Assembly: GCA_011389865.1 (NCBI GenBank)
Contig: JAABTL010000003.1
Location: forward strand, 1 to 64,000
DNA from: Trueperaceae bacterium
Lineage (GTDB): Bacteria > Deinococcota > Deinococci > Deinococcales > Trueperaceae
Direction of reading: 5' to 3'
Length of the DNA stretch: 64,000 nucleotides
Part shown: positions 1 to 64,000 of the stretch, piece after piece
Numbering within the stretch: position 1 is the first letter of the stretch
How the letters are laid out: each line of letters opens with the position of its first letter
Translations under genes and position numbers: made by a program
Notes under the pieces: model-generated
The model's input: the letters and a program-made list of their open reading frames with translations, nothing else
Told to the model about the DNA's origin: nothing
The model's database searches: none

Positions 1-963
1 GCAGCCGACGTGCGCCGCCCGCGGGGCGACCGTGGCGCCGGCGCCTGGTTCGCCGGGGCCTGCCGCCGCCACGGCAGCGGACGCTGGCGCACCGTCGGAC
101 GCCGCCGCCGCAGCGGACGCGAGCGCCAGCGCGGCGCGGGCGACGGCGAGCTCGTCGTGCGTGCGGGAGCCGCGTGCGAGCGATTCCACCGTGCGGCGGT
201 AGCGGTCTCGGGTGGCGAAGGACATCCGGGCGTAGTCGCCGCTCGGGTCGTCGCGCAGCGCCCGTTCGAGCACGCTGCAGCGCTCGAACCACGCGCGCCA
301 GTCGGCCGCCGCCAGCGCCCGCAGCGTGCGCACCGCGGCGGCGATGGGCGCGGCGGGCGCGGCCGGCTCGTCGCCCCAGCTCGGCGCGGCTGCGCCGGCC
401 GGCGGAGCCCCGTCGCCAGCGGCGCCCCGTTTGCCGGCGGGCGGTGGCGCCGCGCCGGGCTGCGCCACCGCGGCCGCGGCTGCCGGCGCCAGGCGCTCGA
501 GCACGGCGAGGCGCAGCAGTGCCGGTAGTGCCCACAGCTCGCCGATGGCCAGGGGCGCGACCGCCTGGTAGTCGTCGAGCAGCTCGGCGAGCGCGTCGAT
601 GTCGAGGGGGGCCTCGAGCCGGTCGAGCAGTTCGCGCGCGAGCGATTCGGCGCGCGGTCGGCCGGCGTCGGGTCCGCGCCCGGGCGCCTGGAGGCGCGCG
701 TAGTAGCCGCGTGGCAGGCTGAGGCGCACCTGCTCGAGGGCGTCCTGGATCACGTGGTCGTTGTCACGTAGCCACTCCACCGCCACCGGCAACTCGCCCG
801 GTGCGTAGCGGCGGCCCGCCAGGCGCCGGTAGGTGGCGGCGAGCCCGCGCTCGAGGCGCCGCAGCCGCGGCCCCAGGGGCGCGGGCGGGGCACCCGTCGA
901 CGAGGCGAGGTGGGCGCGCGCCAGGCCGGCCATCTCCTCGCGGAGACGAGCCTGGGGGCTCAT
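1..963 (-). CDS. Cyclic beta-1,2-glucan synthase (NdvB-type, GT84/GH94 family), N-terminal part, truncated by window edge
   Basis: Manual minus-strand translation from ATG at 963-961 is open to position 1 (321 codons): MSPQARLREEMAGLARAHL...VAVEWLRDNDHVIQDALEQVRLSLPRGYYARL...LLDDYQAVAPLAIGELWALPALLRLAVLERL...CSVLERALRDDPSGDYARMSFATRDRYRRTVESLA. The GYYxxL, APLxIGELWALP and YARMxFATRDRYR segments are typical of NdvB N-termini. Absent from the ORF track because it has no stop in the window. Confidence 0.8.
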   Translation of the reverse strand, partial: MSPQARLREEMAGLARAHLASSTGAPPAPLGPRLRRLERGLAATYRRLAGRRYAPGELPVAVEWLRDNDHVIQDALEQVRLSLPRGYYARLQAPGRGPDAGRPRAESLARELLDRLEAPLDIDALAELLDDYQAVAPLAIGELWALPALLRLAVLERLAPAAAAAVAQPGAAPPPAGKRGAAGDGAPPAGAAAPSWGDEPAAPAAPIAAAVRTLRALAAADWRAWFERCSVLERALRDDPSGDYARMSFATRDRYRRTVESLARGSRTHDELAVARAALALASAAAAASDGAPASAAVAAAGPGEPGAGATVAPRAAHVGC

Positions 964-1970
964 CGCGCGGCCGGATCGTCGGCGGTCGGTGCGGCCGCGT
1001 CGTCGGTGCTGGGTTCGAGCACGAGAGCGGCGTCGGCAGGGCGGCGGCCCCCGTCGGTCGCGCCCTTCGGGGCGTCCTGGAAGACGACGATGGGGAGAGC
1101 GCTGGTGGAAAGCAGCCGCTGCGCCACGGCGCCCCACGGGAACGGCGCCCCGCTCGCGCCGTGGGCGGCGAGCGCGATGAGGTCGACGCCCTCCTCGGCC
1201 GCCACCGAGCGGATGCCCTCGGCGACCTGGGCGGCGCGCCCGACGCGGCTGCGCACCCGCAGGTCGGTGTGTGCGAGCCGCGCCTCCATCTCGCTCAGGT
1301 AGCGGGCGGCGCGCTCGGTCTGGAGGGCCGCGAGCCGCGCCAGGAGCTCGGCCTCCTCGCCGGAGGGGGGCAGCCGTTGCCAGGCCGGCGGGGGCTCGGG
1401 CACCAGGTGGAGCAGGAGCAGGGTCGCCTGCTGTTGGCGGGCGACGGCGGCAGCCAGGCCCAGGGCCCACTCGCCGGCGGGCGAGCCGTCCAGGGGGACG
1501 AGGAGGTGGCGGTAGCCGACCGCTCGGGCGGGGGGGCCGGCGTCGGCGCCGCGCCGCACGACCATGACGGAGGCGGGCGCGAGCGACAGCACCTTGTGCG
1601 TGGTGCCGCCGAAGGCGAAGGCCTCGGCCTCGCCGCGCCCGTGCGCGGCCATGACGACCAGCGCGACGTCGTGGCGGCGCGCGTGGCGCACGATCTGCTC
1701 GGCGGCGGCGCCGATCTCCACCGCGACCGCGGCCTCGACGCCGATCTCCGCGAGTCGGTCCGCGACCGAGCGCAGGTACGCCGCGGACTCGGCGTGGAGC
1801 AGGCGCCAGTCGAGGTCGCGGGAGACCTTCTCGGACGGCAGCGACGGCGTCTCGAGGACCTGCAGGAGCAGGAGGCCGTCGGCCAGCGCGCCCACCAGGC
1901 CCGCCGCGTGCCACACCGCGGTCTCCGCCGCGGCCGACCCGTCGAGCGGGACGAGCAGGTAGCGCTTCAT
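960..1970 (-). CDS. Universal stress protein, tandem UspA domains
   Basis: 336 aa; two repeats starting MKRYLLVPLDGS and YRHLLVPLDGSPAGE; VVMAAHGRGE and IALAAHGASG motifs. Stop overlaps the downstream ATG (ATGA). Confidence 0.9.
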   Translation of the reverse strand: MKRYLLVPLDGSAAAETAVWHAAGLVGALADGLLLLQVLETPSLPSEKVSRDLDWRLLHAESAAYLRSVADRLAEIGVEAAVAVEIGAAAEQIVRHARRHDVALVVMAAHGRGEAEAFAFGGTTHKVLSLAPASVMVVRRGADAGPPARAVGYRHLLVPLDGSPAGEWALGLAAAVARQQQATLLLLHLVPEPPPAWQRLPPSGEEAELLARLAALQTERAARYLSEMEARLAHTDLRVRSRVGRAAQVAEGIRSVAAEEGVDLIALAAHGASGAPFPWGAVAQRLLSTSALPIVVFQDAPKGATDGGRRPADAALVLEPSTDDAAAPTADDPAAR

Positions 1971-2063
1971 ATCGCACGCTACGCTCTGCGCACGCGCGGC
2001 GGGCTCGTGGTGCGATGGACCCGAGGACCGGTGCGCGCTAGAATGAAGGGTTGCCGCGCAGGC

Positions 2064-2623
2064 TCAGTCGGTCGCCGCCGCGACCCCCACCTCGTCGGCC
2101 AGCTCGGCCCCACGTTCCAGCGCGGCCCGGTTCGCCGGCAGCAGATGCCGGTGCCGCTCCGGCAACACCTTCTCGAGCGTGGCCGCCACGTGGTCGAGCG
2201 TGAACACCGCGCGCCGCGACAGCAGCGCGCCGACGAGCACCATGTTGGTCAGCCGCGGGTTGCCGAGTTCGGCCGCGACGTCGTCGGCGGGGATGGGGAT
2301 CACGTCGACGTCGGTCCGCCGAACCTCGCGGTCGATCAGCGACGCGTTGACGATCAGCAGCCCGCCCGGCCGCACCAGCGGCTCGTAGCGGTCGAGCGAA
2401 GGCAGGTTGAGCACGATCGCGGCCTCGGGGCGCGCCACCACGGGCGAGCCGATCGGCTCGTCGGCGATGACGACCGTGCAGTTGGCGGTGCCGCCGCGCA
2501 TCTCGGGGCCGTACGAGGGGTACCAGGTGGTGTGCAGATCGGCGTCGAGCGCGGCGTGCGCGAGCAGCTGGCCGGCGAAGAGCACGCCCTGGCCGCCGAA
2601 ACCCGCGATGATCAGGTCGGTCT

Positions 2624-2627
<4 letters not shown>
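2064..2627 (-). CDS. 2-oxoacid:ferredoxin oxidoreductase gamma subunit
   Basis: 187 aa; [21 protein letters not shown]...[19 protein letters not shown], typical gamma-subunit motifs. Confidence 0.92.
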
Positions 2628-4530
<1,903 letters not shown>

Positions 4531-4539
4531 CGTGGCCCC

Positions 4540-4764
4540 CTACGCCTTGACCGCGCGGAAGACGGTGATCGCGGCCTCGGGGCAGGCGATGGCGCACATC
4601 TCGCAGCCGGTGCAGAGCTCGGCGGGGTCGTCGAGCTCCGCGGGGTGCACACCGCGGGCGTTGAAGCGTTCGTTGGCGACCCTGAGCAGCCCCTTCGGAC
4701 AGACGGGGATGCACAGGGCGCAGCCCTTGCAGAGCGACTCGTCGACCTTCACGGTGCCCTTCAT
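4540..4764 (-). CDS. 4Fe-4S ferredoxin (delta subunit of 2-oxoacid:ferredoxin oxidoreductase)
   Basis: 74 aa; CKGCALCIPVCPKG and CTGCEMCAIACPEAAI clusters; first gene of the operon. Confidence 0.9.
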   Translation of the reverse strand: MKGTVKVDESLCKGCALCIPVCPKGLLRVANERFNARGVHPAELDDPAELCTGCEMCAIACPEAAITVFRAVKA

Positions 4765-4869
4765 GCGGTCCTCCTGACTCGTTGCCTCCAGGTTAGCGCC
4801 TGGGGCCTGAGAACCGTGTCCCTTTCGTCATATCCGCCTGGTGTGGTAGGCGGCGCGGCCGGTCTGCCC

Positions 4870-4905
4870 AGGACGTTCCTCACTCGTGCCGAGTTTCACG
4901 AGGTG
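4870..4905 (+). promoter_or_regulatory. Conserved 36-bp hydrogenase-upstream element, copy 1 (dyad CTCGTG-N8-CACGAG)
   Basis: AGGACGTTCCTCACTCGTGCCGAGTTTCACGAGGTG. Aligns without gaps to 10649-10684: 9 + 9 + 9 identical bases flank a Y position and a mostly variable 8-bp spacer. Confidence 0.75.
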
Positions 4906-4946
4906 CGAGGATGCCGGCACGGACTGCCCCAAGTCTCCGGTCAGGC

Positions 4947-4965
4947 ACCCGCGCGTTCCGCGGGT
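4947..4965 (+). promoter_or_regulatory. 5'UTR hairpin immediately upstream of the hydB RBS
   Basis: ACCCGCG-cgttc-CGCGGGT, perfect 7-bp stem, followed by CGGAAGGACGGCGAC-ATG. Confidence 0.55.
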
Positions 4966-4980
4966 CGGAAGGACGGCGAC

Positions 4981-6192
4981 ATGGCCGTACGCAGGCTCGA
5001 GGCGGCCGCGCTGGACGCGCTCTTCGGAGCGCTTCGTCGGCGCGGCTACACGCTCGTGGGGCCCACGCTCCACGACGGCGCCATCGTCTACGACGAGTTG
5101 GACGGCGCCGATCAACTGCCGATCGGGTGGACGGAGGTGCAGGACGCCGGCCACTACCGCGTCGTCCGGCGCGACGACGACGCCCGCTTCGGCTACACGG
5201 TGGGTCCCTACGCATGGAAGCGCTACCTCCATCCGCCGGCCCTGCGGCTGTGGCGCGCAGAGCGCGACGCCGAGGGGGGCTTCGAGCTGCTCGACGACGC
5301 GCACGAGGTGCCCAGGTACGCCTTCGTCGGCGTGCGGCCCTGCGACGTCGCGGCGATCGCCATCCAGGACCGCGTGTTCATGGGTGGCGCCCACGTCGAC
5401 CACGACTACCAGGCCCGCCGTGCGGGCGCCTTCATCGTCGCGGTCAACTGCACCGAGCCGGGGGGCACCTGCTTCTGCGCCTCGATGGATACCGGGCCCA
5501 AGGCCCGCGCCGGCTACGACCTGCTGCTGACCGAGATCGTGGAGCCCGGCCGCAACGGCCAGCGCGCGGAGCCCGTCTACCTGCTCGAGGTCGGCAGTGA
5601 GCGTGGCGAGGAGCTGCTGAGCGAGCTCGGCGGCCGCCCCGCGCGCGACGACGAGGTCGCCGAGGGCGAGCGTCGGCTGGCCGAGGCCGCGGACAAGATG
5701 GGCCGCACGCTCGACACCCACGGGCTGGCCGACGCGCTGCGGCGCTCGCTCGACAACTCCCGCTGGGACGAGCCCGCGGCGCGCTGCCTCGCCTGCGGCA
5801 ACTGCACGCTGGCGTGCCCCACCTGCTTCTGCAACACGGTGGAGGACACGACCGACCTCACCGGCGCCTTCGCCGAGCGCACCCGCCGCTGGGACTCGTG
5901 CTTCACCCACGACCTCTCCTACATCCACGGCGGTCCCGTGCGCGTGTCGCTGAAGTCGCGCTACCGCCAGTGGGCCACCCACAAGCTCGGCACCTGGATG
6001 GAGCAGTTCGGCACCTCCGGCTGCGTCGGCTGCGGCCGCTGCATCACCTGGTGCCCCGCGGCCATCGACCTCACCGAGGAGGTCGCCGCGATCGCCGCCA
6101 GCGCGCAGGCGCGCGCGACCCGGCGGCAGGCGCGCGTGGCGCCGAGCCCCGAGACCGGAAAGGGGGTCGGCGATGCTGCAACCACCCGCTGA
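4981..6192 (+). CDS. [NiFe] hydrogenase-associated iron-sulfur subunit (HydB/sulfhydrogenase beta-like)
   Basis: ATG at 4981 with upstream GGAAGGACGG. Contains [16 protein letters not shown] and [12 protein letters not shown]; first gene of a HydBGDA-order operon. The longer ORF from 3397 is antisense read-through. Confidence 0.88.
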
Positions 6193-7057
6193 CAGGCCCT
6201 TCGCGCCGCCGCCCGCGGTGGCCGCGCCGGACCTCGATCCCATGCGCACCGTCCCCTTCCGGGTGGCGGGGCTGCACGTCGACAACGAGGACACCTTCAC
6301 GCTCGAGCTCACGCCGCCCGCCGGCCACGAGCTCGCCCCCTTCAAGCCCGGGCAGTTCAACATGCTCTACGTGTTCGGGGTGGGCGAGGTGCCCATCTCG
6401 ATCAGCGGCGACCCCGACCGCCCCGGCGTGCTGGTGCACACGACCCGCGAGGTCGGCGCCGTCACCCAGGCCATGCGTGGCCTGCGGATCGGCGACGCCA
6501 TCGGCGTGCGCGGGCCCTTCGGCAGCAGCTGGCCGGTCGAGGCGGCCGAGGGCCGCGACGTCGTGCTCATCGCCGGCGGCATCGGCCTCCCGCCGCTGCG
6601 CCCGGCGCTCTACCACGTGCTCGCCCGGCGCGAGCGCTACGGGCGGGTGATGTTGCTGTACGGCGCGCGCACCCCCGAGGACATGATGTTCCCCGACGAG
6701 CTCGCCAAGTGGCGGGCGATGTTCGACCTCGAGGTGCACGTCACCGTCGACCGCGCCACCGGCAACTGGCGCGGCAACGTCGGCGTCGTCACGCCGTTGG
6801 TCAAGCGGGCGCCCATCGACCCGCGCCGCACGGTCGCGATGATCTGCGGCCCGGAGATCATGATCCGCTTCGCCTGCCAGGAGCTCGCGCGCCGCGGCGT
6901 CAGCCCCCAGGACACGTACGTGTCGCTGGAGCGCAACATGAAGTGCGCCGTCGGCCTGTGCGGCCACTGCCAGGTGGGCGGCCACCTCGTGTGCCGCGAC
7001 GGCCCGGTGTTCTCCTACGACCAGGTCGAGCGGCTGCTCGACCAGGGGGAGGTGTGA
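6173..7057 (+). CDS. FAD/NAD(P)-binding oxidoreductase subunit (HydG/sulfhydrogenase gamma-like)
   Basis: 294 aa; [49 protein letters not shown]. Confidence 0.9.
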
Positions 7058-7058
7058 C

Positions 7059-7910
7059 GTGGCGCCCCTCGTGAGCGCGGTCTCCCGGACCGCCGACCCC
7101 TTCGTCCGCACCGGCAAGCGGCCCACGCTGGCCGTGTGGAAGTTCGCCTCCTGCGACGGCTGCCAGCTGACGCTGCTCGACTGCGAGGACGAGCTCCTCG
7201 CCGTCGCCGGCCAGGTCGACGTCGCCTACTTCCTCGAGGCCTCCAGCGCCACCGTGGAGGGCCCCTACGACGTCTCGCTGGTCGAGGGCTCGATCACGAC
7301 GGCGCACGACGCCAAGCGCATCCGCGAGATCCGCGAGATGTCCGGCAAGCTCGTCACGATCGGCGCCTGCGCCACTGCCGGCGGTATCCAGGCGCTGCGC
7401 AACTTCGCTGGCCCCGACGGCGGCCCCGACGTCTCGGCCTACGCCGCCGCGGTCTACGCCCACCCGGAGATCCTCGACACGCTGCCCACCTCCACACCGA
7501 TCTCCGAGCACGTCTTCGTCGACTTCGAGCTGCGCGGCTGCCCGATCGACAAGCACCAGCTGCTCGAGGTCGTCAGCGCCACCCTCGCCGGGCGCAAGCC
7601 GCAGATCCCCAACTACTCGCTGTGCCTCGAGTGCAAGCGCAGCGGCGCGGTGTGCGTGATGGTCGCCCACGGTCAACCCTGCCTGGGGCCCGCCACCCAG
7701 GCCGGCTGTGGCGCGATCTGCCCCAACTTCTCGCGCGGCTGCTACGGCTGCTTCGGCCCGCACGAGGGCCCCAACATGCCCGCCCTGGGCGACCGCTTCG
7801 CCGAACTCGGCGTCGACGCCGACGGCTGGCTGCGCGCCCTGCGCACCTACAACGCCTACGCGGGGCCGTTCCGGAAGGAGGCCGATCACGTTGAACGCAC
7901 CCGTTCCTGA
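7059..7910 (+). CDS. [NiFe] hydrogenase small subunit (group 3b-type)
   Basis: 283 aa, GTG start; [54 protein letters not shown]. Confidence 0.9.
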
Positions 7911-9207
7911 GGCCCCCGCGGCCGGCACCCGACGCATCGACGTCGAGGCCCTTGCCCGCGTGGAGGGCGAGGGCGCCCTGCACGTGCGCATCGACGGCAA
8001 CACGCTCGAGCACGTCGCGCTGCGCATCTACGAGCCGCCGCGACTGTTCGAGGGCTTCCTGCGCGGCCGCCACTACACGGAGCCGCCCGACATCACCGCC
8101 CGCATCTGCGGCATCTGCCCGGTCGCCTACCAGATGAGCTCGTGCCACGCGCTCGAGGCCGCCTGCGGCGTCACCGTGGACGGCCAGCTGCGCGAGCTGC
8201 GGCGCCTGCTGTACTGCGGCGAGTGGATCGAGAGCCACGCGCTGCACGTCTACATGCTGCACGCGCCGGACTTCCTCGGCTACCCGAGCGGCATCCACCT
8301 GGCGCAGGACCACCGCGCCACCGTCGAGATGGGCCTGCGGCTGAAGAAGCTCGGCAACGACGTCATGATCGTGCTCGGCGGCCGCGAGATCCACCCGGTC
8401 AACGTGCGCCTGGGCGGCTTCTACCGCCTGCCGCGCCTGGCCGAGCTGCGCGCGCTGCGCGAGCCGCTGCTGCGCGCCCGCGACGACGCGCTGGCGACCG
8501 TGAAGTGGGTCGCCGGCTTCGAGTTCCCCGACGTCGAGCCCGACCGCGTCTTCCTCGCGCTGTCGCACCCCGACGAGTACGCCATCAACGAGGGCACGGT
8601 GCGCACCGACCGCGGCCTCGACGTCCCCGTCAGCGCCTTCGAGGAGCACGTCCGCGAGGAGCACGTCGCGCACTCCACCGCGCTGCACGCCACCGTCGAC
8701 GGCGAGCCGTACATGGTCGGCCCGCTGGCGCGCTACGCGCTCAACTTCGCGCAGCTGTCGCCGCTGGCGCAGGAGGCCGCGCGCGACGCCGGCCTCGGCC
8801 CGGTGGAGCGCAACCCCTTCAAGAGCATCGTCGTACGCGCCGTCGAGATCGTCTACGCCTGCGACGAGGCGCTGCGCATCATCGACCAGTACGAGCCGCC
8901 CGAGCATGCGTCCGTCGAGGTGCCGCCGCGCGCCGGCCGCGGCCACGCCTGCACCGAGGCGCCGCGCGGCACGCTCTACCACCGCTACACGATCAACGAC
9001 GAGGGCATCGTCCTCGACGCCCGCATCGTGCCGCCCACGGCGCAGAGCCAGTCGGTGATCGAGGAGGACGTGCGCGACGTCGTGCGCGGGCACCTCGACG
9101 TGCCGACCGACCAACTGCAGCACCTGTGCGAGCAGGCGGTGCGCAACCACGACCCCTGCATCTCCTGCTCCGCGCACTTCCTGAAGCTCGAGGTGGAGCG
9201 CCGCTGA
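7891..9207 (+). CDS. [NiFe] hydrogenase large subunit (group 3b-type)
   Basis: Reading frame of ORF 7708..9207; probable TTG start at 7891 with GGAAGGAG at 7873-7880, overlapping the small-subunit stop. L1 motif [20 protein letters not shown] and C-terminal [18 protein letters not shown]. Confidence 0.9.
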
Positions 9208-9208
9208 C

Positions 9209-9748
9209 GTGAGCACGCTCGTGGTGGGGGTGGGGAACGACGACCGGGGCGACGACGGGCTGGGGCCGCTCGCCGCGCGCCTGCTGGCGGAGACGCTCGC
9301 GCCTCCGCGCGCCGAGGGGCGGGCCGAGGCGGGCGGCGACCACGCCGGCCCGCCGCCCGGCGTGCAGGTCATCCCCTGGACCGGCGACCCGCTGGGCCTG
9401 CTGGACCGCTGGGACGGCGTCGACCGGCTGGTGCTGATCGACGCGGTGGTGTCCGGGGCCGCCCCCGGCACCACCCGTCGCTACGGGCCCGACGCGCCCT
9501 TCGCGCGGACGGCCGAGGCCTCCACCCACGGGCTCGGAATCGCCGAGGCGCTGGCGCTCGGCCGCGCGCTCGGGCGCCTGCCCGGGCGCATCGAGGTCTG
9601 GGGCATCGAGGCGGTCGAGTTCGCCGCCGGCGCCCCGCTGACGCCCGCCGTGGCGGAGGCCGTGCTCGCGCTCGTCGCGCGGCTGGGTGAGGAACTGGGT
9701 GAGGTGGCGCCGCGTACGGCGCAACACGCTGGAGGAGCGGCCGGCTAG
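9209..9748 (+). CDS. Hydrogenase maturation protease
   Basis: 179 aa, GTG start; LVVGVGNDDRGDDGLGPLAARLL...LIDAVVSGAAPGT. Confidence 0.88.
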   Translation: MSTLVVGVGNDDRGDDGLGPLAARLLAETLAPPRAEGRAEAGGDHAGPPPGVQVIPWTGDPLGLLDRWDGVDRLVLIDAVVSGAAPGTTRRYGPDAPFARTAEASTHGLGIAEALALGRALGRLPGRIEVWGIEAVEFAAGAPLTPAVAEAVLALVARLGEELGEVAPRTAQHAGGAAG

Positions 9749-10006
9749 ATCGTCGAGCTTGGATCGGCCGGGCACCGCGGCATGGCGCGCGCCGATCCGG
9801 CGGTCGTCGGGACTTTCGGCACTGGCGACCGGGCGCCAGAGGCGTGTACTGAGATCGACGCACAGCACCGTTGCGAGGGTCGCCCGATCGTCGGCGCGAC
9901 CGGCCCGTGGCGCCCGGCTGCGCGGGGGGAGGTGGTGGCTTGGCCAGCAGCGGCGCCCGGCGAGCCGAAACCGTTCGCCTCCTGGTCACGGATGGGAGCA
10001 ATCGCC

Positions 10007-10423
10007 ATGACACCCACCGACCCCGAAGTGCTGGCCCACCGCTGGCACATGGATCTGTTCGTCAAGGGCGACCTACGTGCAGCCGAGGACTTCGTGAGCC
10101 CGGACTGCGTCGCCCATCTCTTCGGGCGAGAGTTCGCCGGCGTGGAGGGTGCGCGCCAACTCGCCACGATGCTGCGCACGGCCTTCCCCGACGTCCGCAT
10201 CACGCACCACGAGGCCATCGTCGCGGGCGATCGCGTCGCGATCCGCTGGACCGGCGAGGGGACCCATCGGGGCGACTACCTGGGGGTGCCGCCGTCGGGC
10301 AAGCCGATCCGCATCGACGGCATCGACGTCATGCACCTGCGCGACGGCATGATCGCCGAGGTCTGGATCTCCTACGACAACCTCGGGACGATGCAGGCGA
10401 TGGGGGCCATCCCGGCGGGTTGA
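10007..10423 (+). CDS. SnoaL-like / ester cyclase family protein (NTF2-like fold)
   Basis: Start at ATG 10007 (138 aa): MTPTDPEVLAHRWHMDLFVKGDLRAAEDFVSPDCVAH...FPDVRITHHEAIVAGDRVAIRWTGEGTHRGDYLGVPPSGK. Confidence 0.85.
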   Translation: MTPTDPEVLAHRWHMDLFVKGDLRAAEDFVSPDCVAHLFGREFAGVEGARQLATMLRTAFPDVRITHHEAIVAGDRVAIRWTGEGTHRGDYLGVPPSGKPIRIDGIDVMHLRDGMIAEVWISYDNLGTMQAMGAIPAG

Positions 10424-10443
10424 GTCGCCGCCGGCACGTCCGG

Positions 10444-10480
10444 CACGCCGGCTGGGCGAGGGCGGCGCCCAGCCGGCGTG
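10444..10480 (+). terminator. Perfect 15-bp hairpin downstream of the ester cyclase gene (possible terminator)
   Basis: CACGCCGGCTGGGCG-agggcgg-CGCCCAGCCGGCGTG; no clear U-tract. Confidence 0.5.
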
Positions 10481-10648
10481 GATGCTGGACCGCGACACGT
10501 CGCTGCAGGTGGGCGTCGTCGGGAACATCATCACCGCCTTCGAGGAGGCGCGCCCCGGTGCGACGGTCGACCCGCCGTGCCCGACGTGCACGAGGCTCCC
10601 GGCCGCACGCTCGCCTTAGGCCGCGCCGGCGACGACAGGCAGCGACCG

Positions 10649-10684
10649 AGGACGTTCTTCACTCGTGACGGAGTGCACGAGGTG
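10649..10684 (+). promoter_or_regulatory. Conserved 36-bp hydrogenase-upstream element, copy 2
   Basis: AGGACGTTCTTCACTCGTGACGGAGTGCACGAGGTG; dyad CTCGTG-N8-CACGAG; another CTCGTG at 10691-10696. Confidence 0.75.
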
Positions 10685-10792
10685 GACATACTCGTGTCGG
10701 TGAGCGGCGCTGCCGGAGCGCTACGACCCCATCGATCACCAAAGGCTGCCCATGCCGAAAGGCTTCGCCATGGGTCGCGGAAGGACGGCGAG

Positions 10793-10855
10793 ATGACGAC
10801 GACACCCCACGCCCGCGCGGCAACCCGACGCTCGGACCCCGGAGGGCGCCCATGA
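10793..10855 (+). CDS. Possible 20-aa leader peptide upstream of hoxE
   Basis: ATG at 10793 preceded by [34 protein letters not shown]; its TGA overlaps the hoxE ATG (ATGA at 10852-10855). Confidence 0.4.
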   Translation: MTTTPHARAATRRSDPGGRP

Positions 10856-11441
10856 GTGCGCTGCGCGCGGCGGCCGGCGCGGCATCGGGCACGGCCGGCG
10901 CCGCCGGCGGCCCGCCGCCCGCCGACGACCCGCGGGTGGCCCTGCTGACCACCCAGCTCAAGAAGGTGCGCTACCGCGCCGACGCGCTGATCGACGTGCT
11001 GCATGCCGTGCAGGACATCTACGGCTACCTGTCGCCCGAGGTGCTCACCACCGTGGCCGACGCCCTGCAGCTGCCGCCGAGCCGCGTGCTGGGGGTCGCG
11101 ACCTTCTACCACCTCTTCAGCTTCGAGGCCCGCGGCGACCACACCTGCACCGTGTGCACCGGCACCGCCTGCTTCGTGAAGGGCGCCGACGCGCTGATGG
11201 CCGGTGTCACCGAGGCCTACGGCGTGGCGCAGGGCGCCACCCGCGAGGACGGCTCGCTGTCGCTGCTCGAGGCGCGCTGCATCGGTAGCTGCGGCCTGGC
11301 GCCGGTGGCGCTGATCGACGGCGCGGTCGTCGCCAAGGCGACGCCCGACGCGCTGATCGCGGCGATCCGCACCGCGATGGAGGCTTCCGAGTCCGCCGAG
11401 GACGCGGTGCGCGAGGCCGCGGCCGGCGAAGGGGGTGCCGC

Positions 11442-11445
<4 letters not shown>
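10852..11445 (+). CDS. hoxE: NAD-reducing [NiFe] hydrogenase diaphorase subunit HoxE (NuoE-like 2Fe-2S)
   Basis: 197 aa; [40 protein letters not shown]...[16 protein letters not shown]; position in a hoxEFUYH-order operon. Confidence 0.88.
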
Positions 11446-13147
<1,702 letters not shown>

Positions 13148-13148
<1 letters not shown>

Positions 13149-13873
13149 TGGCCGGCGTCAACCTGAAGATCGACGGCGTCGAGATCGAGGCGCCCGTCGG
13201 TGAGAACCTCATGCAGGCCGCCACCCGCGCGGGCGTCCGCGTCCCCGGACTGTGCCAGCTCGACGGGCTCTCGGTCGTCGGCGCCTGCCGCCTGTGCATG
13301 GTCGAGATCGCCGGGACGCCGCGTCCGCGCCCCGCCTGCGCCACCCCGGTCGGCGAGTCGATGGACGTCCACACCGACACGCCTCGGCTGCGCGAGCACC
13401 GCCGCGTGCTGCTCGAGATGCTCTTCGCCGAGGGCCAGCACATCTGCGCTGCCTGCGTCGCCAGCGGCGCCTGCGAGCTGCAGAACCTCGCCGCCGAGCT
13501 CGGCGTCGACCACGTCAACTTCACCCCGCCGCCCACGCGGTTGGAGATGGACCTGTCGCACCCGCGCTTCGGCTACGACCCGAGCCGCTGCGTGCTCTGC
13601 ACCCGCTGCGTGCGCGCCTGCGCCGAGGTCGAGGGCGCCTTCACCTGGGGCGTCGCCGGCCGCGGCCGCGAGACCCACCTGGTCGCCGACCTCGGCGTGC
13701 CGTGGGGGGAGGCCGAGAGCTGCACCTCGTGCGGCAAGTGCGTCTCCGCCTGCCCGGTGGGCGCGCTCTTCGAGAAGGGCACGTCGGTGGGCGAGCGGCG
13801 CGTGACCCGCGCGCTGGTCTCCACCCTCACGGCCCGCCGCGACCGTGAGTCGCACCGGGAGGTGCTCAAGTGA
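13148..13873 (+). CDS. hoxU: Hydrogenase diaphorase subunit HoxU (NuoG N-terminal-like)
   Basis: 241 aa; [63 protein letters not shown]. Confidence 0.92.
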
Positions 13874-14418
13874 GCAAGCCGCGCGTCGCGACCGTCTGGC
13901 TGGCCGGCTGCAGCGGCTGCCACATGTCCTTCCTCGACCTCGACGAGTGGCTGATCGACCTCGCGCAGGCCGTCGACCTCGTCTACAGCCCCATCGCCGA
14001 CGTCAAGGACTTCCCCGACGACGTCGACGTCACCCTCGTCGAGGGCGCGGTGGCCAACGCCGACAACCTCGAGCTGCTGCTGCAACTGCGCGAGCGGAGC
14101 AAGATCGTCGTCGCGTTCGGCGACTGCGCGGTGCACGGCAACGTCAGCGCCATGCGCAACCCGCTGGGCGACCCCGGCGAGTTGGTCGCCGAGGCGTACC
14201 GCGACGCGGTCACGAGCCTGCACGGCCACCTGCCCGACCCGGAGAACGGCATCGTGCCGGCCCTGCTGCCGCGCGTGATGCCGGCGCACGAGGTCGTGCG
14301 CGTCGACGCCTACCTGCCCGGCTGCCCGCCGTCGGCCGACCGCATCCGCACCGCCGTCGAGGCCCTCCTCGCCGGGACGAGCCCCGAGCTGGCGCCCTCG
14401 CAGCGCCGCTTCGGCTGA
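13870..14418 (+). CDS. hoxY: [NiFe] hydrogenase small subunit HoxY
   Basis: 182 aa; [24 protein letters not shown]...[19 protein letters not shown]...[19 protein letters not shown]. Confidence 0.93.
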
Positions 14419-14433
14419 GAGGGGGGAGGCCGC

Positions 14434-15876
14434 ATGCCCCGCACGCTACTCATCGATCCCGTGACCCGCATCGAGGGCCACGCCAAGATCACCGTCCGCC
14501 TGGACGACGCCGGCGCCGTCCAGGACACCCGCTTCCACGTCACCGAGTTCCGCGGCTTCGAGGCCTTCTGCCGCGGCCGCTCCGTCTACGAGATGCCCGC
14601 GCTCACCGCCCGCACCTGCGGCATCTGCCCGGTGTCGCACGTGCTGACGGGCGCCAAGGCCGGCGACGCCGTCCTCGGCGTCGAGCCGCCGCCCGCCGCT
14701 AGGGCGCTGCGCCGGATGATGAACCTCGGCCAGATCCTGCAGTCGCACTCGCTGTCGTTCTTCCACCTCAGCGCCCCCGACCTGCTGCTCGGCTTCGACT
14801 CCGCCCCCGGTGCCCGCAACGTCTTCGGCCTGATCGACGCCGAGCCCGAGATCGCGCGCCGCGGCATCCGCATGCGCCGCTTCGGCCAGGAGGTCATCGC
14901 GGCCCTCGGCGGGCGCAAGATCCACCCCGCCTGGGCCGTCCCCGGCGGCGTCCTCGGCAACATCGACCCCGAGGCCGTGGAGCGCCTGCGCGCCGAGCAC
15001 GAGACGATCGTGCACGACGCCAAGTGGGCGTGGGCGCGCTACGGCGAGCTCGTCGACGCGCACCCCGCCGAGGTCGCCGCCTTCGGCGACTTCCCCAGCC
15101 TGTTCTTCGGCATCGTGTCGCCCGACGGCGCCTGGGAGCACCACGACGGCCTGCTGCGCTTCATCGACGCCGAGGGCAACCGCGTGGGCGAGGACTTCCC
15201 GGCCGAGCGCTACGCCGAGTTCATCGGCGAGGTCGCCGACGCCGACACCTACCTCAAGTCGCCCTACCACCTGGGCGCCCAGGGCGGGGCGCCCGTGGGG
15301 CCGCAGGCCCCCGGCACCTACCGCGTGGGCCCCCTGGCGCGCGTCAACCTCGCCGAGCGCATGGGCACCCCGCTCGCGGACGCCGCCCTGGCGGACTTCC
15401 GCGGCGAGTTCGGCCGCGTGCCGCTCGGCTCGTTCCACTACCACGGCGCCCGCCTGATCGAGATCCTGGCCTGCGCCGAGCAGCTCGGGGAGCTGCTGAA
15501 CGACCCCGAACTCGGCAGCGGCCCGCTGCGCGCCGAGGCCGGCATCAACCGGCTGCGCGGCGTGGGCGTGAGCGAGGCCCCGCGCGGCACGCTGTTCCAC
15601 GACTACCGCGTCGACGAGGACGGCCGCATCACCGGCGTGCGCATGATCATCGCCACCGGCCACAACAACCTCGCGATGAACCGCACGATCGGCCAGATCG
15701 CCGAGGCCTTCGTCAAGGGTCCCGACGTGGCCGAGGGCGCGCTCAACCGGATCGAGGCGGGCATCCGCGCCTACGACCCCTGCCTCAGCTGCTCGACCCA
15801 CGCGGTCGGCCAGATGCCGCTGGTGCTCCGCGTCGAGGCGGCCGACGGCACCCTCCTGAGGGAGCTGGCACGCTGA
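14434..15876 (+). CDS. hoxH: [NiFe] hydrogenase large subunit HoxH (group 3d-type)
   Basis: 480 aa; DPVTRIEGHAKITVRL, ARTCGICPVSHVLTGAKAGD, C-terminal DPCLSCSTHAVGQMPLVLRVEAAD. Confidence 0.94.
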   Translation: MPRTLLIDPVTRIEGHAKITVRLDDAGAVQDTRFHVTEFRGFEAFCRGRSVYEMPALTARTCGICPVSHVLTGAKAGDAVLGVEPPPAARALRRMMNLGQILQSHSLSFFHLSAPDLLLGFDSAPGARNVFGLIDAEPEIARRGIRMRRFGQEVIAALGGRKIHPAWAVPGGVLGNIDPEAVERLRAEHETIVHDAKWAWARYGELVDAHPAEVAAFGDFPSLFFGIVSPDGAWEHHDGLLRFIDAEGNRVGEDFPAERYAEFIGEVADADTYLKSPYHLGAQGGAPVGPQAPGTYRVGPLARVNLAERMGTPLADAALADFRGEFGRVPLGSFHYHGARLIEILACAEQLGELLNDPELGSGPLRAEAGINRLRGVGVSEAPRGTLFHDYRVDEDGRITGVRMIIATGHNNLAMNRTIGQIAEAFVKGPDVAEGALNRIEAGIRAYDPCLSCSTHAVGQMPLVLRVEAADGTLLRELAR

Positions 15877-15878
15877 CG

Positions 15879-16394
15879 ATGCAAGACGACGGGGACGGGG
15901 CGGCGGGTGCGCCGGACGCCGTGACGGCGCCGAGTTCCGGCGCCCCGCCCGTCGTCCACCAGGGCGACCGCGTGCTGCTCCTCGGCATCGGCAACGACCT
16001 GCGCGGCGACGACGGCGCCGGCCCCCGCGTGGCCCGCGCGCTCGAGGGGCGCGTGCCGTGGGAGGTGCGCGCCGTTCACGGCCTGACGCCCGAGCTGGCC
16101 GACGACTTCGCCGAGGTCGACCTCGCCCTGTTCGTCGACGCCCACGCCGACGTCGCGCTCGCGCGCCCGACGTGGACGCACCACCGGGTCGAGGCCGCCG
16201 CCCCCGGCACCCCCCTGCTGGGCCACACGCTGGACGTCCCCGCCCTGCTGGCGCTGACCGCCCAGCTCCACGGCCGCGCGCCGCGGGCGGCGACCCTCTC
16301 GCTGCCGGCGCGCGACTTCTCCCTGGGGGAGACGCTGACGCCGGACGCGGAGGCGGGCGTGGCGGCGGCGGTGGCGGGGTTGCTGGTGCTCTGA
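15879..16394 (+). CDS. Hydrogenase maturation protease (HoxW-like)
   Basis: ATG 15879, 171 aa; RVLLLGIGNDLRGDDGAGPRVARALEGR...LALFVDAHAD. Confidence 0.85.
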   Translation: MQDDGDGAAGAPDAVTAPSSGAPPVVHQGDRVLLLGIGNDLRGDDGAGPRVARALEGRVPWEVRAVHGLTPELADDFAEVDLALFVDAHADVALARPTWTHHRVEAAAPGTPLLGHTLDVPALLALTAQLHGRAPRAATLSLPARDFSLGETLTPDAEAGVAAAVAGLLVL

Positions 16395-16437
16395 GCGTTC
16401 GCCCCCCGCGAGCGATCCCAGGTGCTAGCTTCGTGCC

Positions 16438-17268
16438 ATGGACCTGATCTGCCTCGCCGCCGGCGCCGGCACCCGCATGGGGCGCCTGGGCGGCTACCTG
16501 CAGAAGTGCATGTACCCGGTCGGCCTGCGGCCCTTCCTCGAGCATGCCTTGGCGCAGGTGCTCGCCAGCGACGCGGTCGACCCCGGCCGCGACCGGCTGG
16601 CGCTGGTCGTCGGGCACCTCGCCGAGCAGGTGCGTGGGCACTTCGGGGACGCGGTCGACGGCCTGCCGATCGTCTACGTCGAGCAGACCGAGCGCCTGGG
16701 GACCGGCCACGCGCTGTCGCTGGCGGCGGACGTGCTGCGGCCGGTCGCGCCGGCGATCGCGTGGCAGGCCGACCTGTTCCCGACCACGGCGATGGTGGAC
16801 GCGGTCGCCCGGCACCCGGCGCCGAACGTCGTGACGCTGGGCCGCGGCCACGAGGACGAGTCCGACCGGCTGCGTGCCAGCGTCGAGAGTGATCGTGTAA
16901 CGCGCGTGTGGGACGGTGATGGGGAGCTGTTCGACGTCGGCCTGTGGAAGCTGGCGCCCGCCGTGCTGGGGCGCATGACCGAGGTGCGGGCGGAGAAGGG
17001 GGAGTACCGCATGCTGCCGAACCTGCAGCGCAGCCTGGACGACGGTGCCGAGGTCGGCTACGTCGTCGCCGACGCCTGGATTCACCTCGGCGGCACCCTG
17101 CCGACGCCCGAGGCCAACGTGCGCGACGTGGTGCGCCGCGTGTGGGCCGCGAGCGACGCGCTGCTGGCGGGCCGGGCGACCGACGCCTACTCTGGCGCCG
17201 GGGCAGGAGACCCAGGGGGGTTCCGCGCAGCGGAACCCCAGGCGTCGACCGGAGGTCGACGCACATGA
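16438..17268 (+). CDS. Nucleotidyltransferase (NTP-transferase, sugar-phosphate type)
   Basis: 276 aa; LICLAAGAGTRMGRLGGYLQKCMYPVGLRPFLEHAL, IVYVEQTERLGTGHALSLAADVL. Confidence 0.85.
   Translation: MDLICLAAGAGTRMGRLGGYLQKCMYPVGLRPFLEHALAQVLASDAVDPGRDRLALVVGHLAEQVRGHFGDAVDGLPIVYVEQTERLGTGHALSLAADVLRPVAPAIAWQADLFPTTAMVDAVARHPAPNVVTLGRGHEDESDRLRASVESDRVTRVWDGDGELFDVGLWKLAPAVLGRMTEVRAEKGEYRMLPNLQRSLDDGAEVGYVVADAWIHLGGTLPTPEANVRDVVRRVWAASDALLAGRATDAYSGAGAGDPGGFRAAEPQASTGGRRT
17217..17262 (+). repeat. Two tandem perfect hairpins at the nucleotidyltransferase/GHMP kinase junction
   Basis: GGGGTTCCGC-gca-GCGGAACCCC (17217-17239) and GCGTCGACC-gga-GGTCGACGC (17242-17262), the latter containing the only SD-like GGAGG. 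Confidence 0.75.
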
Positions 17269-18230
17269 TCGTTGCCCGCACCCCCCTGCGCATCCCGCTG
17301 GGCGGCGGCCTCACCGACCTGAAGGCCTACGCCGTGCGCTTCGGCGGCACGACGGTCAGCTCGACGATCGGCCTGGCGGCCCACGTGACGCTGCTGCCGA
17401 GCCTCGACGGGCGCTTCGAGGTGGTCGCCGAGGGCCGGGTGGAGACCGCCGAGCACCTCGATGACCTGCGTCACGACCTCGTGCGCGAGGCGCTGCGCTC
17501 GGTGGACCCGGCGCACCCGCCGGTGCGGCTCGCGGTGTGGGTCGACGTCGCGGGACAGAGCGGCCTGGGGACCTCGGGTGCGGTGACCGTGACCCTCCTG
17601 CATGCTCTGCGGGCCTTCCGCGGCGAGACGCCCGACGGCGCCGTGCTCGGCGCCGAGGCCGCGAACATCGAGGTCGAGGTGCTGCAGGGCGCCTCCGGCT
17701 ACCACGACCCGCACGTGTGCGCCCGCGGTGGCCTGCTGCGGCTCGACTACGACGGACCGCGGGTGCGCGCGCGCGAGGTGGGCATGGCGCCCGAGGCCCG
17801 CGCGGCCTTCGAGGGCTCGCTGCTGCTCTTCTCCAGCGGCCGGCAGGCGCGCACCAAGCCGTCGCTCGACCTCCTCAGCAGCCACTTCGAGGAGGCGCTG
17901 CCGGTGCTGCACGACCTCAAGGCGCTGGCGAACGAGCTCGAACGCGCCCTCGAGGCCGGAGACCTGGCGCGCGCCGCCTGGTGCATCGGCGAGAAGCAAC
18001 GGCTCAAGGAGCGGCTGCCGGGCCACTTCGTCGACGACCACGTGCGCGACGTGACCGCGCGGGTGCGCGCGACGGGCGCCGCCCCGCAGCTCCCCGGCGG
18101 GAAGATCAGCGGTTACGTGCTCGTCTGCTGCCCCGACGGTCAGCACGACGCGGTGCGGGCGGCGCTGTCCGAGCTGCACGAGGTGCCCCTGCGGTTGACC
18201 CGCGGCGGCTCGACGTTCTTGGCCATCTGA
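17265..18230 (+). CDS. GHMP kinase (D-glycero-D-manno-heptose 7-phosphate kinase-like)
   Basis: ATG 17265 overlapping the previous stop; MIVARTPLRIPLGGGLTDLKAYAVRFGG...GQSGLGTSGAVTVTLLHALRA; start lies inside ORF 16944..18230. Confidence 0.85.
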   Translation: MIVARTPLRIPLGGGLTDLKAYAVRFGGTTVSSTIGLAAHVTLLPSLDGRFEVVAEGRVETAEHLDDLRHDLVREALRSVDPAHPPVRLAVWVDVAGQSGLGTSGAVTVTLLHALRAFRGETPDGAVLGAEAANIEVEVLQGASGYHDPHVCARGGLLRLDYDGPRVRAREVGMAPEARAAFEGSLLLFSSGRQARTKPSLDLLSSHFEEALPVLHDLKALANELERALEAGDLARAAWCIGEKQRLKERLPGHFVDDHVRDVTARVRATGAAPQLPGGKISGYVLVCCPDGQHDAVRAALSELHEVPLRLTRGGSTFLAI

Positions 18231-18283
18231 GCGGACGTCGACCGAGTTCGCGGCGGCGCTGGCTCGACTCCTGCGGTGCGTCC

Positions 18284-18313
18284 TTGACGCGTAGGAGACG
18301 ACACCCTTAGACT
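18284..18313 (+). promoter_or_regulatory. Sigma70-like promoter for the tct operon
   Basis: TTGACG - 18 bp - TAGACT, 65 bp upstream of the tctC ATG. Confidence 0.5.
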
Positions 18314-18377
18314 GCTTTGCACACAACCCGTGGATCATGAAGTCGCGTACCGTCGCTCGCCTCGGAGGAGGAGTCTC

Positions 18378-19340
18378 ATGTCACGTCTCGTCACCCTCAT
18401 CCTCGTCACCGCAGCGCTCAGCCTGTCGGCCGCCTTCGCGCAGCCGTCCGGCGTGCAGTGCATCGCGCCGTCCGATCCCGGCGGTGGTTGGGACTTCACC
18501 TGCCGCACCATCGCGCCCGTCCTGAGCGAGCTGGACCTGATCAACGGCCAGGTGCGCGCCATGAACATGGCCGGCGCCGGTGGCGGCGTCGCCTTCGCCC
18601 ATGTGGTCGGTCAGCAAGAGGGCAACGAGAACCTGCTCGTCGCCGCTTCGACGGCCACCACCACCCGCCTCGCGCAAGGCCAGTTCCCGGGCTCCACCGC
18701 CGCTGACGTGCGCTGGGTGGCGGCCGTCGGCGCCGACTATGGCGTGATCGGGGTCGCCCCCGACAGCCCGTACACCTCACTCACCGAGCTGATGGACGAG
18801 TGGGCCGCCGAGCCGGCCTCGCTGACGGTCGTGGGCGGCTCGGCCGTGGGCGGTTGGGACCACCTCAAGGTCCTGCTCGCCGCGCAAGCCGCCGGCGTCG
18901 AGAACGTCGAGCGGATCCAGTACGTCTCCTTCAGCAGCGGCGGTCAGGCGATCATCGAGATCGTCGGCGGCCGCGCCGACGTGTTCACTGGCGATGTCTC
19001 CGAGGCGCTGCCGCAGATCGAAGCGGGGAACCTGAAGATCCTCGCCGTCCTCGCCGACGAGCGCATCGAGAGCATGCCCGACGTGCCGACCGCCGCGGAA
19101 CAAGGGATCGACTTCGTGGGCGCGAACTGGCGCGGCTTCTACGTCCCGGCCGGCATCAGCGAGGAGCGCTACCAGTACTGGGCCGACGCCTTCCGTCAGC
19201 TCGAAGCCTCGGAGGAGTACGCCGAGATCCGGGTCCAGAACGGCTTGGCTCCGTTCGCCCGTTTCGGCGACGAGATGGAGCAGTTCGTCCTCGACCAGGT
19301 CGCCGACATCGCGGAGTTGTCCGCCCGCATCGGCGAGTGA
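18378..19340 (+). CDS. Tripartite tricarboxylate transporter substrate-binding protein (TctC/Bug family)
   Basis: ATG 18378 after GGAGGAGGAG; signal peptide MSRLVTLILVTAALSLSAAFA; PSDPGGGWDFTCRTIAPVLSEL; followed by TctB and TctA. Confidence 0.9.
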   Translation: MSRLVTLILVTAALSLSAAFAQPSGVQCIAPSDPGGGWDFTCRTIAPVLSELDLINGQVRAMNMAGAGGGVAFAHVVGQQEGNENLLVAASTATTTRLAQGQFPGSTAADVRWVAAVGADYGVIGVAPDSPYTSLTELMDEWAAEPASLTVVGGSAVGGWDHLKVLLAAQAAGVENVERIQYVSFSSGGQAIIEIVGGRADVFTGDVSEALPQIEAGNLKILAVLADERIESMPDVPTAAEQGIDFVGANWRGFYVPAGISEERYQYWADAFRQLEASEEYAEIRVQNGLAPFARFGDEMEQFVLDQVADIAELSARIGE

Positions 19341-19377
19341 TGGCTGGAATCGACTCGTCGGCATAGCGACCGGGTCG

Positions 19378-19411
19378 GAGGCGGAGGCGCGCCCGCGTGC
19401 CTCCGCCTCCC
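19378..19411 (+). terminator. Intra-operon hairpin between tctC and tctB
   Basis: GGAGGCGGAGGC-N10-GCCTCCGCCTCC, perfect 12-bp stem. Confidence 0.6.
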
Positions 19412-19492
19412 GCCTGACGCCGAGGTGACCGTGTAGTTGACTGCTGGCCAGTACATGGGCCACACCAGTTCGGACGAGGAGGCGCAGACGAG

Positions 19493-19933
19493 GTGAGTGA
19501 CCGCATCGCCGCCGCGGTGTTGATCGTCGTCGCGGTGGGCTACATCATCATGGCGACGGGCATCCAGATCGGCATGTTCTCGGATCCGCTCGGGCCGAAG
19601 GTCGTCCCGATCCTGGTGGCCGTGTTCGTGATCGCTTCGTGCACGGCGCTGTTGCTGGTTCCGCGGTCCACCACGAGTTGGCCCGACGGGCCCACGGGGC
19701 TGCGGTTGCTGCTGTGCCTCGGCGGGTTCGTGGCGTACGCGCAGCTGCTGGTCCCGTTGGGCTTCATCGTGGCCACGACCCTCGCCTACACGCTGTTCGC
19801 CGTGCTGTTCCACGCCAAGCCGTGGCGCGCGTTGCTGGCCGGCGCCGTCTTCGCGGTGGCGTCGTACGTCCTCTTCTCGGTGGCGCTGGACCTCTTCCTG
19901 CCCACCGGGCGGTTGTTCGCGGGGTGGTTCTGA
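19493..19933 (+). CDS. Tripartite tricarboxylate transporter small membrane subunit TctB
   Basis: 146 aa hydrophobic protein between TctC and TctA; FSDPLGPKVVPILVAVFVIASC; GTG start. Confidence 0.85.
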   Translation: MSDRIAAAVLIVVAVGYIIMATGIQIGMFSDPLGPKVVPILVAVFVIASCTALLLVPRSTTSWPDGPTGLRLLLCLGGFVAYAQLLVPLGFIVATTLAYTLFAVLFHAKPWRALLAGAVFAVASYVLFSVALDLFLPTGRLFAGWF

Positions 19934-21481
19934 GTGGAGGCCTTCACCGCCCTGATGGGGGGGTTCCAGACCGCGCTGACGCCCCTGAACCTGCTCTTGG
20001 TGTTCATCGGCGTGTTCCTCGGCACCGTGATCGGGATGATGCCCGGGATCGGTCCGATCAACGGCATCGCCATCCTCATCCCGATCACCTTCGCGCTCGA
20101 CGTGGACCCGACCGCGATGATGATCCTGTTCGCGGGCATCTACTACGGCTCTCAGTACGGCAACTCGATCAGCGCGATCTTGCTGAACGTCCCCGGCACG
20201 GCCTCCTCCGTCGCCACCACGCTCGACGGCTACGAGATGGCGAAGCAAGGACGCGCCGGACCGGCGCTGGCGATGTCGGCGATCGCGTCGTTCATCGGCG
20301 GCACGCTGGCGATCTTCGGCTTGGCGTTCCTGGCGCCGGCGTTGGCGCAATGGGCCATCCGCTTCGGACCGGCCGAGTACTTCGTGCTGATCATCTTCAC
20401 CTTCACGACCATCTCGGCACTGACCGGCAAGTATTTCGTGAAGGGCCTGATCGCCACCGGCGTCGGCCTGCTGCTCGCGTTGATCGGCCTGGACCCGGGC
20501 ACCGGCGTTCCGCGCTACACCTTCGGCCTGCTGCCGCTCTTCGACGGCATCGACTTCGTGTCGGCCACCATCGGCCTGTTCGCCGTGGCCGAGGTGTTCG
20601 TGTTGCTCGAGCAGACCCGCGCCGGAGGCGAGCTCCGCGCCAAGGTCGGCCGCGCCATGATCAGCGCCGCAGAGTTCACGCAGAGCTTCTGGGTGATGAT
20701 CCGCAGCGCGGTGAGCGGCTTCTTGGTCGGGGTGCTGCCCGGCGCCGGCGCGACGATCGCGGCCTTCCTCGCCTACTCCAACGAACAGCGCTGGGTCGAC
20801 AGGAAGGGCACCTTCGGTCAGGGCGACATCCGCGGCGTCGCCGCGCCCGAGGCCGCCAACAACGCGGCCGTGTCGGGTGCGTTGATCCCGCTGCTCACGT
20901 TGGGTGTGCCGGGCAGCGGCACCACCGCCGTGATCCTGGCGGCGCTGCTGTCGCTGAACCTGAACCCAGGACCCTTGTTCATCTCGCAGCAGCCCGACCT
21001 GTTCTGGGGCCTGGTGGCCTCGATGTACGTGGGGAACGTCATGCTGCTCTTCTTGAACCTGCCACTGGTGGGGCTGTTCATCCGCATCCTGCTCATCCCC
21101 CGGTGGGTCTTGGTGCCGGCCGTCGCGGTGATCGGCTACGTCGCGGTCTTCTCGGTCAGCGGCTCGGTGTTCGACCTGACGGTGATGACGGCGCTGGGCG
21201 TGCTCGGCTACCTGATGCGCAAGCTGAAGATCCCGGTCGCGCCGGTCATCCTCGCGCTGGTGCTGGGGCCCTTGATGGAGGTCAACCTGCGGCGCGCGCT
21301 GGCGCTGGCCCAGGGAGACTGGCAGGTGCTGTTCGGGTCGGGGATCGCCATCGTGTTGTGGCTGATGGTGGCCGCTTCGATCCTGCTGCCGATCCTCACC
21401 CGCCGTAAGCCGCTCGTGGCGATCGCGCCGGCGGCCAAGCGGAGCGAGGACGACCAGGACGAGGACGCGTCGGGCAGCTAG
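19934..21481 (+). CDS. Tripartite tricarboxylate transporter large membrane subunit TctA
   Basis: 515 aa; GTVIGMMPGIGPINGIAILIP, YGSQYGNSISAILLNVPGTASS, GVLPGAGATIAAFLAYSNEQR. Confidence 0.94.
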   Translation: MEAFTALMGGFQTALTPLNLLLVFIGVFLGTVIGMMPGIGPINGIAILIPITFALDVDPTAMMILFAGIYYGSQYGNSISAILLNVPGTASSVATTLDGYEMAKQGRAGPALAMSAIASFIGGTLAIFGLAFLAPALAQWAIRFGPAEYFVLIIFTFTTISALTGKYFVKGLIATGVGLLLALIGLDPGTGVPRYTFGLLPLFDGIDFVSATIGLFAVAEVFVLLEQTRAGGELRAKVGRAMISAAEFTQSFWVMIRSAVSGFLVGVLPGAGATIAAFLAYSNEQRWVDRKGTFGQGDIRGVAAPEAANNAAVSGALIPLLTLGVPGSGTTAVILAALLSLNLNPGPLFISQQPDLFWGLVASMYVGNVMLLFLNLPLVGLFIRILLIPRWVLVPAVAVIGYVAVFSVSGSVFDLTVMTALGVLGYLMRKLKIPVAPVILALVLGPLMEVNLRRALALAQGDWQVLFGSGIAIVLWLMVAASILLPILTRRKPLVAIAPAAKRSEDDQDEDASGS

Positions 21482-21753
21482 GGCCGAGTGGCCCGCGACC
21501 GCTCACCGCGTCTCCCGCCCCCCGGGGTCGGTGCACGGCCGCGTACCGCGGCAGCCGGCGGCGGGTTCGTCGGCGACACGGCCGACGACCCCGAGTGGTG
21601 ATGCGTACACACGGCGACCGGGTCAGAACTCCCGGCATGCGCGCGGTATGCTTCTAACTCGGAGTTCATCTGGCGGCCCTCCGTCGCCGCGTGGACGTTC
21701 ACGGCGGCACGTGACGGATGAGAACCCGGACGGGTCGCCCCCCTGGAGGTTGT

Positions 21754-23778
<2,025 letters not shown>

Positions 23779-23809
23779 TCCAGCGACCCCGTAGATCTCG
23801 AACGTCATC

Positions 23810-23839
23810 TCGCGGCCCACTGGAGACGGTGGGCCGCGA
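23810..23839 (+). terminator. Terminator-like hairpin after hppA
   Basis: TCGCGGCCCAC-tggagacg-GTGGGCCGCGA, perfect 11-bp stem. Confidence 0.6.
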
Positions 23840-23933
23840 ACTACGTCAGGGTGATCGGTTCGCTCGGGGGTCGTTCGCGGGGGTCCGGGACCGCGCGTCT
23901 TCGCCGGGTGTCACCCGCCCGCGGGGAGGCGAC

Positions 23934-24011
23934 ATGACAACGCCCGCTAGCCTTTTCCTGCTCTGCGGGGTCGGCCTCGTGTGGGCGTTCGTTCCCCTGG
24001 TGAGCCTCTAG
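23934..24011 (+). CDS. Candidate 25-aa single-transmembrane small protein
   Basis: GGGGAGG RBS before ATG 23934; MTTPASLFLLCGVGLVWAFVPLVSL*. Confidence 0.4.
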   Translation: MTTPASLFLLCGVGLVWAFVPLVSL

Positions 24012-24196
24012 TGGCTGCGGACGCTGTCCGAAAGGCGGTGATCTTCTTGTATTTCGATCACGGACCTCCTTTCGCTTCATATGGTAGCGCCGGGGCGTTC
24101 GCGGTGATGGTATGCGCTTCACGGACTTTCGGACCCGGAATGCGTTAGAATTCTCGTTGGGTGCCGCGTGGGTACCCGCGCCTTTGCTTGCATGCA

Positions 24197-24227
24197 CCCC
24201 CGTCCTCGCGTCGGGGGCGCGTTTCTT
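24197..24227 (+). terminator. Candidate intrinsic terminator
   Basis: CCCCCG-N9-CGGGGG followed by CGCGTTTCTTT; TAGAAT (possible -10) at 24146-24151. Confidence 0.4.
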
Positions 24228-24309
24228 TGGTGCGTGGGCGCGCGGGCGCCCGGTCGCCCGCGAACGCCCGGGAGAGTTAGCGTGCCCGGGCGAGGCGCCA
24301 AGGCCAGGA

Positions 24310-27300
24310 TCAGCCGGCCGTTGCCCCCGCCCTTTTCGTCGCCACTGCCGCGCCTTTCGCCGCCGCCCGCTCGGCGTAGCGGCGCCGCTCGAAGCGGTAG
24401 AACGCCGCCGGCACCACGAACAGCGTCAGGAAGGTCGACGACACCACGCCGCCGAGGATGACCAGGCCCAGCGGCTGGCGAAACTCGTTCCCCTCGCCCA
24501 GGCCTAGCAGCAGCGGCACCGAGATGACGACGATCGTCAGGGCCGTCATGAGGATCGGTCGCAGGCGCAGCCGGCCGGCGCGCACCAGCGCCTCTCTCAG
24601 CGACTCGCCCTCCTGCAGCTGCCCCACCACGACGTCGAGCAGCAGGATGGCGTTCTTGGTCACCAGGCCGATGAGGATGACCACGCCCAGGACGCTGATC
24701 ACGTCGAGGGGTGTGCCGGTGAGGAAGAAGAGCCAGAAGGCGCCGACGAGGGCCAGCGGCACCGTCAGCAGCAGGTAGAGCGGGTAGCGCAGGCTGTTGA
24801 ACTGGCTCGCGATCACCAGGAAGTTGAGCAGCAGCGCGAGGGCGAACGCGATCGGTCCGTAGAACACCAGGTCGCCGAGCAGGTCGGGGCCGACGCCGGT
24901 GGTGACGCGCACCAGTCGGTCGGTGACGCCGGCAGCGGCGAACGCCTCCTCGACCTGGCTGCGCACCTGGAACTGGCCGGGGGAGCCGTCGACGATCTCG
25001 GCCGAGACCGTCGCCACGTACGACTGGTTGGCGCGGTCGATGGAGGTCGGTGCGGCCCGCAGCTCGAAGCGGCCGAGCAGGCCCAGCGGCAGGTAGGAGC
25101 GCAGGGCGGGGGCGAAGATCGGCAGCGACAGCAGCGTCTGCTCGTCGGCCACCGCGGCCGGGTTGACGCGGACGACGATCGGCGTCTCCTCGCCGGCCTC
25201 GCGCAGCTCGCCGGCGCGCACGCCGACGTTGTAGGCCCGCAGCGTGCCCGCCACCTCGCTGGTGGTGAGCCCGGTGCCGGCCAGCGCCGCGCTCGAGACG
25301 ACGAACACGCGCTCCGCGACGCTGCCCTCCAGGCTGGAGCGGACGTCGCGCAGCCACGGGTTGTCGGCCATGACGTCGCGCGCCAGGCGGTCGCGTACCT
25401 CGAGCAGCTCGCGGTCGTTGGCGGCCAGTGTCAGCGACAGGCCCGTCTCCACCGGGATCGCGCCACCGTCGTCCGAGGCGACCGACACGCGCGCCTCCGG
25501 GTAGGCGGCGAGGGCCGCCACGACCCGTGGCCGCAGCTCGTCGGCGACGTCGAACGCCGAGGCGTCGCGGCCGTCGAGCAGCTCCAGGCGCACGGTGGCG
25601 CGCACGGCGTTGGGGTTGCCGAAGGGGCCGCCGGTGCCGACGGTGGCCACGACGTCGCGCACCGCGGGGTGGTCGCGCACGACGCGCTCGGCGAGCGCTG
25701 CGACCGTGTCGGTGCGCGACAGCGGGGTGCCCGGGGGCAACTCGATCTGGACGGCCACCTGCCCGGCGTCGACCGGCGAGACGAAGTTGAAGCTGATCAG
25801 CGGGAAGATGACGCCGAGGCTGCCAACCAGCAGCGCGGCGACCACGAGCGTGGCGTTCGCGCGGTCGAGCACCCATCCGAGCGCGTCGCCGTAGCCCTCC
25901 CGCAGCTGCCGTACCGCACCATCGGTCAGCTCGTGCAGGCTGCGCAGGGGCGCGCCGACGAGGTGGTAGGCGGCGCGCCCGAGGTAGCGGCCCGCGCCCA
26001 GGAGCGGCGCGAGCAGCGCGGCGAGCAGCAGAAGCGCGACGACCGCCAGGGCGGCCGCGAGCGGCCAGCCGTCCGGCGCGCCCAGCCACGACGGGCTGAC
26101 GCGCTCCAGCCAACCGCCGAAGCCGCCGGGCCACCAACCCTGGCGGGTGACCAGCAGCACGGTGCCGGCCGCGGCCAGCAGGGCCACGGCGAAGCGCCTG
26201 CGGCGCCACAGCCGCAGCGTCCACGCGACGTCGCGGCGGACCGCGCCGAGGGCCCCGGGCACGTCGCGCCAGGCCGGCGGGAGCGGGTTCGGGAGGTAGG
26301 CGAGGCGCACGGTCAGGAAGAACATCGCCTCGAGGTAGCTCACCGCGATCGTGGCCGCCAGCGACAGACCGAACTGACTGAAGAACTGTCCGATGACGCC
26401 CGGCAGGAAGCCGATCGGGATGAACACCGCCAGCAGCGAGAGCGTGGCGGTGAGGACCGCCACCGAGACCTCGCCCGCGCCCTGCAGCACGGCCTCCTTC
26501 AGGCCCAGGCCCAGCGCGCGGTAGCGGTCGATGTTCTCCGCGATGACGATCGAGTCGTCGACCACCAGCCCCACCGCGACCGTGATCGCCAGCAGCGTGA
26601 CGACGTTGAAGGTGAAACCCAGCAGCCCGAAGACCACCACCGCGCCGGTCAGCGTGATGGGGATGGCGAGCACGACCGAGAAGGTCGACCCTAGGCGGCC
26701 GACGAAGAGCAGCACGACGAAGGCCACCGCCAGCACCGCCAGGAGCGTCTCGGTCAGCGTGTCGCGCACGGAGTTCTCGATGAACACCGTGCTGTCGCCG
26801 ATCGTGCGGACCTCGTAGCCGTCGGGCAGCTCGATCTCCGCGAGCCGCGCGCGCACGCCCCTGGCGGTCGAGACCGAGTTGGCGCCCGACGCCTTGCGGA
26901 CCTCGAGCAGCACCGCGCTCTCGCCGTTGAGCCGCACGAAGCGCTCCGGCGCGGCGAGCGTGTCGCGCACGGTGGCGACGTCGCTGACGAGCACCCCGCG
27001 GCTGGGGTCGACGAACAGCTCGGCGACCTCGTCGGCGTCGGCCGGCTCGCTGCGCACCGACAGCAGGATGCGCTCGCCGCCGACCTCGATGCTGCCGGCG
27101 GGGACGGTGGCGGAGGCGGCCCGGATGGCGCCGGCCACCTGCGAGGGCGACAGGCCTAGCGCCTCCAGGCGGGCCGGGTCGAGCAGCACCTGCACCTCGC
27201 GGGCGACCGGCGCGAGGGTGGTCACGGCCGCCACGCCGGCGACCTGCTGCAGCTGCGTCTCGATCCGTTCGCGGGCGACGCTGCGCACCTCGAGCAGGTC

Positions 27301-27747
27301 CTCGCCGGGCGCGATGAGCGCCAGCGTGAGGATCGCCTGGTCGTTCGGGTCGAACTTCTGGATGACGGGGTCGGAGGCGTCCTCGGGGAGCGTCGGGGCG
27401 ACCCGGTCGACCGCCTGCTTGACGTCGATGGCAGCCTGGTCGACCGAGGTGCCGAACACGAACTGGACGATGACGAAGGCGAAGCCCTCGCCGCTGAACG
27501 AGCTGATGTCGGTGACGCCGGAGATGGTCGCGACGGCGTCCTCGATCGGTTCGGCCAGCTGGCGGGCGGTCTCCGCCGAGCCCGCGCCCGGGTAGGTGAC
27601 GTTGACGGCGACGATCGGGAACTCGAACTCGGGGAGCAGGTCGACGCCGATGCGGCTGCCGGCCGAGAGGCCGAAGAAGACGACCGCTAGGAAGATGGAG
27701 AGCGCGAACACCCAGCGCTCGACGAAGAAGGCGACCAGCCGGTTCAT
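24310..27747 (-). CDS. Efflux RND transporter permease subunit (AcrB/HAE1-type)
   Basis: 1145 aa; VDLLPEFEFPIVAVNVTYPGAGSAE, VVDDSIVIAENIDRYRALG, LVTKNAILLLDVV. Confidence 0.95.
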   Translation of the reverse strand: MNRLVAFFVERWVFALSIFLAVVFFGLSAGSRIGVDLLPEFEFPIVAVNVTYPGAGSAETARQLAEPIEDAVATISGVTDISSFSGEGFAFVIVQFVFGTSVDQAAIDVKQAVDRVAPTLPEDASDPVIQKFDPNDQAILTLALIAPGEDLLEVRSVARERIETQLQQVAGVAAVTTLAPVAREVQVLLDPARLEALGLSPSQVAGAIRAASATVPAGSIEVGGERILLSVRSEPADADEVAELFVDPSRGVLVSDVATVRDTLAAPERFVRLNGESAVLLEVRKASGANSVSTARGVRARLAEIELPDGYEVRTIGDSTVFIENSVRDTLTETLLAVLAVAFVVLLFVGRLGSTFSVVLAIPITLTGAVVVFGLLGFTFNVVTLLAITVAVGLVVDDSIVIAENIDRYRALGLGLKEAVLQGAGEVSVAVLTATLSLLAVFIPIGFLPGVIGQFFSQFGLSLAATIAVSYLEAMFFLTVRLAYLPNPLPPAWRDVPGALGAVRRDVAWTLRLWRRRRFAVALLAAAGTVLLVTRQGWWPGGFGGWLERVSPSWLGAPDGWPLAAALAVVALLLLAALLAPLLGAGRYLGRAAYHLVGAPLRSLHELTDGAVRQLREGYGDALGWVLDRANATLVVAALLVGSLGVIFPLISFNFVSPVDAGQVAVQIELPPGTPLSRTDTVAALAERVVRDHPAVRDVVATVGTGGPFGNPNAVRATVRLELLDGRDASAFDVADELRPRVVAALAAYPEARVSVASDDGGAIPVETGLSLTLAANDRELLEVRDRLARDVMADNPWLRDVRSSLEGSVAERVFVVSSAALAGTGLTTSEVAGTLRAYNVGVRAGELREAGEETPIVVRVNPAAVADEQTLLSLPIFAPALRSYLPLGLLGRFELRAAPTSIDRANQSYVATVSAEIVDGSPGQFQVRSQVEEAFAAAGVTDRLVRVTTGVGPDLLGDLVFYGPIAFALALLLNFLVIASQFNSLRYPLYLLLTVPLALVGAFWLFFLTGTPLDVISVLGVVILIGLVTKNAILLLDVVVGQLQEGESLREALVRAGRLRLRPILMTALTIVVISVPLLLGLGEGNEFRQPLGLVILGGVVSSTFLTLFVVPAAFYRFERRRYAERAAAKGAAVATKRAGATAG

Positions 27748-27757
27748 GCGGTCGCGA

Positions 27758-29107
27758 TCACTCGACCACGACGCGGACGGGGGCGCCGTCGCGCACGTCC
27801 AGGGGCCGCGGCGAGATCACCAGGGCGCCCGGCACCAGCGCCTCCTCGGGCTCGCCGACGACCACCGCCACGTTGCCGCTCTCGGCCACGACCCGCACCT
27901 CGGTGCGGCGCGCCACGCTGCCCGTGCCCTCGTCGGCTACCTGGAACAGGTAGGTGCGGCCGGCGTCGGCGAGCAGCGCACCGGACGGGACCCGCAGGCC
28001 CTCGCCGAGCGTGACGTCGTAGCGCACCTCGGCCAGGGCGCCCGGGGGCGTGCGTGGCGCGTCGGCGTCGATCAACGCGAGCACCGTGACGAGCCGCGCC
28101 TGCTGGGCCTGGCGCTCGAGACGGGTGATGGTCGCCTGCAGCTCGATCCCGGCGTAGTCGATCGTCACCACGCCCGCGTTCTCGAGCACCGGCGCGTCCT
28201 CGGGCGGCACGGTGAACGACGCCACCTTGGGGCCGCTGCCCAGCAGGCGCGCCACCGGGCTGCCCGCGCCGACGAACTCGCCGACCTCGACGAAGAGCTC
28301 GGCCACGTCGCCGGCGAACGGGGCGAGCACGACCGTCTCGGCGAGCGCGTCGCTCGCCTGGCGCAGCTGGAGCTCGGCCTGCTGCACCTGCAGCTCGAGC
28401 AGCGCCAGGTCTTCGGTGTCGGCGCGGCCCGCGCGCTCGACGGCATCGCGCGCCTGCAACGCGGCCGACTGGGCCTGCGACGCCTGCGCCCGCAGGGCAT
28501 CGACGTCCGTGGGCGCCACCGCTCCGAGCTCGAGCAGCGACTCGGCCTCGGCGAGCTGGCGGCGGACCAGCGCCAGGTTCTGCTCCGCCGTGGTGGCGGC
28601 GGCGGCGGTCTGCAGGGTGGCGTCGGTCGAGCTGCGGCGGGCGCGCTCGAGCTGGATCTCGGCCTGTGCCAGGGCGAGCTCGGCGCCGTCGAAGGCCACG
28701 CGCGCCTGGTCGTCGTCGAGTCGGACGAGCGGATCGCCCTCGGCCACGGTGGCGCCCTCGCGCGCGAGGATGGCGGCGACGCGGCCGGTCGCACCCGACG
28801 CCACCCGGCTCTCCTGCGCGGGCCGGAGCGTGACCGAGGCGCTGCGGGTGGCGACGAGGGGACCGACGTTGGCGGGCGCGGCGCGCACGGCGCGCGCCGG
28901 ATCAGCGGACGCCGTGGCGGCTGCCGTGGAGCCGGCGTCCGCTTGGGCGTCGTCACCCGACCCGTTGCCGCAGGCCACCAGCGTCGCGCCGAGGGCGAGC
29001 GTCAGGGCCAGCGCGGCGACCAGCGCACGGCCGCCGTGCACGGCGGACTTGCCGCGCACGGCCGTGCGCGGCGCGTTCACCGCGGCTTGACGGTCCTCAG
29101 CGACCAT
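27758..29107 (-). CDS. RND efflux periplasmic adaptor (membrane fusion protein), probable lipoprotein
   Basis: 449 aa; lipobox-like ALGATLVACGNG; coiled-coil hairpin and barrel-sandwich (AILAREGATVAEGDPLVRLDDDQARVAFDGAE). Confidence 0.88.
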   Translation of the reverse strand: MVAEDRQAAVNAPRTAVRGKSAVHGGRALVAALALTLALGATLVACGNGSGDDAQADAGSTAAATASADPARAVRAAPANVGPLVATRSASVTLRPAQESRVASGATGRVAAILAREGATVAEGDPLVRLDDDQARVAFDGAELALAQAEIQLERARRSSTDATLQTAAAATTAEQNLALVRRQLAEAESLLELGAVAPTDVDALRAQASQAQSAALQARDAVERAGRADTEDLALLELQVQQAELQLRQASDALAETVVLAPFAGDVAELFVEVGEFVGAGSPVARLLGSGPKVASFTVPPEDAPVLENAGVVTIDYAGIELQATITRLERQAQQARLVTVLALIDADAPRTPPGALAEVRYDVTLGEGLRVPSGALLADAGRTYLFQVADEGTGSVARRTEVRVVAESGNVAVVVGEPEEALVPGALVISPRPLDVRDGAPVRVVVE

Positions 29108-30278
29108 CCCATCCCTCCAGCGGCACCAGGGTGCCGGCCTGTAGGTCGAGCAGCGCCAGCATGAGGCCGTGCTCGGCCTGCACGGCCTGCAGCTCGGCCT
29201 GCCGGGTCGTCAGTCTGGCCTGCTCGAGCGCGATCTCGGCGATCAGGCCCGCCTCGAAGCGGCGCACCTCGATCGCCTCGCGCTCGAGCGCCTGCGTCAG
29301 GGCGTCACGCGCGATGCGGTCGGTCTCGCGGGCGGTGACGACCGCGTTCAGGAGCGCGCGCGTGCGCAGCGCGAGGCCGCGCCGCGCCTCGGCGGCTCCG
29401 GCCTCCGCCTGGGCGAGCTGCGTCTCCGCCTGCTCGATCTGGGCGCGCGACGCGAAGCTCGGGTCGAGCAGGTCGACGCCGATCCGGGCCAGCTCGACGC
29501 CGTGGGTGATCTGCAGGAGGGTGGGCAGGCCCTCGAGCGCGGCCTCGAACGCCGCGTCCTCCGGCAGCGGTCGCTCGAGCCGCTCGCGCGCGAGCGGCTG
29601 CAGGGCGACGGGTCCCTGGTGGCCCGTCAGGCCGGCGAGGTCCGCGCGCGCCAAGGCCAGGCCGTCGCGGGCTGCCGCGAGGTTCTTCTCGGCGTCCTCG
29701 AGGCTGGTGACCGCCTCCTCGACGTCGAGTCGGGTGGCGCTGCCGCGCTCGGCGCGCAGGCGGGCGATGTCGACGGCACGGTCGGACAGGTCGCGCGCGG
29801 CGGTCGCGAGCTCCACTTGCAGCTCGGTCTCGCGCACCCGGGCCCAGGCGCCCGCGACCTCGGCCAGCGCGTCGAGGCGGGCGGCGCGTGCCTCCGCCTC
29901 GGCCAGCGCGACGGCCTGGCGGGCGCGGGTCAGGTCGAGTCGCAACGCCAGCGGGTCCGCCTCGGTGCGGACCAGCGCCCGCTCCGCCTCGGCGAGGTCG
30001 AGTTCGGCGGTGACGACACCGACGCGCCCGTCGACGGTGGCGAGCAGGTCGTCGAGGCCGGCCGGGTCCGCGGTAGGCGTGGGCACGGTCGCGTCTTGGG
30101 CGAACGCGGTGGCGAGGATGCCGGCGGCGACGATGCCGGCGGCGATCCACGCGCGCGGGCGCGCGTAACCGCGCGGGCGCGCGTGAACGAGCGGGCGCGC
30201 CAAGCGCGCGTGTGCGGACGCGCGGGCGAGCCGGCGGAGGCCGGCGGCGGGCGCGGTGGGGCGGTGGGACGGCGTCAC
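29097..30278 (-). CDS. TolC family outer membrane protein
   Basis: Probable GTG start at 30278; signal AGIVAAGILATAFAQ; repeated long-helix segments (TRARQAVALAEAEARAARLDALAEVAGAWARVRETELQ). Confidence 0.8.
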   Translation of the reverse strand: MTPSHRPTAPAAGLRRLARASAHARLARPLVHARPRGYARPRAWIAAGIVAAGILATAFAQDATVPTPTADPAGLDDLLATVDGRVGVVTAELDLAEAERALVRTEADPLALRLDLTRARQAVALAEAEARAARLDALAEVAGAWARVRETELQVELATAARDLSDRAVDIARLRAERGSATRLDVEEAVTSLEDAEKNLAAARDGLALARADLAGLTGHQGPVALQPLARERLERPLPEDAAFEAALEGLPTLLQITHGVELARIGVDLLDPSFASRAQIEQAETQLAQAEAGAAEARRGLALRTRALLNAVVTARETDRIARDALTQALEREAIEVRRFEAGLIAEIALEQARLTTRQAELQAVQAEHGLMLALLDLQAGTLVPLEGWDGR

Positions 30279-31789
30279 GGCAGGACCTCCGAGAGGGGAA
30301 CGGCGTAGGCGGTGTAGGTGTCGAGCACGGCGGAGAGTTGGTCGATGCGCGCCCGGGCGTGGCCGAGGACGGCCTGGCGCCACTGCAGATGGGCCTGCAG
30401 GCGCTCCAGCTCGCTCGCGCCGCCGGCGGCGTAGCGCGCGTCGGTGGCGTCGCGTTCGAGCGTGGCCAGCTCGAGCTCGAACGCGCTGAGATCGACGCGG
30501 GCGGCGGCCGTCGCCATGGCGGCCTCGAGCCCCTGCTGGGCGAGGTTGGCGCGGTCGACGACCGCCGCGAGACCGGCGTCGGCGGCGGCCCGCTGTTGCC
30601 GTAGCGCGTCGCTCTCCATGAGGGACTGGGGCGAGAACGACCAGGAGAGCGAGACGCTCAGGACGCCGCGGACGGTGGGTGCGGTGCCCTCGGGCGCCAG
30701 GCCCTCCAGGCCGCCGCCCCCGTTGCCCCCGCCGCCGCTGGCGTAGCTGATCGCCGGTTGCAGCGTGCGGCTCTCGAGCCCGACGGTGACGGAACCGCCG
30801 TCGTCGAGGAGCCAGGTGTAGCCGCCCTGGAGGGTCGGCAGGAGGGCGCGCTCCGCGTTGCGGGCACCGACGTCCGCGAGGGCGAGATCGAGCGTGGCAC
30901 GGATCACGTCCGGCGGGGTGCCGAGCACGGGCGCCAGCGCGAAGGGACCATCGAGCCGGGCGTCGCCGGCGAGCGACGCGCTGCGGGCGACGGCCAGCTC
31001 GCGCTGCCGCCGCGCGTCGCGCAGCGAGGCCATGGCCTCGCGTCGGGCAAGCTCCGCGCGCCCGACCTCGAGCGCGCTGGCGCCGCCGACCTCAGCGCGC
31101 CGGCGGGCACCGCTCTCGGCGAGCTCGGCCAGCGCGAGCCCGTCCTCCGCGAGGCCGACGCCGAGGTCGGCCAGCCACACGCCCAGGGCGGCCTGCACCG
31201 CCTGCGCCTCGAGGCCCGCGCGGGCCTCGCGCGCCTGCAGATCCGCGCGCTCGGCCTCGATCCGGCGCTGGTCGCCGAGGTCGGCGAGGTCGCCGAAGAG
31301 GAAGGGGCGGAGCACCACGCGGACCGAGAAGCTCTCGCTGGCCTCGTCGATGTCGAAGAGGTCCTCGAAGGGCGGCGGGAGGGGGTCGGTGGCCGGGTCG
31401 ACCTGCAGGCGCTGGAGGTCGAACTGGCCCGAGAGCGCGATGGGCGCGCGGACCGCGTCGGCGCGGAGGGCGGCGGCGCGGGCTAGGGCGTCGGCGGCCG
31501 CCAGCGCGGGGTGGCCATCGAGGGCGCGCAGCAGGGCGGCGAGTTGGTCGCTGGCGGCGGGGTCGACCTCGGTCGAGGGCACCTCGGTCGCTGCCGAGGG
31601 GCTCGTGCCTGCGGCCGGGGTCCCCTGCGCGGCGGCCGTGGCGGCGAGCAGCGCGGCGAGCAGCGCGGCCGCGGCCCATCGGTGGCGCCGTTCCGGGCGC
31701 CGCGCCGGGCCGGCGCGCTGCGCCGGGCCGGCGTGCTGCGGCGGGCGGGCGCCCGGCTGGGCTCCGCCGCTCGGGCGAGGCTCGGTCAC
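30275..31789 (-). CDS. TolC family outer membrane protein (second)
   Basis: Probable GTG start at 31789 overlapping the marR end; signal AAALLAALLAATAAAQ; helical TolC-like repeats (REAMASLRDARRQRELAVARSASLAGD). Confidence 0.75.
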   Translation of the reverse strand: MTEPRPSGGAQPGARPPQHAGPAQRAGPARRPERRHRWAAAALLAALLAATAAAQGTPAAGTSPSAATEVPSTEVDPAASDQLAALLRALDGHPALAAADALARAAALRADAVRAPIALSGQFDLQRLQVDPATDPLPPPFEDLFDIDEASESFSVRVVLRPFLFGDLADLGDQRRIEAERADLQAREARAGLEAQAVQAALGVWLADLGVGLAEDGLALAELAESGARRRAEVGGASALEVGRAELARREAMASLRDARRQRELAVARSASLAGDARLDGPFALAPVLGTPPDVIRATLDLALADVGARNAERALLPTLQGGYTWLLDDGGSVTVGLESRTLQPAISYASGGGGNGGGGLEGLAPEGTAPTVRGVLSVSLSWSFSPQSLMESDALRQQRAAADAGLAAVVDRANLAQQGLEAAMATAAARVDLSAFELELATLERDATDARYAAGGASELERLQAHLQWRQAVLGHARARIDQLSAVLDTYTAYAVPLSEVLP

Positions 31790-32262
31790 GCTTGCCCCGT
31801 GCGGGTCAGCAGGTCGACGACGCGCGACGTGGCGCGCAGGTCGTCGAGCGGGACGGGGGACAGCCGCTCCTCGGCGGTGGCGAGCCACACCTCGCCCGCC
31901 CGCTCCAGCGTGGCGAGACCGGCGTCGGTCACCTGTAGGTGCACGCGGCGACGGTCGCTCGGGTCGACGGCGCGCGCGACGAGCTCGCGCCCCTGCAGCT
32001 CGCGGAGGACCGCGGACACCGCGCTCTGGACGGTCTCTAGCTGCTCCGCGAGGGCCTTCGGCTGGTCGATGCCGCGCTGGATCATCAGGAGCACGAGCAC
32101 CTGCGAGGGGCTGAGGCCGAGCGGCTCGAACGCGCGCTGGGCCAAGTGCTGGACGGCGCGGAGTGCGGCCATCGCGTGCAACGCCAACTCGCGCACGATG
32201 GTGGCGCGCTCGGCGGCGTCGCTGGCGGGGGGCACGTCGGGGGGCTGCGGCATGGACCTCAC
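31786..32262 (-). CDS. MarR family transcriptional regulator
   Basis: 158 aa (GTG 32262 or ATG 32253); LGLSPSQVLVLLMIQRG...LAEQLETVQSAVSAVLRELQGRELVARAVDPSDRRRVHLQVTDAG. Confidence 0.92.
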   Translation of the reverse strand: MRSMPQPPDVPPASDAAERATIVRELALHAMAALRAVQHLAQRAFEPLGLSPSQVLVLLMIQRGIDQPKALAEQLETVQSAVSAVLRELQGRELVARAVDPSDRRRVHLQVTDAGLATLERAGEVWLATAEERLSPVPLDDLRATSRVVDLLTRTGQA

Positions 32263-32270
32263 AGCATTCG

Positions 32271-32323
32271 CTTCACCTGTGTGAAGTACCGTCAGCCAGC
32301 CGACAATCGTTCACCCGTGTGAA
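32271..32323. promoter_or_regulatory. Two palindromic operators TTCAC-N4-GTGAA upstream of marR/RND operon
   Basis: CTTCAC-ctgt-GTGAAG (32271-32286) and TTCAC-ccgt-GTGAA (32310-32323). Confidence 0.7.
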
Positions 32324-32387
32324 GCACATCGTGCCGTGGCTCACGTTGGGTTAGCCTTGGATGATACGAGCTACCCGAGGAGGCTGC

Positions 32388-34031
32388 ATGCCCGTGCACC
32401 CCGACGCCGGACGCCCCGCCGCACCCGAACACCGCGCCCACGTGCCCAGGCTCGTGGCGGACTACTACACCCACGCCCCCGACGCCGCCGACCCGCGCCA
32501 ACGGGTGGCGTTCGGCACCTCGGGCCACCGCGGTCGCGCCAGCGAGGGCGCGTTCAACGACGCCCACGTGGCAGCCATCGTCGAGGCGGTCGTCGAGCAC
32601 CGCCGCGAGGCCGGTGTCGGCGGCCCCCTGTTCCTCGGGGCCGACACGCACGCGCTCTCCGAACCCGCGTTCCGGACGGCGCTGGAGGTGTTGGCCGGCC
32701 ACGGGGTCGAGGTGGTCGTCGAGCGCGACCTCGAACCGCTGCCCACGCCGGTCGTCTCGCACGCGATCCTGCGGCACGCCGCCGTGCGCGGCCAGCGTGC
32801 CGACGGCATCGTGATCACGCCGTCCCACAACCCGCCGCAGGATGGCGGCATCAAGTACAACCCGCCCCATGGCGGGCCGGCGGGCGCCGACGTGACCGGT
32901 GCGATCGAGCGGCGAGCCAACGCGTTGCTCGAGGCCGGCGGCGGCGCGACGAGGCGCAGCGACTGGCGCGCCGCGATCTCGGCCGACACCACGCACCGGC
33001 GTGACGTGGTGGGGCCCTACGTCGACGACCTGCGCAGCGCTCTCGACCTCGAGGCCGTGCGCGCGGCCGGCGTGCGGATGGGCGTCGACCCGATGGGCGG
33101 CGCCAGCCTCGCCACCTGGGACCGTGTGGCCGACACGTACGCGCTCGATCTCGTCGTCGTCGACCGCACGATCGACGCCTCCTTCGCCTTCATGCCGCTC
33201 GACCACGACGGCAAGGTGCGCATGGACTGCAGCTCGCCCTACGCCATGGCGAACCTGCTGCGCCTGCGCGACCGCTTCGACGTGGCCTTCGGCAACGACC
33301 CCGACGCGGATCGTCATGGGATCGTGGTGCCCGGCAGCGGGTTGCTCGACCCCAACGCCTACCTCGCGGTGGCGATCGACTACCTCCTGGGCCACCGCGA
33401 CGGCTGGTCGCCCGACCTGGCGGTCGGCAAGACGCTGGTGTCGAGCGCGCTGATCGACCGCGTCGTCGCGCGGGCAGGGCGCCGGCTCGAGGAGGTGCCG
33501 GTCGGCTTCAAGTGGTTCGTCGAAGGGCTCCACGACGGGCGCATCGCGTTCGGCGGCGAGGAGTCGGCGGGCGCCAGCTTCCTGAGGCGCGACGGCCGCA
33601 CCTGGACGACCGACAAGGACGGCATCCTGCTGGCGCTGCTGGCGGCCGAGATGACGGCGGTGACCGGCGACGATCCCGGCAAGCGGCACGCGGCGCTGAC
33701 GGCCGAACTCGGCGCGACCGCCTACCGTCGCGTCGACGCGCCCGCGACGCCCGAGCAGAAGCGTGCCCTCGCCAGCCTGTCGCCCGCTGCGGTCACCGAC
33801 ACGGAGCTGGCGGGCGACCGCGTCACCGCCGTGCTGACGCGCGCGCCGGGCAACGACGCCCCGATCGGCGGCCTCAAGGTGGTCACCGAGCGCGGCTGGT
33901 TCGCCGCCCGGCCGTCGGGCACCGAAGACGTGTACAAGATCTACGCCGAGAGTTTCGGGGGCGAGGCCCACCTGGAGCGGCTGATCGCGGAGGCGCGGGA
34001 GCTGGTCGCACGTGCGTTTGGGGGTGTCTGA
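32388..34031 (+). CDS. pgm: Phosphoglucomutase (alpha-D-glucose phosphate-specific)
   Basis: ATG 32388 after [82 protein letters not shown]. Confidence 0.94.
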
Positions 34032-34088
34032 GGGTTACGCCCTCAGACACCACCAAACGCCTGGTGTGCCCGGCGCAGCCGGGCACAC
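34023..34088 (+). terminator. Tandem hairpins downstream of pgm (bidirectional terminator candidate)
   Basis: GGTGTCTGAGGG-ttacg-CCCTCAGACACC (34023-34051, spans the pgm stop) and GTGTGCCCGGC-gca-GCCGGGCACAC (34064-34088). Confidence 0.7.
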
Positions 34089-34092
34089 ACCT

Positions 34093-34914
34093 TCAGGTCG
34101 CGGGCACGCTGAGGATCGGGATCGGGCTGGAGCGCACCAGCGCGTCGCCGCGCGCGCCCATGATCAGGCCTGCCAGGGCGCCGTGGCGCTTCATGCCGAC
34201 GACGATCGCGTCGGCGCCGAGTTCGTCCGCGAGCTTGGGCAGCGTGTCGATCGGGTTGCCGCCGGCGACGACGATGCGCTCCGCACGCCCTGCCGACAGC
34301 GTTTCGAGGCGCGACTGGGACGAGCCCGCCTCGCCCGGCGGCCCCCCCTCGACGTGCGCCAGCACGAGCTTGACGTCGGTGCGCTCGGCGAACCAGTTGG
34401 CGAAGGTCCAGGCGCCCAGGGCGGCCTCCTGGAAATCCGTCGCCACCAGTAGCCGGCGGACCTGCTGCGTCGGGCAGTCCTCGCGGACGGTCAGCACCGG
34501 GGTGGTGGTGCGGCGTACGACGCGGCCGGCGACGCCGCCGAGGAAGACGTCGTCGAACGGCGTGCGCCCGTGGGCGCCCATGACCAACAGGTCGAAGTCC
34601 GTCGCCAGCCGCAGGAGCTCGCGCAGCGGCTCGCCCCAGACCAGCTCGGTGGTCGCGCCGCCGTCGGTGAGGAGAGCGAGTCGGTCCATCAGGCCGCGGG
34701 TCTCCGCCTGCCGCTCCTCCTCGAGGTGCCGCTGGAGTTCCGGGACGATCGCGTCGGACCCCGTGGGCGGGGAGGAACGGCCGCGGCCCTCCTGGAAGCG
34801 CTGCTGCACGTGCACCACGTGCAGATCCCCCGAGGCGCGGCGGGCGATGTCGACGGCGAGGGTTCTGGCGAGTTCGGCGGTGTGGCTGAAGTCGGTCGCG
34901 TGAAGGATACGCAT
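34093..34914 (-). CDS. Universal stress protein (tandem)
   Basis: 273 aa; MRILHATDFSHTAELARTLAVD...LLVMGAHGRTPFDD...ADAIVVGMKRHGALAGLIMG. Confidence 0.88.
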   Translation of the reverse strand: MRILHATDFSHTAELARTLAVDIARRASGDLHVVHVQQRFQEGRGRSSPPTGSDAIVPELQRHLEEERQAETRGLMDRLALLTDGGATTELVWGEPLRELLRLATDFDLLVMGAHGRTPFDDVFLGGVAGRVVRRTTTPVLTVREDCPTQQVRRLLVATDFQEAALGAWTFANWFAERTDVKLVLAHVEGGPPGEAGSSQSRLETLSAGRAERIVVAGGNPIDTLPKLADELGADAIVVGMKRHGALAGLIMGARGDALVRSSPIPILSVPAT

Positions 34915-35343
34915 GGGTCCCTCCAGCTGAGACGTTCCCTGTCCCGGGCGCCGAATCGGCGCGGCTGGCGGCCCGATGCCGGCGCTCGCCTCATGCTAGC
35001 AGGATGCTGGGGGCACCAAAGGGTCCGGCCACCGTGAGCGGGCTGCCGGGGGTGGTCACGGTGACCGGAGCCGGTCGCGAATCGCTGTTGCGACCCACGA
35101 ACCCGGTACCCCTAGTGAACCGCATCACGATGTGGCGCGGGTCCGTGAAACTCCGACACGCGGTCGCCGGCGCGCGTCGTCGCGCGGCGCACGCGGTCGC
35201 CGACGCACGCCAGCTGCGGTGCGCCGCGCGGCCACGCGCGCCGGCGCCGGAGGCCCTAGACTGAACGTAGGCAAGCGCGTCCGCGAGGTGCCTACGCCGA
35301 CCCGGTCGAGGGGCTCGTGCGCCGCTTGCGCAGGAGGTGCCGC

Positions 35344-35793
35344 ATGTACCGCAAGATCCTCGTTCCGACGGACGGCAGCGCGTGCGCCCAGCACGCGGTC
35401 CACGAGGCGGTCGAGCTGGCGAAGGCGATCGACGCCGAGATCACCTTCCTCTACGCGCTCGAGAACCCGCTCACCACCGGCACCGCCAGCCCCGAGGCGC
35501 TGCCCTACTCGGCGCAGCTGTGGGACGACCTCAAGGCGATGGCCGACGAGGCGCTCCAGGCGGCCAGCGCGATCGCGGAGTCGAGCGGCGTCCACGCCAC
35601 CGCCGTGCGGGTCGACAACCGTGCGCCGGTGCAGGCGATCCTCGAGGCCGAGGACGAACACGACCTGGTGATCATGGGCACCCACGGGCGCCGGGGGTTC
35701 AACCGCTGGATGTTCGGCTCGGTCGCGGAGGGCGCGCTCCGCAGGGCCAAGCGGCCCTTCCTCCTCATCCGCAGCGGCGAGGCCGAGGGCTGA
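35344..35793 (+). CDS. Universal stress protein
   Basis: ATG 35344; MYRKILVPTDGSACAQHAVHEAVELAK...HDLVIMGTHGRRGFNRWMFGSVAEGALRRAKRPFLLI. Confidence 0.92.
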   Translation: MYRKILVPTDGSACAQHAVHEAVELAKAIDAEITFLYALENPLTTGTASPEALPYSAQLWDDLKAMADEALQAASAIAESSGVHATAVRVDNRAPVQAILEAEDEHDLVIMGTHGRRGFNRWMFGSVAEGALRRAKRPFLLIRSGEAEG

Positions 35794-35807
35794 CCGGCCC
35801 TGCGCCG

Positions 35808-36920
35808 GTGAACGATCCACCCGCCGGGCGCGCCGGGCCCGTCGGGCACGTGAGACCCGACGGTCCCGCCGGTCACCGCAACCTCGAGCTCGAGACGCTG
35901 CTCGAGTTGTCACGGGCGCTGGAAGGTGCCCCGACCGGTTTCGAGGCGGCGGCGCTGGCGTTGCGGACGCTGGTCGCCGAGGGTCGCTTCGCCGCGGGGG
36001 AGGTGTGGTGGCGCGCCGAGGACGGGCCGCGGTGGAGGACGATCGGCGCCGGCGCCGATGGCGATCGGCCCGACGCGGTGATCGTCGACGAAGTGATGGC
36101 GTCGGGTGCCCCGCGTCGTGTCGAGGGGTGGTGGCTGATCCCCGTCGCGTCGGAGGGCGTGTTGGGCCTCGGTGGCGGTCCCGACGTTTCGGGCTCGTTC
36201 CTCCTCGGCGTCGCGGAGGTCGTCACGGCGACGGCCCAAGGGGGCCACCTGCGGCGGAGGCTGGAGGAGAAGGAGGCGCAGCGATCGCGGCTGCTGCGGG
36301 CGCTGCTGACCGCCCAGGAGGAGGAACGCGGCCGCATCGCGCGCGACCTGCACGATCAGATCGGCCAATCGCTCACGGCGATGCTCCTGGGCCTCGACCG
36401 GCAGCTGGAGCGTCTGGATCCCTCGGGCGATGGCGCGCACGGCGAACTGCGACGCCTGCGGGGGCTGACGGCCGTGACGCTCGCCGACGTGCGCCGCATC
36501 GCGCTCGACCTGCGCCCGTCGGTGCTCGACGAGTTGGGTCTGGCGGCGGCGCTGCGCCGCTTCGCGCGTGAGCTGCACGAGCGCTACGGCATCGCGGTCA
36601 CCGTGTTGGTCGAGGTCCCCGAGCGACTGTCGCGGCAGGTCGAGACGGTGCTCTACCGGGTGGCGCAGGAGGCGCTGACCAACGTGGTGCGGCACGCGCA
36701 GGCCGCCGAGGCCTCGATCGTCGTCACCGTGTCGCGCGGCTCCGTCCAGTTGGTGGTGGAGGACGACGGCGTCGGCTTCGACCCCGCGGCGCTGGCGCCG
36801 GCCGAGCGCATCGGGCTGATCGGCATGCGCGAGCGACTCGAGCTGCTCGGCGGCAGCCTGCGCCTCGAGAGCGCGCCCGGCAGCGGCTGCAGCGTGCACG
36901 GAAGGCTGCCGCTCCCATGA
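35808..36920 (+). CDS. Sensor histidine kinase, NarL/DegS-type (HisKA_3), cytoplasmic
   Basis: GTG 35808 (370 aa); EEERGRIARDLHDQIGQSLTAMLLGLD...QEALTNVVRHAQAAEASI...VEDDGVGFDP...IGLIGMRERLELLGGSL; no obvious TM helix. Confidence 0.88.
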   Translation: MNDPPAGRAGPVGHVRPDGPAGHRNLELETLLELSRALEGAPTGFEAAALALRTLVAEGRFAAGEVWWRAEDGPRWRTIGAGADGDRPDAVIVDEVMASGAPRRVEGWWLIPVASEGVLGLGGGPDVSGSFLLGVAEVVTATAQGGHLRRRLEEKEAQRSRLLRALLTAQEEERGRIARDLHDQIGQSLTAMLLGLDRQLERLDPSGDGAHGELRRLRGLTAVTLADVRRIALDLRPSVLDELGLAAALRRFARELHERYGIAVTVLVEVPERLSRQVETVLYRVAQEALTNVVRHAQAAEASIVVTVSRGSVQLVVEDDGVGFDPAALAPAERIGLIGMRERLELLGGSLRLESAPGSGCSVHGRLPLP

Positions 36921-37636
36921 GCGGCCGCTTGGACGACGGTGGACGCGCCGGCAACCATGGGCCGCGCGGTGGGTCCGGCGCGCGCGCCGGCAACGGCGTG
37001 CCCGGCCGGATCCGCCTCTTCTTGGTCGACGATCACCGCATCGTCCGCGCCGGGGTGCGGGCGCTGCTGCAGGCCCACGAGCATCTGGAGGTGGTGGGGG
37101 AGGCCGACAGCGGCGAGGACGCCATCGCGCGGGTGCCGGAGCTGCGGCCGGACGTGGTGCTCATGGACCTGTCGCTGCCCGGGATGAACGGTATCGCGGC
37201 CGCGGGCCAGCTGCGGCGGCTGGTCCCGGCACCGAGGCTGGTGGCGCTGTCGATGCACGAGGACGCGGAGTACGTGCAGGGCTTCCTCGAGGCGGGCGGA
37301 TCGGGCTACGTGCCCAAGTCGGCGGTCGAGACGCAGCTCGTCGACGCGATCATGGCGGTGATGCGCGGCGAGTACTACGCGCCGCCGCAGCTGCTCGCGG
37401 AGGTGGCGCGCGCCGTCGGGCGGCCCGACCCGTACAAGCACGTCCGGCTCACCCGCCGGGAACTCGAAGTCGTGCGCCGCATCGCGCAGGGCAGCACCTA
37501 CCGCGAGATCGCCGAGGCGCTGTCCATCTCGGAGAAGACCGTCGCCACCTACCGCGAGCGCGCGGGCGAGAAGCTCGGCGTGCGCAACCGCGCGGGGCTG
37601 GTGCGCTGGGCGCTGGAGCGCCATCTGATCGACTGA
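36917..37636 (+). CDS. LuxR-family response regulator
   Basis: 239 aa; IRLFLVDDHRIVRAGVRALL...DVVLMDLSLPGMNGI...LTRRELEVVRRIAQGSTYREIAEALSISEKTVATYRERAGEKLGVRNR. Confidence 0.94.
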   Translation: MSGRLDDGGRAGNHGPRGGSGARAGNGVPGRIRLFLVDDHRIVRAGVRALLQAHEHLEVVGEADSGEDAIARVPELRPDVVLMDLSLPGMNGIAAAGQLRRLVPAPRLVALSMHEDAEYVQGFLEAGGSGYVPKSAVETQLVDAIMAVMRGEYYAPPQLLAEVARAVGRPDPYKHVRLTRRELEVVRRIAQGSTYREIAEALSISEKTVATYRERAGEKLGVRNRAGLVRWALERHLID

Positions 37637-37747
37637 GTGAGCGCGTGGGCCTTGGCGCACCGGCGGGCGCCCGGCCAGCAGACGCCCGTGCCCCGGTACG
37701 CGGCGGACGTCGGTCACGCCGCTCCGGCGTGGCGGTAGCATGCCCGC

Positions 37748-39007
37748 GTGCAGGCGAGGGGCTGGGGCCAGCCGAACCGCAACTTCCTCCTGGGCGTCTA
37801 CAACGGCGTCCTCGTCAACGGTGGCGAGGCGTTCTTCCACTCGGGCCTGGTGCTCGCGCCGTTCCTGGCCGCGCTCGGTGCGCCCGCCTGGGCGATCGGC
37901 CTGATCCCGGCCCTGCGGGTGGGCGGCTGGTTCCTCCCGCAGCTGTTCGTGGCCACCCGCCTCGCCCACGTGCCGTTCAAGCTGCCGCTCTACCGTCGGA
38001 CCTCGACGCTGAGGGTGATGGCGTTCGTGGCGCTGACCGTAGCGGTGTTCCTGGTCGGCGACCGGCCTGCGGTCCTCGTGCCGCTGACGCTGGCGATGGT
38101 GTTCGCGAACTCCGTCGCCGGCGGCGTCGGCGGCGTGCCCTTCGCCGACGTCACCGCCAAGGTGGTGCCCCACTATCGGCTCGGCACCTTCTGGGCGCTG
38201 CGCAACGGCATCGGTGGCCTGCTGGCGCTGCTGTCGGGCCTCGTCCTGCGGCGGGTGCTCGACAGCGAGCTGGCCTTCCCGACCGACTTCGCCCTGGTCT
38301 TCCTGCTGGGGACCCTGCTGACCGCCGGCGCCTACCTCAGCTTCGCGCTGGTCCGCGAGCCCGAGGGCAAGATCGCGTTGAAGCAGCCGCTCGGCGGCAC
38401 GCTGAAGCGCCTGCCCGGCGTGCTGCGCGGCGATCCGAGCTTCCGCCGTTACCTGCGGGTGCGCTTCCTGGCGCTGGCGGGCATGCTGGCCGAGCCCTTC
38501 TACGCCGTCTACGCGATCGAGCGGCTCGGCGCCCCGGTGAGCGCGTTGGGCACCTACGTCATCGTCGCGACCTTCGCGTCGATCGCGATCAACTTCGCCT
38601 TCCGCCGTCCCGCCGACCGCGGCCGCAACGTCGACGTGCTGCACGTGGCGATCGCGCTGTTGGCCGCGGCGCCCGTCGTCGCGCTCGTCGCCGGCGACTG
38701 GCGGGTCTTCGCGCTCGTGTTCGCGTTCTCCGCGGCGGGCAACTCCGGCATGGGCATCGCCGCCTGGAACCTGCTCTACGCCGTGTCGCCCGAGGCCGAC
38801 CGACCGCTGTACGTGGGGGTGGCCAACAGCGTGCTGGCGCTGCCGAGCCTGGCGCCGGTCGCGGCGGGTGCGGCGCTGGCGTGGCTCGGTTTCGGCGGCG
38901 CCTTCGCGATCGCGGCCGGCCTGGCGCTGACGAGCCTGGCCCTGTCGTTCCGCTTCACGGAGCTGCGGGCGCTCGATCGCGCCGCGCTCGAGGGCAAGCA
39001 CCGCTGA
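37748..39007 (+). CDS. MFS transporter
   Basis: 419 aa, multiple TM segments; GTG start. Confidence 0.8.
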   Translation: MQARGWGQPNRNFLLGVYNGVLVNGGEAFFHSGLVLAPFLAALGAPAWAIGLIPALRVGGWFLPQLFVATRLAHVPFKLPLYRRTSTLRVMAFVALTVAVFLVGDRPAVLVPLTLAMVFANSVAGGVGGVPFADVTAKVVPHYRLGTFWALRNGIGGLLALLSGLVLRRVLDSELAFPTDFALVFLLGTLLTAGAYLSFALVREPEGKIALKQPLGGTLKRLPGVLRGDPSFRRYLRVRFLALAGMLAEPFYAVYAIERLGAPVSALGTYVIVATFASIAINFAFRRPADRGRNVDVLHVAIALLAAAPVVALVAGDWRVFALVFAFSAAGNSGMGIAAWNLLYAVSPEADRPLYVGVANSVLALPSLAPVAAGAALAWLGFGGAFAIAAGLALTSLALSFRFTELRALDRAALEGKHR

Positions 39008-39043
39008 GGCGCTCGGGTGCCGGCGCGGTCTTGGCGACGGCGG

Positions 39044-39070
39044 GTGCCGGCGCGGTCGTGGCGCCGGCAC
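39044..39070. terminator. Hairpin terminator candidate between convergent genes
   Basis: GTGCCGGCGC-ggtcgtg-GCGCCGGCAC; overlaps a 23-bp near-identical direct repeat (39014-39036 / 39041-39063). Confidence 0.55.
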
Positions 39071-39076
39071 ACAGGG

Positions 39077-39406
39077 TCAGAGCCGGTGGAAGGCCTCGAC
39101 GTTCAGCACGAAGACGATCGCCCCGCCGACCGGCACCTCCATCGGCTGGGAGGCGAACGCGCCCTCGACCGCGTGCAGCGGCGAGCCCGCCGTCACGACC
39201 TTGGTGCGCTCGCGGCAGTTGGCGTGGATGATCTCCTGCACCAGGGCGACGTCCTTGTCCTCCACGCCGATGATGAGCGTGGTGTTGCCCTCGCGGAGGA
39301 AACCGCCGGTCGACGCCATCTTGGTCGACTGGAAGCTGCGTTCCCGGAGCGCCTGCTCGAGCTTGGCGGCGTCGGCGTCCTGCACGATGGTCAGGAGCAG
39401 TTTCAT
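39077..39406 (-). CDS. Cyclic-di-AMP receptor-like protein (DUF970/DarA family)
   Basis: 109 aa from ATG 39406; MKLLLTIVQDADAAKLEQALRERSFQSTKMASTGGFLREGNTTLIIGVEDKDVALVQEII. Confidence 0.85.
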   Translation of the reverse strand: MKLLLTIVQDADAAKLEQALRERSFQSTKMASTGGFLREGNTTLIIGVEDKDVALVQEIIHANCRERTKVVTAGSPLHAVEGAFASQPMEVPVGGAIVFVLNVEAFHRL

Positions 39407-39617
39407 GGTGACCGACATGGTAGCAGACCGTGGCCAGGGGTTCGTCATGCCGCCGTCGGACGCCCGCCCCGAGGTTGACACCCCGGTGGCGCGAACGTAC
39501 GCTTGCGGGCGAGTCGGCAACCCGTCACCGCCGTCCTGGACGCGGATGACGTGACCAGGGTCCGCGGCCCCGACGCGGTCCGAACACGCCGGACGAACCC
39601 GCGCGCCCGGAGGAGTC

Positions 39618-40811
39618 ATGACGCAGAGCGACCTGATGCTGATCCGAGAGAAGCACGCCCAGCTCGACGGGCTGCTGCCGAAGCTGGAGGCCGACGCCTG
39701 GGTGGTCTTCTGTCGTGAGGGCAGCGATCGCTCCACCCTGCTGTTCGCGGGCCAAGCGATGGTGGGCCTGTCGGCGTTCGTGTTCACCCCGGCGGGGCGC
39801 AAGATCGCGCTGGTGGCCGACTACGACCGCATGGGTATCGAGCAGCCGGGGGTGTTCGGCGAGGTGATCGCGTACGGCCGCGAGGGGCTCGACACCCACC
39901 TGCGGGCCGTGTGGGCGGAGCTGAAGCCCGGCGTGGTGGCCCTCAACCAGCACGAGGAAGACTACCTGGTCGACGGGCTGACGGTAGGCCTGCTGCGGAA
40001 GCTCGAGAAGACGGTCGGAGACGAAGGCCTCGGCGCCCGTGCGGTGTCCTCGGCGCCGGTGCTCGAGCCGCTGCGGGCGCGCAAGTCGCCCGAGGAGCTG
40101 CGGCGGCTGCGGCGCGCCGTCGAGCTGACCGAGCAGCTGCTCGACGAGGCCGGCCAGTTCATGCGCGTCGGCCTGACGGAGCGCGACGTCGCCGAGTTCA
40201 TCAAGCGGCGGCAGCGCGAGCTCGGCGTCACCCACTCCTTCAGCGACGGCGCCGCCGTCATGACGGGCACTGCGGGCCTCGGGCACCGCAGCGCGGGCGA
40301 TGCGCCGCTGGTCGAGGGCGACACCGTCGTCATCGACATGGGCGTCTTCGTCGAGGGCTACACCTCCGACGTCATGCGCACCTACTACCTGGCGCGCCCC
40401 GAGGAGAGCGCCCCGCCGCCCGAGGTCCAGCGGCGCTTCGACGCGGCGATGGCGGCCGTGCACGCCAGCGTGGCCGCGATGCGACCCGGCGTCGCGGGCC
40501 ACGAGGTCGATGCCGTCGCCCGGCGCGTGCTCGAGGAGCACGGAGCGCCCGTCTACACGCACGCGCTCGGCCACCAGATCGGCAGGACCGTCCACGACGG
40601 CGGCACCACCCTGGCGCCGCTCGGCGACCGCTACGGCAGCCGCGGACTCGGGTCCCTCGAGGTGGGCGAGGTCTACACCGTCGAGCCGGTCGTGCACGGC
40701 CGCACCGGGGTCGACGGGCACCCGATCGGGCCGGAGCAGGACGTCGTCGTCACCGAGACCGGCGCCGAGTTCATCTCGACGCCGCCCACCGGGCTCGTGT
40801 TCGTCCGGTAG
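39618..40811 (+). CDS. Xaa-Pro aminopeptidase / M24 family peptidase
   Basis: 397 aa; VIDMGVFVEGYTSDVMRTYYL, YTHALGHQIGRTVHDGGTTLAP, GEVYTVEPVVHGRTG. Confidence 0.9.
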   Translation: MTQSDLMLIREKHAQLDGLLPKLEADAWVVFCREGSDRSTLLFAGQAMVGLSAFVFTPAGRKIALVADYDRMGIEQPGVFGEVIAYGREGLDTHLRAVWAELKPGVVALNQHEEDYLVDGLTVGLLRKLEKTVGDEGLGARAVSSAPVLEPLRARKSPEELRRLRRAVELTEQLLDEAGQFMRVGLTERDVAEFIKRRQRELGVTHSFSDGAAVMTGTAGLGHRSAGDAPLVEGDTVVIDMGVFVEGYTSDVMRTYYLARPEESAPPPEVQRRFDAAMAAVHASVAAMRPGVAGHEVDAVARRVLEEHGAPVYTHALGHQIGRTVHDGGTTLAPLGDRYGSRGLGSLEVGEVYTVEPVVHGRTGVDGHPIGPEQDVVVTETGAEFISTPPTGLVFVR

Positions 40812-40819
40812 GCCGGGCC

Positions 40820-41803
40820 GTGCTGCAGTACGTCCTCAGGCGCCTCGTCTCGCTGGTCTTCATCCTCCTCGGTGTCTCCGTCCTGGTGTTCCTGCTCGTG
40901 CACCTGGCGCCGGGCGACCCCGTCCGGATCATGCTCGGTGAGGAGGCGACGCAGGTCGACATCGACCGCCTCAACCGGCTGTACGGCTTCGACCAGCCGC
41001 TGCCGGTGCAGTACTTTCGCTGGATCGGCAACGCGCTGCAGGGTGACCTGGGCGTGTCGATCCGGCAGCAGCTGCCCGTGACGCGGTTGATTCTCGAGCG
41101 CATGCCGGCCACGATCGAACTGGCGCTGTGGTCCCTGGTGATCGCGATCGGGGTGGGCATACCGCTCGGGGTGCTGTCGGCGGTGCGCCGGAACACCTGG
41201 ATCGACTTCGGCTCGATGTTCGCCGCGCTGGTCGGCGTGGCGGCCCCGAACTTCTGGGTGGGGCTGATCCTGCTGTCGCAGGTCGCCCTCTACGTGGCCT
41301 GGCTGCCGATCGGGGGGCGGGGTCCGTCGTTCGGCGACGCGCTGATCGCCCTGTTCACCCGCTTCGACGGCGCGATGCTGTGGGACCACGTCCGCTACGC
41401 GCTGCTGCCGGCGCTCGCGCTCGGGACCTCGATCATGGCCCTCATCACGCGACTGACGCGCTCCAGCCTGCTGGAGGTGTTGGGGCGCGACTACGTGCGC
41501 ACGGCGCGAGCCAAGGGCCTCAGGGGCCTGACGGTGGTGTACGGCCACGCGCTGAAGAACGCGCTGCTGCCCGTCGTCACGGTGGTGGGCGTGCAGTTCG
41601 GCGCCCTGCTCGGCGGCTCGATCGTCATCGAGGTCGTGTTCTCGTGGCCGGGCGTCGGCCGCCTGATCGTCAACGCCATCAGCCAACGTGACTTCCCGGT
41701 GGTCCAGGGGAGCGTCCTGATGCTGGCGGTGGTCTTCGCCTTCGTCAACCTGCTCGTCGACCTGAGCTACAGCTTGATCAACCCGAGGATCCGCTATGGC
41801 TAA
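40820..41803 (+). CDS. ABC transporter permease (DppB/OppB family)
   Basis: GTG 40820 (327 aa); LQYVLRRLVSLVFILLGVSVLVFLLVHLAPGDPVRIMLGEEAT...ARAKGLRGLTVVYGHALKNALLPVVTVVG. Confidence 0.92.
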   Translation: MLQYVLRRLVSLVFILLGVSVLVFLLVHLAPGDPVRIMLGEEATQVDIDRLNRLYGFDQPLPVQYFRWIGNALQGDLGVSIRQQLPVTRLILERMPATIELALWSLVIAIGVGIPLGVLSAVRRNTWIDFGSMFAALVGVAAPNFWVGLILLSQVALYVAWLPIGGRGPSFGDALIALFTRFDGAMLWDHVRYALLPALALGTSIMALITRLTRSSLLEVLGRDYVRTARAKGLRGLTVVYGHALKNALLPVVTVVGVQFGALLGGSIVIEVVFSWPGVGRLIVNAISQRDFPVVQGSVLMLAVVFAFVNLLVDLSYSLINPRIRYG

Positions 41804-42701
41804 CGTGCCGACCGTCGTCGCCGTCCCCGCGCCGCGTCGCGGCAACCCGATGCTGCGCAAGCTCCTGCGCAACAAGAACGTCGTTGCGGGCTCGACCGTC
41901 ATCGCCCTGCTCCTGATCGTGGCGGCCATCGGTCCCTGGATCACGCCGATGGATCCCTACCGGCAGGACATCTGGGAGCGCTACGCCGCGCCGCGCGGCC
42001 TGATCGTCGAGGGGCAGTTCAACACGCAGTTCATCCTGGGGGCCGACGAGCTCGGCCGCGACCTGCTCTCCCGGCTGATCATCGGCGCGCGCGTGTCGCT
42101 GATGGTCGGCTTCGTCGCGACCTCCATCTCGCTGCTCTTCGGCGTCACCCTGGGGGCCATCTCTGGCTACGTCGGCGGCTGGGTCGACAACCTGATCATG
42201 CGGCTGATGGACGTCATCCTGGCCCTGCCCGGCATCCTGCTCGCGATCGCGATCGTCGCGGCGCTCGGCCCGAACATCGTCAACGCGATGATGGCGATCG
42301 CCGTGGTCCGCATCCCACAGATCGCGCGCGTGGTGCGCTCCGACGTCCTGGCGATCCGCGAGGAGGAGTTCGTCGAGGCGGTCAAGGCGCTCGGCCAGAA
42401 CCACGTGGTGGTGCTCTTCAAGCACATCCTGATGAACGCTTGGGCCCCCACGCTGGTCATCGCGACGCTGGGGATGGGGACCGCGATCGTCGCGGAGGCG
42501 GCGCTGTCGTTCCTCGGGTTGGGCGCGCAGCCGCCGCAGATCTCCTGGGGACGCATGCTGTCGGTGGGACGCGAGGCGATCCGCAGCGCGCCGCACGTGA
42601 CGCTCTACCCGGGCCTCGCCATCACGGTCGTCGTGCTGGGCTTCAGCCTGCTCGGCGACGGCCTGCGCGACGTCTTCGACCGCCGGTTGCAGGACAGCTG
42701 A
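41796..42701 (+). CDS. ABC transporter permease (DppC/OppC family)
   Basis: 301 aa; FILGADELGRDLLSRLIIGARVSLMVGFVA...VEAVKALGQNHVVVLFKHILMNAWAP. Confidence 0.92.
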   Translation: MANVPTVVAVPAPRRGNPMLRKLLRNKNVVAGSTVIALLLIVAAIGPWITPMDPYRQDIWERYAAPRGLIVEGQFNTQFILGADELGRDLLSRLIIGARVSLMVGFVATSISLLFGVTLGAISGYVGGWVDNLIMRLMDVILALPGILLAIAIVAALGPNIVNAMMAIAVVRIPQIARVVRSDVLAIREEEFVEAVKALGQNHVVVLFKHILMNAWAPTLVIATLGMGTAIVAEAALSFLGLGAQPPQISWGRMLSVGREAIRSAPHVTLYPGLAITVVVLGFSLLGDGLRDVFDRRLQDS

Positions 42702-42717
42702 GGCAGCGCCGCTCTCC

Positions 42718-43311
42718 TCACGGGCTCTTCTGCCACACCGCCCGCTCGCCCGCGCCCAGCGCCTCGAAGAGGCTGCGGCCGTAGTAGACCGCGGGCCGCG
42801 CCTCGGACGCGTCCAGCAGCCACCGCTCGTCGTAGGCCTCCGGCCGGTGGTGCACGGCCACCACCTCGCCGACGAAGAGGTCGTGGTCGCCGGTCTCGTG
42901 GACGGCGGTGACGCGGCACTCGTAGGCGAGGTAGGCGTCGCGCAGGATCGGCAGGTCGAGCGCGGTGCCGGTCGTGGCCGTCAGGCCGAAGCGCGCGAAC
43001 TTGTCGAGCCCGTCGCGCGCGCTCGTCGAGCCGACGCCGGCGATCGCGTCCGCGCGCTCGAACGGGAGGAAGTGCACCGCGAAGGCGCCCGATGCCCTCA
43101 CCAGCTCGTGGGTGTGGCGCGTGCGGCCCAGCGCGACGCCGTAGAGCGGGGGCTCGGCGGAGAGCGCGGTGTGCCAGCCGGCGCTCATCACGTTGCGCTC
43201 GCCCGAGAATGAGGAGGTGACCACGGCGACGGTGCCGGGGTAGTAGCCGAAGAAGCGCCCGGGGGGCGCGGAGGTGACCAGGGGCGAGGCGGGGTCCGTG
43301 TCGACGCTCAT
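42718..43311 (-). CDS. Flavin reductase family protein (FMN-binding)
   Basis: 197 aa; YPGTVAVVTSSFSGERNVMSAGWHTALSAEPPLYGVALGRTRHTHELVRASGAFAVHFLP. Confidence 0.88.
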   Translation of the reverse strand: MSVDTDPASPLVTSAPPGRFFGYYPGTVAVVTSSFSGERNVMSAGWHTALSAEPPLYGVALGRTRHTHELVRASGAFAVHFLPFERADAIAGVGSTSARDGLDKFARFGLTATTGTALDLPILRDAYLAYECRVTAVHETGDHDLFVGEVVAVHHRPEAYDERWLLDASEARPAVYYGRSLFEALGAGERAVWQKSP

Positions 43312-43442
43312 GGCACGGATGGTACCCAGGGGGAGGCGCCGGTGGCGTCGCGCCAGCGTGCGGGAGGCGCCGCGGCGCCCTGCCGGCGGCCTCTCGCGCG
43401 GGCGCCGCCCTGGGTATCGTCGGGCGTGATCGGAGGAAGCGC

Positions 43443-44810
43443 ATGACCACCCCCACCGCCCGCCTCGCCTACGAGCGCGTCCACGCCGGCGACTGGTCCG
43501 CCAAGATCCTGCCGCTGCGGCGCCAGACCGAGGTCGTCAACGGTTGGCTCGCGGAGCGCCTGCGCAGCGTGCTACCCGAGGTGATGCGCCGCGAGGGCTG
43601 CGACATGTGGCTCGTCGTCGCCCGCGAGTACAACGAGGACCCGGTCCTGATGAGCCTGCTGCCCGCGCCGATGATGTCCGCGCGGCGGCGGACGATCCTG
43701 GTGTTCCACGCGCCGGGGGCGGCCGACGATGCGCTCCCCGGCGATCCGGGCGAGGGCACGGCCGGCGTCGGCTTCGAGGCGATGGCGATCGCCAACGCGG
43801 GGATCGGTCTGGACGGGTACTACGCCCCGATGTGGGACAAGAGCCGCACCGCGCAGGCCAAGGAGGACCAGTGGGCGTGCCTGCGCCGCGTGATCGCCGA
43901 GCGCGATCCGCGGCGCATCGGCATCGACGTCGGCGAGCATTTCGCGTTCGGCGATGGCCTGTCGCACCACGAGCACGAGGCGCTGCGCGGCGCGCTCGGC
44001 GAGGAGCTGTGGGCCCGCACCGCGTCGGCCGAGCGGGTGGCCGTGGGCTGGCTCGAGCGCCGCACCCAGGGCGAGATCGACGCCGCCGGGGGCATCAACC
44101 AGATCGCCCACGGGATCATCGGCGAGGCCTTCTCCAGCCGGGTCGTCCACCCGGGGGTCACCACCGCCGTCGACGTCGCCTGGTGGATGCGCCAGCGCGC
44201 GGCCGATCTCGGCCTGTCGTGCTGGTTCCATCCGACCGTGTCGATCCAGCGGCGCGGCACGCACGTCGGCGACATCGGCAGCAGCCCCGACGAGGTCATC
44301 CGCCCCGGCGACCTGCTGCACTGCGATTTCGGCCTGCACTACCTCGGCCTGGCGACCGACACGCAGCAGAACGCCTACGTGCTGCGGCTCGGCGAGGAGG
44401 CGCCGCCCGCCGGCCTGGAGCTGGCCCTGGTCGCCGCCAACCGGCAGCAGGACCTGCTCGCGGCCGAGATGGTGGCCGGCCGCAGCGGCAACGAGATCCT
44501 CGCGGCCGTGCGGGCGGCGATGGCGGCCGACGGGCTCGAGGGGCGCATGTACACCCACCCGATCGGTGTCCACGGCCACGGGGCGGGCCCGATGATCGGC
44601 CTCTACGACCAGCAGGACGGCGTCCCCGGCCGCGGCGACCTGCCGCTGCACGACGACACCCTGCACTCGTTCGAGATGTTCGTCGAGGTCCCCGTGCCGG
44701 AGTGGGGTGGTCAGCAGGTCAAGCTCGCCAGCGAGCAGATCGTGGCGTTCACCGGCGGGCGTATCCACTACCTCGGCGGGCGGCAGACGGCGCTGCACCT
44801 GATCCACTGA
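43443..44810 (+). CDS. M24 family metallopeptidase (Xaa-Pro peptidase-like)
   Basis: 455 aa; LLHCDFGLHYLGLATDTQQNAYVL, YTHPIGVHGHGAGPMIGLYDQQ. Confidence 0.88.
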   Translation: MTTPTARLAYERVHAGDWSAKILPLRRQTEVVNGWLAERLRSVLPEVMRREGCDMWLVVAREYNEDPVLMSLLPAPMMSARRRTILVFHAPGAADDALPGDPGEGTAGVGFEAMAIANAGIGLDGYYAPMWDKSRTAQAKEDQWACLRRVIAERDPRRIGIDVGEHFAFGDGLSHHEHEALRGALGEELWARTASAERVAVGWLERRTQGEIDAAGGINQIAHGIIGEAFSSRVVHPGVTTAVDVAWWMRQRAADLGLSCWFHPTVSIQRRGTHVGDIGSSPDEVIRPGDLLHCDFGLHYLGLATDTQQNAYVLRLGEEAPPAGLELALVAANRQQDLLAAEMVAGRSGNEILAAVRAAMAADGLEGRMYTHPIGVHGHGAGPMIGLYDQQDGVPGRGDLPLHDDTLHSFEMFVEVPVPEWGGQQVKLASEQIVAFTGGRIHYLGGRQTALHLIH

Positions 44811-44990
44811 GGGCGGCGACGCCGTCGTGGACGGGCGGGGCGGGTTCGTCACGCATCGTCGTCCAGCTCCCGTTGCGCTCGGCGTCTGGTACCGTTGAGC
44901 GGAAGCGATGTCCGCAGAGCGGCAACGTGTGCGCACGTCCATGGAAGACCAGCCGGTGCCGAGCGTCAGGCGGGCGGCGGGGGTAACGGC

Positions 44991-46169
44991 GTGATCGCTC
45001 GCCGCGAGCTCGCGCTGCTGTGCATGGCCGGCGCGCTGGCCGCCACCGGCTACACCATGATCGGCCTGCTGACGCCGTTGGTGGCGCTGCGCTTCGGCGC
45101 CGGACCGGCCGCGGTGGGCGCGCTGGTTTCCGCGGGGTTCCTGCTTCCGCTGCTCATGGCCGTCCCCGCGGGCACCTGGGCCGATCGCTGGGGCGCGCGC
45201 CGGATGGTTCGCGTCGGCTTCCTCGCGTTCGGGGTGGCGGCGCTGCCGATGGCGGCGTGGCCGTCGTGGGCGACGCTGATCTTCGCCTTCGTGCTGGCCA
45301 ACCTCGCGCACCTGGTCTACGTCGTCGGGTCGCAGGCGCTGGTGGCCGACCTCGGTGATCCCGGTCCCGCGCGCGAGGCGGCGTACGGTTGGTGGACGAC
45401 GTCGGTCGCCGTCGGGCAGGCCATCGGCCCGCTGGTCGGCGGCTTCGCCCTCGACCTCTTCGGCGCGCGGACGGGGTTCGCCGCCATGACGCTGTTCATG
45501 GGGCTGGCGTTGGCCCTGACGCTGCCGATGCGGGTCTCGGGGCAGGTGGAGTCGGCGCCGGCGCGCTTCGAGTGGGCGACCGCGCGCCGTCTGCTCGGCG
45601 ACCGCACGGTGGGCCTGGCGATGCTGACCAGCAGCGCGGCGATGTGGGCGTCGACGGTGCTGTACACCTTCCTGCCGGTGCGGCTGGAGCTCCTGGCGAT
45701 GCCCGCGGCCTCGATCGGCGCGCTGCTGTCGCTGCGGGCGGTGGTGGCGGTCATCGTGCGGCCGTGGATGCCGCGGATGGTGGCGGCGCTCGGCGGCCGC
45801 GAGAGGACCGTGGTCCTGACGCTGCTGGCGATGTCGTTCGGTCTGTTCGGGGTCGCCGTCGGCGGCGCGTCGTGGTGGCTCGCCGGCTTCATGGTCGTGT
45901 TCGGCGCGGGCTTCGGCCTGTCGCAGCCGGTGTCGATGGTCATGGTCGCGGACCGCGTCGCGGCGCGCGAGCGCGGCGCGGCCCTGGGCGTCCGGCTGAC
46001 CGGTAATCGGCTGGCGCAGTTGCTCTCCCCGGTGGCGTTGGCGGTCGTCGCGGAGCGTCTCGGGCTGCCGCCGTTCTTCGTGTTGCACGCGTTGCTGGTG
46101 CTGGTGGCGGCGCTGTTTCTCGCGTCGCTGACGCGCCGCAAGCCCCGGACCGGCGGCATCGAGACGTAG
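44991..46169 (+). CDS. MFS transporter
   Basis: GTG 44991, 392 aa; GTWADRWGARRMVRVGFLAFG; multiple TM segments. Confidence 0.83.
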   Translation: MIARRELALLCMAGALAATGYTMIGLLTPLVALRFGAGPAAVGALVSAGFLLPLLMAVPAGTWADRWGARRMVRVGFLAFGVAALPMAAWPSWATLIFAFVLANLAHLVYVVGSQALVADLGDPGPAREAAYGWWTTSVAVGQAIGPLVGGFALDLFGARTGFAAMTLFMGLALALTLPMRVSGQVESAPARFEWATARRLLGDRTVGLAMLTSSAAMWASTVLYTFLPVRLELLAMPAASIGALLSLRAVVAVIVRPWMPRMVAALGGRERTVVLTLLAMSFGLFGVAVGGASWWLAGFMVVFGAGFGLSQPVSMVMVADRVAARERGAALGVRLTGNRLAQLLSPVALAVVAERLGLPPFFVLHALLVLVAALFLASLTRRKPRTGGIET

Positions 46170-46177
46170 ATCTCAGA

Positions 46178-46200
46178 ACGCAACGATTGCAGGACGCAAG
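46178..46200. promoter_or_regulatory. MarR-type operator-like sequence, copy 1
   Basis: ACGCAACGATTGCAGGACGCAAG; 19/23 identical to 47320-47342; both contain TTGC-N5-GCAA. Confidence 0.5.
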
Positions 46201-46227
46201 CGTCATGGGTCGCCTGGAGGGCGTCGA

Positions 46228-46857
46228 TCACCCGCTCGGGCAGCGTCGCCCGCCCTTGTAGGCGGGGGTCTCGGTGGGGACCCCTCGACTGGTGAGGTAG
46301 AGGAACGTGCGGTCGGGCTCGGTGGCCGCGACCCGCTCGGCGACCATGTCGATCGCCGCGTCCCAGGCGAGGCGCCGGAAGCCGCGATCGCCGCGGCGGC
46401 GCAGCAGGGGGAAGGGGAGCCGGCCCAGTGCGCGCAGGTCGCGCGCGCGCAGCGAGCGCAGGTCGGCGACGTCGCTCAGGCGGGTCGGGTCGAGCTCCGG
46501 GAGCGTGTTGAGCCGCAGCAGCCGCAGGCGCACGTTGCACAGGTGGATGCCGTCGACCGTCCAGTCGCGCATCCCGTGCGTGCCGAGGGCGCAGCCGTCG
46601 CAGGTGCCCTGGTTCAGGATGCGCCAGGCGTAACCGAGGCGGTCGCGGTTCTCCCAGGCGGCGCGGAACACCTCGGCGAAGTCGTCGAGCTTGCGCAGAG
46701 GGACACGGCTGGCCCAGCTGTTCGGGGCCCATCCGGGTCTCGGCGCGCGGAACGGCGCGAGCGGTCGGCTGCGGAAGACGCCCATCGATGCCCACCTCGT
46801 CGGTTTGGCGAACAGCCTAACGCGCGTCGGGGGTAGCCTGAGTCGTGGCTGCCTCAC
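46228..46857 (-). pseudogene. Truncated N-terminal fragment of an FdhF/YdeP-family molybdopterin oxidoreductase
   Basis: 209 aa; FAEVFRAAWENRDRLGYAWRILNQGTCDGCALGTHGMRDWTVDGIHLCNVRLRLLRLNTLP...RRLAWDAAIDMVAERV...FLYLTSRGVPTE then a non-family tail TPAYKGGRRCPSG*. Full-length family members are about 700-800 aa. Confidence 0.75.
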
Positions 46858-47305
46858 CTTCGTCCTCGGGGTCGAGCCCCGCCGCCAGGCGCGTCAGGGC
46901 ATCGAGCACGGCGGCGCTCCGCTCGGGCCCGAGTTCGCCCAGCATGGGGGCGACGCGCGCCTCCAGCGCCGCGTGGGCCGCCGCCAGGACGGTGTGTCCG
47001 TGGGGCGTGACGCTGAGGACGCGGCGCCGGTGGTCCTCGGGGTCGAGCGCGCGACGCACGAGGCCGGCGCTTTCGAGCGCGGCGAGGCGGCGCGACACGC
47101 CGTGGGGCGGGATGCGCAGCGCGGCGGCGATCTCGCCGGGCGCGAGGTCGGTCATCGCGACGGTCTCGAGGAACACGAAGTCGTCGAGGTCGAGGCCTGC
47201 CGAGGCGCGCATGTCGGGCGCCGCGCGCGCCTCGAGCCGTCGCCAGGCGCCCGCCAGGCCGTGGACGAGACGGCGCGCGTGGCCGGCGCCGGGGTTGGCG
47301 GTCAT
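46817..47305 (-). CDS. MarR family transcriptional regulator
   Basis: ATG 47305; VAMTDLAPGEIAAALRIPPHGVSRRLAALESAGLVRRALDPEDHRRRVLSVTPHG. Confidence 0.85.
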   Translation of the reverse strand: MTANPGAGHARRLVHGLAGAWRRLEARAAPDMRASAGLDLDDFVFLETVAMTDLAPGEIAAALRIPPHGVSRRLAALESAGLVRRALDPEDHRRRVLSVTPHGHTVLAAAHAALEARVAPMLGELGPERSAAVLDALTRLAAGLDPEDEGEAATTQATPDAR

Positions 47306-47319
47306 GCAAATATCGTACG

Positions 47320-47342
47320 ACGCAGGGATTGCAAAACGCAAG
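47320..47342. promoter_or_regulatory. MarR-type operator-like sequence, copy 2, upstream of marR
   Basis: ACGCAGGGATTGCAAAACGCAAG, 15 bp upstream of the marR ATG. Confidence 0.55.
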
Positions 47343-47428
47343 GAGGGCGATTGGGTGCCGCGCGGCGGTGAGAGGTCCAGCGCCCGCGCGCGTCGCGGTA
47401 TCCGGCCGTCGCGGCCTGGCCGCCGCCC

Positions 47429-48496
47429 GTGAGCGTCATCCGCTGGCGTTGGTGGACCGGCGCCGCCCCCGCCGCGGACGAGGCCGGCACCACGGGTCCC
47501 GCCGACGCCCATGTCGGCGCCGCCGCCTCGGGCGCCGCCGCTCCGGGCGCCGCCGCTCCGGGCGCCGCCGCGGAGGCGCTCCCCACGGGCCGCGATCTCG
47601 CTGATCTGGCCCGCCGGCTACACGCTGCGCTCACGGAGGGGGCGACGACGATCGAACTCGACGTCCCGGATCCCGACGCGGTCGACGACGCGGGGGCCGC
47701 CGTGGGCCCCGTCGCGGGGCGCTGGCGCGGCTGGTTCGATCTGGCCGAACTCCTCGGCTGCCGGCTCGAGGCGCCGCGCTCGCTGGGCGGTGGGCGCGTC
47801 GCGCTACGCCTGGTGCCGCTGCCGCCCGAGGCCGACTGGCACGGGAAGGCCGCCGCCGGCGCCACCGGCGCGGCCGCGAGCGAGCGCTACGCGGACCCGG
47901 CGGGATTCGGCGCGGTGCGCAAGCTCGACCACCCGGGTTTCCTGCTGCCGCTGCTCGAGGCCCTCGAGCGGGTGCGGCCGCCCGACGGCGGGCGGGTGCT
48001 GGTGCTCGGTTGCCACCGCGGCGACGAGGTCGCGGCGCTCGGGCTGCTCGACCCGCCGCCCGTCGGCGTCGACGTCGTCGGCGTCGACCACGCCGAGTCC
48101 GCCTTGGCGGAGGCGGCGCGCCGGTTCCCGGCCGCTCGCTTCCTGCGCCGCGACGTCGCCGACCTGCCGCCGGAGCTGGGGCGCTTCGACCTGGTCGTCG
48201 CCGTCGCGGTGCTGCAGAGCCCGGCGGTCGACGACCGGGCGCTGCTGCGGCGGCTGGTGCAGGCCCACCTGACGCCCGCGGGTGCGCTGCTGCTCGGCCT
48301 GCCCAACGGTCGCTTCCGCGATCGCGAGCCCGTGTGGGGCGCGCGGACCCGCAACTACCGCGAGCCGGACCTCTCGCTCGTCGTCCGAGACCTCGCCGTC
48401 TACCGCCGCTACCTGCACCAGCACGGCTTCCGGACCCACGTCGGTGGGCGCTACGACCTGCTGCTCAGCGCATGGCGCGGGGCCCGGCAGGCGTAG
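47429..48496 (+). CDS. Class I SAM-dependent methyltransferase
   Basis: 355 aa, GTG start; RVLVLGCHRGDEVAALGLL, VGVDHAESALAEAARRFP, FDLVVAVAVLQSPAVDDRALLRRLV. Confidence 0.8.
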   Translation: MSVIRWRWWTGAAPAADEAGTTGPADAHVGAAASGAAAPGAAAPGAAAEALPTGRDLADLARRLHAALTEGATTIELDVPDPDAVDDAGAAVGPVAGRWRGWFDLAELLGCRLEAPRSLGGGRVALRLVPLPPEADWHGKAAAGATGAAASERYADPAGFGAVRKLDHPGFLLPLLEALERVRPPDGGRVLVLGCHRGDEVAALGLLDPPPVGVDVVGVDHAESALAEAARRFPAARFLRRDVADLPPELGRFDLVVAVAVLQSPAVDDRALLRRLVQAHLTPAGALLLGLPNGRFRDREPVWGARTRNYREPDLSLVVRDLAVYRRYLHQHGFRTHVGGRYDLLLSAWRGARQA

Positions 48497-48514
48497 CGCG
48501 TACCATCGAGGTGC

Positions 48515-48961
48515 ATGCCCTGGCAGGTGTTCGACCACACGGCCGACCTCGGCCTGCGGTTCGAGGCCCCTACCCGCGAAGCGCTCTTCGAGGAGGCGGG
48601 ACGGGCGTTCGTGGCGCTGATCGTCGAGGAGCCGGACGCGGTGGTGCTGTCGCGGGAGCGCCTCGACGTGGCGTTGGCGGCGGCCGACCCGGCCGACCTG
48701 CTGTTCGACTGGCTCCACGCGCTGCTGGTCGCCTTCGAGGTGCGCCACCTGCTGCTGGCGCGCTTCGCCATCGAACTCGTCGAGCTCGACGAGTTCGACG
48801 AGCGGGGCGCGGGCCTGCAGCTGCACGCGAGCGCCTGGGGGGAGCGGGTCGATCCCGCCCGCCACCGGCTGGTGCGCGAGGTCAAGGCGATCACCTACCA
48901 CGGCCTGTGGCTGCGGCCGCAGGGCGCGGGCTGGGCGGCCGAGGTGATCGTCGACGTGTAG
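48515..48961 (+). CDS. Archease
   Basis: 148 aa; WQVFDHTADLGLRFEAPTREALFEEAGRAFVALI...DWLHALLVAFE...VREVKAITYHGL. Confidence 0.92.
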   Translation: MPWQVFDHTADLGLRFEAPTREALFEEAGRAFVALIVEEPDAVVLSRERLDVALAAADPADLLFDWLHALLVAFEVRHLLLARFAIELVELDEFDERGAGLQLHASAWGERVDPARHRLVREVKAITYHGLWLRPQGAGWAAEVIVDV

Positions 48962-49024
48962 GGCGCGCCGCTGGGCGGCGCGGCACCGCCGGGTCCCACG
49001 CCACCCGGCCGATCGGAGGACGCG

Positions 49025-50488
49025 ATGAAGCGGCCCGACCTCCACCGCAGGCTCGAGCGCATCGACGAGGTGCGCTGGCGCATCCCACGCGGCGCGCTGC
49101 CGGGCATGCGCTGCGACGGCGTGGTCTTCGCCGACGACGCGCTGATCGAGGCGCTCGGTGACGACCCCGCGCTGGAGCAGGTGGCGAACGTCGCCACCCT
49201 GCCGGGCATCGTGGGGGAGAGCCTGGCGATGCCCGACATCCACTGGGGTTACGGCTTCTGCATCGGTGGCGTCGCCGCCACCGATCCTGCCGCGGGCGGC
49301 GTGGTGTCGCCCGGCGGCGTCGGCTACGACATCAACTGCGGCGTCCGGCTGCTGCGCAGCGATCTGCACGAGGAGGACCTGGTCGGTCGCCTCGAGGGGC
49401 TCGTCGACGCGCTGCAGGCCCACGTCCCCGCCGGCGTGGGCCGCTCCGGCCCGTACCACTTCGGGCCGCGCGAGCTCGACGCGCTGATGCGTGACGGCGT
49501 GCCGTACCTGGCAGGTCGCGGCTTGGCCACCGCCGACGACGTGCGCCACTGCGAGGCGGACGGTCGCGTCGAAGACGCACGGCCCGACCTCGTCTCCGAC
49601 GTCGCGAAGGCGCGCGGGGCGGAGCAGTGCGGCACGCTGGGATCGGGCAACCACTTCGTCGAGGTCCAGGTCGTCGACCGCGTGGAGGACGCGGAGGCGG
49701 CGGCCGCGTTCGGGCTGGAGGCGGGGCAGGTGTGCGTGCTGACCCATTCGGGGTCGCGCGGCCTCGGCTACCAGGTCTGCGACGACGCCCTGCGCGCCCT
49801 GCGTGGCGTGCCCGAGCGCTACGGCATCGAGCTCCCCGACCGGCAGCTCGCGTGTGCGCCGATCGGCTCGCCCGAGGGCGAGCATTACCTGGGCGCCATG
49901 CGCGCCGCCGCCAACTTCGCGTTCTGCAACCGGCAGCTCCTCGCCACGGAGGTGCGCGAGGCGTTCGAGCGCTTCTTCGGGCGGCCCTGGCCGCGCCTCG
50001 GGCTCGAGCTCGTGTACGACGTCGCGCACAACATCGCCAAGTTCGAGCGGCACGCCGTCGACGGGGCGGAGCGGATGCTGTGCGTGCACCGCAAGGGTGC
50101 CACCCGCGCGTTCCCGGCCGGGCATCCGGAGGTGCCCGCCGTCTACCGCGCGGTCGGCCAGCCGGTGATCGTCCCCGGGGACATGGGGCGCGCCAGCTGG
50201 GTGCTGCGGGGCGGGCCGCGGGCGATGGCGCGCAGCTTCGGCACCACCTGCCATGGCGCCGGCCGCGTGATGAGCCGGACGGCGGCGGTCAAGGCCGCCA
50301 AGGGCCGCGACCTGCGCGCCGAGCTCGCGGCCCGCGGGGTCGTCGCGCGCGCCAGCAGCCGGCGCGGCCTCGACGAGGAGCAACCCGACGCCTACAAGGA
50401 CGTCGACCGGGTCGTCGACGTCGTGCATCGCGCGGGCCTGTCCACCCGCGTCGCGCGGCTTCGGCCGCTGGGGGTCGTCAAGGGCTGA
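49025..50488 (+). CDS. rtcB: RtcB family RNA ligase
   Basis: 487 aa; MPDIHWGYGFCIGGVAATDPAAGGVVSPGGVGYDINCGVRLL, GSGNHFVEVQ, TTCHGAGRVMSRTAA (guanylylated His motif). Confidence 0.96.
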   Translation: MKRPDLHRRLERIDEVRWRIPRGALPGMRCDGVVFADDALIEALGDDPALEQVANVATLPGIVGESLAMPDIHWGYGFCIGGVAATDPAAGGVVSPGGVGYDINCGVRLLRSDLHEEDLVGRLEGLVDALQAHVPAGVGRSGPYHFGPRELDALMRDGVPYLAGRGLATADDVRHCEADGRVEDARPDLVSDVAKARGAEQCGTLGSGNHFVEVQVVDRVEDAEAAAAFGLEAGQVCVLTHSGSRGLGYQVCDDALRALRGVPERYGIELPDRQLACAPIGSPEGEHYLGAMRAAANFAFCNRQLLATEVREAFERFFGRPWPRLGLELVYDVAHNIAKFERHAVDGAERMLCVHRKGATRAFPAGHPEVPAVYRAVGQPVIVPGDMGRASWVLRGGPRAMARSFGTTCHGAGRVMSRTAAVKAAKGRDLRAELAARGVVARASSRRGLDEEQPDAYKDVDRVVDVVHRAGLSTRVARLRPLGVVKG

Positions 50489-50509
50489 GCGGCGGCGCGG
50501 CGCCGCCGC
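50489..50509 (+). terminator. Hairpin after rtcB
   Basis: GCGGCGGC-gcggc-GCCGCCGC. Confidence 0.45.
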
Positions 50510-50515
50510 GAACGT

Positions 50516-51868
50516 ATGCTCGGCGCCATGGCGCGTACGCGACCGGGCGGGATGGTGGGGTTCACGATCGTGTGGGCCGGGCAGCTGCTGTCGCTGCTCG
50601 GCTCCGGCATGACGGCATTCGCCATCACCATCTGGGCGTGGCAGGAGACGGGCCAGGCCACGACGCTCGCGCTGGTCGCCCTGTTCTCCTTCGCCCCGAC
50701 GATGCTGCTGAGCCCGATCGCCGGCGCGTTGGTCGACCGCTGGAACCGCAAGCTGGTCATGATGCTCTCCGACCTGGGGGCGGGCCTCGCGACGATCGCG
50801 ATGCTGGCCTTGTACCGCGCGGGCGCGCTCGAGATCTGGCACCTCTACGTCCTCGGCGCCTGGGCCGGCGCGTTCGCGGCCTTCCAGTTCCCCGCCTACT
50901 CGGCCGCGATCAGCACCATGCTGCCGAAGAGCCAGTACGTCCGCGCGAGCGGCATGCTGTCGCTCGCGGAGTCCGCGTCGGGGATCGCCGCCCCGGTCCT
51001 CGCCGGGCTGCTGCTGGCGGTGGTGGGCGTGGCGGGCGTGTTCGTCATCGACATCGTCACCTTCGTCATCGCCGTCGTGACCCTGCTGATCGTGGCGATC
51101 CCCCAGCCTGACGCGTCGCTGGAGGGGACCGCGGCCCGCGGCGGGCTGTGGCGCGACGCCGGCTACGGCTTCCGCTACATCGTCGCGCGACCGGCGCTGC
51201 TGCGCCTGCAGCTCCTGTTCACGGTCAACAACTTCATCGCCACCTTCGGGACGCTGGTGGTCGCTCCGATGGTTCTGGCGCGCACCGGCGGCGACCAGCT
51301 GTCGCTCGCCGGCGTCCACGCCGCGATGGGCGCCGGCGGTGTCGCGGGCGGCTTGGCGCTCAGCGTGTGGGGCGGGCCGCGGCGACGCATCCACGGCGTG
51401 CTGCTGGGGATGGCGGGGTACGGCCTGCTCGGCACCCTGCCGCTGGGGCTCGGGCCCTCGCAGCCGTGGTGGATGGCGGCGGCGTTCCTCGGCTCGTTCA
51501 TCGTCCCCGTGCTCAACGGCTCGAACCAGGCGATCTGGCAGGCCAAGGTGGCGCCCGACGTCCAGGGCCGCGTCTTCGCCGCGCGCCGCTTCATCGCACA
51601 GGGGACGGCGCCGCTGGCGATGGTGGCCGTCGGGCCGGTGGCCGACCGGATCATGGAACCCGCGATGCGGCCGGGCGCCGCGCTCGCCGAGGCGTTCGGC
51701 CCGCTGGTGGGCGTCGGTCCCGGCGCCGGCATGGCGCTGATGCTGGTCTTCGCGGGCGCCGTCACCGGCCTGGTCGGCTTGCTCGGCTACCTCAGCCCGC
51801 AGGTGCGCGACGTCGAGTCGCGGCTCCCGGACCACACCGGCGCGGCCCTCGGCGACCCCGTCCGGTGA
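50516..51868 (+). CDS. MFS transporter
   Basis: 450 aa (or from ATG 50528); VGFTIVWAGQLLSLLGSGMTAFAITIWAWQETGQATTLALVALFSFAPTMLLSPIAGALVDRWNRK. Confidence 0.9.
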   Translation: MLGAMARTRPGGMVGFTIVWAGQLLSLLGSGMTAFAITIWAWQETGQATTLALVALFSFAPTMLLSPIAGALVDRWNRKLVMMLSDLGAGLATIAMLALYRAGALEIWHLYVLGAWAGAFAAFQFPAYSAAISTMLPKSQYVRASGMLSLAESASGIAAPVLAGLLLAVVGVAGVFVIDIVTFVIAVVTLLIVAIPQPDASLEGTAARGGLWRDAGYGFRYIVARPALLRLQLLFTVNNFIATFGTLVVAPMVLARTGGDQLSLAGVHAAMGAGGVAGGLALSVWGGPRRRIHGVLLGMAGYGLLGTLPLGLGPSQPWWMAAAFLGSFIVPVLNGSNQAIWQAKVAPDVQGRVFAARRFIAQGTAPLAMVAVGPVADRIMEPAMRPGAALAEAFGPLVGVGPGAGMALMLVFAGAVTGLVGLLGYLSPQVRDVESRLPDHTGAALGDPVR

Positions 51869-52004
51869 GCGCGTCGATCAACGCCGGGACGCCGTCGAGC
51901 TCGCGCCGACCGACCCAGCCCAGCGCCGCGCCGTCCGGCGCAGCCGCACCGTCCGGCGCAAGCCCCGCGCCCGGCTGCGGCGCGTGCGGGTGGCGCGTGC
52001 GCGG

Positions 52005-54419
<2,415 letters not shown>

Positions 54420-54755
54420 CTGGGACCTCCTGCCGCCACGATCGCCCCTTGGTAGGGCCGCGGTCGGCACGCGTACGACCCGAGCGCCGATCCCCTCCCG
54501 ACGAGGTGCGGCCGTCCGGCGCATGGGTGAGGACAGGCTAGCGCGGTCGTGCGCTCGTTCACAAGGTAGCAACGTCCTCGTGTGGCACGGCCGCGGAGGA
54601 CGCGCCCAGGGACTCCGGACCCTGAAGCCATGACCCCCGCGGGCCTACGATGAGCACGTCGGAACCGATGCGCCGATCCGGCGCCGCCGTTGGCGGCCTT
54701 GGGTGCCGCCGACGGCGGCCCGTCGGTGGCGTCGTCCGGATGGGAGGTCCCACAC

Positions 54756-56204
54756 ATGCGTTACGACGTCGCGGTGATCGGTGGCGGCGTGATCGGCTGC
54801 GCCATCGCGCGCGAACTCTCGCGCTACCACCTGCGGGCCGTCGTCATCGAGCGCGAGTGCGAGGTCGGGCTCGGCACCAGCAAGGCCAACAGCGGCATCA
54901 TCCACGCCGGCCACCACGGCGCAGAAGGCTCGCTCAAGGGCGAGCTGGAGTGGCGCGGCAACCAGATGTGGGATGCGCTGGCCGACGACCTGCACTTCGG
55001 CTTCAAGCGCGTCGGCGACCTGACCTGCGCCTTCGACGAGGACCAGCGCGCCACGCTGCGGCAGATCATGGAGCAGGGCAAGCGCCGCGGCGTCCCCGGC
55101 CTCGAGCTGTGGGGCCCGGAGCGCATCCGGCGCGAGGAGCCCCACCTGTCGCACGACATCGTCGAGGCCCTCTACGCGCCGACCGCCGGCGTGGTCAACC
55201 CCTACGAGGCCTGCTTCATGCTCGCCGAGAGCGCGGTGCGCAACGGTGTCGACCTCGCGCTCGAGCGGACGGTGGTGGGCATCCGCCCCAGCGAGAAGGG
55301 CTTCGAGATCGCGGCGGTCGTCGGCGACGACGCGACGCCCGAGCTCATCAAGGCGCGCTTCGTCGTCGACGCCGCCGGCCTGCATGCCGACGCGATCGCC
55401 GACATGGTCGAGGCGGGCGGCTTCCGCATCCGCGCCCGCAAGGGCGAGGAGTACCTGCTCGACAAGCGCCTCGTCGGCTACGTCAAGCGCGTCATCTTCC
55501 CGTGCCCGACGCCGACCTCCAAGGGCATCCTGGTCATCCCCACCTACGACGGCACCCTCATGGTGGGCCCCACCGCCACCTGGGCCGACAAGGACGACCT
55601 GGCCACCACCGCCGAGGGCAGCGCCGAGGTCTTCGCCGGCGCGCGCAAGCTCGCCCCCGGCATCAGCGAGAAGGACTGCATCGCGGAGTTCGCGGGCCTG
55701 CGCGCCGTTTCCGACACGGAGGAGTTCATCCTCGGCCCCTCGCGCGTCGCCGGCTTCGTGCTGGCCGCCGGTATGCAGTCCCCGGCCCTGACCGCGGCGC
55801 CCGCCGTCGCGACGGTGGTGCTGGACGCGCTGCGCGACGACGGCCTCGAGCTCGTCGCCAAGGACGACTTCGAGCCCGGCGTCCCCGCGCCGGTGCGCTT
55901 CGCCGAGCTCTCCTCCGCCGAGCAGCGCAGCCTGGTCGCCCGCGACCCCGCCTACGCTCGGCTGGTGTGCCGTTGCGAGATCGTCACCGAGGGCGAGGTC
56001 CGGGACGCGATCGACCGCGGTGCCCGCACCCTCGACGGCATCAAGTTCCGCACCCGCGCCGGCATGGGCCGCTGCCAGGGCGGCTTCTGCACCTGGGGCT
56101 GCATGGAACTGCTGCACGAGCGGCTCGGCATCCCGCTGACGGCCGTCACCAAGCGCGGCGGCGACTCGTACGTCGCGATCCCGCGCCTGGAGGGGGCGGC
56201 ATGA
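54756..56204 (+). CDS. NAD(P)/FAD-dependent oxidoreductase, GlpA/glycerol-3-phosphate dehydrogenase-like with C-terminal BFD-like [2Fe-2S] domain
   Basis: ATG 54756; [24 protein letters not shown]...[17 protein letters not shown]...[50 protein letters not shown]. Confidence 0.9.
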
Positions 56205-57481
56205 TCACGCCCAAGCCCGCCCAGCTGCAGCCGCGCTACGACGTCGTCGTCGTCGGTGGCGGCCCCGCCGGCCTCGCCGCCGCCGTCGGCGCCCGCGAGA
56301 GCGGCGCCGAGCGCGTGCTCGTCATCGACCGCGAACCCGAGGCGGGCGGCATCCTGCAGCAGTGCATCCACCCGGGCTTCGGCCTGCACCACTTCGGCGA
56401 GGAGCTCACGGGGCCCGAGTACGCCCAGCGCGCGATCGAGCAGACGCTCGAGCGCGACGTCGACGTGCTCTCCTCGGCCTACGTGCTCGACGTCGCGAGC
56501 GACCGGCGCCTCAAGGTGACCTCGCGCGACCACGGGGTCGCCTTCCTGGACGCGGGCGCGGTCGTGCTGGCGATGGGCGCACGGGAGCGCACCCGCGGCG
56601 CCATCCGCATCCCCGGCGAGCGCCCCGCGGGCGTCATGACCGCCGGCTTCGCGCAGAAGCTGGTCAACCTCGGCGGCATGCTGCCGGGCCGCCGCGCCGT
56701 CATCCTCGGCTCGGGCGACATCGGCCTGATCATGGCCCGCCGGCTCGTGCTCGAGGGCGTGGAGGTCGAGGGCGTCTATGAACTCATGCCGCACGCCAAC
56801 GGGCTCAACCGCAACCTCGTGCAGTGCCTGCACGACTACGACATCCCGCTGCACCTGTCGACCACCGTCGTCCACATCGACGGCCGCGAGCGCGTCGAGA
56901 AGGTCACGGTCGCGCCGGTCGACGAGGCGTACCGGCCGAACATGGCGAAAGCGCGCGACATCGCCTGCGACACGCTGCTGGTGTCGATCGGGCTGATCCC
57001 GGACAACGAGCTCGCGCACCGGCTCGGCCTGCGCCTCGACCCCGTCACCACCGGCCCCGTCGTCACCAGCACCATGGAGACCACGCGCGACGGGGTGTTC
57101 GCCTGCGGCAACGTCGTCCACATCCACGACCTCGTCGACTACGTCAGCCAGGAGTCGGAGCTCGCGGGCCGCGGGGCAGGCGCCTACGCGACCGGCACCC
57201 CGACGCCGCCCGACAACGTGCGCCTGACGCCGGGCGAGAACGTCCGCTACTGCGTGCCGCCCACGATCACCACCGACCGCGAGCACACCGTCTACATGCG
57301 CGTCACGAAGCCGATGGCGCCCTGTACCCTGCACCTGGGCGACGTCTACAAGCGCCCGCTGCGTTACGTGTTCCCCGGCGAGATGGTGACGCTCAAGGTG
57401 CGACCCCGCTTCCTGGAGGGATTCCACGGCGGCTCGCTGCCCGTCAGCATCGTTCCCCGGGAGGAGGGGGGGTCGGCATGA
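56201..57481 (+). CDS. FAD-dependent oxidoreductase (pyridine nucleotide-disulfide type)
   Basis: ATG 56201 (426 aa); [75 protein letters not shown]. Confidence 0.9.
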
Positions 57482-57885
57482 GCGACGAACGTCACGACGT
57501 CGCCGGCGCCGAGGACGACGCCCACGTGTCGCACTACCTCTGCATCGGCTGCCCGCTCGGTTGCCGCCTCGAGGTCGAGGAGGAGGACGGCGAGATCGTC
57601 GAGGTGCGCGGCCAGTCGTGCAAGAAGGGCGAGGCCTTCGCGCGCCAGGAGCACACCGATCCCCGGCGCGTGGTGACCACCACCGTGGCCATCGAGGGGA
57701 GTCTGTGGCCGCGGCTGCCCGTCAAGACCGAGGGCGACGTGCCCAAGGACTCGGTGATCGACGTCTGCAATCTGCTGCACGAGCTGAGGCTCGAGGCGCC
57801 GGTCACGATGGGTCAGGTGATCGCCGCCGACGTCCTCGGGACCGGCGTCGACGTCGTCGCCAGCCGCGACCTGCCGAGGCGGTAG
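57478..57885 (+). CDS. DUF1667 domain-containing protein
   Basis: ATG 57478 (135 aa); [71 protein letters not shown]. Confidence 0.9.
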
Positions 57886-57972
57886 CCGCCGGCAGGGGCG
57901 CCGGCGCCGCGCGGCGCCATCGCGACCCCGCTGACGGTTCGGGCCGCGACCCCCGCGGTACGCTTCCGCCCC

Positions 57973-59022
57973 ATGGAGCGGCACGCAACGACACCCGGCC
58001 CACGCGGGGCGCCGACCTGGCTGCGTCGCTCGGCGCCCAGGCTGCGCCGGGCGGCGCCCAAGGTGCGCCGCGTGCTGCCCTGGCTGGCGTTCGCCGCCAG
58101 CCTCGCCGCCACCGCCGGCCTGGTCGTGGTGAGGGGCGAGGACCTCGCCGTGCTCGACTCCCTCGACCCCGGCGCCACGCTGCTGCTCGTCGCCCTCCAG
58201 GCGGTCTACCTCGTCGTCCAGAGCGGGCGCTTCCACGTGGTGCTCGTCAAGCTGGCCGACACCCGCGTCGGCTTCGGCGCCTGGCTGCAGCTGTTCGTCA
58301 TCGGGCGGTTCCTCAACCTCTTCTTGCCGCAGGCCGGCAACGTCTACCGCGCCGTCGAGCTCAAGCGGCGCTTCGCCGTCGGCTACACGCGCTTCGCGGC
58401 GGCCTTCGTCAACGCCCCGTGGGTCGCGATGGTGCTCAACTTCGTGCTCGGCGCGGCGGTGGTGGCGCTGGTGCAGCCCGAGGCGCGCGTCGGCGGCTGG
58501 TCGCTCGCCGGGTTGCTGGCGCTCGCCGCCGTCGCGACCGCGGCCGCGCCACTGCTGGCCGCACTGCTCCTGCCGCTCGTCCCGCGCCGCTTCCGTCTGC
58601 TCGCCTGGCTGCACGGACGACTCGCGGAGATGGTCGCCGTCACCCTCGGCAGCCTGCGGGACGCCGGCTACCTGCTGCGGGTGATCGCCTGGACGCTCGC
58701 CGCCTTCGTGCAGGCGACCGCCATGCTGTGGGTCGGCTTCGTCGCGCTCGGCAGCGACGTCGGCCTGGCGGAGGCGGTCGCCTTCTACGTGCTGCTGCAG
58801 CTGGCGACCTACCTGCCGCTGACGCCCGGCAACCTCGGCGTGCAGGAGTTGGCGTTCGGCGTGCTGGCCGTCGGTCTCGGCAGCGCCGCGGTCGACGGCG
58901 TGGTCGTCTCGGCGCTGGTGCGGGTGACGGGCGTGATCGCGCTGGTCGCGTTGGCGCTCCCGTTCGGCGGGGTGCAGGCGCTGATGGCGAGCCGCGCGGT
59001 CCCGGCGGCGAGCGCGTCGTAA
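57973..59022 (+). CDS. Lysylphosphatidylglycerol synthase transmembrane/UPF0104-like flippase-domain protein
   Basis: 349 aa polytopic protein; FVIGRFLNLFLPQAGNVYRAVELKRRF...LPLTPGNLGVQELAFGVLAVGLG. Confidence 0.8.
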   Translation: MERHATTPGPRGAPTWLRRSAPRLRRAAPKVRRVLPWLAFAASLAATAGLVVVRGEDLAVLDSLDPGATLLLVALQAVYLVVQSGRFHVVLVKLADTRVGFGAWLQLFVIGRFLNLFLPQAGNVYRAVELKRRFAVGYTRFAAAFVNAPWVAMVLNFVLGAAVVALVQPEARVGGWSLAGLLALAAVATAAAPLLAALLLPLVPRRFRLLAWLHGRLAEMVAVTLGSLRDAGYLLRVIAWTLAAFVQATAMLWVGFVALGSDVGLAEAVAFYVLLQLATYLPLTPGNLGVQELAFGVLAVGLGSAAVDGVVVSALVRVTGVIALVALALPFGGVQALMASRAVPAASAS

Positions 59023-59030
59023 TCTGGCGC

Positions 59031-59831
59031 ATGGCCCACGACGCCGAATCCGCCGACGCCGCGCTGCCCTTCCACGTCCAGGAGAACCGCCGCTACTGGG
59101 ACGAGATGGCCCACGAGTGGGTCGGCGGCGGCGAGCGTGCCTGGGCCCGAGACGAGCCCGATTGGGGGATCTGGGGCGTGCCGGAGCACGAGCTCGACCT
59201 GCTGCCCGCCGACATGCGCGGCCTCGACGCCGTGGAGCTCGGCTGCGGCACCGGCTACGTATCGGCCTGGATGGCGCGCCGCGGCGCGCGCGTGACCGGC
59301 ATCGACAACTCCGCCGAGCAGCTGGCGACCGCCAGGAGGCTGGCGGCCGAGCACGGGATCGATCTGACGCTGGTGCACGGCGACGCCGAGGCGACGCCGT
59401 TCGCCGACGCCTCGTTCGACTTCGCCATCAGCGAGTACGGCGCGGCCATCTGGTGCGACCCGGAGCGCTGGCTGCCCGAGGCGCACCGCATCCTGCGGCC
59501 CGGCGGGCGCCTGGTCTTCCTCGGGCACCACCCGTGGGCCCAGGTGTGCGCGCCGCTCGACGGCTCCCCGGTCGTCCAGCGGATGGAGCGCCCCTACTTC
59601 GAGCTCGGTCGGCTCGACTGGACCGAGGCGACGATCGAGCCCGGCGGCGTCGAGTTCAACCTCACCGTTTCGGACTGGTTCGCGCTCTTCCGCCGGGTCG
59701 GCTTCGCGGTCGAGGACTACCGCGAGCCGCGCCCGGATCCGGGCGACGACGCCGAGGACCGCTTCTTCGTCACCCGGGGCTGGGCGCGCCGCTTCCCCAG
59801 CGAGCAGGTGTGGAAGCTGCGCAAGCTCTGA
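59031..59831 (+). CDS. Class I SAM-dependent methyltransferase
   Basis: ATG 59031 (266 aa); AVELGCGTGYVSAWMARRGARVTGIDNSAEQLATARRLAAEHG. Confidence 0.9.
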   Translation: MAHDAESADAALPFHVQENRRYWDEMAHEWVGGGERAWARDEPDWGIWGVPEHELDLLPADMRGLDAVELGCGTGYVSAWMARRGARVTGIDNSAEQLATARRLAAEHGIDLTLVHGDAEATPFADASFDFAISEYGAAIWCDPERWLPEAHRILRPGGRLVFLGHHPWAQVCAPLDGSPVVQRMERPYFELGRLDWTEATIEPGGVEFNLTVSDWFALFRRVGFAVEDYREPRPDPGDDAEDRFFVTRGWARRFPSEQVWKLRKL

Positions 59832-59868
59832 CGCCGGGGGCGCCGGTCGGTTCGCGCCCGCCCATCGT

Positions 59869-60741
59869 TCAGCCGGCGGTCGCCTTGCGGTCGCGCACTG
59901 GGCAGGCGATCTCGCCGATCCCCGGGATGACGCAGCCGATCGTGGCCCCGTGGCGCAGCACCACCGCACCGGGGGTGCCGGTCGAGATGACGTCGCCGGG
60001 CTCGAGCGTCATCACCTGGGAGAAGAAGGCGACCAGCGTGCGGGGCGAGAACATCATGTTCGCGACGGTGTTGCTCCGGTGGGCGACGCCGTCGAGCGTG
60101 GTGCGCACCTCCAGCGCCGCCAGCTCGCCGACCTCGTCGAGCGTCACCAGGTGCGGCCCGAACGCGAAGAAGGTGTCGAAGCTCTTGGCGCGCGTCAGGA
60201 AGCGCGGGTTGCGCTGCAGGATGTCCTCGGCGGTCATGTCGACGATGGGCACGACGCCGGCGACGGCTTCCAGGGCCTCGTCTTCGCTCAGGTCGCGGCA
60301 GCGACGCCCGATGACCAGTCCCAGTTCCGCCTCGCCGGTGGTGCGTTGCGACTGCGGCGGCAGCACGACCTCGTCGCCCGGCCCGACGATGGTGGTCGCG
60401 GGCTTCATGAAGGTGGCGGGCTCGTCGGGCCGGCGCTCGCCGAGGTCGCCGGCGTGCTCGGCGTAGTTGAGGCCGACGCCGAGGATCTTGCGCGGGTGGC
60501 GCAGTGGCGGCCCGATGCGCCAGCCGGCGTCGGCGGCGGGCAGCGCGGCGATCGCGTCCGGGTTCGCGGACGCCCACGCCCGTAGCGCGTCGAATGCGCC
60601 GGCGTCGAGCAGCGCATCGATCCGCCCGGGCCAGTCGGCGCGGGCGGATCGGGCCACGTCGGCGACCAACACGTGCCCCTGTGCCGTGCGCAGGGCGGCG
60701 GCGTCGGCCCGATCGGGGTGGACGAGGTTGGCGAGGCGCAC
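59869..60741 (-). CDS. Fumarylacetoacetate hydrolase family protein
   Basis: 290 aa; ILGVGLNYAEHAGD, EAELGLVIGRRCRDLSEDEAL, KSFDTFFAFGPHLV, GDVISTGTPGAV. Confidence 0.93.
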   Translation of the reverse strand: MRLANLVHPDRADAAALRTAQGHVLVADVARSARADWPGRIDALLDAGAFDALRAWASANPDAIAALPAADAGWRIGPPLRHPRKILGVGLNYAEHAGDLGERRPDEPATFMKPATTIVGPGDEVVLPPQSQRTTGEAELGLVIGRRCRDLSEDEALEAVAGVVPIVDMTAEDILQRNPRFLTRAKSFDTFFAFGPHLVTLDEVGELAALEVRTTLDGVAHRSNTVANMMFSPRTLVAFFSQVMTLEPGDVISTGTPGAVVLRHGATIGCVIPGIGEIACPVRDRKATAG

Positions 60742-60753
60742 GGGGCCGGCGGG

Positions 60754-61848
60754 TCAGGCGCCCGAGGCGGACGCCTTGGTCGGGGCGGACGCCTCGGCAG
60801 GCGCGGTGGCCGCGCCCGGGGTCGACAGGAAGGCCGTCAGCAGCGCGACCGCGGCCTCGAGGTCGCGCTTGGCGAGCATCTCCACCACCGTGTGCACGTA
60901 GCGCGACGGGTTCGAGAGCGTCACGCTGGCGACCCCGCCGCGGCTCCGCTGGATGGCGCCCGCGTCCGTGCCGCCGAGCGGCAGCACCTCGAACTGGTGG
61001 GCGATGCCCTCGGCGTCCGCCACGTCGGCGAGTGCGTCGACCAGCCACCCCTGGCTGATCGTGGAGCTGTCGCGCACCTTGATCGCGACGCCCTGGCCGA
61101 GCCGGGTCACGGACAGGTGCTCGGGCGTGCCTGGGGTGTCGACCGCCAGCGTCGTGTCGAGCGCGACGCCCACGTCGGGGTGGACCGTGAAGGCGCTGGT
61201 GATGGCGCCGCGCAGGCCCACCTCCTCCTGCGTGCTGAAGACGGCGGCCACCCGCACCTCGGGCGACGCGAGCCGCCGCAGGGTCTCGACGAGCACCCAG
61301 CAGCCGCTGCGGTCGTCCATCGCCTTGCCGCTGACCACCTCGCCGAGGTCGACGAAGGGTTGCACGAGCGTGACCATGTCGCCGATGCGGACATCGGCCT
61401 TCACCGTCTCGGCCGGCAGGCCGAGGTCGACGACGAACTCGTCGAGCGTGGGGATCTTCTTGCGGTCCTCGGGTGTGGCGATGTGCACCGGCTTCACGCC
61501 GGGGTTGAGCACGCCCACCCGCGGGCCGCCCTTGTGGGTGTGGACCCGGACCAGGCGGGCGAAGAGGTTGCGCACGTCGAAGCCGCCGTGGTTCTGCAGC
61601 CGGATGAAGCCCTTGTCGTCGACGTGGCGCACCACGAAGCCGATCTCGTCCATGTGCGCGCTGACCATGACGAGCGGCGCGTCGGCCGGCCCGTCCAACT
61701 CGACGATGAGGTTGCCCATGGGGTCGACGCGGGCACCCGCGGCCAGGTCGCCGAGCGCCTCGTGGATCACCTCGCGGACCGCCTCCTCGCGCCCGGGGAT
61801 ACCGTCGGTCTCGGAGAGCCGCTTCAGCAGGTCGTAGTCGTGGTTCAT
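60754..61848 (-). CDS. M42 family metallopeptidase (endoglucanase/aminopeptidase family)
   Basis: ATG 61848 (364 aa); LLKRLSETDGIPGREEAVRE, VSAHMDEIGFVVRHVDDKGFIRLQ, GKAMDDRSGCWVLVETLRRL, STQEEVGLRGA, PLGGTDAGAIQRSRGGV. Confidence 0.94.
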   Translation of the reverse strand: MNHDYDLLKRLSETDGIPGREEAVREVIHEALGDLAAGARVDPMGNLIVELDGPADAPLVMVSAHMDEIGFVVRHVDDKGFIRLQNHGGFDVRNLFARLVRVHTHKGGPRVGVLNPGVKPVHIATPEDRKKIPTLDEFVVDLGLPAETVKADVRIGDMVTLVQPFVDLGEVVSGKAMDDRSGCWVLVETLRRLASPEVRVAAVFSTQEEVGLRGAITSAFTVHPDVGVALDTTLAVDTPGTPEHLSVTRLGQGVAIKVRDSSTISQGWLVDALADVADAEGIAHQFEVLPLGGTDAGAIQRSRGGVASVTLSNPSRYVHTVVEMLAKRDLEAAVALLTAFLSTPGAATAPAEASAPTKASASGA

Positions 61849-61901
61849 GCGCGAGGCTACCACCGGGTGGTGGGGGCCTCGCGCCCTGACCCGGCCGAGA
61901 T

Positions 61902-63968
61902 TCAGCCGCCCGCGGCGGCTGCCAAGCGTGCGATCAGCTCGTCGAGCTCGCGCTGCGCCTCGGCCCGCTCGCTCCGCCGGTCGGCGATGGCCTCGCGCAA
62001 CTCGGTGAGCAGGTTCTCCTGCGCCTCGAGGTCGGCGAGGTAGCGGCGGTACAGCGACGAGTTGCGCTCCAGGGCCGCCATGTTGTCGCGGATGCGGGAC
62101 TGGTCGCGGAACACCTCGTTCACCTGCGCCTCGAGCGCCACCACCTGCCGGTCGAGTTCGGCCATGCCGCGCTGCAACTCGAGGACGGCCTCGAGCGCCT
62201 CGCGGTCGGCGTCGCTCAGGTCGACGTTCTCGAGGTAGAAGGCGATCTGGTCGCCGCCGACGTTGTTCACGGCCGTCTGCCGGCCGTCGAGACGCTCCAT
62301 GACGACCGTCAGGACGCACGTGTCGTCGTCGCAGACGAGGTGCGATGGCACCGTCGGGTCGACGGGGGCGCCCGTACCGATCTCGATGCCGAAGCGCCAG
62401 GCGTCGCCGGTCTCGACCGGGCCCTCCGGCGATACCACCGCGAAGCCGCCGCGTTGCGGGTGCTCGACGACCACGAAGCGCTCCCCGTCGCCACGGGGCT
62501 CGAGCCGGTAGCGGGTGGTGTGAACGCTGCGCCACGACGTCTCGAGCACGCTGCCGCGGAGCACCGCGGAGACGACGCGCTCCGGCTCGCTGGCGCTCGC
62601 GACGGTGACCCGCACGTCGAGGTCGACGGCGTAGGCCAGCATGCGGCTGTCGTCGGGCACGACGTCGGCCATCATCGCCTGGCCGGCGAAGCCGCCCTCG
62701 TCGAACACGGTCACGGGACCCGCCGCCAGGTGCAGGCCGCTGTCGTTCACCAGCCGCACCGCTCGCAGCGGGTGGTCGCGCAGCACGTCGGCGTCGTACC
62801 AGCTGACGGCGTGCGCCTCGACGGTGGCCACGACGATGGGGATCATCGCCGACTCGAAGCGACCCACGGTCACCGGTTCGCTCACGCGGTACGCGAAGGT
62901 GGCGCCGCCGGCGACGCCCTCCGCGGCGGCCTCCACGCCGGCGCCGCCGAAGCTGGGCGCGGCCGACTCGAGCGCGTCCGCCATCATCGCGGGCGACGGC
63001 GCCATCATCGCGCGACCGGCCTCGGCCTCTATCGGCGCGAGTTGGCCCTCGTCGGCGACGGGATCGATGCGGGGCGCCGTCGCCACGTCGACGCGCGGGC
63101 GGTCGACGTAGACGGGCGCGTAGAGGCTGGCGACGAAGCTGATGGGCTGGCCGGCGACGAACCACACCGACACGTCCTCGAGGTCGAGCGCGGTCGGGTT
63201 GTCGAGGATGGCCCACCCCTGCAGCTCGGCGCGGCCGGCCTCCTCGAGCGCGAGCCGGTAGCTCGCCTTCCACACGGGCATCTCGCGCACGTACGCGACG
63301 CGCACCTCGCGCTCGCCTTCGCCCACGAAGCGCAGCCGCACGCTGGCGGCGTCGCCGCCGCGGTAGCGGGCGATGGCGGCGAGCGCCGCGTCGAGCTCGG
63401 CCTGCAGCGCCTCGCGTTCGAAGGCGACCGCGCGCACCTCGTCGAGGTCCACGCGCTGCAGGCCGTCGTCGGTCGCCAGCGTCAGCAGCGTGCGCGGGGC
63501 CTGGTCGGGCACCGCCACGCGCTCGACGTTGACGATCACGCCCCGCAGCGTCTCCGTCGCGTCGATGCGCACGGCCTCGCCGCGCGCCTGCGCGAGCAGC
63601 TCCGCCAGCGTCGGGTCGCCGGAGAGGTCGAGGGCGTAGCTCGACAGCACCCGCCCCAGCGGATCGCGGGCGCCGTAGCGCACCGCCTCGACGCGCCCGC
63701 CGCCGAGGTCCTGCACCACCAGGCTCTGCAGCAGGTCGTCCATGTGCTCCGGGGGGACCGGCAGCTCGATCTCCTGGGTGCCGACGACGGTACCGGCGTG
63801 CTCGAAGTAGCCGACGCCGTTGGTGAACAGCACCAGGTGCTGCACCGGCAGCTCGGTCGTGAGGGCCTCGGCGGCGGGTTGCGCGCACGCCCAGGCCATC
63901 GCCGCGGCGACGACCAGGACGGCGATCCGCGTCGGCTTCCGACGTGCGCCCTTGCTCGTGATGTCCAT
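61902..63968 (-). CDS. DUF4139-like secreted protein of unknown function
   Basis: 688 aa; signal peptide; YVREMPVWKASYRLALEEAGRAELQGWAILDNPTALDLEDVSVWFVAGQPISF; C-terminal coiled coil (ELDRQVVALEAQVNEVFRDQSRIRDNMAALERNSSLYRRYLADLEAQENLL). Confidence 0.75.
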   Translation of the reverse strand: MDITSKGARRKPTRIAVLVVAAAMAWACAQPAAEALTTELPVQHLVLFTNGVGYFEHAGTVVGTQEIELPVPPEHMDDLLQSLVVQDLGGGRVEAVRYGARDPLGRVLSSYALDLSGDPTLAELLAQARGEAVRIDATETLRGVIVNVERVAVPDQAPRTLLTLATDDGLQRVDLDEVRAVAFEREALQAELDAALAAIARYRGGDAASVRLRFVGEGEREVRVAYVREMPVWKASYRLALEEAGRAELQGWAILDNPTALDLEDVSVWFVAGQPISFVASLYAPVYVDRPRVDVATAPRIDPVADEGQLAPIEAEAGRAMMAPSPAMMADALESAAPSFGGAGVEAAAEGVAGGATFAYRVSEPVTVGRFESAMIPIVVATVEAHAVSWYDADVLRDHPLRAVRLVNDSGLHLAAGPVTVFDEGGFAGQAMMADVVPDDSRMLAYAVDLDVRVTVASASEPERVVSAVLRGSVLETSWRSVHTTRYRLEPRGDGERFVVVEHPQRGGFAVVSPEGPVETGDAWRFGIEIGTGAPVDPTVPSHLVCDDDTCVLTVVMERLDGRQTAVNNVGGDQIAFYLENVDLSDADREALEAVLELQRGMAELDRQVVALEAQVNEVFRDQSRIRDNMAALERNSSLYRRYLADLEAQENLLTELREAIADRRSERAEAQRELDELIARLAAAAGG

Positions 63969-64000
63969 GCCCCGATGCTAAGCCCCGCGGATGAGGAGCG

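Follow-up and report, generated by a model that had tools for sequence, protein, structure and literature searches.

The 64,000-nucleotide stretch of DNA analysed here, hereafter the window, carries two [NiFe] hydrogenase operons side by side in the genome (3.05 Mb, 67 contigs) of an uncultured bacterium, whose nearest named matches are Trueperaceae MAGs (Deinococcota). The first operon, of group 3b, opens with a gene for a sulfhydrogenase beta-type subunit (4981-6192, plus strand) and the second, of group 3d, with the subunit gene for HoxE (10852-11445, plus strand). A 36-bp element precedes each of them, at 4870-4905 and 10649-10684; the preliminary description had placed both copies correctly, and they align without gaps over 30 identities in 36 positions. 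The 3b copy lies in a divergent intergenic region (4765-4980), on the other side of which an operon of ferredoxin and 2-oxoacid:ferredoxin oxidoreductase genes (2064-4765) runs on the minus strand and could be controlled too. In front of HoxE, a 20-codon ORF (10793-10855) has a stop overlapping the HoxE start codon; it is kept in G002 and has its leader, CGGAAGGACGGCGA, in common with the 3b gene. A third copy of the element was found by a position-weight scan of the window at 54546-54578 on the minus strand, where it precedes the phosphoenolpyruvate (PEP) synthase gene ppsA, located 3' of it (52005-54419, minus strand). This site scored 28.4 bits, where the reported copies reach 38.1 and 40.5 and the next site 12.5; the reversed window yielded none.

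Rarity, conservation and targets of the element

The window contains five direct pairs of 36 bp that share 30 identities or more, the reported pair among them, and six Markov shuffles of it contain none; taken alone, the match between the two copies is suggestive. The dyad CTCGTG-N8-CACGAG that they contain was found eight times in the window at two mismatches, against 9.9 expected, which is not unusual. Because the dyad alone is no commoner than chance, the decisive evidence for the element is its conservation before the same operons in other genomes. Scanning the whole genome with the pattern of the preliminary description, at up to three mismatches, returned just the two reported places and no control match. 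The same pattern occurs in 4 of the 61 related genomes searched, and a slightly relaxed form gave 12 sites in 9 of 111 genomes without any reversed-control match; two of these 12 (L010 and L011) apparently lie within the coding sequence of a GTPase and were excluded. Exact scanning of GTDB genomes, one for each species (264 Gb), yielded 10 loci, eight of them in Trueperaceae/Deinococci. The matches in Mycobacterium nebraskense (L018) and in a planctomycete (L015) look like chance.

The element precedes the 3b operon in three congeners (G000, which is the present genome, G002 and G004) and the HoxE gene of the 3d operon in five genomes belonging to two genera (G000, G002, G004, G109 and G035), with partial forms before the 3d operon in G015 and G024. 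Other genera that carry group 3 hydrogenases (G013, G019, G020, G021 and G016) lack the full element; the 3b operon of G016 has a degenerate box at unchanged -10 spacing. G003 encodes both hydrogenases on contigs that stop short of the promoters, so that its missing match is not counter-evidence. The third [NiFe] hydrogenase of the present genome, whose large subunit (L176, G000:C7:50926-52449) spans the whole Pfam model and differs from both of those in the window, has no copy of the element in its surroundings. At most two full copies occur per genome, which is not what a dispersed repeat would give. Genome-wide rarity and conservation across relatives, where orthologous hydrogenase operons are preceded by the same sequence, uphold the cis-regulatory character first proposed, and the 36-bp element is a real, conserved regulatory element.

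Its targets extend beyond the hydrogenases to which it had been thought specific. Besides ppsA in the window, the element stands before pfkA in another genus (G019) and before a NuoL-like gene (G015), and in 15 genomes from five genera across the family related boxes precede ndh, which encodes the type II NADH dehydrogenase. A specificity for the upstream regions of hydrogenase and redox or energy genes is supported, and the boxes before ndh in 15 genomes lead us to view the sites as belonging to a wider energy-redox regulon. The ndh boxes are mostly in inverse orientation and 22-84 nt before the start (94 nt in this genome). Promoter sequences place a TATRCT-like -10 upstream of the ndh box, so binding there would be expected to repress ndh. 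In G001, of the same genus, a one-mismatch box (L107, 1501-1560) lies near a gene that, judged by eye, resembles a globin-coupled sensor. Genus g12 shows two further arrangements. In one (L094, L118 and L119), two boxes are separated by about 1.5 kb, the first immediately ahead of ndh and the second past it, which suggests tandem ndh-like genes with a box each; in the other (L099, L101, L103 and L120), a ComM/YifB-like gene and a probable secreted-protein gene flank a conserved box that has a TGCTA-type -10.

Proposed composite architecture of the promoters

Within the element, conservation is strongest at the left AGGACGTTC, which forms one half of an imperfect palindrome, GGGAC-N4-GTCCC. Aligned with one another, six orthologous 3d promoters have GGACGTTC invariant, their flanks diverge and the -10 region is conserved in most; in G015 and G024 the left box and the -10 remain, but CACGAG, the right arm, does not. 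This invariance, together with the loss of CACGAG from two promoters, runs against the initial choice of the dyad as the core operator. A scan with the consensus left half over seven genomes recovered a broader site family, GGGAC-N4-GTCCCTNGTGA, with 24 matches and none in the control, and the GGGAC-N4-GTCCC box family gave 39 matches against 6 in the control over 39 genomes. The family consensus is GGGAC-G-WW-C-GTCCC, with inner four bases GWWC. The hydrogenase sites are imperfect boxes of the form AGGAC-GTTC-YTCAC, with AGGAC on the left and, in place of GTCCC, a degenerate YTCAC on the right. In the window, the box reads AGGAC-GTTC-CTCAC before the 3b operon (4870-4883, plus strand), AGGAC-GTTC-TTCAC before the 3d operon (10649-10662, plus strand) and, in a diverged form, AGGAC-GTTG-CTACC at the third site (54565-54578, minus strand). 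The dyad lies at 4883-4902 and 10662-10681 on the plus strand and, as CTTGTG-AACGAGCG-CACGAC, at 54546-54565 on the minus strand.

Of 13 sites preceding hydrogenase, ppsA, nuoL or pfkA genes, 12 have a -10-like hexamer, NANNNT, at an offset of 37 or 38 from the start of the box, and 2000 shuffles produced no score as high at any offset; the sites are partly orthologous, their independent number is below 13 and the shuffle P value makes them look more independent than they are. This fixed offset puts TNGTGA at the -35, with a spacing of 17-18 nt, and the centre of the box at about -43, which is the position of a class II activator. Before the 3b operon, the -35 hexamer TCGTGC (4884-4889, plus strand) is overlapped by the left arm of the dyad and the candidate -10 hexamer GAGGAT (4907-4912) begins 17 nt past it. 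The 3d promoter has TCGTGA (10663-10668, plus strand) and, 18 nt past it, the candidate -10 hexamer CATACT (10687-10692), which is NATACT in G002, G015 and G024. At the third site, TTGTGA (54559-54564) and TAGCCT (54535-54540) occupy the two positions on the minus strand.

Across the three congeners, both operons retain the two arms of the dyad around a spacer that varies, and at ppsA the arms are largely retained. The dyad is probably functional, though not universal, and to judge from its sequence looks like a second layer with CRP/FNR (or Rex) geometry. With its centre at about -27, it is better placed for repression or gating than for activation. Scanning the genome for the dyad alone at one mismatch gave about 20 sites, more than the reversed control, whose composition is unfairly matched, the dyad being palindromic; scans of this kind are uninformative without the box and were discarded as evidence. 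One dyad without a GGGAC box, TAGTGA-N6-TCACGA at 35113-35130, sits between divergent universal stress protein genes (34093-34914 on the minus strand and a start near 35345 on the plus strand) and was not counted as a site.

Other readings of the site

The dyad CTCGTG-N8-CACGAG might by itself be the operator of a single dimeric regulator, of the CRP/FNR family by its geometry, with AGGACGTTC as an accessory flank. Neither arm differs between the two reported sites, most 3b and 3d orthologues share both arms around a variable spacer, and the genome encodes several CRP-family genes. The preliminary description had set the site apart from CRP/FNR half-sites; GTG-N8-CAC is nevertheless the spacing of the CRP/FNR operators (TGTGA-N6-TCACA), whose GTGA core it shares, and only the base before GTGA differs, C (or T) being found there. 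Spacing, conserved arms and free spacer are thus those of a CRP/FNR-type site, but both arms are not present at all orthologues: the G015 and G024 3d promoters have dispensed with the right one while keeping the left box and the -10, and ndh is repeatedly preceded by a left box that has no clear right arm. The right arm is more often GCACGA than TCACGA, and a centre near -27 is unsuited to an activator. We consider a single dimer on the dyad unlikely. Rex, which would derepress the promoters at high NADH/NAD+ and leave the left box a minor role, recognizes an operator (TTGTGAA-N4-TTCACAA) of the same GTG-N8-CAC geometry; 36 of the 39 family genomes encode it, the sequence TTGTGAAAGATTGTACAA appears at some ndh sites, and ndh and hydrogenases are typical Rex targets. 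The inner AA-N4-TT is however weak, its AA and TT not being conserved, and G is preferred beside the right arm. Nor do Rex sites have an adjacent counterpart of the GGGAC box, so that GGACGTTC, the most conserved part, is left unexplained. No Rex-like site precedes the rex genes, although rex follows another gene directly and looks operon-internal. A Rex operator appears quite improbable.

The regulon could also be real and its GGGAC-N4-GTCCC box be bound by a protein of another family, such as TetR or another helix-turn-helix dimer, since a motif alone identifies no protein family. The TNGTGA flanks and inner GWWC depart from the SAA and TWWA of the mycobacterial DosR box, but half-site, spacing and central WW are those of that box and the targets overlap the mycobacterial dos cluster, and we give little credence to a different family. 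A simpler origin would be the recent copying of a promoter-leader module, the likeness of the 3b and 3d promoters then owing nothing to selection by a regulator: the operons are adjacent and a 14-nt leader, CGGAAGGACGGCGA, stands before the start codons of both. The element has nevertheless been kept across species while its flanks diverged, and it recurs before the unrelated ppsA, pfkA and ndh, which makes such copying a very unlikely explanation; duplication could account for the origin of the likeness and not for its maintenance. The preliminary description had argued that gene duplication does not explain the similarity; the common leader leaves room for a shared ancestry of the 3b and 3d promoters themselves. 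Least credible of all is an RNA hairpin or leader element acting post-transcriptionally. A 6-bp stem closing an 8-nt loop could fold from the dyad, but folding is no better than in shuffles (z of -0.4, 0.2 and -0.35), compensatory changes are lacking, an Rfam search around the element gave nothing close to the gathering score, and the element, being upstream of the -10, would be left out of the transcript.

Candidate regulators and likeness to the DosR regulon

With somewhat more confidence than doubt, we favour a composite operator-promoter of a Trueperaceae energy/redox regulon, in which the box would most likely be bound by a NarL/DevR-type response regulator. Mycobacterium tuberculosis DosR makes its base contacts through K179, K182 and N183, a K182R variant still binds, and the 20-bp EMSA probe of this regulator is TTGGGGACTAAAGTCCCTAA (PMC5999986). 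The genome encodes eight LuxR/NarL-type HTH (GerE) proteins, and of these only one, an orphan NarL-type response regulator (G000:C3:5843-6523), has the corresponding K-x-x-[KR]-N; its K, R and N match the three contacts in a comparison of helix sequences, not of structures. The other seven helices read AxxKS, NxxKT, NxxRF, KxxNA, ExxKS, RxxKY and, in the window's own regulator, KxxAT. That last protein (36917-37636, plus strand) belongs to the NarL-type pair at 35.8-37.6 kb which had been put forward as a possible regulator, and its recognition helix, EKTVATY, is without two of the three DosR contacts (182/183), which argues against the proposal. The helix of the orphan regulator, SEKTVRNRL, is invariant in all 30 orthologues examined. 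Nearly all family genomes possess this regulator, including those whose hydrogenase operons lack the element; co-occurrence therefore does not set it apart. Its best match among solved structures is VraR (182 bits), followed by DosR/DevR (139 bits), and no DosS-type kinase was seen beside it. In at least eight genomes a CRP-family gene (helix RETVSH) lies within 1.5 kb of the orphan regulator gene, and L165 (5843-8440) shows the two as neighbours. On these grounds the orphan response regulator is the leading candidate for binding the box, and the CRP-family protein encoded about 1.2 kb from it is the leading candidate for binding the dyad.

The DosR box, TTSGGGACTWWAGTCCCSAA, resembles the family box in its GGGAC half-sites, 4-bp spacing, WW centre and overlap with the -35, and differs from it in the inner bases and flanks mentioned above. 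The targets are likewise similar, a [NiFe] hydrogenase and PEP synthase being found in both systems; Hyh, one of the mycobacterial hydrogenases, is an enzyme which we take to be of group 3b. The window has universal stress genes as well, at 34-36 kb. Mycobacterium smegmatis carries a hypoxia-induced cluster beside DevR/DevS with a five-gene Ni-Fe hydrogenase and PEP synthase (PMC2799521), and its dos regulon takes in the hydrogenases Hhy and Hyh (PMC8125079). The Trueperaceae system differs in belonging to another phylum, in its fused dyad and in the degenerate right half at the hydrogenases. Since motif and targets resemble those of DosR and the candidate regulator is not a DosR orthologue, being nearer to VraR/LiaR, we file the element as one that would work like the DosR regulon and not as a DosR regulon. 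Promoters of anaerobic respiration in Escherichia coli also combine a NarL-family site with a CRP/FNR-type site; the pair in Trueperaceae differs from them by its motifs and by a single fixed spacing kept across genes and genera.

We propose that the imperfect GGGAC-N4-GTCCC palindrome, centred at about -43 and overlapping the -35 region, would serve as a class II activator site from which a NarL/DevR-type response regulator, most likely, would switch on the 3b and 3d hydrogenases and PEP synthase, the signal probably being low oxygen or reductive stress. The dyad, at its fixed spacing from the box, covers the -35 and the spacer, and the simplest role for a second factor on it would be to repress or gate the promoter. 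At ndh, where the inverse box follows the TATRCT-like -10, binding would block transcription, and the regulon as a whole would trade NADH oxidation through NDH-2 for hydrogenase chemistry. A bolder proposal, which we offer tentatively and regard as doubtful, is that the DevR-like orphan regulator and the neighbouring CRP-family protein may form a two-input switch on the fixed-spacing composite site, activating hydrogenases and PEP synthase and repressing NDH-2, as a DosR-like dormancy regulon of Deinococcota that would have arisen outside Actinobacteria.

As far as our literature search reached, the control of hydrogenases in Trueperaceae is undescribed. The hydrogenase, sugar-synthesis and ndh sites suggest a switch responding to low oxygen or redox state that has gone unrecognised and is similar to the mycobacterial DosR regulon. 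A defined motif, a short target list and a named candidate regulator make a DosR-like hypoxia programme directly testable in this family, and they raise the question of why [NiFe] hydrogenase and PEP synthase recur under a similar motif in two phyla.
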